Shown in pieces: positions 1 through 64,000 of a DNA stretch of 64,000 nt. A program made the position numbers and the translations under genes. This stretch comes from Brachyspira pilosicoli P43/6/78 (GTDB lineage Bacteria; Spirochaetota; Brachyspiria; Brachyspirales; Brachyspiraceae): contig NC_019908.1 of the NCBI RefSeq assembly GCF_000325665.1, positions 1,922,001-1,986,000 on the forward strand. The letters are read 5' to 3'. Within the stretch, counting starts at the first letter, position 1. Each line of letters opens with the position of its first letter. A model generated the notes under the pieces. It was not told the origin of the DNA, did no database searches, and was given only the letters and a program-made list of their open reading frames with translations.

Positions 1-1
1 T

Positions 2-322
2 ATAATACTTTATTTCTCTTTTATATCATCTGTTCTTTCTTTAATATTTGCTAAAACTTTTGTAATGCCTAATTTGTATGAGTTTTTAATGCTTATTCTA
101 ATAGGCGTATTTGCAGGCTTTGGTCAATTCTTTTTAACAGTCTCTTATAAAGAAGCTCCTGTTTCTACTGTAAGCATATTCAATTATACTGGTCTTATAT
201 TTTCTTATTTGATAAGCGTTTTATTTTTTAATGAGTTAATAGACTTTTATTCTATTATAGGAATGCTTTTAACTATTTCTGCTGCTTTAATTGTGTATTT
301 TTACAAGTTAAAGTTTAAGTAA
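2..322 (+). CDS. EamA/DMT-family membrane transporter, 3' fragment
   Basis: The open frame runs in from the left edge without a stop, so the 5' part of the gene lies outside the window and an internal ATG at 65 is not the start. About 106 residues are visible. They are very hydrophobic, with three to four membrane segments and the pattern APVSTVSIFNYTGLIFS followed by a final helix, which is typical of the last half of an EamA (drug/metabolite transporter) domain. Substrate cannot be told. The gene ends 90 bases before a promoter for the next unit. Confidence 0.7.
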   Translation: MILYFSFISSVLSLIFAKTFVMPNLYEFLMLILIGVFAGFGQFFLTVSYKEAPVSTVSIFNYTGLIFSYLISVLFFNELIDFYSIIGMLLTISAALIVYFYKLKFK

Positions 323-410
323 AGCTTTCAAAATTTGTATAAAATGTAGCGTAGTATAGTTTACATTATATTTACAATACAATATTTTTTGTAAAATTAA
401 TTTATACTTC

Positions 411-439
411 TTTACAAAACAATTAAAATATACTATAAT
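411..439 (+). promoter_or_regulatory. sigma-70 type promoter for the small membrane protein operon
   Basis: TTTACA at 411-416 and TATAAT at 434-439 are separated by 17 bases, close to the consensus. A ribosome-binding site AAAGGAG at about 478-484 and the ATG at 492 follow. Other A/T-rich hexamers nearby could also serve. Confidence 0.5.
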
Positions 440-491
440 TATAATATAAGGTTAAATAATTCCTTAAATACATAAAAAAAGGAGATTATTT

Positions 492-671
492 ATGAGAAGT
501 TTAATAATTTTGGCTATGAGTTTAGTTGTTGGATTAAAGGCTTATGGTTTTGATTTAATAGAAGATACTTTTGATTTTATATTTGATGATTTGGCTAAGG
601 TGATTGGTGTAATAGTGATAATAGCCGTTATATTTTATTTTGTAAGGAAGTATTTAAGAAAGTCTAATTGA
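492..671 (+). CDS. small membrane protein, 59 aa, first of three related genes
   Basis: A 59-residue ORF with a strong Shine-Dalgarno (AAAGGAG) eight bases before ATG. The N-terminus (MRSLIILAMSLVVGLKAYG) looks like a signal peptide ending before GFDLIEDTFDFIFDDLA, followed by one hydrophobic helix (VIGVIVIIAVIFYF) and a basic tail. The same GFDLIEDTF(D/E)F(I/L)F(D/E)D core is in the next gene, so the two are paralogues. Predicted topology: short acidic segment outside the inner membrane, one anchor, basic end in the cytoplasm. Function unknown. Confidence 0.7.
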   Translation: MRSLIILAMSLVVGLKAYGFDLIEDTFDFIFDDLAKVIGVIVIIAVIFYFVRKYLRKSN

Positions 672-690
672 TTTGGTATTTGGAGTTACA

Positions 691-981
691 ATGAAAAAAA
701 TAATAATATTTATAATATCATGTAATTTTCTTTATGGCTTTGATTTAATAGAAGATACATTTGAGTTTTTATTTGAAGATGTTGCTCAGGTACTTGGTAT
801 TATAGCTATGATACTAGTTGCTATGTATTTTATTAAAAAAATTTTGAGAGAAGATTCAAACAGTTCTAACAGTTCTAAGAGATTTTCTTATCATAGAGAA
901 GAAGAGGATAATAACAGAACTGATATAGTAAAAAGAGATAGCTCTAGGGTTTATGATATAAAGAGCAACAAAGATAATTAA
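691..981 (+). CDS. small membrane protein, 96 aa, paralogue of the preceding gene
   Basis: ATG at 691 is preceded by GGAG five bases upstream; an in-frame TTG at 673 is less likely. Residues 1-15 form a signal-like segment, then GFDLIEDTFEFLFEDVA repeats the core of the upstream protein, then one membrane helix (VLGIIAMILVAMYFI), then about 50 residues of charged Ser/Asn/Arg/Lys/Asp-rich tail absent from its neighbour. It starts 19 bases after the upstream stop, so the genes are co-transcribed. Function unknown; it does not resemble a known toxin or holin closely enough to name. Confidence 0.7.
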   Translation: MKKIIIFIISCNFLYGFDLIEDTFEFLFEDVAQVLGIIAMILVAMYFIKKILREDSNSSNSSKRFSYHREEEDNNRTDIVKRDSSRVYDIKSNKDN

Positions 982-1023
982 ATAAGCATTAATTTAAAGT
1001 TAATTAAAAAAGGAGTAATATTT

Positions 1024-1236
1024 ATGAAATATTTAATAATATCTTTAGTATCAATATTTTTTATATTTATAATTGTAGGAATGGTTTTTCTTTTTAGAGG
1101 AAACCCAGGATATTTAAATTATTATTTATTAGATAATTTAGATGATATAGTAGAGGGTGTATTTGAGCTTATTGTTTTAGGTATAGTTGCTGTTATAGGT
1201 GTGGCATTTTTGAAAAAGATTTGGCATAAGCTATAA
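1024..1236 (+). CDS. small membrane protein, 70 aa, third member of the cluster
   Basis: AAAAAAGGAG precedes the ATG. The protein has an N-terminal helix (residues 4-24), a short extracytoplasmic stretch rich in Asn, Tyr and Leu, an acidic LDDIVEGVFEL segment and a second helix (IVLGIVAVIGVAFL) ending in KKIWHKL. The acidic segment followed by a helix and a basic end copies the layout of the two upstream genes, although sequence similarity is weaker. Likely part of the same transcript. Function unknown. Confidence 0.65.
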   Translation: MKYLIISLVSIFFIFIIVGMVFLFRGNPGYLNYYLLDNLDDIVEGVFELIVLGIVAVIGVAFLKKIWHKL

Positions 1237-1321
1237 TTAATATATTTGAGGAATATTTTATGCTTGCTATTTATAAATTATTTAATATACTTATATAATA
1301 ATATTTTCTCGGAGTATAAAG

Positions 1322-3268
1322 GTGAAGTATATTAAATATTTATTAGTATTATTGGTTTTTAATTTTTCGTTGTTTGCTTTAACAGAAGCTGAGCAAAGTT
1401 TATTTGATGCTGTAAACAGAAAAGATTATCAAAATGTTTCTACAATACTAAGCAGTTCTCCAGACATTAACATTAATGCTTCTGATATGGAAGGATACAC
1501 ATCTTTGCACAGAGCTATTGTTAATAATGATTTAAACACTGTGATGGAACTTTTAAAGAATGAGAATATTGATGTTAATTCAAAATTGGGAATAGAAGTT
1601 TCAATAGACGGTTGGTATTTAGGAGGAGCTACACCTTTAATATTAGCTTCATATTTAGGATATACTGATATTGTAAATGCGTTAATAGAGAAAGGCGTAG
1701 ATGTTAAGGCTAAAGATGATGTTGATGGCTGTATGGCTATACATTTAGCTGCGGCAAACGGAAAGAATGATGTTATTAATATTTTATTAGATGTAGATGC
1801 TTCAAATATAAATGATGTAGACAATAGAGGAAATACTCCATTACATTGGGCTTCTATGAAAGACAGAGCTGATACAGTTTCACTTCTTATAGAGAATGGT
1901 GCTGATATAGAAGCTAAGGATATAGATAATTGGACTGCTTTACATTATGCTGCTGCTTTTGCTTCACTTCAAACAGTTGAGGCTTTAGTAGATAATGGTG
2001 CAGATAAAAATAGCCTTACAAAAGACGGCAACATTCCTGTTAATTATGCTAAAGATGAAACTATAAAAACTTATTTATCTGGCGGAAAAATAGGAAGAGA
2101 AGATACTGAAGAAGTTGTAGAAGAAGAAACTACAGAAACAGAAGAAACTACTGAAAATACTGAAACTTCTGAAACTATTGCAGAAGATGAATTAAATAAT
2201 GAATTAGATACTACTCAAAATGGAAGCATAGTTGATCCCACTGTAGTAGATTTAGACCCTAAACAATTAGAGCTTTTAATCGCTGTAAAAAATAATGATA
2301 TTATAGCTGTTAATGCTTTATTAAAAGAAAATGTTAATCCTAATTTCGTAGATGAAGAAGGTTATTCACCATTACATAGAGCTGTATTAAATAATAATTT
2401 AGATGTAGTTAATGTTTTGCTTAGCTACAAAGATATAGATACAGAAATTAAACTTCCTTATGAGGCAAGTGTTGATGATTGGTATTTGGGAGGAGCTACT
2501 CCTTTACTTGTTGCTTCATATACTGGAAATGCTGATATAGTTAATGCTTTAATAGAGGCAGGAAGTGATATAAGAGCAAAAGATGATATAGATGGTGCTA
2601 CTACTATACATATAGCTTCTGCAAATGGAAACAATGAAGTTATTAATATTCTTCTAAATAAAGATAACACTTTAATAAATGAAGCAGACAGCATGAAAGA
2701 TACTCCATTACATTGGGCTTCTATAAAAAATCAAACAGATACTATCTCACTTCTTCTTGCAAACGGTGCAGATACAAAACTTGCAAACTCTGACGGAAAT
2801 ACTGTTTTACATTATGCTGCTATGTATGGCGATGTTAATACTGTTAATGTTTTACTTGAGGCTGATTCTTCTTTGGCAAGTGTAGAAAACAATGAAGGAA
2901 TTGCTCCTATTTATTATGCCATCGTTGTAAGCGATAATGATATATTATCATCTATAATCACTAACGGACAAATAGATATTAACAAAAAAGATTCTTTAGG
3001 ATATACTCCATTACACTATGCTGCTAATTATGGTAATATGGAAGCTGTTGTATTATTGGTTGAAGAGTTTAATGCTGATAAAACTATAGTAAATGATGAT
3101 AATTTTACTGCTTCAGATATAGCTGCTAATAATTCTTATTATACTATAGTTGAATATTTAGGCGGTACTGTAAATTATAATAATCAAAATAATACAGAAA
3201 ATGTTAAGCCAAGTATTGTACTTCCAGAATATAACAAGAAAAGAGATTTATCTAAAAAGTGGTGGTAA
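1322..3268 (+). CDS. secreted ankyrin-repeat protein with two duplicated halves
   Basis: The GTG start at 1322 has GGAG seven bases upstream and begins a signal peptide (MKYIKYLLVLLVFNFSLFA). Residues about 23-247 hold six or so ankyrin repeats (e.g. GNTPLHWAS, NWTALHYAA). An acidic Glu/Thr linker spans about 258-310. Residues about 315-600 carry a second set that matches the first repeat by repeat, including the same non-canonical insert DWYLGGATPL or GWYLGGATPL and the paired DTPLHWAS/NTPLHWAS repeats, plus two extra repeats. Ankyrin repeats bind proteins; the signal peptide points to the periplasm or surface. The C-terminus is basic. Partner unknown. Confidence 0.85.
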   Translation: MKYIKYLLVLLVFNFSLFALTEAEQSLFDAVNRKDYQNVSTILSSSPDININASDMEGYTSLHRAIVNNDLNTVMELLKNENIDVNSKLGIEVSIDGWYLGGATPLILASYLGYTDIVNALIEKGVDVKAKDDVDGCMAIHLAAANGKNDVINILLDVDASNINDVDNRGNTPLHWASMKDRADTVSLLIENGADIEAKDIDNWTALHYAAAFASLQTVEALVDNGADKNSLTKDGNIPVNYAKDETIKTYLSGGKIGREDTEEVVEEETTETEETTENTETSETIAEDELNNELDTTQNGSIVDPTVVDLDPKQLELLIAVKNNDIIAVNALLKENVNPNFVDEEGYSPLHRAVLNNNLDVVNVLLSYKDIDTEIKLPYEASVDDWYLGGATPLLVASYTGNADIVNALIEAGSDIRAKDDIDGATTIHIASANGNNEVINILLNKDNTLINEADSMKDTPLHWASIKNQTDTISLLLANGADTKLANSDGNTVLHYAAMYGDVNTVNVLLEADSSLASVENNEGIAPIYYAIVVSDNDILSSIITNGQIDINKKDSLGYTPLHYAANYGNMEAVVLLVEEFNADKTIVNDDNFTASDIAANNSYYTIVEYLGGTVNYNNQNNTENVKPSIVLPEYNKKRDLSKKWW

Positions 3269-3293
3269 AATAATAATTATTGAATAAAAAAAT

Positions 3294-3330
3294 AAAGAGG
3301 TTTAAAAATAATTTTTAAGCCTCTTTTTTT
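3294..3330 (+). terminator. rho-independent terminator of the ankyrin gene
   Basis: AAAGAGG at 3294-3300 pairs with CCTCTTT at 3320-3326; the intervening TTTAAAAA/TTTTTAA also pairs. A run of T follows. It lies 26 bases after the stop codon. Confidence 0.85.
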
Positions 3331-3430
3331 ATTGTATTTTTTATATAAATTTTATTAGATTTATTTAAAAACTAAATTAATAAATATTTATCTTGTTTTA
3401 ATTTACTGTTTGTATAAGTTTTTTTATTCA

Positions 3431-3660
3431 ACTTTTTCCCGCCTTACGCACCTAAAGGTACTTCCTTCGGTCGCAGAGTTTTCGCCCTTCGGGCACGCTT
3501 CGCGAAAGTGCAAGTGTTTTAACTTTGTATATTTGGAATATGTATAAACTATATTGTAATACCAACATTTCAAGCTAAAAAATGCAGCCTTTTTGCTTCT
3601 TTATGGCAATAAAAGAAGTGGGGGTGTGGGGGCTAGTCCCCACAAATAATTAAAATAAAA
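3431..3660. repeat. dispersed intergenic repeat R1, full copy
   Basis: This GC-richer block in an AT-rich gap contains a CCC-TTCG-GGG-like hairpin (GCCCTTCGGGC at about 3484-3494), then GCACGCTTCG, GAAAGTGCA, TTGGAATATGTA, AATGCAG, a TTGCTTCTTTAT...ATAAAAGAAG inverted repeat and a GGGG-CTAG-CCCC type hairpin near 3621-3640. The same modules in the same order recur at about 58775-59000; partial copies are at 11570-11650 and 59158-59215. No coding potential is visible. Rest of the 3269-3765 gap: the terminator and plain A/T-rich DNA. Confidence 0.8.
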
Positions 3661-3765
3661 ACAAAATAAATATTTATTTTATTAAATTTTTTTAACCATC
3701 AAAACGGCAAGTACTTTATTCTTATCAAATACAATAAATTTTATTTGAAGATGTATACACTCTGC

Positions 3766-4906
3766 TTACATATAATGCATCACTTCTCTTATAAACAAAT
3801 TATTCGATTTTGAAAGGTCTAAAACCTCAAGATAATTAGCATCGCTTCCGTCTTCATTTTTTTCAATAGAAAGTATTGGTCTTAAAGGTAAATTGGTGTT
3901 TTGCTGTATTACTCTAGCAGTTTGTCCGTTAGATAATTTTACTTTTGTATTATTCGGATAAAAACCTATAGCCTTTTGAAAATGTTTTACTATATCCATA
4001 TCAAAGTCTTTTTTTGAAAGCGATATAATAATTTTCATTGCCTTATCTGCAGAGCAAATTAAACCGTCATTTCCATTAACAATGAGATTATTAAACTTAT
4101 TTGCTATAGAAACCACTTTACTGTAAAGCCCTATATCTCTGTTTCCCTTACCAAAAGGATAACCGCTTCCGTCATATTTCTCATGATGTTCTAATATTAT
4201 ATCTGCAATATTGTCTTCCAAATTATCTCTCTTAGCAAGTTTGTATCCGTGCGTTGTATGTTCTTTTTAATATATTAATTTCATCTGCAGTTAAATTTTT
4301 TTTGTTTAATAAATATTCTTGAACTAATACTTTTCCTATATCATGAAGCAAAGCACCAAGCATAATATTAGATATATCAGCCTTTGTTAAATTCATTTCT
4401 ATTGCAGTAATGGCAGATAATGCAGCAACGTCCACTGCATGTTTATATATAGATTCATCTTTTCTTTTTAATATAGCTAAATAAGAATGAGCTTCTCTAT
4501 TTTCTAATATAGAATTAAGCATAATATCAACATCTTTTTTTAATTCTATAAAATCAACAGTACCATTATTTTTTGCTATGTTGTAAGCATTTTTAGTTTT
4601 TTCCATTGTTGTATTATTTACGTCCAAAGCTTTTTGGCTGTCAATTTTTAGTATCTCTTTGCCGTCTTCTTCTATTATCACTTTTTTATTTAATTGATTT
4701 TTTATGCTGTTATCAAAATTATTTTGATATTTATTGTCTATTAATTCAACAACAGATACTGTAGTAATATATTTTCTTTTTAATAATTCTATGGTACTTT
4801 TTGTTACAATAGAACCCATATCTATTATAATATTATCATCGCTGTCATATACATTAGAAGCTATTTTCATTCCTTCTTTAAGCTCTATTGTTGGTATAGT
4901 AAACAT
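3766..4906 (-). pseudogene. HD-GYP domain protein (cyclic di-GMP phosphodiesterase family), frameshifted
   Basis: Reading from 4906, the first frame gives 214 good residues: an N-terminal segment typical of HD-GYP proteins (IELKEGMKIASNVYD), KHAVDV with the first His at 156, and LLHDIGK with the HD pair at 188-189. It then drifts to a stop at 4232. In the next frame the protein continues correctly as KEHTTHGYKLAKRDN and HHEKYDGSGYP, the GYP signature. Removing one A from the A5 run (T5 at 4264-4268 on the plus strand) rejoins both parts into about 379 residues. All metal-binding and GYP motifs are present, so an intact version would be expected to hydrolyse cyclic di-GMP. Whether the shift is real decay, slippage or a sequence error cannot be told here. 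It lies downstream of rsmI on the same strand. Confidence 0.85.
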
Positions 4907-4965
4907 ATTCTCTCCGTTTTTTTATATATATTTTTCGGAATTAAATATTGTTTAATGCAATTATA

Positions 4966-5640
4966 TTATTTTATTACTAATACAAACTCTCTTTTTTTGT
5001 TTTCAGCATATTTAGAACAAAGAACTCCAATTTCATCTATTATAATATCTTCTGTAGGCAGAGTTAAATCCATACATAAAGCAACTATTTTGTTTTTTGA
5101 ATATATTTTTTTAACAGCATTAAGCACTTTTGAAAGCCTATAAGGAGTATCCAAAACTATAACAGGAACATTTAATTTTTTTAATTCTATCAGCTTTCTC
5201 TCTCTTTCTCTGTCATCTCTAGGCAAAAGACCGGCATAATAAAACTCTCTAAAATTAAAAGGTAAACACATAATAGCCGCTGTAACACTGCTTACACCGG
5301 GTATGGGTTTTACTTTTATATTATAAGAATAACAATATTCAAGAAGCTCTCTTCCTGGGTCTTCCAAAGCCGGTGTTCCGCAATCACTGATGAGAGAGAC
5401 AGTCTTACAATTTAATATTTTTATCATTATATCATCAATGTCTTTACCTTTTTTTGTATGCTCGCTAAACTCTATTAATTTTGATTTATCTATATTAAGG
5501 TTAAGATTTTTAAAAAGCGTAGTAGCCTCTCTAAAACTTTCAACCAATATAATGTCGCTTTCAGTTAATATTTCTTTAAGCCTCTCTGTGTTATCTTTGT
5601 AATTACCAATATCTCTCGAAGCTATATAAACTACAGGCAT
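4966..5640 (-). CDS. rsmI: RsmI-like SAM-dependent methyltransferase (tetrapyrrole methylase fold)
   Basis: About 224 residues. RsmI methylates the 2'-O of C1402 in 16S rRNA. The match shows in VYIASRDIGNYKDNTERLKE at the N-terminus, SDCGTPALEDPG near residues 86-97, IPGVSS near 114-119 and the GLLPRDDRERERK segment typical of RsmI. It is divergent: the usual EDTR is ESFR, and the protein is shorter than the E. coli enzyme. ATG at 5640 or the TTG just upstream (5643) may start it; the GAGGAG ribosome site lies inside the last codons of the upstream amidase (M-R-R-K-stop), so translation is coupled. Another member of the tetrapyrrole methylase family remains possible. Confidence 0.75.
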   Translation of the reverse strand: MPVVYIASRDIGNYKDNTERLKEILTESDIILVESFREATTLFKNLNLNIDKSKLIEFSEHTKKGKDIDDIMIKILNCKTVSLISDCGTPALEDPGRELLEYCYSYNIKVKPIPGVSSVTAAIMCLPFNFREFYYAGLLPRDDRERERKLIELKKLNVPVIVLDTPYRLSKVLNAVKKIYSKNKIVALCMDLTLPTEDIIIDEIGVLCSKYAENKKREFVLVIK

Positions 5641-5644
5641 CAAA

Positions 5645-6688
5645 TTATTTTCTCCTCATTATAATATTTTTATTAGTATGCATATAATCCCAATTATTAT
5701 TTACTATATTATTGCTTATAAATATATTTGTAAAGAATGTATTTGTAAGGAAGTTATTAGCTTTAGAGCGTTCATAAGCTTCATTAAGTTTTTTAACTTT
5801 TAGGTTCAAAGCTCTTGCTATACTGTATGTTTCTTTGTCTATGTTGCCGTCTATATCATTAGTTCTAAACCTGCATTGAAAAGCATATAGCACTTTTCTT
5901 GATTCATAATCCCACACATTATTAGTAGGCATACTTGTATATCCATATTTTATAAACTCATTTTTTATATCCATTACAGTAGCTCTTCTATAATCATTAC
6001 TCATCATAAAGTTACTATAATCTTCTTCATCATACCATATACCCAAATCATATTCATCGTATAATCTTTTCCAAGGGAATTTTGGTCCTGGGTCTTTTTT
6101 TCTGTATGGTGCTATATCTGAATGCCCTAATATATTATAAGGTCTCACTCCATATTTATCTACAAGCTCTCTAAGAAGATATGCTACTTTCTCTATTTGT
6201 GATTCATCATACTCTAAATATTCATCATATGGAGTAAAGTATAAATTTTCAAGCTGTCTTTTATTCATTCTTGCAAGCTGCTGCGGGGTGTTTGTTACTT
6301 TTTGTATATATCCCAAATTTACAATTTCTATTCCAACAGAACTATCATTAATGCTGTATCTATTTTGGTACATTGTAATTCCAGCATGCCAAGCTCTGTT
6401 TGTGTCATCTACAAGTTTATATATAGGTTCATTAGCTCTTGTTGTTATTAAATAATGCGAAGATACACCAGGGTCTGTTAATACTTTTAGAGACATATCA
6501 TCATCTAATGCTGTGTAGTGAAGTATTATATAATTAATTCTTAAATTGTATGAACCAGATTTATAAAGTGTTGATATTCTAGGGGCTTTTTTTCTTTTGT
6601 TTATGGCAGGGGCAGTAATTTCTTCTGTGTTGTTTGAGCAAGAAATAACTATACTTACAATCAGCAACATAAAAATATTTTTAAACAT
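5645..6688 (-). CDS. AmiD-like N-acetylmuramoyl-L-alanine amidase lipoprotein
   Basis: 347 residues. A lipoprotein signal (LLIVSIVISC, Cys 17) is followed by an Amidase_2 domain with ILHYTA (zinc His 57), GVSSHYLI, AWHAG, VGIEIVN and the signature GHSDIAPYRKKDPGPKFPW. A helical C-terminal part around residues 240-300 resembles the peptidoglycan-binding region found in AmiD. It should cleave the amide bond between MurNAc and L-Ala in the periplasm from a membrane-anchored position. Its ATG overlaps the end of the CHAT gene by eight bases with GGAG nine bases upstream, and it abuts rsmI, so these genes form one transcript. Confidence 0.85.
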   Translation of the reverse strand: MFKNIFMLLIVSIVISCSNNTEEITAPAINKRKKAPRISTLYKSGSYNLRINYIILHYTALDDDMSLKVLTDPGVSSHYLITTRANEPIYKLVDDTNRAWHAGITMYQNRYSINDSSVGIEIVNLGYIQKVTNTPQQLARMNKRQLENLYFTPYDEYLEYDESQIEKVAYLLRELVDKYGVRPYNILGHSDIAPYRKKDPGPKFPWKRLYDEYDLGIWYDEEDYSNFMMSNDYRRATVMDIKNEFIKYGYTSMPTNNVWDYESRKVLYAFQCRFRTNDIDGNIDKETYSIARALNLKVKKLNEAYERSKANNFLTNTFFTNIFISNNIVNNNWDYMHTNKNIIMRRK

Positions 6689-7985
6689 AACAAGCTACTC
6701 CATTAAATCTATAACGCATAAAACCATTATAATTGTCTTTTATCTCTATATGTGCAAAATGAAATGCCTGAGCCGTATTTATTCTAGAATGCTTATGAAG
6801 TAAATTTGAATAAAAACTCATAACAAAATCATTATATATATTATCGGATAAACTTCCAATTCCAGAAACTACAGTGTTTACACCGCATGATAAAAATGAT
6901 TTTACTATATTGCTGTCATTCATATTGCATGCATTAATAAAAATCAATTTAGGCGGATTCTCTAATGCAGAAATATTATTCAATATATAATCTTTACTTA
7001 AAGATAAACCATTCGAATGACCATGCGTAATAATATGCACTATATCATAATTTTCTAAAACTTTTACAAACTCAAAATAATTATGTTCTTTTTTATACAC
7101 ATCAATATTTAAATTGTTATTAGCAGATAATTTTTTTAATAAATCAATTTCTTTTTCATCATTTATATCATCATATGGTATTGATACTACAGCTATTTTT
7201 CTACTATTTGTAATTTTTTTATGCATCACATTAACAGCACTAATATAAGAAAATATTATTTTTTCGGATAAGAATTTATTATTGTATGATAATATATCCC
7301 AAGGTATTGAAGAAGTTGTTTCATCAAGATTTAAATAAACTATTCTAAATCCTTCAAATAAATGTTCTCTAAAATCCTTTTCTGGTATGAGCATATTCAT
7401 TAAATAATTTCCAATTTCTAAATACTTGCTTATATTATCATTTTCGCTATTTGCTTTTTTTAATAATCTTAAATATTCTTTATATATGCTGTTGTATGCA
7501 TCAAAATCAAAAGGCTTTTTATATTCTGCAATATATAATGACGGATAAGTTTCTATTGCTTTATAATGAAATATATATTCTTTTTTATTATGTTTTTCTT
7601 TATGCTTTTCTATAGAGCAGCTTAAAAATGTTTGAGAGATATTTTCATTTAATAAAACTAATCTCTCTTTTAACTTTGAAAAAATATTTTCATCTATATT
7701 ATAAATTGAAAAGTCATTATATTTTTCTTTGAGATTGTAATATATTCCTCTTCTTTTTTTATAAGTGTCTGTTATGTTTAAATATAAAAAACTATCTTCT
7801 TCAGTTTTAGTATTTAAATCTATTTCATATGTGCCGTATAATTTATTTTTTTCATTGTCGTATAAAAAGATATTTATTTTTTCTTTCTTGTTTATTTTTT
7901 TAAATTGAGTTTTTTTTATTTTGATGCATTCAAAATTTGAAGAGTCAAAAAAGTTTTTATTTTGCGTTATAATATAATTACTCAT
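6681..7985 (-). CDS. CHAT-domain protein (caspase-like cysteine protease fold)
   Basis: 434 residues with no signal peptide or membrane helix, so cytoplasmic. The C-terminal half has the CHAT pattern: SIPWDILSYNNKFLSEKI (about 225-245), then DIVHIITHGHSNGLSL with the expected catalytic His at about 321, then PKLIFINACNM with the expected Cys at about 353, then GVNTVVSGIG and a final YNDFVMSFYSNLL helix. Both members of the His-Cys dyad are present. The N-terminal 200 residues are Lys/Ile/Asn-rich and unrecognised, possibly a sensor or binding region. CHAT proteins act as proteases in separase-like, gasdermin-cleaving and CRISPR-linked systems. No such partner is adjacent; the next gene is a cell-wall amidase. 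Substrate unknown. Confidence 0.85.
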   Translation of the reverse strand: MSNYIITQNKNFFDSSNFECIKIKKTQFKKINKKEKINIFLYDNEKNKLYGTYEIDLNTKTEEDSFLYLNITDTYKKRRGIYYNLKEKYNDFSIYNIDENIFSKLKERLVLLNENISQTFLSCSIEKHKEKHNKKEYIFHYKAIETYPSLYIAEYKKPFDFDAYNSIYKEYLRLLKKANSENDNISKYLEIGNYLMNMLIPEKDFREHLFEGFRIVYLNLDETTSSIPWDILSYNNKFLSEKIIFSYISAVNVMHKKITNSRKIAVVSIPYDDINDEKEIDLLKKLSANNNLNIDVYKKEHNYFEFVKVLENYDIVHIITHGHSNGLSLSKDYILNNISALENPPKLIFINACNMNDSNIVKSFLSCGVNTVVSGIGSLSDNIYNDFVMSFYSNLLHKHSRINTAQAFHFAHIEIKDNYNGFMRYRFNGVACYV

Positions 7986-8031
7986 AAAGTTTTTTACATA
8001 AATTATTGTTTTTAAGGATTCTTAATATAAA

Positions 8032-8059
8032 AACTCTAAATAATTTTTTAATTCAGAGT
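8032..8059 (-). terminator. terminator of the membrane glycosyltransferase gene
   Basis: On the minus strand ACTCTGAAT pairs with ATTTAGAGT around an A-rich loop, then TTTTTATAT follows. It separates the upstream glycosyltransferase from the CHAT gene. The 8060-8154 stretch is A/T-rich and holds nothing else I can support. Confidence 0.6.
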
Positions 8060-8154
8060 GCAATAATAAAAAGTTATTATTTAATATTAATTCCTATCAA
8101 GTATTTGTATTATATATTAAACATTTATAAAATAAAAGTTTATATTTATAATTT

Positions 8155-9303
8155 TTATATAAAAGTAGCTCTTAATTGTCCCATAGTACTAGTAAATATT
8201 ACAAATAATGTTAATGATATTAAAAACCATATTATTCTAAATACTTTACTTTTTTCAGATTTTATTCCAATGAATGCATATGCTGCTAAAGCCACCATAG
8301 GAAGTCTTGTTAAAGACCAAGTACTGTTTGTAGTTAAAGGCATTAGCACTGTAAATATTGAATAGAAAGAAAAATATATAGGCATTTTTTTAACTGAAAG
8401 TATAGAGAATATAAGCATAGTAATTGGGCATAAGAATTCTAAAGTAGTTCTTAAAGCAGGGTATTGAAATATTCTAATAAAAAGTTTTATTATAAATGGT
8501 ATAATAAGAGGACTTGGAGTTTCTCTTGACCATGTTTTTTGAGCTTCCAAAAAATACAAAGCATTATCTGTTTTAGCATACATATATACAAGCCACAAAC
8601 CATATAATGCCATCACTACTACTAAAAAGCTAATTCCATTTTTAATTAATTGTGAAGTTGATTTTATATTATAATTTTTTTGTTTTATATAGTTTACAAG
8701 CATATCAAGACCATAGGCAGCAAGCAATGCAATACCGTTTATTCTTGTAAGTATAGATAGTCCGCAAAAAATTGCAGCTATCATATAATCTTTATTTTTA
8801 TAGGATATTATTGATATTAAAATCATTAAAAAATATAAAGCTTCACTATATGGTACAGAATTATAATGTGAGGCAGGATATATTATCAATGCTATAGTTG
8901 CATACATAGAAGCAGTTTTTCCAATATATTCTATTAAATAATAAAATAGAAGCAGTATAACAATGATGAATGATATATTTGATATTGTAAAAGCAGCCCA
9001 TTCATATGAACCAAAAAATATTGGAGATAATAATTTTATCATTACAGGGTATAGAGGAGCAAATGCATATAAAGAGCCATTATATCCATTTTGTGCTATA
9101 TATAAAAAATTAGAAATATCATTAAATTGAAATATTATATCTAATGGTTTATGAACATTATCATATACATCATAACCTTTTGGAAGATAATAGTATCCTA
9201 TATTAAGCATCAAAGCAAATATTATTCTTGTTGCAATAAAAAATAAAAATATAGTTGTTAATTCTTTTTTATATGTTTTAAAAAATGATGATATATTGTT
9301 CAT
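8155..9303 (-). CDS. polytopic membrane glycosyltransferase (PIG-V/mannosyltransferase-like, GT-C)
   Basis: 382 residues with about ten membrane helices. The first extracytoplasmic loop has FNDISNFLYIAQNGYNG followed by YAFAPLYPVMIKLL, the arrangement seen in PIG-V-like mannosyltransferases (an Asp in the first loop, then AFxPLYP). NSVPYSEALYFLMIL and SILTRINGIALL also match the family. GT-C enzymes take sugars from lipid-linked donors and act on the outer face of the inner membrane. Donor and acceptor cannot be deduced. It is monocistronic, divergent from the M55 peptidase gene, and ends at its own terminator. Confidence 0.7.
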   Translation of the reverse strand: MNNISSFFKTYKKELTTIFLFFIATRIIFALMLNIGYYYLPKGYDVYDNVHKPLDIIFQFNDISNFLYIAQNGYNGSLYAFAPLYPVMIKLLSPIFFGSYEWAAFTISNISFIIVILLLFYYLIEYIGKTASMYATIALIIYPASHYNSVPYSEALYFLMILISIISYKNKDYMIAAIFCGLSILTRINGIALLAAYGLDMLVNYIKQKNYNIKSTSQLIKNGISFLVVVMALYGLWLVYMYAKTDNALYFLEAQKTWSRETPSPLIIPFIIKLFIRIFQYPALRTTLEFLCPITMLIFSILSVKKMPIYFSFYSIFTVLMPLTTNSTWSLTRLPMVALAAYAFIGIKSEKSKVFRIIWFLISLTLFVIFTSTMGQLRATFI

Positions 9304-9434
9304 TGGTATACCTTTTATTTTATTGCTTTATTTTATAGGATTATACAATATATTTGATAAAATAAAATATATTGTATAAAATAAAAAATATAATAGTATA
9401 TATTACAAAAAATTATTTTAATAAGGAAAGAAAA

Positions 9435-10238
9435 ATGAAAGTATTTATTAGTGCCGATATAGAAGGTGTAACAACTACTACACAATGGCCAGATACAGAT
9501 GTTGGTTCATTGACTTATAAAGAGCATGCATTACAAATGACTAAAGAAGTTAATGCTGCTTGCGAGGGGGCAATACTTGCAGGAGCTAAAGAGATATTTG
9601 TTAAAGATGCTCATGATTCTGCCATGAACATAGACCAAACTGCTTTGCCTGATATTGTAAAAGTGCATAGAAGATGGAGCGGAGACCCTTATTCTATGGT
9701 TGAGGGTATAGATGAGAGTTTTGATGCTGCTATGTTTATAGGCTATCATAGTCCTGCTACAAGCGGAAGCAATCCTTTATCGCATACTATGAGCAATGCT
9801 AAAGTTTTTAGTATAAAATTAAATGATGTTGTAGCAAGCGAGTTTATGTTTTTTAGTTATGCTGCAGCTTATAGAAATGTGCCTTCAGTATTTTTGTCTG
9901 GTGATAAAGGTCTTTGCGATGATGCTAACAATATGGACCCTAATCACCCTAGTTTAATAACAGTTGCTGTAAAAGAGGGTGCTGGTTATGCTACTATTAA
10001 CTATTCTCCTAATCTTATGATTAAAACTATTAAAGAAAAAACTGAAGAAGCTTTAAAGCAAGATTTGAAATGTTTAAAACTTCCAAAGACTTTTAAGCTT
10101 GAAGTAACTTATAAAGAACATGGCTATGCTTACAAGATGTCATTTTATCCTAATGCTAAAAAGGTTAATGATAATACTATTGTTTATGAGAGCAATGATT
10201 ATTATGAGATACTTAGAGCTATGAAGTTTGTTTTATAA
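9435..10238 (+). CDS. M55-family D-aminopeptidase (DppA-like)
   Basis: 267 residues from ATG 9435, which has AAGGAAAG just upstream; an in-frame ATG at 9372 has no ribosome site. The sequence opens with KVFISADIEG, placing Asp 8 and Glu 10 exactly as in DppA. His 60 in VKDAHDS, His 105 in FIGYHS and Glu 136 in VVASE complete the dinuclear zinc set, and His 117 in LSHT is the expected catalytic His. The enzyme releases N-terminal D-amino acids from short peptides, probably in cell-wall peptide recycling. Cytoplasmic, no signal peptide. Monocistronic. Confidence 0.88.
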   Translation: MKVFISADIEGVTTTTQWPDTDVGSLTYKEHALQMTKEVNAACEGAILAGAKEIFVKDAHDSAMNIDQTALPDIVKVHRRWSGDPYSMVEGIDESFDAAMFIGYHSPATSGSNPLSHTMSNAKVFSIKLNDVVASEFMFFSYAAAYRNVPSVFLSGDKGLCDDANNMDPNHPSLITVAVKEGAGYATINYSPNLMIKTIKEKTEEALKQDLKCLKLPKTFKLEVTYKEHGYAYKMSFYPNAKKVNDNTIVYESNDYYEILRAMKFVL

Positions 10239-10352
10239 TTTTTATTAATTTTATTGAATAAGCATTATGTAATTGAATATAATAATATTGCTTTTAAAAA
10301 ATTATATTATATAATATTACTACAAAAAATAATTTAATATATGGACTAATTT

Positions 10353-11453
10353 ATGAAAAAAGTAAATGTTTGTTTATTGGGTGCTTCTGGTGCCGTTGGT
10401 AAAGAGATGCTCAAGATATTGCAAGAGAGAAAATTTCCTGTTAATGAATTAAGATTATTAGGTAATAAGACAGCAGGTCAAAAGGTTATTTTTAATAATA
10501 AAGAATACACCATAGAAAAGCCTACTAAAGATTCTTTTAAAGATATGGATATTACTTTGGTTGCTGTAGGAAGCGATGAAAGTAAAAAGTTAAGTCCTTT
10601 GGCTGCAAAAGCTGGAAGCGTTGTTATTGATAACAGCAGTGCTTTTAGAATGGATAAAAATGTTCCTTTAGTAGTTCCAGAGGTTAACCCTGAAGATGTT
10701 AAGCTTCATAAAGGTATTATAGCTAACCCTAATTGCAGTACTATTATTGCTTTGGTGGCATTAGCTCCATTACATAAATTTGCTAAAATTAAAAGAGTAA
10801 TAGCTTCTACATATCAGGCAGTATCTGGTGCTGGTAAAGAGGGTATGGAAGAACTTCAGCAGCAAGTTTATGATTATGCAGAGCAAAAAAAGTTAAATAT
10901 TAAAGCTTTCAAATATCAAATATTATTTAACTTAATTCCTCAAATAGATGCATTTGACAGCAAAACAGGATACACTAAAGAAGAATTAAAAATGACTAAT
11001 GAGGGCAGAAAAATATTACATGCTCCAGATTTACAAGTAAGCTGCACTTGTGTTAGAGTGCCTGTTTTAAGAAGCCACAGTGAATCTATAACAATAGAAA
11101 CAGAAAAGAAATTAACAGCTAAAAAAGCTAAAGAATTATTATCAAAAGCTAAAGGTGTAAAAGTAGTAGACAATCCTTCACAATTTAAATATCCTATGCC
11201 TTTAGATACAACAGACCAAGATAATATATTTGTTGGAAGAATAAGAGAAGACATCAGTGCTAAAAACTCTTTAACTTTCTGGTGTGCAGGCGACCAAATA
11301 AGAAAAGGTGCTGCTACAAATGCTGTACAAATTGCTGAGTTGGTGTTGCCTTTATTAGATAAAGAATCTAAAAAAGAAGAAGCTCCAAAAAAGAGAGTTT
11401 GCAAGCCAAAAAAAGCTGCAGCAAAAAAAGAAGTAAAAAAGACTGATAAATAA
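10353..11453 (+). CDS. asd: aspartate-semialdehyde dehydrogenase with a basic C-terminal tail
   Basis: 366 residues. NADP-binding GASGAVG at 10-16, active-site Cys 128 in NPNCST, YQAVSGAGKEG, and RVPVLRSHSE with the catalytic His region identify Asd. The enzyme reduces aspartyl phosphate to aspartate semialdehyde for lysine, diaminopimelate, threonine and methionine synthesis. The enzyme proper ends near residue 335 (AVQIAELVL). The last 30 residues are Lys/Glu/Ala-rich low complexity (KKAAAKKEVKK), an extension not usual in Asd. It stands alone with its own terminator. Confidence 0.93.
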   Translation: MKKVNVCLLGASGAVGKEMLKILQERKFPVNELRLLGNKTAGQKVIFNNKEYTIEKPTKDSFKDMDITLVAVGSDESKKLSPLAAKAGSVVIDNSSAFRMDKNVPLVVPEVNPEDVKLHKGIIANPNCSTIIALVALAPLHKFAKIKRVIASTYQAVSGAGKEGMEELQQQVYDYAEQKKLNIKAFKYQILFNLIPQIDAFDSKTGYTKEELKMTNEGRKILHAPDLQVSCTCVRVPVLRSHSESITIETEKKLTAKKAKELLSKAKGVKVVDNPSQFKYPMPLDTTDQDNIFVGRIREDISAKNSLTFWCAGDQIRKGAATNAVQIAELVLPLLDKESKKEEAPKKRVCKPKKAAAKKEVKKTDK

Positions 11454-11477
11454 TAATATTATTTAGTAGAAAACTAT

Positions 11478-11508
11478 AAGGCATTCAATTATATTGAGTG
11501 CCTTTTTT
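11478..11508 (+). terminator. terminator of asd
   Basis: AAGGCATTCAAT pairs with ATTGAGTGCCTT (one G-T pair), followed by T6. It begins 25 bases after the asd stop. Confidence 0.9.
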
Positions 11509-11569
11509 ATTTATATTGTTTTAATTTTACTGCTTATAAATATATATAAAATAATGCTATATGTTTGTG

Positions 11570-11650
11570 ACCATATTCTGTAAAAATGCAGTTCTTTTGG
11601 TTCTTTTATACCAATAAAAGAACTGGGGTGCGGGGCAAAGCCCTGCAAAT
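11570..11650. repeat. dispersed repeat R1, 3' partial copy
   Basis: Contains AATGCAG, the TTCTTTTATACC...ATAAAAGAA inverted repeat and GGGGC-AAA-GCCC hairpin found in the right half of the element at 3431-3660. The left half with the TTCG hairpin is missing. The rest of the 11454-11759 gap is the asd terminator and A/T-rich leader of the next gene. Confidence 0.75.
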
Positions 11651-11759
11651 AATAAAAAAATAACTATATTTTATTATATGAGTTTTATTTTATTTCATTG
11701 ACTTTTAATTTATTTATATTAGACTAAAATATATTAAAAAACTTAAAAGTGATTAATTT

Positions 11760-12713
11760 ATGATTAAAAATATTTTTGCCGTTTTAATTTGTATGCTTTT
11801 GTTTTCTTGCAATAATGTTAATGCTTTAAATAATAATTTATCTTCTAACAATTCCCAATTATATTTTGACTCTAAAAAGGCATATGATTATGTGAAAGCT
11901 CAAACAGATTTAGGACCTCGCGTTTATGGAAGTGAAGCACATAAAAATGTGAGAGAATATTTTAAAAAAGAAATTTCTAACATGGGATATGAAGTATTTA
12001 GTCATAAATTTGAAGCTCCATACATTAAAGGAAGAGAAGGCGAGAACATATATGCATTTTTAAATGGCAAAACAGATAAATATATTATAATAGCTAGTCA
12101 TTATGACAGCAGAAGCGTTGCAGAAAAAGACCCTGTAGCAGAAAACAGAAATAAACCAATAGATGGTGCTAATGATGGGGCAAGCAGTTCTGGGGTTTTG
12201 CTTGAGCTTATGAATGCTTTGAAAAATTATGAGCTTGATTATAGTATATGTTTTGTATTGTTTGACCTTGAAGATGACGGCAATTTATTTGGTGTGGAAG
12301 GTACTTCACCTATTGAAACTGATTGGATACAGGGAAGCATTGCTTTTGTAAATGATAATGTAGTAGATAAAAATAAAATTAAGTTCGGCATACTTCTTGA
12401 TATGGTTGGAAGCAGTGAGGCTTTATTTAAATACGAAAACTTTGCTTATACTTATTATTCTGATATTTATAAAAATGTATGGTCTAATGCTAGATATTTA
12501 GGTTATGAAAAGTTTTTTGTGAATGATTTTTACGGCGGCATAATAGATGACCATACTCCTTTTATTTTTAACAACATACCTTTTATAGATGTTATAGATA
12601 TGAGCTATAAATATCATCATACTCAAAATGATACAATAGACAAAATAGATATTAATACTTTGGAAGCTGTTGGAAAAACTATAGAGTATACAATAGTTAA
12701 TACTATTAAATAA
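11760..12713 (+). CDS. M28-family peptidase-like lipoprotein (glutaminyl-cyclase type)
   Basis: 317 residues with a lipobox (LICMLLFSC, Cys 17). The zinc-ligand motifs of the M28 fold are in order: ASHYDSR, DGANDGASSSG, a carboxylate in FDLEDDGN, and IDDHTPF plus YHHTQNDT at the end. The spacing and the LDMVG segment resemble glutaminyl cyclases and related M28 enzymes rather than aminopeptidases with inserted domains. It should sit on the periplasmic side of a membrane. Substrate (peptide hydrolysis or pyroglutamate formation) is undecided. Monocistronic; ATG preceded by an A-rich leader with weak AAAGTGA. Confidence 0.8.
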   Translation: MIKNIFAVLICMLLFSCNNVNALNNNLSSNNSQLYFDSKKAYDYVKAQTDLGPRVYGSEAHKNVREYFKKEISNMGYEVFSHKFEAPYIKGREGENIYAFLNGKTDKYIIIASHYDSRSVAEKDPVAENRNKPIDGANDGASSSGVLLELMNALKNYELDYSICFVLFDLEDDGNLFGVEGTSPIETDWIQGSIAFVNDNVVDKNKIKFGILLDMVGSSEALFKYENFAYTYYSDIYKNVWSNARYLGYEKFFVNDFYGGIIDDHTPFIFNNIPFIDVIDMSYKYHHTQNDTIDKIDINTLEAVGKTIEYTIVNTIK

Positions 12714-12843
12714 TAAAAAAATATTATTTATTCTAAACAAAATAATCAAAAATATCTTTAAAAGTTTATTATTATTGTTATAATATTTTATATTTTTATA
12801 TTATTTATTATACAACAATTTAGAAGGAAATATAAGGAAATAT

Positions 12844-14685
12844 ATGGTCAATTTTTTTAAGAGTCAATCTACAGAGGCAAGAAGGGATTTAATACTTCAT
12901 GGCTCTATAACAAACACATTAATAATGCTTTCTATCCCTACATTGATGATGACTTTAGTACAATCAATGATACCTCTAATGGACGGACTTTTTCTTAATA
13001 ATGTTACTAATACTATTATAGCAAGCAGTGTAAACTTTGCAGAGCCTATAATCATGATGATGACAGCATTATCTCAAGGTTTGGGTGTTGCTGCTATGGC
13101 TATAGTTGGTCAATATAATGGATTGGGCGACTTTAAAAATGCCAAAAGAATATCTACACAAATAGTAGTTACAGGTGTTTTATTTGGTATTGCTATGGGA
13201 CCTACGCTATATTTGGTAAGCATACTTGTTTCTATGAATTTACATTCAGGCATTAAGGAAAATGTATATCAATATTTATCATTATACAGCTTTGTTATGC
13301 CTATGACTTTTTTGGCTGCTTTATATAATGGTATAAAAAATGCTAATGGTAAGCCTGAAGCTACTTTTATAAGAAGTGTTATATTGCTTTTATTAAAGAT
13401 TGTTTTCAATTTTGTATATGTTTATTTTTTGCATTTAGAGGTAGTAGGAAGCGTATTAGCATCTTTTTCTACTTATGCTATAGTTACAGCTTGGATGTAT
13501 TATGATTTATTTATAAAAGAAGGTGATGATAGATTATCTTTAAAAGAGTTTAAATTTGATTCAAGCATTTTAAAAGAACTTATGATAATAGGTGTTCCTT
13601 CAATGCTTACCACATTTTTAAGCAATTTAGGATTCTTCTTAATAAATAGCGAAGTTGAAAAATATGGTGCTACAGTGTTAAACGGTCAAGGTATAGCTAA
13701 CAACATTACAGCAGTATGTTTTAATTTGCCTGCAGCATTTGGTTCTGCGGTTACTACAATGGTTAGTATGAATATAGGAGCTAAATATGCAGATAAGGCA
13801 AAAAAATCATGCTATACAGGAATGTTATTAAGTGCTATTACTGCAATTGTTCTTATAGCAATTGTAGTGCCTTTAACACCGCATATGACTATACTTTTTA
13901 CAAGAAACCCAGAAGATTTATATGTTGCTAATGGGGCTTTGCCTATATTTGCTTTAGGAGTTTTAGGGTTTGGTATAACGATGGTGGCACAGGGTGCTTT
14001 GATAGGTCTTGGGCGTACGCGGGTGCCTCTCATAATAAGTATACTTAGGATATGGTTCTTGAGGTTTATATTTATAATAGTTACTACCAAATATTTATCA
14101 TATTGGTCAGTATTTTGGGGTAATTTATTCTCAAACACTATGGCTGGTGTTATAGCATTCATTATTATCACTAGAATTCCTTGGGTATCTGTTATTAATA
14201 TGCAGACACAGAATATATTTATGCTTAGGGCGAAATTATTTGTTGATGGGCTTGGGGCAAGGTTCTTCCCTAAAAATATTGGAAAAAGAAAAGATTATAC
14301 ATTAAAATTAAAAAATAAAATTAAAAATATTACAGACCCTATTAAATTATCAAAGTTTGAAAAAAGAGAAGAAGAAAGATTAAAAAGAATGGAAGAGCGT
14401 GAAGAGAGAATAAGAGAGAGAGAAGAAAAGAGGGCAAAAGATGTTGCTGAGTGGAAAAGACAGATTGAAGAGATAAAGCAAAATAGAGAGAAAATGAATG
14501 AAGAGCGCAGAAAATACAATGAAGAGAGAAAAAAAGAAAAAGAAGCTAAAAGACAGCAAATATCAGAAAATGTAAGATTAAGAAGAGAGGCAAGGCATAA
14601 GCTTAGAGAAGAGAGAAAAATTGAAAAAGAAAAACAAATTGAAGAGAGAAAAAATTTAAAGAATAATAAAAATGAAGAACTATAA
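12844..14685 (+). CDS. MATE-family efflux transporter with a long charged C-terminal coil
   Basis: 613 residues. The first 450 or so are a 12-helix MATE (MatE) transporter: LSIPTLMMTLVQSMIPLMDG, a second half beginning LKELMIIGVPSMLTTFL, and internal pseudo-symmetry. MATE pumps export drugs or metabolites using sodium or protons. From about residue 500 to the end the protein is almost pure Glu/Arg/Lys/Gln (EEREERIREREEKRAK style), predicted to be a long cytoplasmic alpha-helix or coiled coil. MATE proteins normally stop near 450-480, so this tail is unusual. GGAA lies upstream of ATG 12844. ispD starts inside its last codons. Confidence 0.87.
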   Translation: MVNFFKSQSTEARRDLILHGSITNTLIMLSIPTLMMTLVQSMIPLMDGLFLNNVTNTIIASSVNFAEPIIMMMTALSQGLGVAAMAIVGQYNGLGDFKNAKRISTQIVVTGVLFGIAMGPTLYLVSILVSMNLHSGIKENVYQYLSLYSFVMPMTFLAALYNGIKNANGKPEATFIRSVILLLLKIVFNFVYVYFLHLEVVGSVLASFSTYAIVTAWMYYDLFIKEGDDRLSLKEFKFDSSILKELMIIGVPSMLTTFLSNLGFFLINSEVEKYGATVLNGQGIANNITAVCFNLPAAFGSAVTTMVSMNIGAKYADKAKKSCYTGMLLSAITAIVLIAIVVPLTPHMTILFTRNPEDLYVANGALPIFALGVLGFGITMVAQGALIGLGRTRVPLIISILRIWFLRFIFIIVTTKYLSYWSVFWGNLFSNTMAGVIAFIIITRIPWVSVINMQTQNIFMLRAKLFVDGLGARFFPKNIGKRKDYTLKLKNKIKNITDPIKLSKFEKREEERLKRMEEREERIREREEKRAKDVAEWKRQIEEIKQNREKMNEERRKYNEERKKEKEAKRQQISENVRLRREARHKLREERKIEKEKQIEERKNLKNNKNEEL

Positions 14686-15385
14686 TACATTAATTTTACT
14701 TATAGCAGGACAGTCAAAAAGATTTGGCGGAAAAGTTAAAAAGCAGTTTATTAAAGTTGATAATAAGCCTATATTTATACATACTCTAATCAATATACTA
14801 AAGTTTAAATTTGATAATATTGTTTTAGTAAGTTCAAAAGATGAAATAAATAATATAAAAAAGTATATAGAAAAAGAAAATGCTATAAATAACAGTAATA
14901 AGAAAATAATGCATTATATAGAAGGCGGAAGCGAGAGAGTTTATTCTGTTTATAATGCCATTAAATATTTAAATGATAATAATATAAAAACTGATTATGT
15001 ATTTATTCATGACGGAGTAAGACCATTAGTAACAAAAAAAGAAATATTAAGTCTTTATAATTATATATTAAAAAATGATGCTGCAATATTAGCCTCTAAA
15101 GTAACAGATACTATAAAAAAAGTTGATGATAATAAAAATATTACAGAAACTATAGACAGAACTTATCTATACAGAGCAGCTACTCCTCAGGCTTTTAATT
15201 TTAATAAATACTTAAAATCTATAAATAAATATATGAAAGCCAAAAGCAAAAAGTTAGCAACAGATGATGCTGAAATATACAGTAAATATTCTGGCAATGT
15301 AGGCATTATAGAATGTTCTTCAAATAACATAAAAATAACAAATAAAGAAGATTTATCTATTTTTAAAAAACTAAAAGGTATATAA
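14672..15385 (+). CDS. ispD: 2-C-methyl-D-erythritol 4-phosphate cytidylyltransferase
   Basis: 237 residues. LLIAGQSKRFGGKVKKQF is the nucleotide-binding N-terminal motif of IspD (usually AAGxGxRMG..KQ), IHDGVRPLV is the second signature, and YRAATPQAF and LATDDAEIY the third and fourth. It makes CDP-methylerythritol in the non-mevalonate isoprenoid pathway. The ATG overlaps the MATE gene by 14 bases and is likely translationally coupled to it. The usual leading Ala-Ala is Ile-Ala here, a mild divergence. Confidence 0.92.
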   Translation: MKNYNTLILLIAGQSKRFGGKVKKQFIKVDNKPIFIHTLINILKFKFDNIVLVSSKDEINNIKKYIEKENAINNSNKKIMHYIEGGSERVYSVYNAIKYLNDNNIKTDYVFIHDGVRPLVTKKEILSLYNYILKNDAAILASKVTDTIKKVDDNKNITETIDRTYLYRAATPQAFNFNKYLKSINKYMKAKSKKLATDDAEIYSKYSGNVGIIECSSNNIKITNKEDLSIFKKLKGI

Positions 15386-15526
15386 TTTTGTATATTTAAT
15401 ATATATATGTATTTTTGTATATATATAAGATATATTTTAATAAGTATATATCCGAAAATTTTATATAACAATTTTTATTTAAATAGGTTATTATAGTAGT
15501 TACTTATAGCCTTTGGAGGTATATGA

Positions 15527-18500
15527 GTGCGTACTAAAAAGCACTCACGTTTTAAACTTTATTTAGCTACTACCTTGATAGCTTTTTTAATACCTACTTT
15601 GTTTAGTGTGTCTTTTGTTTTTTCTAATAAACAGAAGTATTTGGATAATATTATATCTTACGTAAATAAAGTATCGCCTATTAATATTTATATAGAGGAT
15701 ATAAGTTTATCATTTAGCTTGGAAATAATTCTTGATAATGTAAAGCTTTATTCTAAGGGCAATGATAATGAATTTGCTAGCATGGATAGGGCTTTTTTGA
15801 AGTTTAATCCATTGAGGCTTCTTATAAAAAAAGATGTATTTTATATGCTTAGTGATGTTGATGTTACTAAGGCTGATTTTTACCCTGAGTTTTTAGATAC
15901 TTCTATTTTTCAATCGAATACTAATGCCAATACAGATTATAGAGAGATTATTAAAAATGTTACAGATATATTATTAGATAAAAACATTCTTGTTAGGAAT
16001 TTTAATACAAAAATAGAAGATAAAGAAGGAAATACAACACAGGTTTCTATTACATCTCTCAATGGAAACTTTAGGTCATATAAATATTTTCTTACTTATG
16101 ATTTAAATCTACCTGATGAAACAATTGTAAACTTTTCTACAGAAGTAAATCCTGATTTATCTTATTTGACATGTTTAATTAATGCTAAAGACAGCGAGAG
16201 AGAGTTATTTAAATATGATATAAATGCTACAAATAACAATGATTTTGTAAAATTAAATTTAAAAAACACAGAAAAAAAAGATTTATTAAATCTTAATTAT
16301 GATTATAACAATAAGAAGCTTAACTTTGAGCTTTTAGATGCTAATATAGATAAAAATACAGTTTATAAGTTTGTAAATATAGCATTAGATACTCCGTTAA
16401 TATACAGTACTATAAAGCCAGATGATGATAATATAAAAATGATTAGTAATGCTATTAATCGTTTTGACTATTTAAAAATTAATGCTTATGGTGATTATGA
16501 GGTTAATAAAGACATATATGTAGATTTTGATATTAGAGCTAGTGACAAATTATTTAATTTATATGCTGATGCAGAAATTACAAACAATAATCTAATACTT
16601 TCAAATCTCAATGTAAATACTTTAGATGGAAATATTATACTTAGCGGTATAGTTCCATTGAATGACCCTGTTTCAAGCGTATTGAGTTTAAATATTAATG
16701 ATATATCAGCTGGAGTTAATAGATTATCTGCTTCATTATCATTAACACCTATAAGAGTTAATGATGAAGAATTATCTTCTAGTTTTACAATATCAGAATT
16801 ATCTTATGAGAATGCTTTGAAACACCCTTTAAAATGGGTTGTAAGGTACATGAAAAAAGAAAAGTATATAGATATGAATTTGAGTGCTAATGAGTATATT
16901 GAGCCTTTTGATGTTAATATATCATTAGACAATACTAGACCGGTATTAATAGATGCTAATGGTATTATACCGCAAGAGTTGTTTGTTGTATTTTTGGGCG
17001 GCAATCCTATTGATAATTTATCTTCTTTAAATGTTAAATATAGTTTGAGTAATGCTTCATATACAGATGGAAAGGGAAATGTTCATGTATTAAATTTATC
17101 ATCTAGAAAGATTTATACAGAAGAATATTTAATTAGGGTAGGTGCTTTAGCTTACAGCAACAAGGTAGAAATTAATGATATATTTTACAGGCTTTCTGAA
17201 GACGGCGGTATTAATGCTAATGCTGTTGTAGAATATGACAAAAATTTCAATGTAAAAGCTAATGGAACTGTAAAGACTCCTATTGGTGATTATAGTGTAA
17301 ACGGATTTACTCTTACAGCTACTAATGGAAGCAGAATATTATATGCTTCTACTGAAAACTCAGAGATAGTTGCAAATGGTTCTATAAAAACTAATGGAGA
17401 TTTTGAGCTAAACATATCAACACCAAATGAGTTAAAAGTTAAAGACATATCTTTTAATGCTGATGTATCTATAGATAATTATAGAAATAAGCCTATATAT
17501 TTATATGGAGATGTTAAATTTAATAAGAATCTATCTCCTGTTGTTGCTTTAGATACTCAATTTGAGCTTTCAAATACTAGTATAGTATTTACAAATATAA
17601 TAGTAGATTATGGTGATAATAGGGTATATGGAGAGGGTATTCTTTCTTCTTCTGACGGAGTTAATAAGTTTACAGCTTTGCTTAAAGATGCTGATAATAC
17701 AGGAGTTGTTGCTTTAGATGCTTCTATTAATCAGAATAATTTATTTGGAAATCTTACTATATCTGATTTGCCTTTTAATCTTACTACAGCAGGCGGAATG
17801 TATGGAATAATTACAGCAAAAGCTACTGTAATAGGTCTTCTTAATGACCCTGTTGTATATTTAGATAAGTTTAATATAAAAGATTTTGAGATTCTTGGCG
17901 ACAGGTATGATGTTTCTTTAACTGGTTATTATAAAACAGATGAGCTTGAAATAAAAGATGTGCTTATGAGTAAAACAGGCTCTATTGGTATTGTAAAATC
18001 AAGAACATTTAAAAAGACAGGCGAACAGTTAAAAATACCTTATGCTTATTTTTCAAAAGATTTGCATAATATGACTATAGAAGTTGATAAGTTATTTTAT
18101 TTAAGTACTTATTCAGGTACAATTAATTATAATATGCGTTCTTTGGCAGATGGAAGTAAAGAGTTTAGAATACAAACAACCCCTATTACAATTAATAAAA
18201 GAAAGCTTCCAGAGTTTGGCACTGTAGTAAATTATAAAAAAGATTATATTACTTTTGAAAACAATAAAAGTCATGGTATATCAGGAACTATTTCTAATAA
18301 AGATGGAGTTAGCGAAACAGCATTAAAGTATGTTTATGATAATTATAATATTCTCAATATTGACGGAAGTATAAAAGATACTGGTAAAGACCAAGTTGAT
18401 TTGCTTCTTACATCAGATAGACTTAATGTAGAGATATTTGAGATATTTAATGTATTATTTACAGAGATACAATCAGCACCTACTAACTTTATGGTTGACA

Positions 18501-19972
18501 ATAAGCCTTATACTTTATATGCAAAAGTTCATGGACCTAAAGATGATATTGCAATTAATGGAAGATTTTTAGGACATGGTAAGAAGGTAAAGATAGCATA
18601 TTTCTCTGATGTATTTGACAGCACAGTTGTAGATTTTAATTTTGATGGAAATATGTTTAATGTAAATAATCTTACATTTACTTATAAGGGTAAGAAGAAT
18701 TTAGCTATTACAGGCGAAGCTGAGATATTTAAAAACAATATAAATTATATGGCTTTTGATTTACTTTCATCAGACGAGCAATTAGGTCTTTTGAATGGTT
18801 CATTAGACCTTAATGTTGTAAAAATAAGAGGACCTTTACACGTAGATTTACAAGTTGGAGGAAATATAGCAGAACCAAGAATAGGCGGAACATTAACATT
18901 AATGAAAAGCGATGTTCAATTATCTATCAATCCTCAAAACACATATAAAGAGCATGTTTATGGAATGGCTAGTAAAATTTATTGGGACTTTGTTATAGAA
19001 GCTTGGCAGCAGGTGAGGGTAGCACACAATTTGGTTGGAGATGTTTATCTTGAAGACGGCTCTAAAATGAGTGTATACAGCACATTGAGAGATGGATTAG
19101 AATTGGAAGGTACTATTAATTTTGATAGAGGAAGTATATATTATTTACAAAATGTTTATCAAATAGAAAATGGTACTTTAACTTTCCCAGATGTTAATAG
19201 CTATGACCCTATAATAGAGGCAACTGCTTTTACATACAAAAAATATTATTCTCCAAATACTACAGTTTCTGCTGATTCTTTGGAATATCAAAACTCTGGT
19301 GAGAGTGTTACGCTTTATATGGAGATGAATGCCCGTGTTTCTCAATTATTAACCGATAGTACAGGCGGCGTTTCTCCTGTAAGGTTCTACACTATTCCTT
19401 CGCTTGGACAGTATCAGGTTAATCAGTTGGCAGGCATACCTCAGGGTACTTTTGGTAATAGAGAAAATCAAGTTTATGCCGAGAATTTCAACAGTATAAA
19501 CTCTGCTAACAATATGAATAATGCTCAATTGCAGCAGCTTACTATGAATTATAGTGATTTGATATTGAGAAGTACAGTATTAAGACCAGTAGAGCGTTGG
19601 GTAAGGCAGTTTTTGGGTATAGATTATATTAACTTAAGCCCTACGGTGGTGAATAACTTATTGTTTGTTACAAATAACAATAATCTTAGTGCTTCTTCCG
19701 TTTGGGACAACACTAGCGTAGGGATAGGAAAATATATTTCTAAATATTTGTATTTGAAATATGATGTTACTTATAGAGTTAATGATGCTTCAAGACCTAG
19801 TGAGTTAGGAAGACCGGTTGATGCTTATTATTTTGACCATCAATTTGGATTTGAGGTGTCTTTACTAAAAAATTACAGACTTGCAAATTTTGTATTTGAG
19901 TATAAAATTAACCCTTTCAATATAAAAGGAACAGGACAAGACTTTAACATAGTTACGCGTTGGAGATTTTAG
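15527..19972 (+). CDS. tamB: TamB-like translocation and assembly module protein
   Basis: 1481 residues: one N-terminal membrane anchor (FKLYLATTLIAFLIPTLFSVSFVF), a very long beta-rich periplasmic body and a C-terminal DUF490/TamB domain (about 1080-1481) with GGNIAEPRIGGTLTL and FDRGSIYYLQNVYQIENGTLTF. TamB-type proteins bridge the inner membrane and an Omp85 protein and take part in lipid transfer and outer-membrane assembly. GTG at 15527 is chosen because GGAGG ends seven bases before it; an ATG four bases earlier is out of frame and stops after four codons. The stop TAG overlaps the GTG of bamA by one base. Confidence 0.9.
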   Translation: MRTKKHSRFKLYLATTLIAFLIPTLFSVSFVFSNKQKYLDNIISYVNKVSPINIYIEDISLSFSLEIILDNVKLYSKGNDNEFASMDRAFLKFNPLRLLIKKDVFYMLSDVDVTKADFYPEFLDTSIFQSNTNANTDYREIIKNVTDILLDKNILVRNFNTKIEDKEGNTTQVSITSLNGNFRSYKYFLTYDLNLPDETIVNFSTEVNPDLSYLTCLINAKDSERELFKYDINATNNNDFVKLNLKNTEKKDLLNLNYDYNNKKLNFELLDANIDKNTVYKFVNIALDTPLIYSTIKPDDDNIKMISNAINRFDYLKINAYGDYEVNKDIYVDFDIRASDKLFNLYADAEITNNNLILSNLNVNTLDGNIILSGIVPLNDPVSSVLSLNINDISAGVNRLSASLSLTPIRVNDEELSSSFTISELSYENALKHPLKWVVRYMKKEKYIDMNLSANEYIEPFDVNISLDNTRPVLIDANGIIPQELFVVFLGGNPIDNLSSLNVKYSLSNASYTDGKGNVHVLNLSSRKIYTEEYLIRVGALAYSNKVEINDIFYRLSEDGGINANAVVEYDKNFNVKANGTVKTPIGDYSVNGFTLTATNGSRILYASTENSEIVANGSIKTNGDFELNISTPNELKVKDISFNADVSIDNYRNKPIYLYGDVKFNKNLSPVVALDTQFELSNTSIVFTNIIVDYGDNRVYGEGILSSSDGVNKFTALLKDADNTGVVALDASINQNNLFGNLTISDLPFNLTTAGGMYGIITAKATVIGLLNDPVVYLDKFNIKDFEILGDRYDVSLTGYYKTDELEIKDVLMSKTGSIGIVKSRTFKKTGEQLKIPYAYFSKDLHNMTIEVDKLFYLSTYSGTINYNMRSLADGSKEFRIQTTPITINKRKLPEFGTVVNYKKDYITFENNKSHGISGTISNKDGVSETALKYVYDNYNILNIDGSIKDTGKDQVDLLLTSDRLNVEIFEIFNVLFTEIQSAPTNFMVDNKPYTLYAKVHGPKDDIAINGRFLGHGKKVKIAYFSDVFDSTVVDFNFDGNMFNVNNLTFTYKGKKNLAITGEAEIFKNNINYMAFDLLSSDEQLGLLNGSLDLNVVKIRGPLHVDLQVGGNIAEPRIGGTLTLMKSDVQLSINPQNTYKEHVYGMASKIYWDFVIEAWQQVRVAHNLVGDVYLEDGSKMSVYSTLRDGLELEGTINFDRGSIYYLQNVYQIENGTLTFPDVNSYDPIIEATAFTYKKYYSPNTTVSADSLEYQNSGESVTLYMEMNARVSQLLTDSTGGVSPVRFYTIPSLGQYQVNQLAGIPQGTFGNRENQVYAENFNSINSANNMNNAQLQQLTMNYSDLILRSTVLRPVERWVRQFLGIDYINLSPTVVNNLLFVTNNNNLSASSVWDNTSVGIGKYISKYLYLKYDVTYRVNDASRPSELGRPVDAYYFDHQFGFEVSLLKNYRLANFVFEYKINPFNIKGTGQDFNIVTRWRF

Positions 19973-22590
19973 TGAAATTTATAAAGAATCGTTTTATTAT
20001 TTTTATTACTATACTTTTAACTGCTTTTTTATTTTTAAGGGCGGCTGAAAGTGATTTTGACAATTTACAAACTTCACAAAATATTGCAGTCTATGAAGGT
20101 CTTACTATTAAAGATATAATAGTTACAGGCGAAGTAAGACTTACTGAGGATCAGATAAAAAATAATTTCCCCATTAAAAAAGGAAGTAAATTTGCTAGAG
20201 CCGAAATTAATAATGCAATCAAAAGTTTATTTAATACAGAATCTTTTGATAGAGTTGCCATAGATGTTACTAGAGAAGATGACGGTATTATACTTAATAT
20301 AGTGGTAGCAGAGAGATTCATTATTAAAGATATAATATACAATGGAAATAAGCGTTTAAGCAGAACAGCTTTAAATGATGCTATAAAACCAATAATGCGT
20401 GTGGGAGACCCTTATATACCTCAGAAGTTGAATGATGCTGTTAATGCTATAATTACAAACTATCAAGACAAAGGATATTTAAAGGCTTATGTTGAGCCTA
20501 AGGTTACAGAAGATAAAGAGGCTTCTGATGTTGTGATAGAGATGAATATTGTAGAGGGTAATGAGGTTAAGGTATCAAGCATTCGTTTTCATGGTAATAC
20601 CCACTTCTCTCCTAATGAATTAAAAAGACAAATGTCTACAAAAGAAAATGGTTTCTTATCTTTGGGTAAGTTTAATGAGTTTAAGTTTGAAGAAGATAAG
20701 TCTAAAATAGTAAAGTATTATGCTGATAGAGGTTATTATAAGGCTAAGGTTAATAATGTTCAATATACTTATCAGTGGAGAGACCCTCAAGTAAAAAATG
20801 AGCAGGACTTGATTATAGATATTTATATAACAGAGGGTGATAAATATTATTTTGGAGATATTGGCTTTAAGGGTAATTTTGTTATACCTTCAGATGTTAT
20901 ACAGGCAGATATAAAATCAAAAAAAGGTGCTTTATATAATTATACTTATCATATGTCTGATTATCAGGGCATACAAAATAAATATTCTGAAAAGGGTTAT
21001 ATATTCAGACAAGTTATTCCTGTTATATCAGTTAATGAAGAAAATAAAATAGTTAATATAATGTATGATATAGTTGAAAACGATAAAGCACACATAGAAA
21101 ATATTACAATAGCAGGAAACACTAAAACTAAAGACTTTGTTATACAGAGATATATTGATATAAAACCTGGTGAAGTATTCAACTCTGCTAAAATACAGCG
21201 TGTACAAGAGAGATTATATAATACGCAATTCTTTGACAATATTAATATTAACGTAAAACCTGGTTCTGCTGAAGGACTTATGGAGCTTGGACTTAATGTT
21301 ACTGATGGTAAGTCTGCTATGGTGTCTGGAGGAGGCGGTTTTTCTACTGGTTCCGGATTTAAGGTATTTGCTTCCATTAGAGAAAATAACTTCTTAGGAA
21401 GAGGCTTACAATTAGGTTTAAGCGGTGAATTTGGTCAAACTCAAAAGAGAATAGCAGTTAACTTTGCAGAGCCTTATTTGCTTAATTTGCCTATATATTT
21501 GGGATTTGATTTATCTTACTTTAATGAAAGTGTTAATACAGGCGACCAGATAGGTACAGATCAATTTGGTCTTCCTAAATATTCTTATTATACAAGACAT
21601 GGTTTTGAAGGTATTGCTAGAGTTGGTTATTATTTCTTTGACTACTATTCAACTTTCTTAACATTTGACACCATTGTACAGCAGTATCAGCAGTGGTATG
21701 ACCAAGGTGCAAGTGCAGCAGGTCCAGACCACGTATTGAATGATATTAGAAAATATTTAGTTCATAGAATAAATAAAAAAGACGGAAGCTTCCAAAGATG
21801 GCAGAGTGATTGGTTTACTACTTTTATAGTGTCATACTCACTTCTTAGAGACAGCAGAAACGATTATCTTAACCCTACAAAGGGAAGTTTCTTAAGAGGT
21901 ACAGTGGACTTCTACTTTAACCACACTCAATTAATGAGATTAAATGCTACAGGATTCTTAGCTATACCTGCTACAAAATGGTTATCATTTGCATTCTATG
22001 GAGAGATTGGTCAGATTGTTGCTATTCCTGGTCTTCCTATTCAAAACGATGCCGATGTACTTTATTATCTTAACCCATTTGAAGATGTTAGAGGTTGGGA
22101 TACTTCTAAATATACTATATTTAAACATAATAGAGGCTTGAGTACTTATGACTTGCCAAATGAAAATGGTCAAAAAGATTCTTGGAGTTATGGTAGAGCT
22201 AAAGTAAGATTCTTTGCAGAGCTTCGTATACCTATTATACCTAAAACTTTGGGATTTGTTGGTTTTCTTGATGCTGGTCAATTATGGCTTCCTCATTCTA
22301 CTGGTCTTAATTTTGACGGAGATGCTTATAATTATCCTTCACAGTTTATGGATATTAAAGATATATTTGATCCTTCACAATATATGTATTCTGTAGGTTT
22401 TGGTTTGAGACTTACTATACCTATATTTAATATTAGATTTTATTTTGCTAAAAGATTTGTTTATAATAAAGAGGATATTGGATTTGGTAAGGGCTTCCAA
22501 GACTTTGAGGGTGATACTTATTCTCCTCTTGGTAAGTGGCTTGGAAGAGGTTGGGGAATTGCCTTTACAATGAACCACCCATTCTATTAA
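19972..22590 (+). CDS. bamA: BamA, outer-membrane protein assembly factor (Omp85)
   Basis: 872 residues from GTG 19972, which has GGAG six bases upstream; a TTG at 19960 would contain that ribosome site. A signal peptide (FIIFITILLTAFLFLRAAES) is followed by five POTRA domains (about 45-430; e.g. IKDIIVTGEVRLTEDQI, VSSIRFHGNTHFSPNEL, IENITIAGNTKTKDFVI) and a beta-barrel with GGGGFSTGSGFKVFAS, LLRDSRNDYLNPTKGSFLRG and a final aromatic strand WGIAFTMNHPFY. It inserts barrel proteins into the outer membrane. Coupled with tamB upstream and an OmpH-like gene downstream. Confidence 0.95.
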   Translation: MKFIKNRFIIFITILLTAFLFLRAAESDFDNLQTSQNIAVYEGLTIKDIIVTGEVRLTEDQIKNNFPIKKGSKFARAEINNAIKSLFNTESFDRVAIDVTREDDGIILNIVVAERFIIKDIIYNGNKRLSRTALNDAIKPIMRVGDPYIPQKLNDAVNAIITNYQDKGYLKAYVEPKVTEDKEASDVVIEMNIVEGNEVKVSSIRFHGNTHFSPNELKRQMSTKENGFLSLGKFNEFKFEEDKSKIVKYYADRGYYKAKVNNVQYTYQWRDPQVKNEQDLIIDIYITEGDKYYFGDIGFKGNFVIPSDVIQADIKSKKGALYNYTYHMSDYQGIQNKYSEKGYIFRQVIPVISVNEENKIVNIMYDIVENDKAHIENITIAGNTKTKDFVIQRYIDIKPGEVFNSAKIQRVQERLYNTQFFDNININVKPGSAEGLMELGLNVTDGKSAMVSGGGGFSTGSGFKVFASIRENNFLGRGLQLGLSGEFGQTQKRIAVNFAEPYLLNLPIYLGFDLSYFNESVNTGDQIGTDQFGLPKYSYYTRHGFEGIARVGYYFFDYYSTFLTFDTIVQQYQQWYDQGASAAGPDHVLNDIRKYLVHRINKKDGSFQRWQSDWFTTFIVSYSLLRDSRNDYLNPTKGSFLRGTVDFYFNHTQLMRLNATGFLAIPATKWLSFAFYGEIGQIVAIPGLPIQNDADVLYYLNPFEDVRGWDTSKYTIFKHNRGLSTYDLPNENGQKDSWSYGRAKVRFFAELRIPIIPKTLGFVGFLDAGQLWLPHSTGLNFDGDAYNYPSQFMDIKDIFDPSQYMYSVGFGLRLTIPIFNIRFYFAKRFVYNKEDIGFGKGFQDFEGDTYSPLGKWLGRGWGIAFTMNHPFY

Positions 22591-22675
22591 AAAATTATAT
22601 TGCTATTTTGCAGTTTTTATTATAATTTTTAGTATATAAATAATTTGTCAGTAATAAAAAAGGAGAAAATAAATT

Positions 22676-23104
22676 ATGAAAAAATATTATATTTTTGCTT
22701 TGATGTTTTTATCTTTTTTAAGTTTATCTATAATAAGCCCAAGAGTTTTTACTCAATCATATAGGCTTACTAAAGTTGGTTATGTTGATTTGGATAGGGT
22801 TGTAAAAGAAGTTACTAAAGACGAAGTTTTTGTTGAGAATTTAAAATTAAAAATGGAAGAGCAAAATAATAGAGACATGGCGGCAGAAACTAATAATACA
22901 GAAATAAATACTAACCCTAGAGATAATTCTTTGAGAGGACAAGTTAAAAGACAGGTTGCTTCATCACTTATTGGTATTGTAAAAAAAGAAGGATACACTT
23001 TAATACTTGAAAGAACAGAGTACGCTATCCTTTATGCAGATAGAAATTTTGATATTACAGATGCTGTTATTAAAGATGTAAAAGAATCTGTTATGAGAAA
23101 GTAA
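22676..23104 (+). CDS. OmpH/Skp-family periplasmic protein, shortened
   Basis: 142 residues with AAAAAGGAG upstream and a signal peptide (residues 1-26). The OmpH core is clear: KVGYVDLDRVVKEV at the start of the mature protein and GYTLILERTEYAILYADRNFDITDAVIKDV at the end. Between them the family normally has about 90-100 residues of coiled-coil arms; here there are only about 55, with an Asn/Thr/Glu-rich segment (AETNNTEINTNPRDNS) in the middle. It follows bamA, as skp often does, so a role in guiding outer-membrane proteins is likely, though the short arms may change how it holds clients. Confidence 0.82.
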   Translation: MKKYYIFALMFLSFLSLSIISPRVFTQSYRLTKVGYVDLDRVVKEVTKDEVFVENLKLKMEEQNNRDMAAETNNTEINTNPRDNSLRGQVKRQVASSLIGIVKKEGYTLILERTEYAILYADRNFDITDAVIKDVKESVMRK

Positions 23105-23144
23105 TTATTAAAAAATAGTATTATTTCTTTAAAAATACATACTA

Positions 23145-23173
23145 TTGACAAATAATCAAAAAAACTTTATATT
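23145..23173 (+). promoter_or_regulatory. near-consensus sigma-70 promoter of the structured RNA
   Basis: TTGACA at 23145-23150 and TATATT at 23168-23173 are separated by exactly 17 bases. The predicted start is about 23180, at the first base of the RNA closing stem. Confidence 0.8.
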
Positions 23174-23179
23174 AATATC

Positions 23180-23378
23180 ACTCTGCTTAGTACGTGAAGC
23201 GATGACATTCTTGCACCACTATAATTTAATGCTAACGGGATCTGGAGCGAAGCATCAATGATAGGCTCGCCATTATCGCGATATGGTATAGAGAAATCAA
23301 GGTCATGTTTCTGAAGAGCCCACCTAACTATAAAGTTAGGTGCATTTATGTCGCATACGGCTAAAGCGGAGCTTTTTT
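23180..23378 (+). ncRNA. ssrS: structured RNA of about 200 nt, probable 6S RNA
   Basis: No ORF fits here, yet the block is much richer in G and C than its surroundings. The ends form a long closing stem: CTCTGCTT (23181-23188) with AAGCGGAG (23364-23371), continued inward by CGTG with ATACG/GCAT-type pairs and GCGAUGACAU with AUGUCGC. Inside the 3' half there is a perfect hairpin CACCTAAC-TATAAA-GTTAGGTG (23321-23342). An apical GGGATCT...AGAGCCC stem closes the top. A long closing stem, central bubble with a 3'-side hairpin and an apical stem, with a length near 190 nt, is the layout of 6S RNA, which binds sigma-70 RNA polymerase. A T6 run ends it. It is not tmRNA, RNase P or SRP RNA by motif. 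Identity as 6S is inference. Confidence 0.65.
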
Positions 23379-23456
23379 ATATTATGATTTATAAATATAT
23401 TATTCACTACTATATCAAATAAAAAACCCAACACATAAAACAATTAGAGAGTAAAT

Positions 23457-24512
23457 ATGGACAATAAGACAAATAAAGAAAATGTAAGGCTTGTTAAAGT
23501 AATATTAGAATCTGGTTTTGCAAGCAGAAGAAATTGTGAGAAGGCTATAATGTCTGGAAGGGTGAGAGTAAACAATCAGGTGATATTAGACCCTGCTTAT
23601 AGGGTTAAAGAAAGCGACTCTGTTTCAATAGATAGAAATATTATAGAAAGGCAAACTAAAAGGTATATGGCTTTATATAAACCTTTAGGCGTTGTAAGCA
23701 CTACTAAATATTTGCCTGGAAGAAGAATTATTACAGAGTTTTTTAAGGGTATTAAAGAAAGGCTTTTTTATGCTGGAAGGCTTGACTCTGAATCACGCGG
23801 TATTATGATTATTACAAATGACGGTGAGTTTGCAAATATTATTACGCACCCATCTTATGAAATATTAAAAGTTTATGATGTTACTGTTAATGGCAAAATA
23901 GATTCTGAAGCTTTATTAAAGGCAAGTGCCGGCATTACTATAAAAAATGTTACTTATTCTCCATTTAAATTTAAAATTCTTTCAAAAGGAAGAGTGCAAA
24001 GTAAGATTCGCCTTACAATAAATGAAGGTAAAAACAGAGAGATAAGAAAGATATTTGATTATTTGGGTTATAAGGTAATTGATTTGGAGAGAATATCTGT
24101 AGGCTGTGTTAGTAAATATGATGATATATCTGGTACTTTAGAGGCTGGTCATATTAGAGATTTAACAAAAAAAGAGATAGAGTTTTTCTTTAAGCAAAAA
24201 GATAAAAAACTAAAAGAGATAGAATCTTTATTTTCTAATAATACTATTATTGATGAAGAGTTTAATGAAGAAGAGTTCTTAAAAGAAAATGAAGATAAAA
24301 AAGAAGAGAAAAAACAACATGATAAATCTAAATGGGCTAAAGCTAAGCCTAAGAAAAAAAGATTATCTCCTAAAAAATCTACTATTAACAAAAAAATGAC
24401 TGCTAAAAAGAGTTCTGCTTCTGTTAAAGAAAAGAAATTAAAACAAGTAAAAAAATCTGTTAAAAAGTCATTAAAAAAGAATTCAAAATCTTTAAGTAAG
24501 AGAAGTAAATAA
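23457..24512 (+). CDS. RluB/RsuA-family pseudouridine synthase with a Lys-rich tail
   Basis: 351 residues. An S4 RNA-binding domain (about 11-60: VKVILESGFASRRNCEKAI) is followed by the catalytic domain with YKPLGVVSTT, YAGRLDSESRG (catalytic Asp 110), ITNDGEF and KNREIRKIF. The family converts uridine to pseudouridine in 16S or 23S rRNA; the S4 plus RsuA-type layout fits RluB, but the target site cannot be fixed. Residues about 245-351 are a low-complexity acidic then strongly basic extension (KKSVKKSLKKNSKSLSK), likely to bind RNA non-specifically. Confidence 0.87.
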   Translation: MDNKTNKENVRLVKVILESGFASRRNCEKAIMSGRVRVNNQVILDPAYRVKESDSVSIDRNIIERQTKRYMALYKPLGVVSTTKYLPGRRIITEFFKGIKERLFYAGRLDSESRGIMIITNDGEFANIITHPSYEILKVYDVTVNGKIDSEALLKASAGITIKNVTYSPFKFKILSKGRVQSKIRLTINEGKNREIRKIFDYLGYKVIDLERISVGCVSKYDDISGTLEAGHIRDLTKKEIEFFFKQKDKKLKEIESLFSNNTIIDEEFNEEEFLKENEDKKEEKKQHDKSKWAKAKPKKKRLSPKKSTINKKMTAKKSSASVKEKKLKQVKKSVKKSLKKNSKSLSKRSK

Positions 24513-24513
24513 T

Positions 24514-24538
24514 TAGCCCTATAAAAGCTATAGGGCTA
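24514..24538 (+). terminator. hairpin after the pseudouridine synthase gene
   Basis: TAGCCCTATA pairs perfectly with TATAGGGCTA across a five-base loop immediately after the stop. The following TCACTTTATT is only weakly T-rich. Confidence 0.7.
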
Positions 24539-24728
24539 TCACTTTATTAATATATTAAAATCATAGAAGTATATACATATTATTGCTCTTAATAATACAC
24601 TATAGAACAAAAAAAATCAATAAAAATACTATGTTTTTTATTTTATTTTTGTTATATTTTAAAAAAAATATGTATAAAAATAAATTACAAAGTTAGATTA
24701 TATTGGTTTTATATAAAAAGGGGGTTGT

Positions 24729-25853
24729 ATGTTTAAGAAGGCAATATATTTACTTATAATATTTATTTTAGTCATATCTTGCAGAAGGGCTGTAACGCGT
24801 CCTACTCTAGATTCCTTGGGAAGTACTCCTCCAGAAGAACCAGATTCTCCTATTATTGATGAAAAACCAGAACAGCCAGACCCAACTCCAGAACCAAAAC
24901 CTGAATCTGAGTTTATTATAGTAGCTACTGATACTGAAGATATAATACAAAGTAAGATTCAAAAATATTATGAAAAAAATCAGAAATATCTAGCTTTTGT
25001 TGAAGGTACTGAAGCAGACATAAAACAAAATAATACAATATCAAAAATTAATTCTGTTATAAATAAAAATGCTTATACTGAAGGAATATCATTAGATTTA
25101 AGCTACACTACAATGACAGAAATAGCTGACAATTCATTTTATGGAAATAAATATTTATATTCTGTAAAACTTCCAGATACTTTAACTAGTATAGGAAATA
25201 ATGCTTTTGGAAGTTCTGAAAAGTTAACAGAAATTAATTTCCCTTCTTCTTTAACGAAAATAGGAAATGGTGCATTTAGAAGTTGTATTAGTTTGATAGA
25301 AGCTGATTTAAAAGATACAAAAATAACTGTATTAAATGATCAAGTTTTTAATAGCTGTGACAATTTAAGTAAAATAGTATTTCCTGATGAATTATTAATT
25401 ATAGAGAATAGTGCTTTTAGTTATTGTATATCATTAGAAGAGATTACTTTACCAGAAAAATTCCAAACTATAGGAACATTTGTATTTGCTGGATGTAGTA
25501 AATTAAAAAAAGTTAATTTTAATAATCAAATTCAATCTATTTATCACTATGCTTTTTATCAATGTACTTCTCTTTCAAGTATATCTTTGCCAAGCAGTTT
25601 AACACAATTGGGAGTAGTAGGAATAGAGATATTTCCAGATTGTACTTCATTATCAGATGTTGAGTATTTAGGTACAAATCCTGAAGCTATAAATTGTTTA
25701 GGTAATATATTTGATAATTCTATGCCTAATAATTTATATTTACCTTATGTAGAAGAACCAACAGATATATCAATTAAAGATAAATGGAATAAATTTTTGG
25801 GTTATTCTTGGTCTGGCAAGATAAGATATAAAACCCCTATGCCTGTAAATTAA
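24729..25853 (+). CDS. BspA-like leucine-rich repeat lipoprotein
   Basis: 374 residues. A lipobox (FILVISC, Cys 17) is followed by a Pro/Glu-rich linker (about 33-60) that could cross a wall or reach from the membrane. From about residue 115 there are at least eight repeats of the LRR_5/BspA kind, with the pattern L..I.LP..L..IG..AF..C (e.g. LYSVKLPDTLTSIGNNAFG, LEEITLPEKFQTIGTFVFA). Such proteins are surface-exposed and often bind host or community proteins. GGGGG lies eight bases before the ATG. Monocistronic with its own terminator. Confidence 0.88.
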   Translation: MFKKAIYLLIIFILVISCRRAVTRPTLDSLGSTPPEEPDSPIIDEKPEQPDPTPEPKPESEFIIVATDTEDIIQSKIQKYYEKNQKYLAFVEGTEADIKQNNTISKINSVINKNAYTEGISLDLSYTTMTEIADNSFYGNKYLYSVKLPDTLTSIGNNAFGSSEKLTEINFPSSLTKIGNGAFRSCISLIEADLKDTKITVLNDQVFNSCDNLSKIVFPDELLIIENSAFSYCISLEEITLPEKFQTIGTFVFAGCSKLKKVNFNNQIQSIYHYAFYQCTSLSSISLPSSLTQLGVVGIEIFPDCTSLSDVEYLGTNPEAINCLGNIFDNSMPNNLYLPYVEEPTDISIKDKWNKFLGYSWSGKIRYKTPMPVN

Positions 25854-25864
25854 AACAAAATAAT

Positions 25865-25899
25865 AGAGAACTTATAATATATATAGGTTCTCTTTTTTT
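25865..25899 (+). terminator. terminator of the LRR lipoprotein gene
   Basis: AGAGAAC (25865-25871) pairs with GTTCTCT (25887-25893), followed by T6. Confidence 0.85.
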
Positions 25900-26003
25900 A
25901 TATAAATAATATTAAACATTTACTTGATTATATGCTTTTTATATAATATACTTTAAACATATAATATTAAAATTAGAAAAACAAATTAGAGGTGTAATAA
26001 CTT

Positions 26004-27695
26004 ATGGAAAAAAATGTACAAGATAGAATTAATTCTTGGCTTAATGGTCCTTATGATGAAGAGACAAAAAAAGAGATTAAGGCATTATTAGATTCTGGTA
26101 ATGAAAAAGAATTAACAGATGCTTTTTATAGAGATTTAGAGTTTGGTACAGGCGGACTTAGAGGGATAATGGGTGTTGGTACTAACAGAATGAATAAATA
26201 TACTGTTGGTGTTGCTACTCAAGGTTTAGCTAACTATATACTTAAACAAGGCGGAAGTGATTATAAAGTTGCTATAGGCTATGATTCAAGAAATAATTCT
26301 GATGTATTTTCAAAGGCTGCTGCTGAGATACTTTCTTCAAATGGTATAAGCGTTTATTTGTATGATGATATTCACCCTATATCATTACTTTCTTATGCTG
26401 TTAGAAGTTTAGGCTGTATTGCCGGAGTAGTTGTTACTGCTAGTCATAACCCTAAAGAATATAATGGTTATAAAGTATATTGGACTGACGGTGCTCAAGT
26501 TATTCCTCCTCATGATAAAAATATAATAGAAGAAGTATTAAAAGTTAAGCCTGAAGAGGTAAAAACTGGAGATGCTTCAAGAGTTACGCTTATAGGAAAA
26601 GATATTGAAGATAAATATATGAATGATTTAATGGGTTATTTGGTTAATCCTGATATTATAAAAAAACATCATGATATAAAGATAGTTTATACACCTATTC
26701 ATGGTTCTGGATACAAAATGGTTCCTATGGCTTTAAGAAAGGCTGGATTTACTAATTTAACAACTTTAGAAGGTGCTCAGCCTCCTAATGGAAACTTCCC
26801 TACAGTTGAATCACCTAATCCAGAAAATCCAGAGGCATTACAAATAGCTGTTAATAAGGCTAAAGAGATAGGTGCTGAACTTGTTATGGGTACTGACCCT
26901 GACTGTGATAGAATGGGTTGTGCTTTGCTTACTAAAGACGGCTCTTATATGTATCTTACTGGAAACCAAATAGGCTCTATTATTTCTTATTATCTTATAA
27001 CAAATAAAAAGAATGTTAAAGACCCTTATATAGTAAAAACTATAGTTACTACTGAGCTTGCTAGGGCTATTGCTGATGCTAATAATGTTAAGCTTTATGA
27101 TGTGCTTACAGGTTTTAAATGGATTGCTGATATTATAGAAAGAACAAAAGAGGGTACATATTTATTTGGTTTTGAAGAGAGCTTTGGATACTGTATTAAC
27201 TCAAATGTACGCGATAAAGACGGTGTTAGTTCTTGTTTGATGCTTGCTGAAGTGCTTGCTTATTGTAAAGATAATAATATGACATTAGCTGACTACTTAG
27301 AGAGCATTTATGAAAAATATGGTTACTTCTATGAAGAGACTATATCTATCACTAAAAAAGGTGCTGACGGAGCTAAGGCTATAGCTGATTTAATGACTTA
27401 TTATAGAAACAATTTACCTAAAGAGATTTCTGGTGTTGAAGTTGTAAGCATAAGCGATTATGAGAAAAAAGAAGTTTATGACAACAGCGGTAAAAAAATA
27501 AGCGATATTGCTCTTCCAAAATCTAATGTTCTTCAGTATATACTTGCTGATAAAACTAAAATTACAGTAAGACCTTCTGGTACTGAACCAAAAATAAAGT
27601 TCTATTTTGAAGTTTGTGTAAAAGAAAGCAAAGATAAGAGAGTAAATATAGCCAAAGAAAAAGTAGCTAATTTCAAGAAGTTTATAAAAGAATAA
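26004..27695 (+). CDS. phosphoglucomutase/phosphomannomutase (alpha-D-phosphohexomutase)
   Basis: 563 residues, the usual size of the PgcA/PGM2-like branch. All four signatures are present: the phosphoserine loop VVTASHNPKEYNGYK (Ser 147), metal-binding GTDPDCDRMG (about 293-302), sugar-binding FGFEESFGY, and phosphate-binding RPSGTEPKIKF near the C-terminus. FGTGGLRGIMG is the family N-terminal motif. It interconverts hexose 1- and 6-phosphates, linking central metabolism with polysaccharide precursors. AGAGGTG precedes the ATG. Monocistronic. Confidence 0.93.
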   Translation: MEKNVQDRINSWLNGPYDEETKKEIKALLDSGNEKELTDAFYRDLEFGTGGLRGIMGVGTNRMNKYTVGVATQGLANYILKQGGSDYKVAIGYDSRNNSDVFSKAAAEILSSNGISVYLYDDIHPISLLSYAVRSLGCIAGVVVTASHNPKEYNGYKVYWTDGAQVIPPHDKNIIEEVLKVKPEEVKTGDASRVTLIGKDIEDKYMNDLMGYLVNPDIIKKHHDIKIVYTPIHGSGYKMVPMALRKAGFTNLTTLEGAQPPNGNFPTVESPNPENPEALQIAVNKAKEIGAELVMGTDPDCDRMGCALLTKDGSYMYLTGNQIGSIISYYLITNKKNVKDPYIVKTIVTTELARAIADANNVKLYDVLTGFKWIADIIERTKEGTYLFGFEESFGYCINSNVRDKDGVSSCLMLAEVLAYCKDNNMTLADYLESIYEKYGYFYEETISITKKGADGAKAIADLMTYYRNNLPKEISGVEVVSISDYEKKEVYDNSGKKISDIALPKSNVLQYILADKTKITVRPSGTEPKIKFYFEVCVKESKDKRVNIAKEKVANFKKFIKE

Positions 27696-27718
27696 TTTTA
27701 ATTTAAGTATTAATAAAA

Positions 27719-27757
27719 AAGAAGAAGCTCTTAATAATAGGGTTTCTTCTTTTTTTG
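27719..27757 (+). terminator. terminator of the phosphohexomutase gene
   Basis: AAGAAGAA (27719-27726) pairs with TTCTTCTT (27744-27751), then T-rich. The R3 repeat starts directly after the T run. Confidence 0.75.
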
Positions 27758-27966
27758 TTTTATTAGAATTCCCGCCCTTTAAGTTTTATTGCGTATACTA
27801 AAATATAATTTCTATTTGTTTTAAAGCCCAATTATAAAAAGCACACCCACCCAAGATTTTTTTTATTTTCTGGTTTTAAAATCACGCGGTAAATAAATTT
27901 ATATTTATTGTTTTAGTGTAATTATTAATTAATTTTATTTTTATAATTGTTTTATCGTGTGCTTAA
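27758..27966. repeat. intergenic repeat R3, copy 1
   Basis: Begins with ATTCCCGCCCTTTAAGTTTTAT, continues with AATTATAAAAAGCACACCC(G/A)CCCAAG and contains TCACGCGGTAA at about 27881 facing TTATCGTGTGC at about 27952. The same modules recur at 28604-28815 and, more diverged, at 41080-41310. It fills most of the 27696-28056 gap; the remainder is A/T-rich leader. Confidence 0.75.
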
Positions 27967-28056
27967 GAAATTACATTATAATATTCCAATTTATCACTAG
28001 CAACAATGTGAAAAATATTATATAATACATCATCTTTACATAAAGGAAATATATAA

Positions 28057-28557
28057 ATGAAAGCATTAATTATTACAGATAATTTATTTGAAGATTCAGA
28101 ATTATTTTATCCATATTTTAGATTATTAGAGGAAGGTATTGATGTTGATATAGCAGCTCTAAATAAAGGAAAAATTAAAGGAGAATACTTTTTCAAAGTT
28201 GAGGCTAAATTAGATTTTTCAGAAGTGGAGCCTTCAAATTATAAAGCATTGATAATACCTGGAGGAAGAGCACCCGAGGCTATAAGAGGCAATGAGAATG
28301 TTAAAAAAATAATAAAATACTTTGTTGATAATAACCTTACTATAGGGGCTATTTGTCATGGACAGCAAACTTTAATATCTGCAAAAGTATTAGAAGGAAA
28401 AGATGCTACATGTTATATAGCTATAAAAGATGATTTAATCAATGCTAAAGCTAATTATAAAGATGAAAAAGTAGTAGTATGCGGAAATATCATAACTTCA
28501 AGATGTCCTGATGATTTGCCATATTTTGCTAAAGAGATAATAAAGAAATTAAAATAA
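28057..28557 (+). CDS. DJ-1/PfpI-family protein
   Basis: 166 residues. The elbow motif GAICHGQQ gives the reactive Cys 100 with His 101, and LIIPGGRAPE is the usual preceding strand. PfpI-type members have been described as proteases, glyoxalases or deglycases, so the reaction is not settled by sequence. The protein is cytoplasmic with no extra domain. AAAGGAAA precedes the ATG. Monocistronic, framed on both sides by R3 repeat copies. Confidence 0.88.
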   Translation: MKALIITDNLFEDSELFYPYFRLLEEGIDVDIAALNKGKIKGEYFFKVEAKLDFSEVEPSNYKALIIPGGRAPEAIRGNENVKKIIKYFVDNNLTIGAICHGQQTLISAKVLEGKDATCYIAIKDDLINAKANYKDEKVVVCGNIITSRCPDDLPYFAKEIIKKLK

Positions 28558-28571
28558 TAGATTTAAAAATA

Positions 28572-28603
28572 AAAGAGGCTCTAATACAGGGCTTCTTTTT
28601 TTG
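28572..28603 (+). terminator. terminator of the PfpI-family gene
   Basis: AAGAGGC pairs with GCTTCTT (one G-T pair), followed by a long T run that merges into the next R3 repeat. Confidence 0.7.
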
Positions 28604-28815
28604 TTTTATTAGAATTCCCGCCCTTTAAGTTTTATAGTTTAAACTAAAAAATATAATTTATATTTATTTTGTAGCTCAATTATAAAAAGCACCCTCGCCC
28701 TAATTTTTATTATTTTTTTAATCTATTTAACCGCACGGTGAATAAGTTTATATATATAAAAAATTTGTTATTTATAGCTTATTTATATTTTTTATTTAGC
28801 TTAACGTGCGGTCAA
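28604..28815. repeat. intergenic repeat R3, copy 2
   Basis: The first 35 bases after the terminator T run are identical to copy 1 (from TTGTTTTATTAGAATTCCCG on). It then carries ATTATAAAAAGCACCC, AACCGCACGGTGAATAAG at about 28729 and the facing TTAACGTGCGGT at about 28801. Confidence 0.75.
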
Positions 28816-28829
28816 TTAAGCTATTTAAA

Positions 28830-30434
28830 TTATTTCTCTAAATATGCATAGTGAAATCTGTATCTTCCAAGAGGATTAAATATTGCACCTTTTAGTTTTG
28901 GATTAATCATAAATGGGTCCATTCTATATATTATTGGTATTATAGGCATATAGTCAAATATTAAATCTTCTGCTTTATGTAATGCTTTTGTTCTTTCATC
29001 AGTATTAGTTGTGCTTGAAGCAAATTTCAATAAGTCATTAAACTCTCTGCTGCTAAATCCGCTATGATTAACAGCACTTACTTCTGAAAAGAAACTAATC
29101 ATAGCTAAAGGGTCGCTATAGTCTGCAGTCCAACCAGTGCGGGCTAAATCATAATTCTTCTCAACCATAGCTTGAAATGTTTCGTTGTATTCTTCAGACT
29201 TTATTGTAACATCTATTCCTAAATTCTCTTTATACATCTCCTGCATAGCTTCGCATATTAAAGTAAAATATCCTGGAGTTGTTCTTATCTCAAGTACAGG
29301 AAAGTTATCTCCGTTTGTATATCCTGATAACTCCATAAGTCTTTTAGCTTCTTTTATGTTTGCATCATAGCTTCCAAGATTAAGATAATTGCTTCCATTT
29401 TCTCTAAAGTCTTTGCCATCGCCATCTTTCATTCCATAAGGCACAAATGCATATGCCGGAGTTTGATTCATCTTTGTAATGTTTGATATTATATAGTTTC
29501 TGTCAAATGCTAATGCTAATGCTTTTCTTATGTTTTTATTTGTAAGCACTCCTTTTTTAGAATTAATCTCTAAGAAATATATTCCATAAGCAGGCTCTTG
29601 TAATATATAATTTTCTTTTATAAGAGAAGATATCTCTCCAAGCGGAGCTTCTATTACAGAAAATTGTATGTCTCCTCTTTTTATAGCGGCAAGAGAAGTG
29701 TTTGAATCGCTCATTATAATAACATTAATTTTTTTGGCAATAATGCTGTCTTTATCATAATAATTAGTATTTACTTCCATAACGATTTTTTCATCAGTTT
29801 TTCTCTCTGTCATTACATAAGCCCCATTTACAATATATGTTTCTGGGTTTCTAGACCAATCATCGCCGTATTTTTCCACAATATCTTTTCTAACAGGAAA
29901 ATAAGCACTGCTCACAGATAAATATTCTAGAAAATATGGAGTAGGGTTTTCTAATACAATCTCTAAAGTGCTGTCATCAATAGCCTTTACACCTAAAGCA
30001 TCAACATTAGTTTTACCACTTATAACCAAACTTCCATTTTTAACAACATTAAGCATATGAGAATAGGCTGCTGCTGTTTTAGGGTCTGCTGCTCTCTTTA
30101 GAGCATATTCAAAATCTTGAGCTTTTACTTTTTCACCGTCAGACCATTTAGCATTATCTCTTAAATAGAAAGTATATGTGAGACCATCTTCAGATATGTC
30201 CCAGCTTTTAGCCATACCAGCTACAACTTCATCATTTTTGTCTTTTTTAGTAAGCCCTTCAAAGAAATGTATCATATATATTGAGCCGAAACTAAGCGAG
30301 TTTAATGTAGGGTCTAGAGTTTTAGGCTCTCCGCCAAGAGATATAGATATTTCATTATTTGATGTAGTTTTATTGTTATTATTGCATGAAATTATTGATA
30401 ATATTAAAAAAATGATATATATAGCTTTTTTCAT
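28830..30434 (-). CDS. oppA: OppA-type peptide-binding lipoprotein
   Basis: 534 residues, SBP_bac_5 family. Lipobox at ILSIISC (Cys 17). The mature protein shows LGGEPKTLDPTLNS, HFFEGLTKKDK, AKSWDISEDGLTYTFYLRDNAKWSDG (the family signature), NKNIRKALALAFDR and the C-terminal KAEDLIFDYMPIIPIIYR segment. It should capture oligopeptides for an ABC importer. No Opp permease or ATPase is nearby, so it is an orphan binding protein; a second paralogue is at 49520-51103. Monocistronic, divergent from hsdS. Confidence 0.92.
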   Translation of the reverse strand: MKKAIYIIFLILSIISCNNNNKTTSNNEISISLGGEPKTLDPTLNSLSFGSIYMIHFFEGLTKKDKNDEVVAGMAKSWDISEDGLTYTFYLRDNAKWSDGEKVKAQDFEYALKRAADPKTAAAYSHMLNVVKNGSLVISGKTNVDALGVKAIDDSTLEIVLENPTPYFLEYLSVSSAYFPVRKDIVEKYGDDWSRNPETYIVNGAYVMTERKTDEKIVMEVNTNYYDKDSIIAKKINVIIMSDSNTSLAAIKRGDIQFSVIEAPLGEISSLIKENYILQEPAYGIYFLEINSKKGVLTNKNIRKALALAFDRNYIISNITKMNQTPAYAFVPYGMKDGDGKDFRENGSNYLNLGSYDANIKEAKRLMELSGYTNGDNFPVLEIRTTPGYFTLICEAMQEMYKENLGIDVTIKSEEYNETFQAMVEKNYDLARTGWTADYSDPLAMISFFSEVSAVNHSGFSSREFNDLLKFASSTTNTDERTKALHKAEDLIFDYMPIIPIIYRMDPFMINPKLKGAIFNPLGRYRFHYAYLEK

Positions 30435-30590
30435 TTTCTTCTCTCTTTAAAATTATTAGAATGCGTAATTCTATTAATTAATGCTTATAAAGTCAATAGT
30501 TATTATTGATATAATGATATAATAAAAATATTTTTTAGAGATAAAAATGTAATTGTGAAAAAGAGTATAATTGTTTATAATGATTGAGTT

Positions 30591-31718
30591 ATGAGTAAGT
30601 TAGAAGAGTTATTGAATAAAGAATGTCCTGACGGCGTGGAATATGTAGAGTTGAGTTCTGTAATCAATTATGAACAGCCATCAAAATATATTGTAGAAAA
30701 TACTAAATACAATGATGATTATGATACTCCTGTTTTAACAGCAGGTCAAACTTTTATACTTGGTTATACAAATGAAAAAGATGGAATATATAAAGCTAGT
30801 AAAAAAGAACCTGTAATTATATTTGATGATTTTACAACTTCTTTTCATTGGGTTGATTTTAATTTTAAAGTGAAATCATCTGCAATGAAAATGCTTAAAG
30901 TGATAGATGAAAATAAATCAAATTTTAGATATTTATATTATTGCATGAAAAATATAAAGTACGTTCCATTAGACCATACACGTCAATGGATAGAAAAATA
31001 TTCAAAATTTATGATACCATTACCACCAATAGAAGTACAAAAAGAGATAGTACGTATATTAGATGAGTTTACAGAGAAGACAACAAAATTACAGGAGCTT
31101 TTGCATAGAGAGACGATTTTAAGAAAAAAGCAGTATGAGTATTATAGGGATAAGCTTCTTACTTTTAATGATGATGTTGAATGGAAAAACTTATCTGAAA
31201 TTGCTGAAATAGGCACAGGTAGTAGCAATACAAATGAAGAAATTGAAAATGGTAAATATCCATTCTTTGTACGTTCTCAAGAAGTTCGCAGTAAAAATGA
31301 ATATGAATATGATGAAACAGCTATTATAACTTCAGGTGATGGTGTAGGTGTTGGAAAAATATTTCATTATATTGAAGGAAAATATGCTTTACATCAAAGA
31401 GCTTACAGAATTCATATTATTGATGAGAATGTAATACCAAAATATTATTTTTATTATATGAAAACAACTTTCTTATCATATATAGAAAAAACTTCTTTCC
31501 ATTCTTCTGTGACTTCAATTAGAAGACCAATGCTAGATAATTATCCTGTTCCAGTACCGCCGTTAGAGGAGCAGGAACGTATCGTAAACATATTAGACAA
31601 GTTTGATGCATTGTGTAATGATATCACTAAAGGGCTTCCTGCTGAGATTGAGTTGCGTAAAAAGCAATACGAGTATTATAGGGATAAGCTATTAACTTTT
31701 AAAGAAAAGAAAAAATAA
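30591..31718 (+). CDS. hsdS: type I restriction-modification specificity subunit, orphan
   Basis: 375 residues with the HsdS plan: target recognition domain 1 (about 15-145), first conserved spacer helix (KEIVRILDEFTEKTTKLQEL), target recognition domain 2 (about 195-325), second spacer helix (EEQERIVNILDKFDAL). Each helix ends with the same stretch, RKKQYEYYRDKLLTF, and the DNA is nearly identical there (31121-31168 and 31659-31702). HsdS chooses the DNA sequence for the HsdM methylase and HsdR nuclease, neither of which is in the window. Repeats of this kind allow domain exchange with other hsdS genes. The start has no strong ribosome site. Followed by the R2 repeat. Confidence 0.9.
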   Translation: MSKLEELLNKECPDGVEYVELSSVINYEQPSKYIVENTKYNDDYDTPVLTAGQTFILGYTNEKDGIYKASKKEPVIIFDDFTTSFHWVDFNFKVKSSAMKMLKVIDENKSNFRYLYYCMKNIKYVPLDHTRQWIEKYSKFMIPLPPIEVQKEIVRILDEFTEKTTKLQELLHRETILRKKQYEYYRDKLLTFNDDVEWKNLSEIAEIGTGSSNTNEEIENGKYPFFVRSQEVRSKNEYEYDETAIITSGDGVGVGKIFHYIEGKYALHQRAYRIHIIDENVIPKYYFYYMKTTFLSYIEKTSFHSSVTSIRRPMLDNYPVPVPPLEEQERIVNILDKFDALCNDITKGLPAEIELRKKQYEYYRDKLLTFKEKKK

Positions 31719-31735
31719 TTGTGAATAAAAGATCA

Positions 31736-31856
31736 CTCCCACGCACGCCTAAGAGGTTATGATTAAGACAGAGCATTACCGTGCGGCAAGGTGGTACAGC
31801 TCGTACCCCGCACGTCTGAAAGGCTATGATTAAAACAGAGTATTACCGTGCGGTAA
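31736..31856. repeat. intergenic repeat R2, two tandem units
   Basis: Two related units follow each other: unit 1 (31736-31806) with ACGCC-TAAGAGGTTATGATTAA-GCATTACCGTGCGGCAAGG and unit 2 (31806-31856) with GCACGTCTGAAAGGCTATGATTAA and TATTACCGTGCGGTAAG. Unit 1 plus its GTGGTACAGCTCGTAC flank occurs in inverted orientation at 59057-59132. After it, CCCTCGACCGTAGGG forms a hairpin. Confidence 0.8.
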
Positions 31857-31903
31857 GCCCTCGACCGTAGGGAGTGCATAGCTAGGTGAGTAGCTCGTAC
31901 AAA

Positions 31904-31937
31904 AAAAGGTCATACATATTAAATGCATGACCTTTTG
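31904..31937. terminator. bidirectional terminator between hsdS and the LysM gene
   Basis: AAAAGGTCAT (31904-31913) pairs perfectly with ATGACCTTTT (31927-31936), with A/T runs on both outer sides, so it can end both convergent transcripts. Confidence 0.85.
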
Positions 31938-31956
31938 TATTTTATAAGTTTATTTC

Positions 31957-33648
31957 TTACTGTTGTGCTTGAGTAGTGTTATTTTGCTGTCTTAACTGCA
32001 TAACCTCATCATAAGTCAAATACTCTAAATCAGGATTATAATCACCGCTTCTCTCTTCACCATTAAGGCTAGGTATTATTAATCTTTGACCAGGAAGTAT
32101 TAAATCAGGGTTATTAGGGTCTCTAAGTACATTTCTGTTAGCTTCATATATTCTGTACCATTCTATAGGGTTGTTGTATATGTAGCTGTATCCAGCAATT
32201 CTCCATAAAGCATCAGTTAGAGGTACTCTTCTTACTACAACATAATATTGAGGTAATACAGTAACTTTTCCTTCTGTATTTACTTCTTGACCAGTAGTAG
32301 CATCAATTATTTGACCAGTTTCGTTACCGCCCATTTCACCAGGTATAACTTGTCCGTCAATAGGTCCTCTCTCTTCTATAGCATTCATGTTAAGATTAGC
32401 TTCCTGCATTTTTTGGTCAGCTAAAACATAATCATTGTTATTTAAAGCATCTTCAGCTTCTTTAATAGTTTGAGATAACTTTTGTTCTTCTTCGCTGTCT
32501 TTAGTTAAATAACCTTCGCTTATAAGTCTGTCTCTTCTTGCCTTTAATTGCTCTAGATTTTTAACAGCTTCTTCTTTTTTCAATTGATTAGCAGTGTTTA
32601 ATATATTATCCATAGTTTTAGAAGCTTCTAAAGCTTTATCGCTTGCAGTTTGAGGAGTGTTTTGTAAAGCATTATTAGCATCAGTTAAAAGTTTTGATAC
32701 GTTTTTATCATTATCATCACCTTTAGCTATTACTTGATCATTAACTAAATTATTATATTTATTTTGTGCATCTTCTATGTCTTTTTTAGCTTTTGCTATT
32801 GCATCTGCTTTCGCTTTAGCCTCTGCTTCAGCTTTTGCTTTAGCAGCAGCTTCTGCTTTCGCTTTAGCCTCTGCTTCAGCTCTTGCCTTAGCTTCAGCAG
32901 CAGCTTTTGCTTTAGCTTCTGCCTCAGCTTTCGCCTTAGCATCTGCTATAGCTTTATTTATACCAGCTAATGCAGTAGATACATTCTGCTGAACGCTTGC
33001 AAAATTGTCATTGCTAAGTGCTTCATCAGCTCTAGTTAAAGCACCATTAATATTTCTATCATTAGCATCGCCTGCTTTTACACTCTTGCCTAATTCTGCT
33101 TTATATTTGTTTCTAGCATCATTAATGGATTTTGAAGCTATTGCTCTTTCTCTATTAAGATAACCTTCTTTTACACTGTTAGCAGATTGTAAAGCATTGT
33201 TGAAAGAATTATATACTGTAGTGAATGTGTTTGAAGAAGCAGTAAACTCTTCATCTGTAGGAGGAGTTTGCGGTTCTGGAGGTAAGTTAGTAATACTATT
33301 ATTTCCTTCTTCAAAGAATTTTAGAGCTTCTTGATATTTTGTTTTAAATTCATTATCAGTAGAAGCACCTAATTGTTCTATTTCATTAATAGTCTTATTT
33401 GCATCATTTTTTGCTTTAGCTATTCTTAAGTTCATTAATCTATAAAATAATGATACAGTAGTTTTATCTATAGAGTCAGAAGCCTCTTGAGATTTATCAT
33501 AAGACTTTTGGTATTCTCCGTCATTTTGTAAAGTCTCAGCTTCTCCAGTAATTCTAGCCGCATCATCATAAGTTTGAGCAGGTAATACGCTAAAACTAAA
33601 AGAGATTAAAGCTATATAAGCTACGATTTTCTTTATTAAAGTACTCAT
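31957..33648 (-). CDS. secreted LysM-domain protein with Ala/Lys/Glu helical repeats
   Basis: 563 residues. Signal peptide (residues 1-24, ending PAQ). Long helical regions with TPR-like or tandem coil segments (e.g. NNDYVLADQKMQEA), and a strongly repetitive AKAEAEAKAKA tract at about 235-290. Between about 468 and 528 a LysM-like domain is visible (YYVVVRRVPLTDALWRIAGY, then LILPGQRLIIP), which binds peptidoglycan sugars. Expected in the periplasm, tethered to the wall. The lipoprotein gene just upstream (32-base gap) is helical in the same way, so the two probably work together. ACTCC/GGAGT lies before the ATG. Confidence 0.82.
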   Translation of the reverse strand: MSTLIKKIVAYIALISFSFSVLPAQTYDDAARITGEAETLQNDGEYQKSYDKSQEASDSIDKTTVSLFYRLMNLRIAKAKNDANKTINEIEQLGASTDNEFKTKYQEALKFFEEGNNSITNLPPEPQTPPTDEEFTASSNTFTTVYNSFNNALQSANSVKEGYLNRERAIASKSINDARNKYKAELGKSVKAGDANDRNINGALTRADEALSNDNFASVQQNVSTALAGINKAIADAKAKAEAEAKAKAAAEAKARAEAEAKAKAEAAAKAKAEAEAKAKADAIAKAKKDIEDAQNKYNNLVNDQVIAKGDDNDKNVSKLLTDANNALQNTPQTASDKALEASKTMDNILNTANQLKKEEAVKNLEQLKARRDRLISEGYLTKDSEEEQKLSQTIKEAEDALNNNDYVLADQKMQEANLNMNAIEERGPIDGQVIPGEMGGNETGQIIDATTGQEVNTEGKVTVLPQYYVVVRRVPLTDALWRIAGYSYIYNNPIEWYRIYEANRNVLRDPNNPDLILPGQRLIIPSLNGEERSGDYNPDLEYLTYDEVMQLRQQNNTTQAQQ

Positions 33649-33680
33649 TTTTCTTTTATACTCCTTAAAATATTAAAATA

Positions 33681-34301
33681 TTAGCTTTGTTGCTCTTGCT
33701 CTAAAGTTTCAAGCTCTTTTACCATAGCTTCAAGTTCAGCTAAACGCTCTTTTACTTTAGTTAAAGCTTCATCACTTTTATCAAATTGTTCTTTAGTTTT
33801 ATTATATAAAGCTAAATAAGCCTCTTTTGCTGTATAAAGTTTATCTACTAATACTCTATAATCTTTAGTTTCAGCAGTATACATAGCATTTGCTTCATTG
33901 TATATTGTTTCAGCTTGAGCATATTCTTCACCATACATAACATTAGCTTTAATTTGACTAGCATTAGTATAATTTTCATCAGTTTGTTTTTTTAGTATTT
34001 CAGAATAAGGTGCTAAACCTTTATCTAAAACTAAATTATAATTAGTTTCAGCTGTAAGAAGAAGCTCTTTAGCTTTTTCAGCTTCATCTTTGTTTTCTGC
34101 CTTCATAATGATATCAGCCTCTGCGTATCCTTTCTCAGCGATATCATAATCATCTTGAGCAAAAGTTTTAATTTCAGTATACTTGTTTACAGTTTCTCTT
34201 AATGCAGTAACTCTCTCATAATCTTTTGTAGGAAGCCCTCCGCAAGACATTACAAAGAAAGATAATGCTACTATTAGAGCTGTCTTTTCTTTTAAACTCA
34301 T
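33681..34301 (-). CDS. coiled-coil lipoprotein
   Basis: 206 residues. Lipobox at ALSFFVMSC (Cys 20) followed by Gly-Gly. The rest is predicted almost wholly helical with a heptad-like pattern (AEKAKELLLTAETNYNLVL, KVKERLAELEAMVKELETL). No enzyme motif. AGGAGG precedes the ATG (ATTCCTCCTG on the plus strand). It is the first gene of the pair with the LysM protein, so a membrane-anchored partner of a wall-binding protein is a reasonable guess. It resembles DUF4398-type lipoproteins, without certainty. Confidence 0.78.
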   Translation of the reverse strand: MSLKEKTALIVALSFFVMSCGGLPTKDYERVTALRETVNKYTEIKTFAQDDYDIAEKGYAEADIIMKAENKDEAEKAKELLLTAETNYNLVLDKGLAPYSEILKKQTDENYTNASQIKANVMYGEEYAQAETIYNEANAMYTAETKDYRVLVDKLYTAKEAYLALYNKTKEQFDKSDEALTKVKERLAELEAMVKELETLEQEQQS

Positions 34302-34535
34302 ATTAATACAATTCCTCCTGTTTTTTAATATATGTAAAAAATATAAAAAAATAATATGTTAACAACATTATCGCTTAAATAATTAAAAAGTCAAGTTATT
34401 TTAATTATAGAAGGCATACAATAAAAATTAGACTAATACTAAAATCTACTATTAATTTAAATTGTTTAAAAGGAAAAAAGTAAAATTAATTAAGCTATAA
34501 ATTATTAAAAATATTAAATGTTTTAAAAATACTAC

Positions 34536-34563
34536 TTGCAATTTTTTTATTATATAGTATAAT
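34536..34563 (+). promoter_or_regulatory. promoter of tRNA-Thr
   Basis: TTGCAA at 34536-34541, 16-base spacer, TATAAT at 34558-34563. The expected start is about eight bases before the mature tRNA. The rest of 34302-34535 is A/T-rich and shows nothing else. Confidence 0.7.
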
Positions 34564-34577
34564 GATTAAATCATTTT

Positions 34578-34650
34578 GCTGGTGTAGCTCAATTGGCAGA
34601 GCAGCTGATTTGTAATCAGCCGGTTGCGGGTTCAAGTCCCATCACCAGCT
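34578..34650 (+). tRNA. tRNA-Thr, anticodon TGT
   Basis: A 73-base cloverleaf: acceptor GCTGGTG with CACCAGC, D-arm GCTC..GAGC, anticodon arm GCTGA-TTTGTAA-TCAGC giving anticodon TGT, and T-arm GCGGG-TTCAAGT-CCC. Discriminator base T (U). The CCA end is not encoded, so it must be added by a nucleotidyltransferase. A T-rich stretch follows 25 bases later. Confidence 0.96.
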
Positions 34651-34743
34651 CATCTCTTTACTTATCTTTTTTCATATTAATAAATCTATTTTTCTTTTCG
34701 ATAATGATTCTATATATTTTTAATATCTTCTTGGGATAACATT

Positions 34744-35782
34744 ATGGCAAATCTTAAATTAAAAGACTTAATTAAAAAAAATAACTTTTTTGTTAATCGC
34801 AGAATCGGGTTCTAATCATGAAGGCTCTATAGATGATGCTGTTCAATTAATTAGAGAAGCTTCTAAAGCCGGGGCTAATGCTGTGAAGTTTCAAAGCTTT
34901 ACTTCAAAAACTCTATTTGCACATAAAGAATATACTAAAATACTTAAAATACCAGAAAATGCATTAGATAATGTTGATGATATAGTATTAAAAAAAGAGT
35001 GGTATGAAACTCTATATAAAGAAGCTAACAAAAATAAAATTATTTTAATGAGCACTCCATTTTCTGTTGAGGCTGTTGATGATATGGATAAATATGTTCC
35101 TATATACAAAATAGCTTCTTGTGACATAGATAATATTCCTCTTTTGAGAAAAGTTGCTTCTACTAAAAAACCTGTGATACTATCTACTGGTTTGGCTACA
35201 AATAAAGATATAAAAAATGCTTTAAATATTTTGAAAAATAATGAGGTAGCTTTACTTCATTGTTCTGTTGAGTATCCTACACCTTTAGAGAATGCAAGAT
35301 TAAATAGAATAGTTGTTATGAATAAACTTTTCAAAAAAAATATTATAGGATATTCTGACCATACTATAGGCATAGATGCACCTATTATAGCATATACTCT
35401 TGGTGCTAAAATCATAGAAAAGCATTTTACAATAACTCCAGAAAAAAAATCGGGCGACCATATAATAAGTTTAGATACTAATTCTATGAAAGAAATGATT
35501 TCCAAATTAAAAGATACTAATAAAATGCTTGGCGGAAACGATGCTTTAAAAAATGAAAAGAAAATGAGCAAGCAAGAGAAAAAAGAGCTTGTTTATGCTA
35601 AGAGGGGTATATATCTTAATCATAGCATGCTTAAAAATGAAGTGATAACAGAAAAAGATTTAATAACTTTAAGACCATGTGTTGGTATATCTGCAAAAGA
35701 TTATGATAAAGTTGTTGGAAAAAAGTTAAAACTTGATAAAAAATCTTTTACAGCATTGAGTACTAGCGATTTAAAAAAATAG
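34744..35782 (+). pseudogene. neuB: NeuB-like sialic/pseudaminic acid synthase, frameshift near the N-terminus
   Basis: The enzyme catalyses condensation of an N-acetyl amino sugar with phosphoenolpyruvate to a nonulosonic acid. From 34790 on the frame encodes LIAESGSNHEGSIDDAVQLI, AVKFQSFTSKTLF, MSTPFS, IASCDI, LSTGLA, LLHCSVEYPTP, IGYSDHTIG, IEKHFTI and a C-terminal SAF domain (AKRGIYLN...LRPCVGIS). The only start in this frame is a TTG without ribosome site. ATG 34744 has GGGA upstream and encodes MANLKLKDLIKKNN in a frame that runs into stop after RIGF. Deleting one T from T6 (34786-34791) joins both into a normal 346-residue NeuB. TTG initiation with a short N-terminus is the alternative. 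Confidence 0.8.
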
Positions 35783-35904
35783 CAATTAATAAAATTTATT
35801 TTATTTAAAAATAGTATTAAAGTAAACATAATCTATTTGATTTAATTCTTCAATATAGTATAATAAAACAAAGTTATAATAATAAAAATTTGGAGAATGA
35901 AAAA

Positions 35905-36795
35905 ATGAAAAAATTGCTAGCAATATCTTTGTTTATATCCATGAGTATTGCCCTTCATGCTTATGAAACTATACCTTATATGTTTAATAATATCGTTCCT
36001 TATGGTGTATCTCCTGATGAAGTAAATGAAATACTTATGTCTAATAGTTTTATAACAACAGAAGGACAGGCTGTAAGTGGTACTTTTTATATATCTTCAT
36101 ATCCTGATCCAGATTTAGCTTGGTATAATCCTCAAACTTTAAAATGGGTTAATATAAAATTTACTACTAATGAGATGTCTGATTTATTTAAGAGAGATTT
36201 AAATCTTTTATATTTTAATTATACATTAGATGATGAGTTTAAATGTATGACTATAACTGCTGAAAATTTATCAGAAGATAGTACTTTAGCAGGAAAAAAT
36301 ACTAAATGGGTTTATAAATTCTTCTTCCATAATGATAAATTATTTGCTGTAAGTTCTCGTTATCAAGGCGACGGTGCTTTAGAACAATATAAGCAAAGAA
36401 ATCCTGATAATGAATATGCAAATCCTGGATATGTTATGTCTTCAGGTTTATTCAATAGAACTTTAAATGGTTTCATAACAAAATACGGCGGATTTGATAA
36501 TAGTCTTGTAAGAACTTTAGATGATTTTGCTTCTATGTATTATGGAAACTATATTAATGGACAGGCTGATACTTCTTTATCTGTATTCTATGCTAAATAC
36601 GCTATGAAAAATATTAACTTCGTTGCTTCTTATGTTGATAACTATAGAATGAGACCTATTTATTATAGATTCCAAAATAAAATTTATGAAGATGTAAATG
36701 ATATAGCTGATGTACCAGTTGGAATACCACCTGAGGTAAAAAAATTAAATAAAGATAAAAACAATAATCAAACAACTGCTGAAAATAATCAGTAA
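35905..36795 (+). CDS. secreted protein of unknown function
   Basis: 296 residues from ATG 35905, with GGAG nine bases upstream; an upstream in-frame TTG contains that ribosome site. A signal peptide (MKKLLAISLFISMSIALHA) ends with ALHA before YETIPYMFNN. The mature part is mixed alpha/beta, rich in Tyr, Asn and Asp, with no Cys pairs or catalytic motif I recognise. The C-terminus is polar Asn/Lys/Gln-rich. No lipobox, so likely periplasmic. Monocistronic with a good terminator. Confidence 0.75.
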   Translation: MKKLLAISLFISMSIALHAYETIPYMFNNIVPYGVSPDEVNEILMSNSFITTEGQAVSGTFYISSYPDPDLAWYNPQTLKWVNIKFTTNEMSDLFKRDLNLLYFNYTLDDEFKCMTITAENLSEDSTLAGKNTKWVYKFFFHNDKLFAVSSRYQGDGALEQYKQRNPDNEYANPGYVMSSGLFNRTLNGFITKYGGFDNSLVRTLDDFASMYYGNYINGQADTSLSVFYAKYAMKNINFVASYVDNYRMRPIYYRFQNKIYEDVNDIADVPVGIPPEVKKLNKDKNNNQTTAENNQ

Positions 36796-36820
36796 TAAAA
36801 TTAAGTTGTATAAATATAAT

Positions 36821-36856
36821 AAAGAGAGGCTATATTTTAGTCTCTCTTTTTTTTTG
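36821..36856 (+). terminator. terminator of the secreted protein gene
   Basis: AAAGAGAG (36821-36828) pairs with CTCTCTTT (36842-36849), followed by nine or more T. Confidence 0.85.
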
Positions 36857-36921
36857 CAAAAAAATATATATATGATATAATGAAACTTAAAATTTATTAT
36901 TTATTTAAGAGGTTTCCTACA

Positions 36922-38370
36922 ATGGATTTAAATGAATTGAGCATAATTCAAATTAGAGAGAAATTAAAAAATAAAGAAATAGACGCTGTTAGTTTAACAG
37001 AATCTATTATAAAGAAAATAGAAGAAGATGATAAAAGAGAAGATAAAATATATGCTTATTTAGAAATTTTTAAAGATGAGGCAATAGAGCAAGCAAAAAA
37101 AGCACAAGAGAGAATTAACAAAGGTGAAGATTTGCCTCTTCTTGGAGTTCCTTTAGCTATTAAAGACAATTTATGTTATAAAGACCATTTAATGACAGCT
37201 TCTTCAAAAATGCTTGAAGGTTACAAAGCTCCATATACAGCTCCTACAGTTCAGAGATTAATAGACAATGGTGCTATTATAATTGGAAGAACTAATATGG
37301 ACGAGTTTGCTATGGGCGGTACTACAGAAACTTCTAATTATGGAATAACTAGAAACCCTGTTAATAGAGCACATGTTCCTGGAGGTTCTTCAGGCGGTTC
37401 TGCTGCTGCTGTTTCTGCTAACTTTGCTTTTGGTGCATTGGGAAGTGATACTGGCGGTTCTATCAGACAGCCTGCTTCTTTCTGCGGTATAGTTGGTGTT
37501 AAGCCTACTTATGGAAGAGTTCCTAGACTTGGATGTGTGGCTATGGCTAGCAGTTTAGATCAAGTTGGTCCTCTTGCGAAAGATGTTAAAGATGCTGCTT
37601 TGATGACTAAAATTATTGCTGGTTTTGACCCTAAAGAATCTACTACTTTAAACATACCTGTGCCTGATTATAATTCTCTTTTAGATGGAAATGTTAAGGG
37701 CATGAAAATTGGACTTGCTAAAGAGTATTATGAAACTGATTTATTAAATAATGAAGTGAGAGAAAATGTAATGAAGGCCATAGATAATCTTAAGTCTCAG
37801 GGTGCTGAGATAGTAGATATATCTTTGCCTAATGCTAAATATGGTTCTAGGGTTTATACTGCTGTTATGGCGGTTGAGGTTGCTTCTAATATGGGAAGGT
37901 ATGACGGTATAAGATATGGTTATCACCCTAAAGGCGATTTTAATTTAGATGAATATTATTATGCTTCAAGAAGTGCTGGTCTTGCTTTTGAAACTAGAGC
38001 TAGAATATTATTTGGTACTTTAATGACTGGTAAAAAATTCTTCTACAGCCATTATCAGCATGCTCTAAAAGTGAGAAAACTAATGCAAATGGACTTTGAT
38101 AATGCATTCAAAAATGTTGATATCATAATATCTCCAACTTCTCCTATAACTGCAGGTCTTTTAGGTACAAGAGACCAAACAGACAGTGCTTTAGGATTCT
38201 TAGCCGATAGTTATGCTTCTAATATTAACTTGGTAGGTCTTCCTGCTATGAGCGTGCCTTGCGGAGTTGATAAAAACAATATGCCTATAGGTATACAGTT
38301 TATAGCTAAGCAGTTTGATGAGGCTTCTATGTTTAAAATGGCTTATGCTCATGAAATAAATTACAAATAA
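36922..38370 (+). CDS. gatA: Asp-tRNA(Asn)/Glu-tRNA(Gln) amidotransferase subunit A
   Basis: 482 residues from ATG 36922, with AAGAGG upstream. The amidase signature gives the Ser-Ser-Lys triad: Lys 81 in PLAIKDN, Ser 156 in PGGSSGGSAAAV and Ser 180 in GSDTGGSIRQPA. PTYGRVPRLG and PTSPITAG are further GatA marks. It makes ammonia from glutamine and, with GatB and GatC, amidates mischarged Glu-tRNA(Gln) or Asp-tRNA(Asn). GatB and GatC are not next to it. A general amidase is less likely given the match through the C-terminus. Confidence 0.92.
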   Translation: MDLNELSIIQIREKLKNKEIDAVSLTESIIKKIEEDDKREDKIYAYLEIFKDEAIEQAKKAQERINKGEDLPLLGVPLAIKDNLCYKDHLMTASSKMLEGYKAPYTAPTVQRLIDNGAIIIGRTNMDEFAMGGTTETSNYGITRNPVNRAHVPGGSSGGSAAAVSANFAFGALGSDTGGSIRQPASFCGIVGVKPTYGRVPRLGCVAMASSLDQVGPLAKDVKDAALMTKIIAGFDPKESTTLNIPVPDYNSLLDGNVKGMKIGLAKEYYETDLLNNEVRENVMKAIDNLKSQGAEIVDISLPNAKYGSRVYTAVMAVEVASNMGRYDGIRYGYHPKGDFNLDEYYYASRSAGLAFETRARILFGTLMTGKKFFYSHYQHALKVRKLMQMDFDNAFKNVDIIISPTSPITAGLLGTRDQTDSALGFLADSYASNINLVGLPAMSVPCGVDKNNMPIGIQFIAKQFDEASMFKMAYAHEINYK

Positions 38371-38391
38371 TTATAGTTTTAATAAAAATAT

Positions 38392-38434
38392 AAAGGGCTT
38401 TTACTATTATTAATAGTTTAAGCTCTTTATTTTT
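38392..38434 (+). terminator. terminator of gatA
   Basis: AAAGGGCTT pairs with AAGCTCTTT (one G-T pair), and CTATT with AATAG inside; TATTTTTAT follows. Confidence 0.75.
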
Positions 38435-38539
38435 ATATTAATAAATTTTTTCATATTATTAAATAAAAATATTGATTTGCTATATCTTTTTTAAAAATAA
38501 TTTATATATTATTATATTATTTTGTTGAGGGAAAATAAA

Positions 38540-39730
38540 ATGATATTATTGGTTTATTCAATGCCTTTTTTGGTTTATTTATGTTCCAGTATATTTTCAA
38601 CAGTTTTAGTTATTAATTCATCAGAAATGGGTGCTAGTGCTTTTTTTATTTCTCTTTTAGCAGTATTTTATGGTATGGGTATGATGGTTTCTGCTAGTAC
38701 TTTTTCTAAGTTTAAAATACCAAAGAGAATATATCCTAAATTATTATATATACAATCTTGTATTCAGGCATTATTGAGTATACTTTGCGTAATATATTTA
38801 AATAATGAGTTATCTCTTTTATATTCATTTTTATATGGTTCAAACACAACTATATTTTTTGTATGTTTTCAATCATTGCTTGACAGCGTATCAAAAGATT
38901 TGCCTGTGAGGATAAGCAGCGGGCTTTTTATATTTTCTTGGACTTTAGGATTATCTGTTGGACCTATAGTTACAGGTTTTGTTTATAATTTTAGTTCTGA
39001 TATTGGATTTTTTATTGTAATAGCTATGAGTGTTTTGATGTTTATATTATTTTATTTATCAAGACATTTACATTTCAAGCCTAAAAGACATAAATGGGAA
39101 GAGCCTTTTATGAGAGCTCCAAGATATAAAGTTTATATAGGCTGGCTTATAATATTTGTCGGTGCTTTAGTGCTTCATACATTAAGGTTTATGTTTTTGG
39201 ATTATGGCATAAAAGAAGTTGGGCTTCAAAAAAGCAGTGCTACATTTTTAGTTGGTGTATTATCTGGGGTTATGTCTTTGGGGGCACTTTTTTCTGCATT
39301 CTATTTTAGAATATTAGAAAGAAAGAGGGTATTTACCGTTGTTGGTTTGCTTACTCCTATTGCTTTAACTTTACTTTTAATTTCAAATAATTTTTGGGTA
39401 TTTTTTGTATCATTTGTATTTTTAGGTTTTGTGAGCGGATTTGGATATTTCTTTGGTCTTTATTATGCTTTGGCTGACCAGGAGAGAGACAGTGCTAATG
39501 TGGCTGTTAATGAAGCTTTGACGGGTGTTGCTGCTTTGGTGATACCTTTTATAGTTGGATATTTAGCTTCAAATTTCTCATATTTTATAGCTTTTTTATT
39601 TATGATGATAATATCTTTAATATGTTATAGTATAGCTATATATTTAATGTGGCAGAGAAAGAGAACTACCATCATAAAAGAAAAATTTGACAGATTAATA
39701 GAAGAAGCAGATAAAAAATATAAAGCTTAA
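38540..39730 (+). CDS. major facilitator superfamily transporter
   Basis: 396 residues from ATG 38540, with GAGGGA upstream. Twelve membrane helices in two six-helix halves, a central charged loop (about 175-200, RHLHFKPKRHKWEEP) and a basic C-terminus. The pattern GSNTTIFFVCFQSLLDS and LSVGPIVTGFVY fits MFS sugar or drug transporters. Substrate not identifiable. Its stop overlaps, tail to tail, the end of the BFD-like gene by three to four bases. Confidence 0.82.
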   Translation: MILLVYSMPFLVYLCSSIFSTVLVINSSEMGASAFFISLLAVFYGMGMMVSASTFSKFKIPKRIYPKLLYIQSCIQALLSILCVIYLNNELSLLYSFLYGSNTTIFFVCFQSLLDSVSKDLPVRISSGLFIFSWTLGLSVGPIVTGFVYNFSSDIGFFIVIAMSVLMFILFYLSRHLHFKPKRHKWEEPFMRAPRYKVYIGWLIIFVGALVLHTLRFMFLDYGIKEVGLQKSSATFLVGVLSGVMSLGALFSAFYFRILERKRVFTVVGLLTPIALTLLLISNNFWVFFVSFVFLGFVSGFGYFFGLYYALADQERDSANVAVNEALTGVAALVIPFIVGYLASNFSYFIAFLFMMIISLICYSIAIYLMWQRKRTTIIKEKFDRLIEEADKKYKA

Positions 39731-39969
39731 AAGTTTAATGGAGCATATTCATTTTTTTTAGCATATTCTATTAAATGCTCTATTTTTTCTTTGCATCCGC
39801 CGCAGCCTGTACCTGCTTGAGTTTTTTCAGATACACTTTCTACAGTTGTGAGTTTATCTGCTGCTATTGCGGAATATGCTTGTCTATATGATACATTTTT
39901 GCAATTGCAAAGCATTTTATCATAATTTATAGATGTTTGACACTTTAAGTCTTCTATATTTAAATCCAT
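39727..39969 (-). CDS. BFD-like [2Fe-2S]-binding protein
   Basis: 80 residues. Four cysteines in BFD-type order: Cys 21 and Cys 23 in MLCNCKNVS, Cys 56 and Cys 59 in AGTGCGGCKEKI, preceded by the typical helix AYSAIAADKLTTVESVSEKTQ. Such small ferredoxin-like domains serve as bacterioferritin-associated ferredoxin or as electron-transfer and assembly modules. A bacterioferritin is not nearby, so the partner is open. The N-terminal 18 residues with an extra Cys 10 are not part of the domain. Confidence 0.85.
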   Translation of the reverse strand: MDLNIEDLKCQTSINYDKMLCNCKNVSYRQAYSAIAADKLTTVESVSEKTQAGTGCGGCKEKIEHLIEYAKKNEYAPLNF

Positions 39970-40039
39970 AATAGTTTATCCAAAAACATTTTTTTTTATT
40001 TTAACATTTTTATGAGAAAATTCAAGAATATATGTGTAA

Positions 40040-40978
40040 TTATTTATTTCTTAAATAGTTATCAAAATATTCTATTGTTTTCTTCAAACCTTCTTCCAAC
40101 TTATAATTCGGCTGCCAATTTAGTTTTTCTTTAGCCAAACTAATATCAGGCTGTCTTTTTACAGGGTCATCTTTAGGAAGTTCTTTAAAAATTATTTTTG
40201 ATTTTGAATTAGTCATTTCTATTATTTTTTTAGCGAATTCTAAAACAGTCATTTCATGAGGATTTCCTAGATTAACAGGACCAATAAAGTTTTCACTATT
40301 CATCATTCTTACAGCACCGTCAATTAAATCATCGCAGTAACAAAAACTTCTAGTCTGACTTCCGTCTCCATAAACAGTTATATCAATATTTTGCAGAGCC
40401 TGTATAATAAAGTTTGAAACAACTCTTCCGTCATTTTCATTCATTCTAGGTCCGTATGTATTAAATATTCTTATGATTTTTATATCAGTATTATATTGTC
40501 TATGATAATCCATCATTAAAGTTTCAGCACTTCTTTTACCTTCATCATAGCAGCTTCTCACTCCGTCTGGATTTACATGTCCCCAGTAAGTTTCTTTTTG
40601 AGGATGTTCTAATGGGTCTCCATAAACTTCGCTTGTAGAAGCTTGAAGTATTCTAGCATTACAATCTCTAGCTAAATCAAGCATATTTATTATACCAAGT
40701 ACATTAGTTTTAAAAGTTGCAACAGGGTTTTTTTGATAATGTATTGGAGAAGCAGGGCAAGCAAAATTGTATATTTCATCGCATTCTATATGTATTGGTT
40801 CTGTTATATCATGTCTCACACTTTCAAAGTTTTTGTTGTCTAATAAATGTTTAATGTTTTCTTTAGATGCTGTATAAAAATTATCAACAGATATTACATA
40901 ATTTCCTTCTTTTAATAATCTTTCGCATAGATGAGAACCTAAAAAACCAGCTCCGCCCGTTACAATTATTCTTTTCAT
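40040..40978 (-). CDS. UDP-glucuronate decarboxylase-like NAD-dependent epimerase/dehydratase
   Basis: 312 residues, extended SDR fold. NAD-binding [17 protein letters not shown] at the N-terminus, the HDITEP segment characteristic of UDP-xylose synthases, [14 protein letters not shown], the Ser of STSEVYGD, and catalytic Tyr and Lys in [19 protein letters not shown] and [16 protein letters not shown] also match. It would turn UDP-glucuronate into UDP-xylose for surface glycans. No other glycan genes are next to it. A dTDP-glucose dehydratase is less likely because HDITEP and the CPASP segment are specific to UXS. Confidence 0.85.
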
Positions 40979-41079
40979 AGATTTTTATTCCTTAAAGAAA
41001 ATTTTTATATATAATACATAATATTTTTGTATTTTTCAATATATTTTATAAGTTTACAATATTTATTTGCTTTATATTA

Positions 41080-41310
41080 AATCCCGCCCAATTAAGCTTT
41101 TTGTATTAATTAAAATATTATATTGCTTTATTTTTTATTATGCTTAATTAAAAAAGCACACCCGCCCAAGTATTTATTATATAAACAATTTTTTTAACGC
41201 ACGGTAAATTATTTAAATTTTAATTTCAATATAATTTATATTTTTTATTTTCCTTACCGTGCGTTGAGTAGATTTTAAATTTTAAAAAAGCTAGGGTGGG
41301 TGCTAAAATT
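41080..41310. repeat. intergenic repeat R3, long inverted-repeat copy
   Basis: Shares ATCCCGCCC, GCTTAATTAAAAAAGCACACCCGCCCAAG and AACGCACGGTAA with the copies at 27758 and 28604. Here both arms are present: AACGCACGGTAA (about 41199) faces TTACCGTGCGTT (about 41264), and outside it GCACACCCGCCCAAG (about 41155) faces CTAGGGTGGGTGC (about 41291). The block is thus a long imperfect hairpin. It occupies most of the 40979-41404 gap; no ORF is visible. Confidence 0.75.
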
Positions 41311-41404
41311 AGAGTGTTAAACAAAAATAAAAAATAATTTAAAAATAACAGAAAATATAAAAAGCCTAGATGGTGGGGAGTGTAAATAAATTTTTTTTAA
41401 GTTA

Positions 41405-42154
41405 TTAAATACTTAGAGTCCAATTTTCATCATTATGATATATCATTAGCTTTGTCATTCCGCCATCTACTGTAATATTTTGAGCATTTATAAAGTTGTT
41501 ATTGCAAATAAACCAAGCTGTAGTAGCTATATCTGACACATCGCCTATTTTAGCAGATGGATGCTGAAGTATATCCTCTTTGCTAAAGTTAGAATCATTA
41601 GAAGTATTTATCCAACCTGGGCTGATTGAGTTTACACGTACTTTATGAGATAAGCTTATAGCCATAGAATGTGTAAGAGATATAATAGCACCTTTTGAGG
41701 CACTGTAGCTTTCACTGTCTTTTTGAGACATAAAAGCCCTTGTGGAAGCTATATTTATTATGCATGCATTTTTATTAAAATTATTCATTAAGTTTTTTGT
41801 TATTTGATAAGCGGATGCAACTGATACTTTAAAAATCTCTAAAAAGTCATCATAACTGCAATTACTTAATAATCCATTATTTGAATAGCAGGCATTATTA
41901 ATTAAATAGTCAACATTGCCAAATTTTTTTATTATTTCATTTGTAAAATTATTAACAGATTTTTCATTGTCTATATTATCATTAATAAATAGACATTCTT
42001 TTTTAATATTTTTTATTTCTTCTATTAGTTTTAAACCATTTTCTTTGTCTTTATCAATAAAAGCTATATCGCAATTATTTTTAGCAAAATGCAATGCTAT
42101 TTCTTTTCCTATTCCGTTAGCAGCACCTGTTATAACGCAAACTTTATTTTTCAT
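41405..42154 (-). CDS. short-chain dehydrogenase/reductase
   Basis: 249 residues, classical SDR. Cofactor loop TGAANGIGKEI at 9-19, NNAC (usually NNAG) at about 87, catalytic Ser in IINIASTRAF, Tyr and Lys in SESYSASKGAI, then SPGWINT and the C-terminal VDGGMT. An Asp at the end of strand 2 (IDKD) suggests NAD(H) rather than NADP(H). Substrate unknown. A few residues follow the usual end. Monocistronic. Confidence 0.87.
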   Translation of the reverse strand: MKNKVCVITGAANGIGKEIALHFAKNNCDIAFIDKDKENGLKLIEEIKNIKKECLFINDNIDNEKSVNNFTNEIIKKFGNVDYLINNACYSNNGLLSNCSYDDFLEIFKVSVASAYQITKNLMNNFNKNACIINIASTRAFMSQKDSESYSASKGAIISLTHSMAISLSHKVRVNSISPGWINTSNDSNFSKEDILQHPSAKIGDVSDIATTAWFICNNNFINAQNITVDGGMTKLMIYHNDENWTLSI

Positions 42155-42330
42155 TTTATAAACTTCCTAATTGTTAATATTTATTTATATAATATAATTA
42201 AATATCTAATATTTTCAAATCTATTTTTATAAAAATAAAAAATTCATTTTATTTGTTAACAAAATAATTTATATTGATTTTGTATAGAATAATAATATAA
42301 TAAGCAAAATCTATTTTTTAAATAACTCAT

Positions 42331-43029
42331 ATGAAAAGAATTATTAAAAACGAACTTCAAAATTGGAAATCTATAGAAGTGATATGGATTATAATAGCAT
42401 GCAGTATAATATTATCACTTTCTATATATTGGAAAGAAAATATTATTGGTATAGTGTCATCAATAAGCGGTATATTATGCGTGATTCTCACAGGTAAAGG
42501 AAAATTATCTTCATATTTATTTGGAATGATTAATACTATTCTTTATTCTATTATAGCTTTTAATGCAAAATACTATGGAGAGTTTATGCTCAATGTATTT
42601 TATTATATACCTATGAATATAGTGGGTTTTATATTATGGAGCAGAAATATGAATAGTGAAAATCAAGAGGTAATAAAAACAAAATTAAATAATAAATACA
42701 AAATTATAATATTTGCTTTATCTTTTATATCAATATTTATTTATGGATTTATATTAAAAAAATTAGGAGGTTCTCTTCCTTTTGTAGATAGTGCAAGTAC
42801 AGTGTTTGCCATAACTGCACAAATACTATGCGTAAAGAGATGTACTGAACAATGGATAATGTGGATACTTGTAAACATTTTAAATATTTCTATATGGTAT
42901 ATTAATTTTGCAAGCGGGGGAGATAATATAGCTACTTTGCTTATGTGGAGTGTTTATTTAGTTAATGCGGTATTTATGTTTATTAAGTGGTATAGAGAGT
43001 CAAATAATAAAAATCAGCAGATAAACTAA
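42331..43029 (+). CDS. pnuC: PnuC nicotinamide riboside transporter
   Basis: 232 residues with seven membrane helices. SSISGILCVILTGKGKLSSY, FGMINTILYSIIAF, YYGEFMLNVFYYIPM and EQWIMWILVNILNISIW are PnuC marks, the last two lining the substrate site. PnuC lets nicotinamide riboside in by facilitated diffusion, and phosphorylation by NadR traps it. nadR begins 20 bases downstream, which supports the assignment. No recognisable riboswitch precedes it. Confidence 0.93.
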   Translation: MKRIIKNELQNWKSIEVIWIIIACSIILSLSIYWKENIIGIVSSISGILCVILTGKGKLSSYLFGMINTILYSIIAFNAKYYGEFMLNVFYYIPMNIVGFILWSRNMNSENQEVIKTKLNNKYKIIIFALSFISIFIYGFILKKLGGSLPFVDSASTVFAITAQILCVKRCTEQWIMWILVNILNISIWYINFASGGDNIATLLMWSVYLVNAVFMFIKWYRESNNKNQQIN

Positions 43030-43049
43030 AAAAATAATTCGGAGGCTTT

Positions 43050-44063
43050 ATGTATAATGTAGGAATGTACGGCGGTTCTTTTAATCCTCTTCATCTTGGT
43101 CATGTAAGATGCATAATAGAAGCTGCTAATCAATGTAAAAAACTTTATATTGTTTTAGCTGTGGGAAATAATAGAAATGAAATTGATAAAAAAGTAAGAT
43201 ACCGTTGGCTTTATCAATTAACAAAGCATATTGGAAATGTGAAGATTATATTTATAGAAGATAATGCAAACACAAAAGAAGAATATACTGAAGATTTATG
43301 GGAAGAGGATTCTGTAAAAATAAAAAATGCTATAGGAGAAAAAATTGACGCAGTATTTTGCGGAGATGATTATAAAAATAAAGATTCTTTTTATACAAGA
43401 CATTATAAAGATTCAGAGTTAATATTTATAGAGAGAGATGAAATAAGTTCTTCAAAAATTAGAGAGAATGTTTATAAGTATTGGGATTATTTGCCTAATA
43501 TAGTAAAGCCTTATTATACAAAAAAGGTTTTACTTTTAGGAAGTGAAAGCACAGGAAAATCAACTCTCACAATTAATTTAGCAAATTATTATAATACCAA
43601 TTATATAGAAGAAGCAGGAAGAGAATTATCAGAAAAGTCTGGAACTGATTTGCTTATGCTTTCAGAAGATTTTACAGAGATACTTCTTACTCATAAATTA
43701 AATGAAATAAAAGCAATAGAGCATAGCAATAAAATATTATTTGTAGATACTGATGCAATAATTACAAACTTTTATATGCATTTTTTGGAAGATGAAAATA
43801 TTATTGATAATGAAAGACTTGCAAAGGCAATTATACATATAAACAAATATGATGCTATATTATTTTTAGAGCCTGATGTTGATTTTGTTCAGGACGGAGA
43901 CAGAAGCGAAGTTATAAAAAATGACAGAATAAAATATAGCGGTAAAATAAAAGATATACTTAATAATATGAATATAAAATATCATTCTATAAGCGGAGAT
44001 TATCAAAAAAGATTTAAAAAAGCTGTTTCTATTGTTGATAGTCTTTTACAAAAAAACTTTTAA
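43050..44063 (+). CDS. nadR: NadR: NMN adenylyltransferase and ribosylnicotinamide kinase
   Basis: 337 residues in two domains. Residues 1-150 form the nucleotidyltransferase with GGSFNPLHLGH (HLGH 15-18) and SSSKIREN (the ISSTxxR-like motif). Residues 155-337 form the kinase with Walker A GSESTGKST (164-172), FVDTDAI (Walker B-like) and QDGDRSEV. It phosphorylates nicotinamide riboside and adenylates NMN to NAD. The helix-turn-helix repressor domain of enterobacterial NadR is absent, as in many bacteria. CGGAGG ribosome site. Co-transcribed with pnuC, ending at a strong terminator. Confidence 0.95.
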   Translation: MYNVGMYGGSFNPLHLGHVRCIIEAANQCKKLYIVLAVGNNRNEIDKKVRYRWLYQLTKHIGNVKIIFIEDNANTKEEYTEDLWEEDSVKIKNAIGEKIDAVFCGDDYKNKDSFYTRHYKDSELIFIERDEISSSKIRENVYKYWDYLPNIVKPYYTKKVLLLGSESTGKSTLTINLANYYNTNYIEEAGRELSEKSGTDLLMLSEDFTEILLTHKLNEIKAIEHSNKILFVDTDAIITNFYMHFLEDENIIDNERLAKAIIHINKYDAILFLEPDVDFVQDGDRSEVIKNDRIKYSGKIKDILNNMNIKYHSISGDYQKRFKKAVSIVDSLLQKNF

Positions 44064-44108
44064 TAATAAAAATCTATTTATAAACTTATTGATATAAAAT
44101 TAGAAAAT

Positions 44109-44156
44109 AAAAACAATATATAGTTTTTATGAACTATATATTGTTTTTATTTTTTT
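44109..44156 (+). terminator. terminator of the pnuC-nadR operon
   Basis: A perfect 17-base stem: AAAAACAATATATAGTT (44109-44125) with AACTATATATTGTTTTT (44132-44148), followed by ATTTTTTTA. Confidence 0.93.
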
Positions 44157-44199
44157 ATTTTCAAGTATTCTTTATAAAAGATAAAAATAGGATATTATT

Positions 44200-45626
44200 A
44201 TGAAATTAAAATGGGAAAAGCTTTTAAATGAAAATAAATACAAAAGAAAGTAAAGATAAAAAAGATGATATAATATTCTATTTTGAAGATGATTACAGCA
44301 AAATAATATTTACTCCTCCATTTAGGAGGCTTCAAGATAAAGCACAAGTTTTTCCATTAGAGGTAAATGATTTTGTAAGGACAAGATTAACTCATTCATT
44401 GGAAGTTTCTTCTATAGCTAAGTTAATAGGACTTAGAGTAAAAGATTTTATAAAATCTCAAGATAATAATGAATTGTCATATGAATCAATACCAACTATA
44501 TTAGCATCAGCTGGCTTAATGCATGATTTAGGAAATACACCATTTGGCCATGCAGGTGAAAGAGCAATACAGAATACATTTTAAAAAATTTTTTGAAAAA
44601 AATAAAAATATAATATCAGAGGATAAACAAAATGATTTTATTAATTTTGATGGAAATCCTCAAACTTTCAGAATAGTAAGTTTTTTAGAATCAATAAAAG
44701 ATACACATGGTTTAAATTTAACATATTCTACTCTTGCTACTTCTATGAAATATCCTGTTAATTCTTGTACTGGAAATAAAAAAACAAATAAAAGTGATCA
44801 AGATATTCGTTATAAAAAATTTGGCTATTTTAAATCAGAAGAAGAATTTGCTAAAAAAGTTCTGACAGAAACGGGATTGCTAGATAGTAATAATAATATA
44901 TATAGACATCCTTTGGCATTTTTATTAGAGGCAGCAGATGATATAGCTTATTCAATAGGTGATATAGAGGATGGCGTTAAAAAAGGAATATTTACAATAA
45001 CAGATATATTAAATGAAATAAAAGATGATATAGGGAAAGATAGATTGGAAAAAATAAATAAATCCATTAAAGAAAGCTATATAGAAGAAAACGCCATAAT
45101 TTATTTGAGAGTTAATATACAAGAAAAAATGATAGAGGATGTTGTACAAGAATTCATGAAACATTATAATGATATTATGAATGGAAATTATAAATATGAA
45201 TTATTGTTAGAGTCTGAAAGTAAAAATCTAAGAGAAAAATTAAAAAATATACTAGATAAACTAATATTATCAGATCATAGAATAATACAGACTGAAATAT
45301 CAGGTGGTAAAGCATTAACATTTTTAACAACTTTATTTTTAAATGAATTTTCAAAAGAAGAATTTGCCAAATGTGTATTTATTAAACTAAAATATAGTGA
45401 AAATAAAATAGATATACAAAATAATTCATATAAATTAATATCAAAAAGCTATAAAAAATTATATGAAACAAAATTAAAAGATATTATGGATAATAAAGGT
45501 TTTTCAGATTTTAAAGAAGAAATTTATTATTATTCATTTCTTTTAATAACTGATTATATATCAGGTATGACAGATAGTTATTGTATAAATCTATATAGAA
45601 AACTTAATTCAATAGATATTTATTAA
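44200..45626 (+). pseudogene. dgt: dGTPase (Dgt, HD-domain triphosphohydrolase), two frameshifts
   Basis: Three consecutive frames make one protein of about 475 residues. ATG 44200 begins MKLKWEKLLNENKYK, the expected Dgt N-terminus; the frame then stops. Removing one A from A4 (44242-44245) continues as ESKDKKDDIIFYFEDDYSKI, FRRLQDKAQVFPLE, RTRLTHSLEV and LMHDLGNTPFGHAGERA, which carry the HD metal ligands. This second frame stops at 44584; removing one T from T4 (44579-44582) continues as FKKFFEKN, NFDGNPQTFRI and EAADDIAYSIGDIEDGVK, ending at 45626. Dgt degrades dGTP to deoxyguanosine and triphosphate. All catalytic motifs survive, so decay is recent, or the shifts are reading errors. Confidence 0.87.
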
Positions 45627-45709
45627 TTACATAAAAACTATTGATATAATAAGCATTGCATATATAATCTACTATTATAAAAACTCCATATAATAATGAG
45701 GTATATTCA

Positions 45710-48700
45710 ATGAACTATCGTATCTTCATAGAGAAAAAAGAAGGTTTTGATTTAGAAGCTAAGAGATTAGAAAGCCAATTAAAAGAGAATTTCCAAATAA
45801 AAAGTGGTGTAAGACTTCTTAATGTTTATGACATTTTTAATATAGAGGAAAGTAAATTAAAAAACTCTATTAATGTAATATTCTCAGAGCCTCCAACAGA
45901 TAGGGTAGTTGAAAAAAAAGATTTTGAGAGTTTAAAACATTTTGCTGTGGAATATTTACCTGGACAATTCGACCAGAGAGCTGATTCTGCATTACAATGT
46001 TTGAAGCTTATTTATAATGATATAGAAGAAGTAACTATAGTAAGCGGCAAGGTTATACTTTTTGATGGAAATATAGATGACATCACAATAGAGAAAATAA
46101 AAAAGTTCTATATTAACCCAGTAGAAAGCAGAGAAAAAGATTTAAGCAAATTAGAAATAGAGCCTCATCAAAAAGCTGATGATATAAAAGACGTAGAAAA
46201 CTTTATTAACTTAAATACAGAAGAGCTTCACAAATATAGAGATAATCTTGATTTGGCTATGACTTATAAAGATATAGAGTTTGTGCAGAATTATTTCAAA
46301 AATGAAGAGAAAAGAAACCCAACAGAAACAGAGATAAAAGTTCTTGATACATATTGGTCTGACCATTGCAGGCATACTACGTTTATGACAAAGATTAATG
46401 ATGTAAAATTAGAAAATGATAAGAGTAATTTTTCAGAAGTGATACTTAATGCTATTAATAAATATTACAGCATGAGAAAAGAGCTTTACGGAGAAGATGT
46501 TGACAGTAAAAGAGATATTAATTTAATGGACATGGCAACTGTATCTGCTAAATATATAAAGAAAAAAGGAAAACTTGAAGATTTAGAGATTTCTGATGAG
46601 ATAAATGCTTGTTCTATTTATATAGATGTTGATGCTATAGATGAGAATGGAAAAAACAAAACAGAAAAATATTTATTAATGTTTAAAAATGAAACTCATA
46701 ATCACCCTACAGAGATTGAACCTTTCGGGGGAGCTTCTACATGTTTGGGCGGAGCTATAAGAGACCCGCTTTCTGGAAGAAGCTATGTATACCAGGCTAT
46801 AAGAGTTACAGGAAGTGCAAATCCATTAGAAAAATTAGAAGATACTTTACCTGGAAAACTTCCTCAAAAGAAAATAACAACAACTGCAGCAGCAGGATAT
46901 TCTTCTTACGGTAATCAAATAGGGCTTACAACCTGTTTAGTTAATGAGATATATGATGAAGGATATAAGGCAAAAAGGCTTGAAGTAGGTGCTGTTGTTG
47001 GAGCTGTTCCTGTGGATTATGTACGCAGAGAAAAGCCAAAAGCAGGAGACATAGTTATAGTGCTTGGAGGAAGAACAGGAAGAGACGGCTGCGGCGGGGC
47101 TACTGGTTCATCAAAAAGCCACACTGATACATCTTTAAGGCTTTGCGGTGCAGAAGTACAGAAAGGTAATGCTCCAGAAGAGAGAAAGATTCAAAGACTA
47201 TTTAGAAATAAAGAGGTTACTAAATTAATAAAAAAATGTAATGACTTTGGTGCGGGAGGAGTTTCTGTTGCTATAGGTGAATTATCAGACGGAATTGACA
47301 TTAATCTTGATGTTTTGCCTGTTAAATATTTAGGATTAAATGGCACTGAGCTTGCTATATCAGAATCACAAGAGAGAATGGCTGTTGTTGTTGAAAGTAA
47401 GGATGCAGATAATTTTATAAAACTTGCCAACAAAGAAAATATTGAAGCTACAAAGGTTGCCACTATAACAGACACTAACAGACTTGTAATGTATTTAAAA
47501 GGAAAAAAAATTGTAGATATAAGCCGTAAGTTTTTAGACACCAACGGAGCTAAACAAGAGACTAATGCTATTCTTAAAGATATTAATTTTGAAAATAATC
47601 CATTTAACACAAAGAATGCATGTTCTCTAACATCGCATTGGTTTAATATGGCAGAAAATTTAAATGTTGCTTCTCAAAAGGGACTCATTGAAATGTTTGA
47701 CTCATCAATAGGGGCTACTACTGTACTTATGCCTTTCGGTGGAAAATATCAAATGACTCCAAGCGATGTAAGCATTCAAAAAATACCTATATTTGACAAC
47801 AATGCCAAACAAATAAATACTGCTTCTGCTATATCTTGGGGTTATAATCCTTCTATAATGAAATGGTCAGAGTTTCATGGAGGAATATACTCTGTAATAG
47901 AATCAATGTCAAAACTTGTTTCTATTGGTGCTGATTACAAAAAGATAAGATTATCATTTCAAGAGTATTTTGAGAAATTAGGTAATGACCCTAAAAAATG
48001 GGGTAAGGTTTATTCGGCATTACTCGGCACAATATATGCACAAACTGAATTTGATATACCTGCTATAGGCGGTAAAGACTCTATGAGCGGTACTTTTAAT
48101 AATATATCAGTGCCTTCAACTTTAATATCATTTGCAGTATCAACTGTTGATAGCAATGATGTTATATCTCCAGAGTTCAAATCTTCTAATAATTATGTGT
48201 ATTTAATAAAGCATAATATGCTTGAAAACTATATGCCTAATGTGGCAGAAATAAAAGAGAATTTTGAATTCATACATAAAAATATAAAAGACAAAAAAAT
48301 ATTATCAGCTTACACTATTAAATTCGGAGGCATTGCTGAAGCTCTAACAAAAATGTCTTTCGGCAACAGAATAGGAGTTGATATAAAAGATGAGCTTTAT
48401 TTCTTTAACTTAATGCCTGCTTCATTTATAGTGGAGACTAAAGAAGAATTAAATTATAAAAATGCTATACTTATAGGAAAAACTATTAATGAATACAAAA
48501 TAAAAGTATGCGGTGAAATAGTGGATTTAGAGGAATTAGAAAAATTATGGCTTGATAAATTATCAACAGTATTCCCTTATAAAACTTATGAGGATATAGA
48601 AACTTACCAGCTAGCTGAATATAAAAGAGAAGCACCATTTATATGCAAAAATAAAACAGCTAAACCTAATGTTTTAATATCTGCATTCTTAGGCACTAAC

Positions 48701-49456
48701 TGTGAATATGACACTCAAAAAGCTTTCTCTGATGCTGGAGCAAACACTGATATTTTTGTATTTAGAAACATTAAGCCAGAATATATAAAAGAATCAATCG
48801 AAGAGATGTCTAAAAAAATTGATAACTCTCAAATATTTATGATTCCAGGAGGCTTCAGTGCGGCAGATGAGCCTGACGGTTCTGGAAAGTTTATCTCTGC
48901 AATACTTACAAATGAAAAAATAAAAACATATATACATAAGCTCTTAGAACGCGACGGGCTTGTTTTGGGTATATGTAACGGTTTTCAGGCATTAATAAAA
49001 TCAGGGCTTCTTCCTTATGGAAAAATAGGAAACATTACAGAAAAATCTCCTACTCTTACATTTAACAAAATAGGAAGACATATTTCTCAAATGGTAACAA
49101 CAAAAGTAGTATCAAACAATTCTCCTTGGTTATATAACATACCTTTAGGAAGTGAGCTAGTTGTACCTGTTTCTCATGGTGAGGGAAGATTCTTTGCTGA
49201 TGAAGATATAATAAAAGAATTAATCAAAAAAGGACAGATTGCTACTCAGTATGTTAATTTTGAGTCAAAACCTACTAATGAGTTTAGATTTAATCCTAAT
49301 GGTTCAGCTTATGCAATAGAAGGTATACTTTCAGAAGACGGAAAAGTATTTGGTAAAATGGGGCATAGTGAGAGATACGGAAATAATCTATACAAAAACA
49401 TAATCACAAAAGATATTTACAACATATTTGAAAATGGAGTTAATTATTTCAAATAA
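45710..49456 (+). CDS. purL: phosphoribosylformylglycinamidine synthase, long form with glutaminase domain
   Basis: 1248 residues, so synthetase and glutaminase are fused in one chain. Synthetase marks: YWSDHCRHTTF, FKNETHNHPTEIEPFGGASTC split over two stretches, GGRTGRDGCGGATGSS, DFGAGGVSVAIGEL and GGKDSMSGTF. The C-terminal class I glutaminase (about 985-1248) has FLGTNCEYD, IPGGFS, GICNGFQ (catalytic Cys near 1089) and VSHGEGRF. It makes FGAM from FGAR, glutamine and ATP, the fourth step of purine synthesis. purE is 9 kb away. Followed by a strong terminator. Confidence 0.95.
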   Translation: MNYRIFIEKKEGFDLEAKRLESQLKENFQIKSGVRLLNVYDIFNIEESKLKNSINVIFSEPPTDRVVEKKDFESLKHFAVEYLPGQFDQRADSALQCLKLIYNDIEEVTIVSGKVILFDGNIDDITIEKIKKFYINPVESREKDLSKLEIEPHQKADDIKDVENFINLNTEELHKYRDNLDLAMTYKDIEFVQNYFKNEEKRNPTETEIKVLDTYWSDHCRHTTFMTKINDVKLENDKSNFSEVILNAINKYYSMRKELYGEDVDSKRDINLMDMATVSAKYIKKKGKLEDLEISDEINACSIYIDVDAIDENGKNKTEKYLLMFKNETHNHPTEIEPFGGASTCLGGAIRDPLSGRSYVYQAIRVTGSANPLEKLEDTLPGKLPQKKITTTAAAGYSSYGNQIGLTTCLVNEIYDEGYKAKRLEVGAVVGAVPVDYVRREKPKAGDIVIVLGGRTGRDGCGGATGSSKSHTDTSLRLCGAEVQKGNAPEERKIQRLFRNKEVTKLIKKCNDFGAGGVSVAIGELSDGIDINLDVLPVKYLGLNGTELAISESQERMAVVVESKDADNFIKLANKENIEATKVATITDTNRLVMYLKGKKIVDISRKFLDTNGAKQETNAILKDINFENNPFNTKNACSLTSHWFNMAENLNVASQKGLIEMFDSSIGATTVLMPFGGKYQMTPSDVSIQKIPIFDNNAKQINTASAISWGYNPSIMKWSEFHGGIYSVIESMSKLVSIGADYKKIRLSFQEYFEKLGNDPKKWGKVYSALLGTIYAQTEFDIPAIGGKDSMSGTFNNISVPSTLISFAVSTVDSNDVISPEFKSSNNYVYLIKHNMLENYMPNVAEIKENFEFIHKNIKDKKILSAYTIKFGGIAEALTKMSFGNRIGVDIKDELYFFNLMPASFIVETKEELNYKNAILIGKTINEYKIKVCGEIVDLEELEKLWLDKLSTVFPYKTYEDIETYQLAEYKREAPFICKNKTAKPNVLISAFLGTNCEYDTQKAFSDAGANTDIFVFRNIKPEYIKESIEEMSKKIDNSQIFMIPGGFSAADEPDGSGKFISAILTNEKIKTYIHKLLERDGLVLGICNGFQALIKSGLLPYGKIGNITEKSPTLTFNKIGRHISQMVTTKVVSNNSPWLYNIPLGSELVVPVSHGEGRFFADEDIIKELIKKGQIATQYVNFESKPTNEFRFNPNGSAYAIEGILSEDGKVFGKMGHSERYGNNLYKNIITKDIYNIFENGVNYFK

Positions 49457-49478
49457 TTATTAAATTAATTATTTTAAT

Positions 49479-49504
49479 AGGGGGATTAGTTTCCCCCTTT
49501 TTTA
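49479..49504 (+). terminator. terminator of purL
   Basis: AGGGGGA pairs with TCCCCCT, closed by a short loop and followed by T6. Confidence 0.9.
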
Positions 49505-49519
49505 TTATAAAAAATCAAT

Positions 49520-51103
49520 TTACTTCTCTACATAAGCATAGAAAAATCTTGGAGGTATTACATTGCTTATCATAACATCTTTTAATTCTGGTCTAACAAG
49601 TATTACTCTATTATAAAAATATAAAGGAATAAAAGGCATATCTTCCATTAATACATCTTCTGCTTTATGTAATGTTTGCATTCTAGATATTTTATCACCA
49701 TTAGTAAGTGCTGATTGAATTAATTGTTCATATTCTTTGTTGTAATAGCTTCCAGTGTTTTGAGGGCTATAGCTTAAAAATGTATCTAAAAATGTCATAG
49801 GGTCATTATAATCACCCATCCAACCAGAGCGTGCTATTTCAAAATTTTTATCTCCTCTAGTTGTTTGCATAAAAACTCCCCATTCAAGCTGATTAACTCT
49901 AGTATCTATATTAAGATTTTCTTTCCACATCTGCTGAATAGCTTCAAATATATTTAATGAACTTTGAGATTCTACGCTATATTCCAACACAGGGAAGTTG
50001 CTGCCATTACTATAACCTGCTTCTGCTAATAGTCTTCTAGCTTCTTCTATGTTTTTTTGATAATCATTTTCATTTACACTAAAATAATTTCCGCCTTTTT
50101 CTCTGAAAGAACCATCTATATCAAATACAGAATATGGTACTAATGCAGCAGCTGGTATTTCATTTCCTTTTGTAACTTTTTCTACTATATAATTTCTGTC
50201 TATTGCTAAAGAAAGAGCTTTTCTTACATTCTTGTTTTTTAACACTTCATTTGTTGTGTTTATAGAGAGAAAATATATTCCAAGCAAAGGTACATAATCA
50301 ATATAGCCTTCTTCTGTTAATTTTGGTATGTCTTGTAATGGAGGATTGCTTCCAAATAATAATGTTCCATCTTGTATAGATGCTACTATTGTATTTGGAT
50401 TATCTAATAATGAAAATGTTATTGTTTGAGGTATTATTGTTTCTTTGTTCCAATAATTAGTATTTTTTTCCATTATTATTTTATCATTGTTTATATGTTC
50501 TTTAACAAAAAAAGGTCCATTTCCTATATATTCTTCTTGAGTCCAAGCATCGCCGTATTTCTCTATTATATCTTTTCTAAGCGGGCTATATATTGTAATA
50601 GAAAGTAAATCCAAGAAATATGCTGTAGGGCTTTCTAAGTTTACTTCTAATGTATAGTCATCAATAGCTTTTACTCCAAGTTCTGTTAGTGGCAATTCTC
50701 CTTTTATGATTTTTGATGCATTTTTTATTGGGTTTAATTGATAGCTTACAGAGCTTGCTACTTTTGGATCAACTGCTCTTTGCCATGCATATACAAAATC
50801 ATTAGCTGTAACTGTTTTACCGTCAGACCATTTAGCATTTGTTCTTAAATAGAATGTATATGTTAAATAGTCTTCGCTAATATCCCAACTTTCAGCAACT
50901 GCCGGTATTAATTTATCATCTTTATCTCTTGAAGTTAATCCTTCAAATGTATGTGCTATATATGCTGAACCGTCATAGGTTTCTGTATATGTTGGGTCTA
51001 GAGTTTTTGGTTCTGGACCTATATTTACTATTAGAGAATTATCTGTATTATTTTTGCTGCAAGATATTATTATAAAAAATAATATTAAAATATATTTTTT
51101 CAT
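49520..51103 (-). CDS. OppA-type peptide-binding lipoprotein, second paralogue
   Basis: 527 residues. Lipobox at FFIIISC (Cys 15). The SBP_bac_5 features mirror the protein at 28830-30434: IGPEPKTLDPTYTE, HTFEGLTSRDKDD, AESWDISEDYLTYTFYLRTN, NKNVRKALSLAIDRNYIV and KAEDVLMEDMPFIPLYFYN. The two are clearly paralogous but differ in many pocket-lining stretches, so ligand preference probably differs. No permease genes nearby. Monocistronic. Confidence 0.92.
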   Translation of the reverse strand: MKKYILILFFIIISCSKNNTDNSLIVNIGPEPKTLDPTYTETYDGSAYIAHTFEGLTSRDKDDKLIPAVAESWDISEDYLTYTFYLRTNAKWSDGKTVTANDFVYAWQRAVDPKVASSVSYQLNPIKNASKIIKGELPLTELGVKAIDDYTLEVNLESPTAYFLDLLSITIYSPLRKDIIEKYGDAWTQEEYIGNGPFFVKEHINNDKIIMEKNTNYWNKETIIPQTITFSLLDNPNTIVASIQDGTLLFGSNPPLQDIPKLTEEGYIDYVPLLGIYFLSINTTNEVLKNKNVRKALSLAIDRNYIVEKVTKGNEIPAAALVPYSVFDIDGSFREKGGNYFSVNENDYQKNIEEARRLLAEAGYSNGSNFPVLEYSVESQSSLNIFEAIQQMWKENLNIDTRVNQLEWGVFMQTTRGDKNFEIARSGWMGDYNDPMTFLDTFLSYSPQNTGSYYNKEYEQLIQSALTNGDKISRMQTLHKAEDVLMEDMPFIPLYFYNRVILVRPELKDVMISNVIPPRFFYAYVEK

Positions 51104-51394
51104 ATTATGTCCTTTGATTAATTTTTGGAAATAAAATTATTATAATGATTGTTTTTATATAGACTAACTGCCTACTTTAGATTGACATGTCTGGCGGAAT
51201 TTTATGCCTTTGAGTAAAGAGAAAATAAAAAAATATATTTCTTAATATAAAAAGTTCCATAAATTGTCCAATATATTAATTATAAACCATATTAAAATAA
51301 TGTATATATTTTTGTTAAATAATTAAATAAAATACTAAACTTTTTTATAAATTGCCGTTAATTATTATAGTTAATTAATTTAAGGAGAAATTAT

Positions 51395-51625
51395 ATGACT
51401 ATAAGCGGTATATCTTCTAACAATGTTATGCAAATGAGTGCTACTTCAATTAATACTAAGCCAAATATAGTAGAAGTAAAACCTACTAATATGAATCAGC
51501 AGGCTCAAAATATGTCTCCTCTTTCTAGCAGATATACTTATGCTATGGGAAGAGATGGTAAAAGATATATACTTCAACTTAGAATAGATATAGCTTCAGT
51601 AAGAGCTTTCAGTACTTTAGCTTAA
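51395..51625 (+). CDS. small hypothetical protein, 76 aa
   Basis: Strong AAGGAG site eight bases before ATG, and a hairpin terminator after the stop, so the small gene looks real. No signal peptide or membrane helix. The first 45 residues are Ser/Thr/Asn/Gln/Met-rich and probably disordered; the last 30 (SSRYTYAMGRDGKRYILQLR...) could form a small beta-hairpin plus helix. I do not recognise a family. The region before it (51104-51394) is A/T-rich with a small G/C-richer patch near 51170-51215 and no other feature. Confidence 0.6.
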   Translation: MTISGISSNNVMQMSATSINTKPNIVEVKPTNMNQQAQNMSPLSSRYTYAMGRDGKRYILQLRIDIASVRAFSTLA

Positions 51626-51635
51626 AAATATAATT

Positions 51636-51667
51636 ACAATATGCAGGTAAACTTATCTGCATATTGT
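51636..51667. terminator. bidirectional terminator between the small gene and NfeD
   Basis: ACAATATGCAG (51636-51646) pairs perfectly with CTGCATATTGT (51657-51667). It lies between two convergent stop codons. Confidence 0.75.
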
Positions 51668-51669
51668 TG

Positions 51670-52992
51670 TTATTCTTTTATTTCTTTTACTACTATCTTA
51701 TTTCCATTTACAAGTATAACTTTTAATTTGGCATCTTTTTGTATAAATTCACCTTCACTAATAGCGTCATATTTTTTATCATCAATTAAAATATTTCCTG
51801 ACGGTCTAAAAGGTGTATAAGCTATTCCTTCAAGTCCAAGTAAATCATCATAAGACTCGCTTGAATGATATCCTGATGTATCTGTTTCTAAGAACATTTT
51901 ACTTTTAAAAACTTTAGATTTTGTCATGAATCTTGCCATTAATATAATAAGTATAATGTCTATGATAAGTGAAACAAAAATTACAAATACAGCCTGAGAT
52001 ATATTAGCTATACCAAAAGACATAAATATGCTTGCAAATATAGCAATTATTCCGGCAATTCCTGTAACTCCAAAACCAGGTATAACAAAAATCTCTAAAG
52101 CAAGCAATATTATACCAAGCACAAACACCGCAGGCGAAATAAATCCGCTGTCGCCAATAAGAAATTGTGCCGTAAAAAACAAAAAGAAACATACTATAGC
52201 AACCACACCGCCTACGCCAAAACCAGGTGTTTTTATCTCTAAATATATTCCAGCTATAGCAATTGATATTAATATGCTTAATACTGCAGGATTACTTAAA
52301 AATCTTAAAATAAAATCATACTGACCTTCTTCAAAATTTATTATCTCATAATCATCAATATTTTTTATTTTTAATATTTCTTCTACAGAGTTTGCTTTGC
52401 TATTTGCAATATTTATTTTTATAGCCTCATCAGCACTCAATGTAAGGAGTGTTTTATCGTCCAAATCAATTCCGTCATCTCTTTTAGTTAATACAATAGT
52501 TTCATCAACCATAGCCTCAGCAGCCTTTGCATTTTTTTTAGAGTTTTCAGCAGAAGCCCTCATAGCAGCACGCATAGCACTGACCTCTTTTTCGCTTGCC
52601 TTCTTTGGCTCTCCGCCTTGAAGATATATTGGTGTAGCAGCCCCTATGATACTACCGTCAGACATATAAATCTCTGAACAACTCAAAGATATCAAAGCTC
52701 CTGCAGACAATGCATTTTTGTTTATATATGCGACCACTGGTATATCGCTTTCTATCAATGCGTTTTTTATCTCTAATGCAGATGACAAAAGTCCGCCTGG
52801 TGTGTCTATTTCAAGTATTATCAAAGAAGCATCATTTTTTTTAGCCTCTTCTAATCCATTTTTTATATATGAGGCGTACCATCTATTTACCTCCTGAAAC
52901 TCTAATTTTTTTATAACGTACACTTTATCTTTTGCATATATGTTTGAGAAAATAAGAGTAAAAAGAATAGCTATATAAAAAACTTTTTTCAT
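51670..52992 (-). CDS. NfeD-family membrane-bound serine protease (ClpP class)
   Basis: 440 residues. Signal peptide (1-20), then a ClpP/S49-like protease domain with LEIDTPGGLLSSALEI, the catalytic Ser 96 in NKNALSAGALISLSC and DGSIIGAATP, and a Lys expected further on in the KKNAKAAEAMVDE region. From about 225 four to five membrane helices follow, then a C-terminal OB-like domain (GLEGIAYTPFRPSGNILIDDKKYDAISEG). This is the long NfeD type, which in other bacteria works with stomatin/[13 protein letters not shown] proteins and cleaves their C-terminus. No stomatin gene is adjacent. Monocistronic. Confidence 0.92.
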   Translation of the reverse strand: MKKVFYIAILFTLIFSNIYAKDKVYVIKKLEFQEVNRWYASYIKNGLEEAKKNDASLIILEIDTPGGLLSSALEIKNALIESDIPVVAYINKNALSAGALISLSCSEIYMSDGSIIGAATPIYLQGGEPKKASEKEVSAMRAAMRASAENSKKNAKAAEAMVDETIVLTKRDDGIDLDDKTLLTLSADEAIKINIANSKANSVEEILKIKNIDDYEIINFEEGQYDFILRFLSNPAVLSILISIAIAGIYLEIKTPGFGVGGVVAIVCFFLFFTAQFLIGDSGFISPAVFVLGIILLALEIFVIPGFGVTGIAGIIAIFASIFMSFGIANISQAVFVIFVSLIIDIILIILMARFMTKSKVFKSKMFLETDTSGYHSSESYDDLLGLEGIAYTPFRPSGNILIDDKKYDAISEGEFIQKDAKLKVILVNGNKIVVKEIKE

Positions 52993-53214
52993 AATTGTTC
53001 GTCCGTTTATGTTATTTATTTTATTATATATTAAAATAAAAATATCTAAAAGTCTAATTATTTATATTTGTTTTTTAACAAAGTTATATTTAATATAAAT
53101 TATTAATTTTATAATATTGTTACGTAAATTAATTTATAAAAAAACTTTTTATAGTAATTTGTTATAAATAAACTTATTTTTTTGTGATTTTTTGTAAAAA
53201 AATAAGAATTTTTG

Positions 53215-53242
53215 TTGATTAATGAAATTTAGTGAATATAAT
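53215..53242 (+). promoter_or_regulatory. promoter of the permease-beta-galactosidase operon
   Basis: TTGATT at 53215-53220, 16-base spacer, TATAAT at 53237-53242, with AGGAG and ATG following. The rest of the gap 52993-53214 is A/T-rich; I saw no clear operator. Confidence 0.55.
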
Positions 53243-53253
53243 CTATATTATGA

Positions 53254-54723
<1,470 letters not shown>

Positions 54724-54726
54724 TAA

Positions 54727-57891
<3,165 letters not shown>

Positions 57892-57906
57892 TAATATATA
57901 AAATAA

Positions 57907-57944
57907 TAGATATGGTTGTAATATTATAACCATATCTATTTTTA
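57907..57944 (+). terminator. terminator of the permease-lacZ operon
   Basis: TAGATATGGTT pairs with AACCATATCTA and is followed by TTTTTAT. Confidence 0.88.
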
Positions 57945-58246
57945 TATAAAAATTGTGTTGAAAGATTATTTAAGTATAATATTTTTAAATTAAATAAAAA
58001 AATTAGTATTTTTTGATGCTATTAATATTATATATATTTATTTTTTTCAAAATCTGATCATAAATTTAAATCAATATAAATATTCATGGTTATATTATAT
58101 GCTATAATATATAAATTAAAACTAATAAAAAACTTTATGATAATGAGCTTTTTAATATTATTAAGCCTTATGAACATAGAAATATTGATAAATAAACAAT
58201 AGAATATATAATTATTTCAAAATTTTTATTTATAGGAGTTATATAT
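57945..58246. other. non-coding A/T-rich gap before purE
   Basis: Almost pure A/T sequence. GCTATAATAT near 58101 could hold a -10 element. No riboswitch-like conserved motif is visible before purE, and no complete ORF. Confidence 0.5.
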
Positions 58247-58735
58247 ATGAAAGTAGCTATTATTTTTGGAAGCAGAAGCGATACTGATAAAATGAAAAAT
58301 GCTGCATTATGTTTAAAAGAGTTTGGTATTGAATATAAGGCTTTTGTATTGTCTGCTCATAGAGTGCCTGAACATCTTGAGAAAACTATTAAAGATATAG
58401 AAAATCAAAACTTCGAAGTTATAATCGCTGGTGCTGGGCTTGCTGCTCATTTACCTGGAGTGATAGCTTCTAAAACAATACTTCCTGTAATAGGGGTTCC
58501 TATTAGTGCTAGTGTACTTGACGGAATGGACGCTTTACTCTCTATAGTGCAAATGCCAAAGCCTATAACTGTTGCTACGGTTGGTATAAATAATTCTTAT
58601 AATGCAGGTATGCTTGCTGTTGAAATGTTGTCTTTAAAATATGAGAGTGTGAGAAATAAATTAATAGAATATAGAAAGAAGATGAAAGAAGATTTTATAT
58701 CAGATAACGAGAAGCCAATAGATTTTGGTATTTAA
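58247..58735 (+). CDS. purE: N5-carboxyaminoimidazole ribonucleotide mutase
   Basis: 162 residues. GSRSDTDKMK (GSxSD loop), LSAHRVPE (the conserved Ser-Ala-His-Arg with catalytic His), AGAGLAAHLPGVIAS and GVPI are all present. It moves the carboxyl group to C4 in purine synthesis (class I) or carboxylates AIR directly (class II); the sequence alone does not decide, and purK is not nearby. TAGGAG site before the ATG. Monocistronic, followed by repeats. Confidence 0.95.
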   Translation: MKVAIIFGSRSDTDKMKNAALCLKEFGIEYKAFVLSAHRVPEHLEKTIKDIENQNFEVIIAGAGLAAHLPGVIASKTILPVIGVPISASVLDGMDALLSIVQMPKPITVATVGINNSYNAGMLAVEMLSLKYESVRNKLIEYRKKMKEDFISDNEKPIDFGI

Positions 58736-58774
58736 TAGAGTTGTAACATATTGGCGAGGATTAAGTATAAACTC

Positions 58775-59000
58775 TGTGCGGACTTCGTCAAAAAGTTTTC
58801 GCCCTTCGGGCACGCTTCGAGAAAGTGCACTCTATATGTTGGAATATGTATTAATATAATATAATATCTGCATTTTGTAATATGCTTAAAAGCTAGTTTT
58901 TTTTTAATGCAGTTCTTTTGCTTCTTTTATACCAATAAAAGAAGTAGGGGTTCTACCCTACGGGCACGCTTCGCAGGGGGGCTAGCCCCCGAGAACAATA
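58775..59000. repeat. dispersed intergenic repeat R1, full copy 2
   Basis: Contains in the same order as 3431-3660: GACTTCGTCAAAAAG, the CGCCCTTCGGGCACGCTTCG hairpin, GAAAGTGCA, TTGGAATATGTA, AATGCAG, TTTGCTTCTTTTATACCAAT with AAAAGAAG, and GGGGGCTAGCCCCC. It also has a second ACGGGCACGCTTCGC insert at about 58960, absent from copy 1. No coding potential. Confidence 0.8.
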
Positions 59001-59056
59001 AAACTTAAAAAATATTTTTGTGTATTAAATAATAATTTTCTATCAACTTTTTCCTG

Positions 59057-59132
59057 TGTACGAGCTGTACCACCTTGCCGCACGGTAATGCTATGCTTTA
59101 ATTATAACTTCTTAGTTGTGCGGGGGAGTGCA
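59057..59132 (-). repeat. intergenic repeat R2, single inverted copy
   Basis: The reverse complement reads TGCACTCCCCCGCAC, TAAGAAGTTATAATTAA, GCATTACCGTGCGG and CAAGGTGGTACAGCTCGTAC. This follows unit 1 at 31736-31806 base for base in most positions, with a 29-base identical stretch at the CAAGGTGG end. Confidence 0.8.
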
Positions 59133-59157
59133 TTTTAATGTACAATTAAATTATAAA

Positions 59158-59215
59158 ATTTATAATAAAATGCAGTCCTTTTGCTTTTTTATATCAATAA
59201 AAAACTATGAGTGCC
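59158..59215. repeat. dispersed repeat R1, short partial copy
   Basis: AATGCAG, CTTTTGCTTTTTTATATCAATAAAAAAC repeat the central module of R1 (split here over two motifs). It lies just before the 3' end of the RND pump gene. The 58736-59241 gap holds this, R1 copy 2 and R2; nothing else is supported. Confidence 0.55.
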
Positions 59216-59241
59216 GAAGAAAAGCAAACAAAAACTTAAAA

Positions 59242-62200
59242 TCATTTGTATTTTACTTTTACTAATTTCAAATCTACTGATATCATAAACAAGCTCGGCA
59301 AAAATATTAATGTTAAAAGCGAAGCAAATAAAAGTCCATAAGCCATAGCCATAACCATAGGTACAATTAAATCTGCATTACCGCCAATTCCATAAACTGT
59401 AGGAAGAAGACCAAATATTGTAGTAACTGTTGTTAAAAATATTGCTCTAAATCTGTCTCCTGCTCCTTCAACTACAGCATTAAATACATCTTGTTTTGAT
59501 TGTATGTTTCCTTCTTCTAATATTCTGTTTATCAGGTCAACCATTATAATACCATTGTTAACAACTACTCCCGCAAGACCTACTATACCAACAGCTCCAA
59601 CAAATGACATAGGCATTCTATGGGCAGCAAAACCTAATATAACTCCCACAACCCCAAAAGGTATTATTCCAAGTATCATAAGAGGCTGAATAAATTTATT
59701 GAATTGTAATAAAAGTATTAAATATATCGCTATAATTGCTACAACATATCCATATGCTATGCTTTTCATAGGCTCTTTAGTTTCTTTTACTTCTCCTCCA
59801 AACTCTATAGTTATATTAGGATAATCTTTAGAAATAGAATCAAAGAATTTTTGAACAGAGTCAGTTACTCTTATAGCAGTTGTTTTACCTAATACTATAT
59901 CAGTTGTTAGGGTTATGGATTTTTTACCGTTATAGTGCCTTATGCTTGATTGATTATTTGTAACTTCTATTGTTGCTATATCTTTTAATTGTATGAGTCT
60001 TCCGTATGTGCTTGGCATATATAAATTATTTAATACATTTGTATCGTAGGTGTATTTTTTATCCATTCGTACCCTAAAATCAAGTTTGTTTTCAAATTGC
60101 TGAATGGAAGTGGCAACTATTCCAGAATATGCAGCTCTTAATTCTCTTGCAGCATAGGCCACGTTTACACCAAGTTCGCTCATTCTGTCATAATCAAATA
60201 ACACTCTAAGCTCTTCCATACCAATCTTATCATCATCATCATAGTTTACAACACCTTCTAATGTTAATAAATGTGCCTTTATTTTGTCTTTTACTTCTTT
60301 AACTTTTTCAGTATCATTTCCTATTATTTTTACATCAACAGCCTTACCTGGTGTTATAGGGAGTTTTGTGTGTATTGTAAGAAGTGCCAATTCATCTCTA
60401 AGCCCAGCTTCTTCAACTGCTTTCTCTAAATCATCTGCTATGTCATAGGCTACTTTTTTTCTGTTGTTTGCAGGCACTAAATATATAATTGTTCCTGCGA
60501 GATTGTCCATCTCTTCAGAAATATCAACTGTGTTTTTGTCTAATTGCTTTCCAAGTAAACTATAAACTGCAATCATATCATTAGTGTCTACTGTTTTATA
60601 AATAATATCTTCTATTTCGCTTAAATATTTTTCTGTCTTATATAATGGAGCTCCAACACCTGCGTCCATATTAATAACGACAACATCAGCACTAGTATCA
60701 TAAACAAGTATAAACTGAGAAAATACTATTTTAAATATAAATATGCTTACAATAAATATACTTATAAAAAATATTAAAACTAAATATCTATGTTTAAGAG
60801 TAAGTTTCAAAAATTTAACAAAAGGTATTTTTAGCTTATCGAATAATTTATCTTTATCGAAGTCGAGAGGATTTTTAAAATTAAATCTTTTTTTCTTTTT
60901 TATGCCTGTTAATTCTTCATTAGTTATTAAGTTGTTTGGAAGTATTAATACAGCCTGAAATATACTTGCAATTAAAGCTATAATTACAACTTTAGGATAT
61001 TGATTAAGAAGCCTTCCCATAGTGCCGCCCACAAAAAGAATAGGCACAAAAGAAGCAACTGTTGTGAGTGTTGATATTAACATAGGCATAAATACTTCAT
61101 GAACAGCATTCTTTGTGGCATCTAAACCTTTAAAACCTCTTTGGTGAAAGTTAAATATATTCTCTGATACAACTATAGAGTTATCTACAATCATACCAAG
61201 TACAGTGATAAGTCCGCCAAGAGATATAATATTAAATGTAATTCCAGAGTATGTCATAAATATCAAAGAAACCGATATAACAATAAGCATTCCGAGAGAA
61301 GTAAATATTGCACTCTTAAAATCCAAAAATATTATTAATATTATAAATATAATAATAAAACCAGTGATGATGTTTGATGATACAGCATTAAGAAGGTCGT
61401 TAATAGTTCTTGAGTTGTCAAACATAGGAACTATTTCTATATTGCTTGGAATAGTGGATTTATTTTTTTCAAAGTAAGCATTAACATTTTCTATTGTTTT
61501 TAATATATCAGCATCTTCTTTTTTTACTATATTTATAGAGTATCCATTTTCTTTATTCACTCTCATATACACAGTTTTATCAACAAACATCTCTTCCACT
61601 CTTGCAACATCAGCTATTCTTATAGGCTTTCCGTTGAATATAGAACGAACTATAACATTTGTAATTGATAGAGGGTCTTGAAATTGGCCTGTTGTAACTA
61701 GTAATTTATTGTTAGCATCAATCCCTTCGCTTTCGTCCGGCTTCATGCTTCCGCTTGTAAGTCTCACATTTCTTAAAGATAATGCCTGTACTATTTCACT
61801 TAATGAAGTGTAGTATTCTTGAAGTTTGTATGGGTCTGCTATAATCTGAATCTCTGGGTCTGTTCTTCCGTATACTTCAACGGTGGCTACTCCATCAACA
61901 TATTTAAGCTCTTTTTCAAATCTTTTTGATATATCATAAAGCTCTTTTTCTGTGCCTTCCATTCCTTCTTTGAATTTTATTCCTATATTGTATATTGGAA
62001 GCCTGTTAGCATTAGCCTCTGTAATTTTTATCTCTGTAACATCTTTAGATACATTCGGTGCATTTTGAAGCCTTCTAAATATTTCATCTTTTATAGGTCT
62101 TGTATCTTTTATTTTCATGTCTATTCTAATTGTAAGAATACCTGCATTTTCTATCATTATAGAATAAAACTCATCAATACCCGCTATAGTTTGAAGCTCA

Positions 62201-62409
62201 TCTTCTATAGGTATCATAGCATTTTGTTCAACATCTTCTGGCGAAGCACCAGGATATATTACCTGCACTATCATTACATCAAAGTTTGTAGAAGGGAAAG
62301 CCTCTTTTTTTATGGCAGTATAAGAAAACATACCAACTGCTATGGTGATTAATATTATTACATTTACTAATAATCTGTTTTTAGCAAATAGTTCTACAAT
62401 TTTATCCAT
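59242..62409 (-). CDS. RND-family efflux pump, inner-membrane subunit (AcrB/MdtB-like)
   Basis: 1055 residues with twelve membrane helices in two repeats (helix 1 at about 11-30, helices 2-6 near 345-510, helix 7 near 545, helices 8-12 near 880-1040) and two large periplasmic loops. VIYPGASPEDVE, LGGLITVLGMIVDNSIVVSENIF and GAVGIVGLAGVVVNNGIIMVDLI are RND motifs. The helix 4 pair is Asp-Asn where AcrB has Asp-Asp, and helix 10 has Asn where AcrB has Lys. Such variation is known in other RND groups. It exports drugs, lipids or other compounds across the envelope. It lies 41 bases after the TolC-like gene; no adaptor gene is visible. Confidence 0.92.
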   Translation of the reverse strand: MDKIVELFAKNRLLVNVIILITIAVGMFSYTAIKKEAFPSTNFDVMIVQVIYPGASPEDVEQNAMIPIEDELQTIAGIDEFYSIMIENAGILTIRIDMKIKDTRPIKDEIFRRLQNAPNVSKDVTEIKITEANANRLPIYNIGIKFKEGMEGTEKELYDISKRFEKELKYVDGVATVEVYGRTDPEIQIIADPYKLQEYYTSLSEIVQALSLRNVRLTSGSMKPDESEGIDANNKLLVTTGQFQDPLSITNVIVRSIFNGKPIRIADVARVEEMFVDKTVYMRVNKENGYSINIVKKEDADILKTIENVNAYFEKNKSTIPSNIEIVPMFDNSRTINDLLNAVSSNIITGFIIIFIILIIFLDFKSAIFTSLGMLIVISVSLIFMTYSGITFNIISLGGLITVLGMIVDNSIVVSENIFNFHQRGFKGLDATKNAVHEVFMPMLISTLTTVASFVPILFVGGTMGRLLNQYPKVVIIALIASIFQAVLILPNNLITNEELTGIKKKKRFNFKNPLDFDKDKLFDKLKIPFVKFLKLTLKHRYLVLIFFISIFIVSIFIFKIVFSQFILVYDTSADVVVINMDAGVGAPLYKTEKYLSEIEDIIYKTVDTNDMIAVYSLLGKQLDKNTVDISEEMDNLAGTIIYLVPANNRKKVAYDIADDLEKAVEEAGLRDELALLTIHTKLPITPGKAVDVKIIGNDTEKVKEVKDKIKAHLLTLEGVVNYDDDDKIGMEELRVLFDYDRMSELGVNVAYAARELRAAYSGIVATSIQQFENKLDFRVRMDKKYTYDTNVLNNLYMPSTYGRLIQLKDIATIEVTNNQSSIRHYNGKKSITLTTDIVLGKTTAIRVTDSVQKFFDSISKDYPNITIEFGGEVKETKEPMKSIAYGYVVAIIAIYLILLLQFNKFIQPLMILGIIPFGVVGVILGFAAHRMPMSFVGAVGIVGLAGVVVNNGIIMVDLINRILEEGNIQSKQDVFNAVVEGAGDRFRAIFLTTVTTIFGLLPTVYGIGGNADLIVPMVMAMAYGLLFASLLTLIFLPSLFMISVDLKLVKVKYK

Positions 62410-62450
62410 AATACCTCTTTATTAATAATACCTCGAGTTTTATTATGTTT

Positions 62451-63971
62451 TTAGTTGTTAAGAAGCACAAGCGAATTATAATCCATCACCGTGCTTATTA
62501 TCATATATTCCAAATTAAGAAGTTCTGCCCGAGCATTTACTAAATCTAATCTTGCATTAATTATCTCATCAACAGGAAGCCTTCCCTGCCTAAACCTTTC
62601 ATTTTGAGTTCTCACTCTCGAAGCTAGAGCCTGTACTTCAAGTTTTTTATCTTCAAGCATTGTTTTGTAAGCTTCAAACTCATCGTAATAAGTACCAATT
62701 TGTACGTCAAAATCTCTGTTTACTCTATCAAAATCTGCAGTAACTGCTGTTAAAGCATTGTATGCATCTTCCATCTTAGCTTTAGCATCTCTTCCGCCTA
62801 TAGGATAAGAAAACATTAAACCCACAAAATATTCAACATTCGTCATAGTTGAAAAAGAATTAAAATAACCGCTATCATCTAAAGTAGATAATGACACACT
62901 TCCCACTATAGATAAATCTGGAAGTGAATTGTTTTTCATTATAGATAATGCATATTCGCTTCTTAATTTTAATTGATAAGCCATCTGCCCCTGAGCACTC
63001 TCCAAAAATGGCACAACATTTATTTTTGTATTAATTGAAGTTTCTAACATACTCTCCCAATCATCTTCATTAGGCTCAACATTCTCTTCTGGTATAAAAA
63101 ACTGTATATTTCTAATTATCTTTTTTAAAATTAACTCTGACTTGTTTCTTGCTTCTCTATATTTTAAAGTTTGTCTTCTAGCATTTTGATAAGCGTCATT
63201 ATCTATTACTCCGCTTGTGTATCTTTTGTATATTTGATTCTCAAAAGCCTTAGCCTCTCTAATCATTTCATCATAGAGTTTAATTAGTTTTTGAGACATA
63301 ATCCACTGATAATATATTTTCTGATATGATGTTAATACGCTGTTATCATCTATTATTCTTTTTAGTTTTGCTATTGTAAGCTGATATTCTGCATCCTTTA
63401 TTGGGTACATATCTAATTTACCAAAAAAGTCTCTCAATATTGGCTGAGCTATTTGTATCTCTATGCTTGGGGCATAATATTTAAAATTGTTTGTGCTTAA
63501 ATTTGGAAGTCTTCCTACAACTGTGCCGAGCGGTGTATCTACAGGTATTTCTACCTCTCCCATTTTTAAATCACCAAAGTAGCTGTCATGCTGTATTTTT
63601 ACAGACCATCTTGTGCCAGAATATGGTATAAGTCCGCTGAAACCAGCACCTATTCTCATACCGTTATGCATAAAGTCTGCTGTTGGTATAATATTATATT
63701 CATCAAAGTGTTTTTGTGTACCTATTGCACCTGCCTGCAAATCAAACTTAACATCTCCAGAGCTTTTTGCTTTGGTTAGATTATTATAGGCATTACTCTC
63801 TTGTATGGCTGTTAATTTCATCTCTGGTATTATGTTTTTTATTCTTTCAATATATTCTGCATAAGAGAGTATTTCAGCATTGGTTTGAGTGTATATTGAA
63901 CTGCTTAATAAAAATAAAAATGCGGTAAAATAATATAATAATTTTTTTGACACTTTTGTACAAAACCTCAT
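62451..63971 (-). CDS. TolC-family outer-membrane channel protein
   Basis: 506 residues. Signal peptide (about 1-30: LLYYFTAFLFLLSSSIYTQ). Two repeats of long helices plus short beta segments, as in OEP proteins: SYAEYIERIKNIIPEMKLTAIQESNAYNNL (shown here as two helix parts), KDAEYQLTIAKLK, and RQGRLPVDEIINARLDLVNARAELLNLEY near the end, the classical family motif. It forms the outer exit duct for the RND pump just downstream in the same transcript. The start is 29 bases from the window edge, so an upstream gene (for example the adaptor) could lie beyond it. Confidence 0.87.
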   Translation of the reverse strand: MRFCTKVSKKLLYYFTAFLFLLSSSIYTQTNAEILSYAEYIERIKNIIPEMKLTAIQESNAYNNLTKAKSSGDVKFDLQAGAIGTQKHFDEYNIIPTADFMHNGMRIGAGFSGLIPYSGTRWSVKIQHDSYFGDLKMGEVEIPVDTPLGTVVGRLPNLSTNNFKYYAPSIEIQIAQPILRDFFGKLDMYPIKDAEYQLTIAKLKRIIDDNSVLTSYQKIYYQWIMSQKLIKLYDEMIREAKAFENQIYKRYTSGVIDNDAYQNARRQTLKYREARNKSELILKKIIRNIQFFIPEENVEPNEDDWESMLETSINTKINVVPFLESAQGQMAYQLKLRSEYALSIMKNNSLPDLSIVGSVSLSTLDDSGYFNSFSTMTNVEYFVGLMFSYPIGGRDAKAKMEDAYNALTAVTADFDRVNRDFDVQIGTYYDEFEAYKTMLEDKKLEVQALASRVRTQNERFRQGRLPVDEIINARLDLVNARAELLNLEYMIISTVMDYNSLVLLNN

Positions 63972-64000
63972 TATTATTATACTTTATATTTTATTTATGA

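Follow-up and report, generated by a model that had tools for sequence, protein, structure and literature searches.

A gene conserved in the core genome of Brachyspira encodes a CHAT-domain cysteine protease, as identified by sequence, fold and catalytic dyad, with its activity predicted, and overlaps the gene for an exported peptidoglycan amidase. We analysed the gene pair in a window of 64,000 nucleotides from the B. pilosicoli P43/6/78 chromosome, and compared it with related loci in other spirochaetes (Table 1). By analogy with a known CHAT protease circuit, we give a little under an even chance to the reading that the protein is a sensor-protease which cleaves an anti-sigma factor and so frees a dedicated sigma factor. 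On this reading the amidase would be an envelope partner of the protease, translated together with it.

Table 1. Features of the CHAT protease locus and of the sigma factor locus in the same genome. Positions are those of the window, except where prefixed C1 (own genome).
Feature	Position	Strand	Basis
rsmI (16S rRNA 2'-O-ribose methyltransferase)	4966..5643	(-)	TIGR00096 4.3e-40, under that model's cut-off; synteny
AmiD/AmpDh2-type N-acetylmuramoyl-L-alanine amidase lipoprotein, 347 aa	5645..6688	(-)	Amidase_2; AmpDh2/AmiD matches; lipobox IVIS-C
8-bp overlap of CHAT stop and amidase start	6681..6688	(-)	ORF coordinates; Met codon at the same overlap in 22 genus loci
CHAT-domain cysteine protease gene (434 aa, ATG start; DCD/EVE-like N-terminus and CHAT)	6681..7985	(-)	Pfam CHAT; single copy; genus distribution
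CHAT domain, residues 192-415	6741..7412	(-)	Pfam; separase/Csx29 fold matches
Predicted catalytic Cys353 codon (INACN)	6927..6929	(-)	Invariant in 19 homologues; aligned with 8tl0 and separase
Predicted catalytic His321 codon (DIVHIITHG)	7023..7025	(-)	Invariant in 19 homologues; aligned with 8tl0 and separase
DCD/EVE-like (PUA-type) domain, residues 1-112, putative sensor	7650..7985	(-)	Sub-cut-off DCD/EVE matches; blind search; secondary structure of model
ECF-like sigma gene, own genome	C1:1219859-1220740	(-)	Sigma homologue, E=1.6e-33
Anti-sigma-like gene, own genome	C1:1219356-1219862	(-)	Position after sigma; HHalign

The CHAT protease

The 434-residue protein matched the Pfam CHAT family (PF12770) at E=1.7e-11, its 44.6 bits lying well above the curated cut-off of 24. 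A reading of the sequence alone (the sequence-only reading) had proposed a CHAT protease with its catalytic residues at about His321 and Cys353, and this identification was upheld. Both residues were unchanged in an alignment of all 19 homologues, at identities down to 18%, and in HMM alignments they fell on the His and Cys of the CHAT protein 8tl0 and of separase. An AlphaFold2 model (pLDDT 79.5; pTM 0.44, so that relative domain placement is uncertain) placed His321 directly after strand 315-319 and Cys353 after strand 347-351. Catalytic His and Cys residues directly after core strands are the arrangement of the caspase fold. Matches to this model below E=0.001 in Foldseek were separases and Csx29, with probability 1.00, and the predicted structure thus bore out the caspase-like core.

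Asp381 was also invariant, and aligned with the TDRD segment of separase, a region in which a separase Asp binds the P1 arginine; we take this as a lead only for Asp381. NCBIfam gave no name for the protein, Pfam gave no TPR match in it, and no signal peptide was recognisable in it by eye. The protease is probably cytosolic.

The N-terminal domain

The N-terminal half had been left unassigned by the sequence-only reading. Profile and structure comparison gave it a likeness to DCD and EVE domains, at scores below the curated cut-offs. The Pfam Dev_Cell_Death family (DCD, PF10539) matched 17 of 22 homologous N-termini, all under cut-off, the best at E=7.5e-4 and 19.7-19.8 bits against 27.8, while EVE (PF01878) matched one of the 22 (2.9e-4; 21.3 bits against 23). 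When 393 spirochaete genomes were searched blind with DCD, CHAT N-termini held eight of the first ten places; a blind EVE search of spirochaete genomes found one (G073). YTH folds, which are relatives of EVE, made up seven of the top 50 PDB matches of the N-terminus in Foldseek, at non-significant E-values of about 0.2 or worse. HHalign comparison of EVE with the N-termini from two other spirochaete families, f5 and f24, scored 63-73% over only 21 columns, with none of 100 shuffles as good, and gave no EVE signal with the N-termini of the genus alone. A PDB sequence search with the N-terminal profile found nothing meaningful. The order of secondary structure elements in the modelled N-terminus agreed with that given for EVE and DCD (PMC7641849).

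Because this evidence is concordant and all below threshold, we label the domain DCD/EVE-like: by profile and model it looks like a PUA superfamily domain, and is not a proven member of either family. EVE and DCD domains are predicted readers of modified bases, and the survey of these domains does not mention CHAT (PMC7641849). Our literature search found no description of CHAT fused with EVE or DCD. If the assignment holds, a protease joined to a DCD/EVE-type domain is apparently undescribed.

The amidase and neighbouring genes

The AmiD-like lipoprotein called by the sequence-only reading was confirmed by a Pfam Amidase_2 match (E=1.1e-26), by matches to AmpDh2 (1.8e-45) and AmiD (1e-38), in which the HYT and GHSDIAP.RK.DPGP.FPW motifs aligned with AmpDh2, and by the lipobox MLLIVSIVIS-C, which was read from the sequence and found in most homologues of the genus. 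At the C-terminus, PG_binding_1 scored 20.6 bits against a cut-off of 23, and the full-length AmpDh2 alignment spans that part. The overlap with the CHAT stop, given earlier as eight bases, is exactly that, and translational coupling of the two genes is probable. Since the amidase carries a lipobox and the CHAT protein no signal peptide that could be recognised by eye, the two proteins most likely act in separate compartments.

The rsmI gene starts 1 bp past the amidase gene. Both it and an HD-GYP gene had been placed downstream, and both are there, but the latter is frameshifted in this genome. This HD-GYP-type phosphodiesterase gene (3766-4906, minus strand) is split into ORFs of 224 and 151 aa; in four further loci from the B. 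pilosicoli group with which it was compared (L031, L032, L033, L056), it is a single ORF of 379 aa. At 1322-3268 on the plus strand, the window also encodes a protein with a signal peptide and many ankyrin repeats, which form two similar halves. The PADLOC models that it matches contain repeats, and these alone probably account for the matches.

Conservation of the gene pair

The CHAT gene is present in a single copy in the 2.56-Mb genome, and its product shares 96% identity with the CHAT proteins of two B. pilosicoli strains. The gene was found in 24 of 26 genomes of the genus; the two without it have completeness values of 88% and 86%, and the amidase is missing from them too. The dN/dS of the CHAT gene was 0.06-0.10, comparable to that of the amidase and of a neighbouring peptidase gene and indicative of purifying selection. 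Two candidate losses were set aside. An apparent CHAT pseudogene in G024 is explained by a string of N and a single apparent frameshift where the sequence is rich in A, probably an assembly error, and in G028, where CHAT and amidase seemed to be lost together, the contig stops where the pair is expected.

CHAT and amidase genes were adjacent in all 22 genus loci read, followed by rsmI in 19, and the ORF starts showed that each of the 22 has a Met codon giving this 8-bp overlap. The genes upstream of CHAT vary between clades. In the sister genus g2 the pair is also adjacent, 29 bp apart, and so the adjacency seen in the window proved to be kept across the genus and beyond it. The g2 amidase ORF (L046:8927-9802) is 291 aa long, and its homologous region crosses in-frame stops, suggesting a lost C-terminal tail. 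The pair is part of the core genome, without signs of a defence island. A literature search for the CHAT domain together with Brachyspira found nothing.

The amidase adjacency could be incidental, with two unrelated core genes sharing an operon and the protease having a job of its own. All cases lie in one family and may reflect a single ancestral event, the two genes are on separate contigs in the genus g3, and the amidase is absent from the CHAT locus in other families. However, the pair has stayed together despite rearrangement on both sides, at CHAT identities of 53-57% within the genus and 41-43% to g2, and the exact 8-bp overlap is available in 22 of 22 loci. We consider an incidental arrangement quite unlikely.

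The sequence-only reading had also raised a module for protease-triggered lysis. We took this together with abortive infection: once activated, the CHAT protease would set the amidase free to kill the cell, either as defence or as programmed death. CHAT proteases do occur in defence systems, the pairing with a wall-degrading enzyme is conserved, and one distant relative weakly matches the PADLOC model BovA (Borvo). This model did not match the CHAT protein of the window at E up to 0.1, PADLOC matched neither protease nor amidase, and no defence system was recognised among the scanned neighbours. The lysis reading is weakened by this lack of defence context in housekeeping surroundings, by the inheritance of the gene, which is single-copy, vertically inherited and under purifying selection, and by compartment, since the amidase is a lipoprotein with an ordinary export signal and a cytosolic protease would not meet it. 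On these grounds the proposal is unsupported, and we regard it as very unlikely.

Sigma and anti-sigma genes beside CHAT in other spirochaetes

A profile of the CHAT protein matched 106 of the 393 spirochaete genomes, some of the weak matches being other CHAT proteins, and the contexts were mostly housekeeping. In the families f5 and f24 (6/6 loci), f13 and f4, an ECF-like sigma gene lies immediately after a DCD-CHAT gene, and in all four an anti-sigma gene comes after the sigma wherever the contig reaches. In f6 the CHAT gene comes last, behind sigma and then anti-sigma, and its product has a different architecture with a C-terminal extension. These sigma/anti-sigma pairs, which the window does not show, are a stronger clue than the amidase adjacency. 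The sigma profile matched SigW at 7.1e-14, which classes it as ECF-like, and the f5 anti-sigma carries a zf-HC2 finger.

Of the 46 CHAT-positive genera, 44 had the sigma factor, as did 14 of the 122 other genera. This co-occurrence is inflated by shared ancestry: the EVE family, which is unrelated, also clusters in many of the families in question. Some sigma-positive genera had no detected CHAT. Because shared ancestry inflates co-occurrence, we consider the adjacency in five families to be the better evidence.

Two further observations concern these loci. At all six f5/f24 loci (L051, L052, L101-L104), DCD-CHAT lies directly after tsaE and tsaB, genes of tRNA t6A modification; the slot downstream of tsaE/tsaB is often occupied by rimI in other bacteria. 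A second CHAT protein, about 600 aa long, occurs widely among spirochaetes (L083-L100, L109-L117), with the CHAT domain first and then a C-terminal region of about 270 aa. In f31 its gene has pdxJ, a Sua5/YrdC gene and a gene for a CxxC-rich protein as neighbours, and in f17 an acyl-CoA synthetase gene.

The Brachyspira sigma/anti-sigma pair and a candidate cleavage site

A single clear homologue of the sigma factor is present in each Brachyspira genome searched, unlinked to CHAT, and the CHAT-sigma link in Brachyspira itself therefore rests on analogy. In the Brachyspiraceae loci that were read, that of the own genome among them, a small gene follows the sigma gene; six spacings were measured and lie between -11 and +11 bp. 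The own-genome sigma gene, which is divergent, overlaps this small anti-sigma-like gene by 4 bp (see also L198:8357-9741). We identified the Brachyspira anti-sigma by its position after the sigma, and then supported it with HHalign: the Brachyspiraceae small gene is homologous to the f2, f4 and f13 anti-sigmas (97% over 155 columns, 0/40 shuffles as good). Its zinc ligands are lost in Brachyspira, and a search with the A6 profile gave no direct match to it.

The anti-sigmas are otherwise very divergent, but an Arg between their N-terminal and C-terminal regions is kept in 27 of 29, from at least ten families. One alignment had Arg or Lys at that position in 29/29, and in one of four alignments the Arg was not among the top five columns. 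In the own-genome protein it is Arg92 (LTPLLSRGEND). Cleavage after Arg or Lys is known for several clan CD proteases. This near-invariant Arg is a candidate cleavage site, as judged from conservation, and may instead be structural.

Proposed mechanism

We modelled our scheme on Csx29, the CHAT protease of type III-E CRISPR systems, which cleaves the sigma inhibitor Csx30 (PMC10028731). A signal, plausibly a nucleic acid or modified base, would act on the N-terminal DCD/EVE-like domain; the CHAT protease would then cut the anti-sigma, perhaps at the near-invariant Arg; the freed sigma factor would direct a transcriptional response; and the AmiD-type amidase, probably co-translated with the protease, would probably be an envelope-remodelling partner in the same response. 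The computed parts of this scheme are the domains, the dyad, the conserved gene pair, the triad adjacency in relatives and the sigma/anti-sigma homologues in Brachyspira, whereas sensing of a ligand, cleavage, the regulon and the part played by the amidase are inferred. The sensor-protease reading is supported by the retention of the CHAT pair through rearrangement, the triad in five families and the precedent of Csx29. It is weakened by the unlinked CHAT and sigma genes of Brachyspira, by the differing architecture of the f6 CHAT proteins and by the sigma-positive genera in which CHAT was not detected. If it holds, the caspase-like protease that Brachyspira conserves would gain a function, and its substrate and cut site are predicted concretely.

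Envelope or cell-division housekeeping would dispense with the sigma factor: protease and amidase would together remodel peptidoglycan, the protease acting on a cytosolic division or envelope substrate. The conserved coupling with a peptidoglycan amidase and the status of CHAT as a core gene under purifying selection are consistent with this, as is HetF, a putative CHAT protease that interacts with FtsI at midcell (PMC8406250). However, the amidase link is limited to one family whereas the sigma link is found in five, and the TPR and transmembrane segments of HetF are not seen in our protein. We judge housekeeping of this kind to be unlikely, while giving it some weight.

Surveillance of RNA quality or modification is a different role for the same sensor, in which the PUA-type domain would read tRNA or rRNA modification and the protease would adjust translation or stress factors. 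The tsaE/tsaB genes directly upstream in f5/f24, rsmI downstream in Brachyspira and the predicted reading of modified bases by EVE/DCD domains (PMC7641849) point in this direction. Against it, housekeeping genes such as tsa and rsmI are often found as neighbours, three of the 22 loci have lost rsmI, and the tsa genes are not near CHAT in Brachyspira. As a separate explanation we find it highly improbable; it would be compatible with the sigma explanation, as the input signal.

A broader form of the sensor-protease reading is that a CRISPR-independent system is ancestral in spirochaetes, in which a PUA-type sensor protease cuts an anti-sigma at the conserved Arg and frees the sigma, and to which Brachyspira couples co-translation of the amidase. 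We hold this full version to be doubtful. If true, a chromosomal spirochaete version would suggest where the Craspase circuit could have come from. Our literature search found no description of a CRISPR-free CHAT/anti-sigma/sigma module, Craspase being the sole such circuit found (PMC10028731).

Comparison with known systems

The amidase resembles AmiD of E. coli and AmpDh2 of Pseudomonas aeruginosa in its Amidase_2 domain, its lipoprotein signal and a putative peptidoglycan-binding-like tail, and differs in the overlap of its gene with that of a CHAT protease. Separase (Peptidase C50) has the closest solved fold to the protease domain, with the invariant His/Cys and a shared downstream Asp segment; however, it is a eukaryotic cohesin protease with a large helical N-terminus, and its sequence similarity is only distant. 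HetF of the cyanobacterial divisome shares with our protein a chromosomal CHAT domain, a role in cell physiology and not in defence, and a possible peptidoglycan link, but has transmembrane and TPR regions, and the portion of its description used here does not describe a DCD/EVE-like domain (PMC8406250). The EVE-HNH endonuclease VcaM4I and other PUA-sensor effectors (PMC7897488) likewise combine an N-terminal EVE-type sensor with a C-terminal effector. Their effector is a nuclease, whereas here it is a protease, with a sensor assignment under cut-offs.

The closest parallel in circuit is Csx29/Craspase, a TPR-CHAT protease with Csx30 and CASP-sigma (PMC10028731): as there, the CHAT protease is linked, in relatives of the Brachyspira system, to an ECF-like sigma factor and its inhibitor. 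No cas effector was found among the neighbours of the CHAT loci read, and the system at these loci is without TPR, Cas7-11 and CRISPR. Its inhibitors are zf-HC2-type anti-sigmas or derivatives, their cleavage is predicted, and the protease is encoded by a chromosomal core gene with a DCD/EVE-like domain in the sensor position. The system would thus be a CRISPR-free variant of the CHAT/anti-sigma/sigma circuit, with a different sensor domain.
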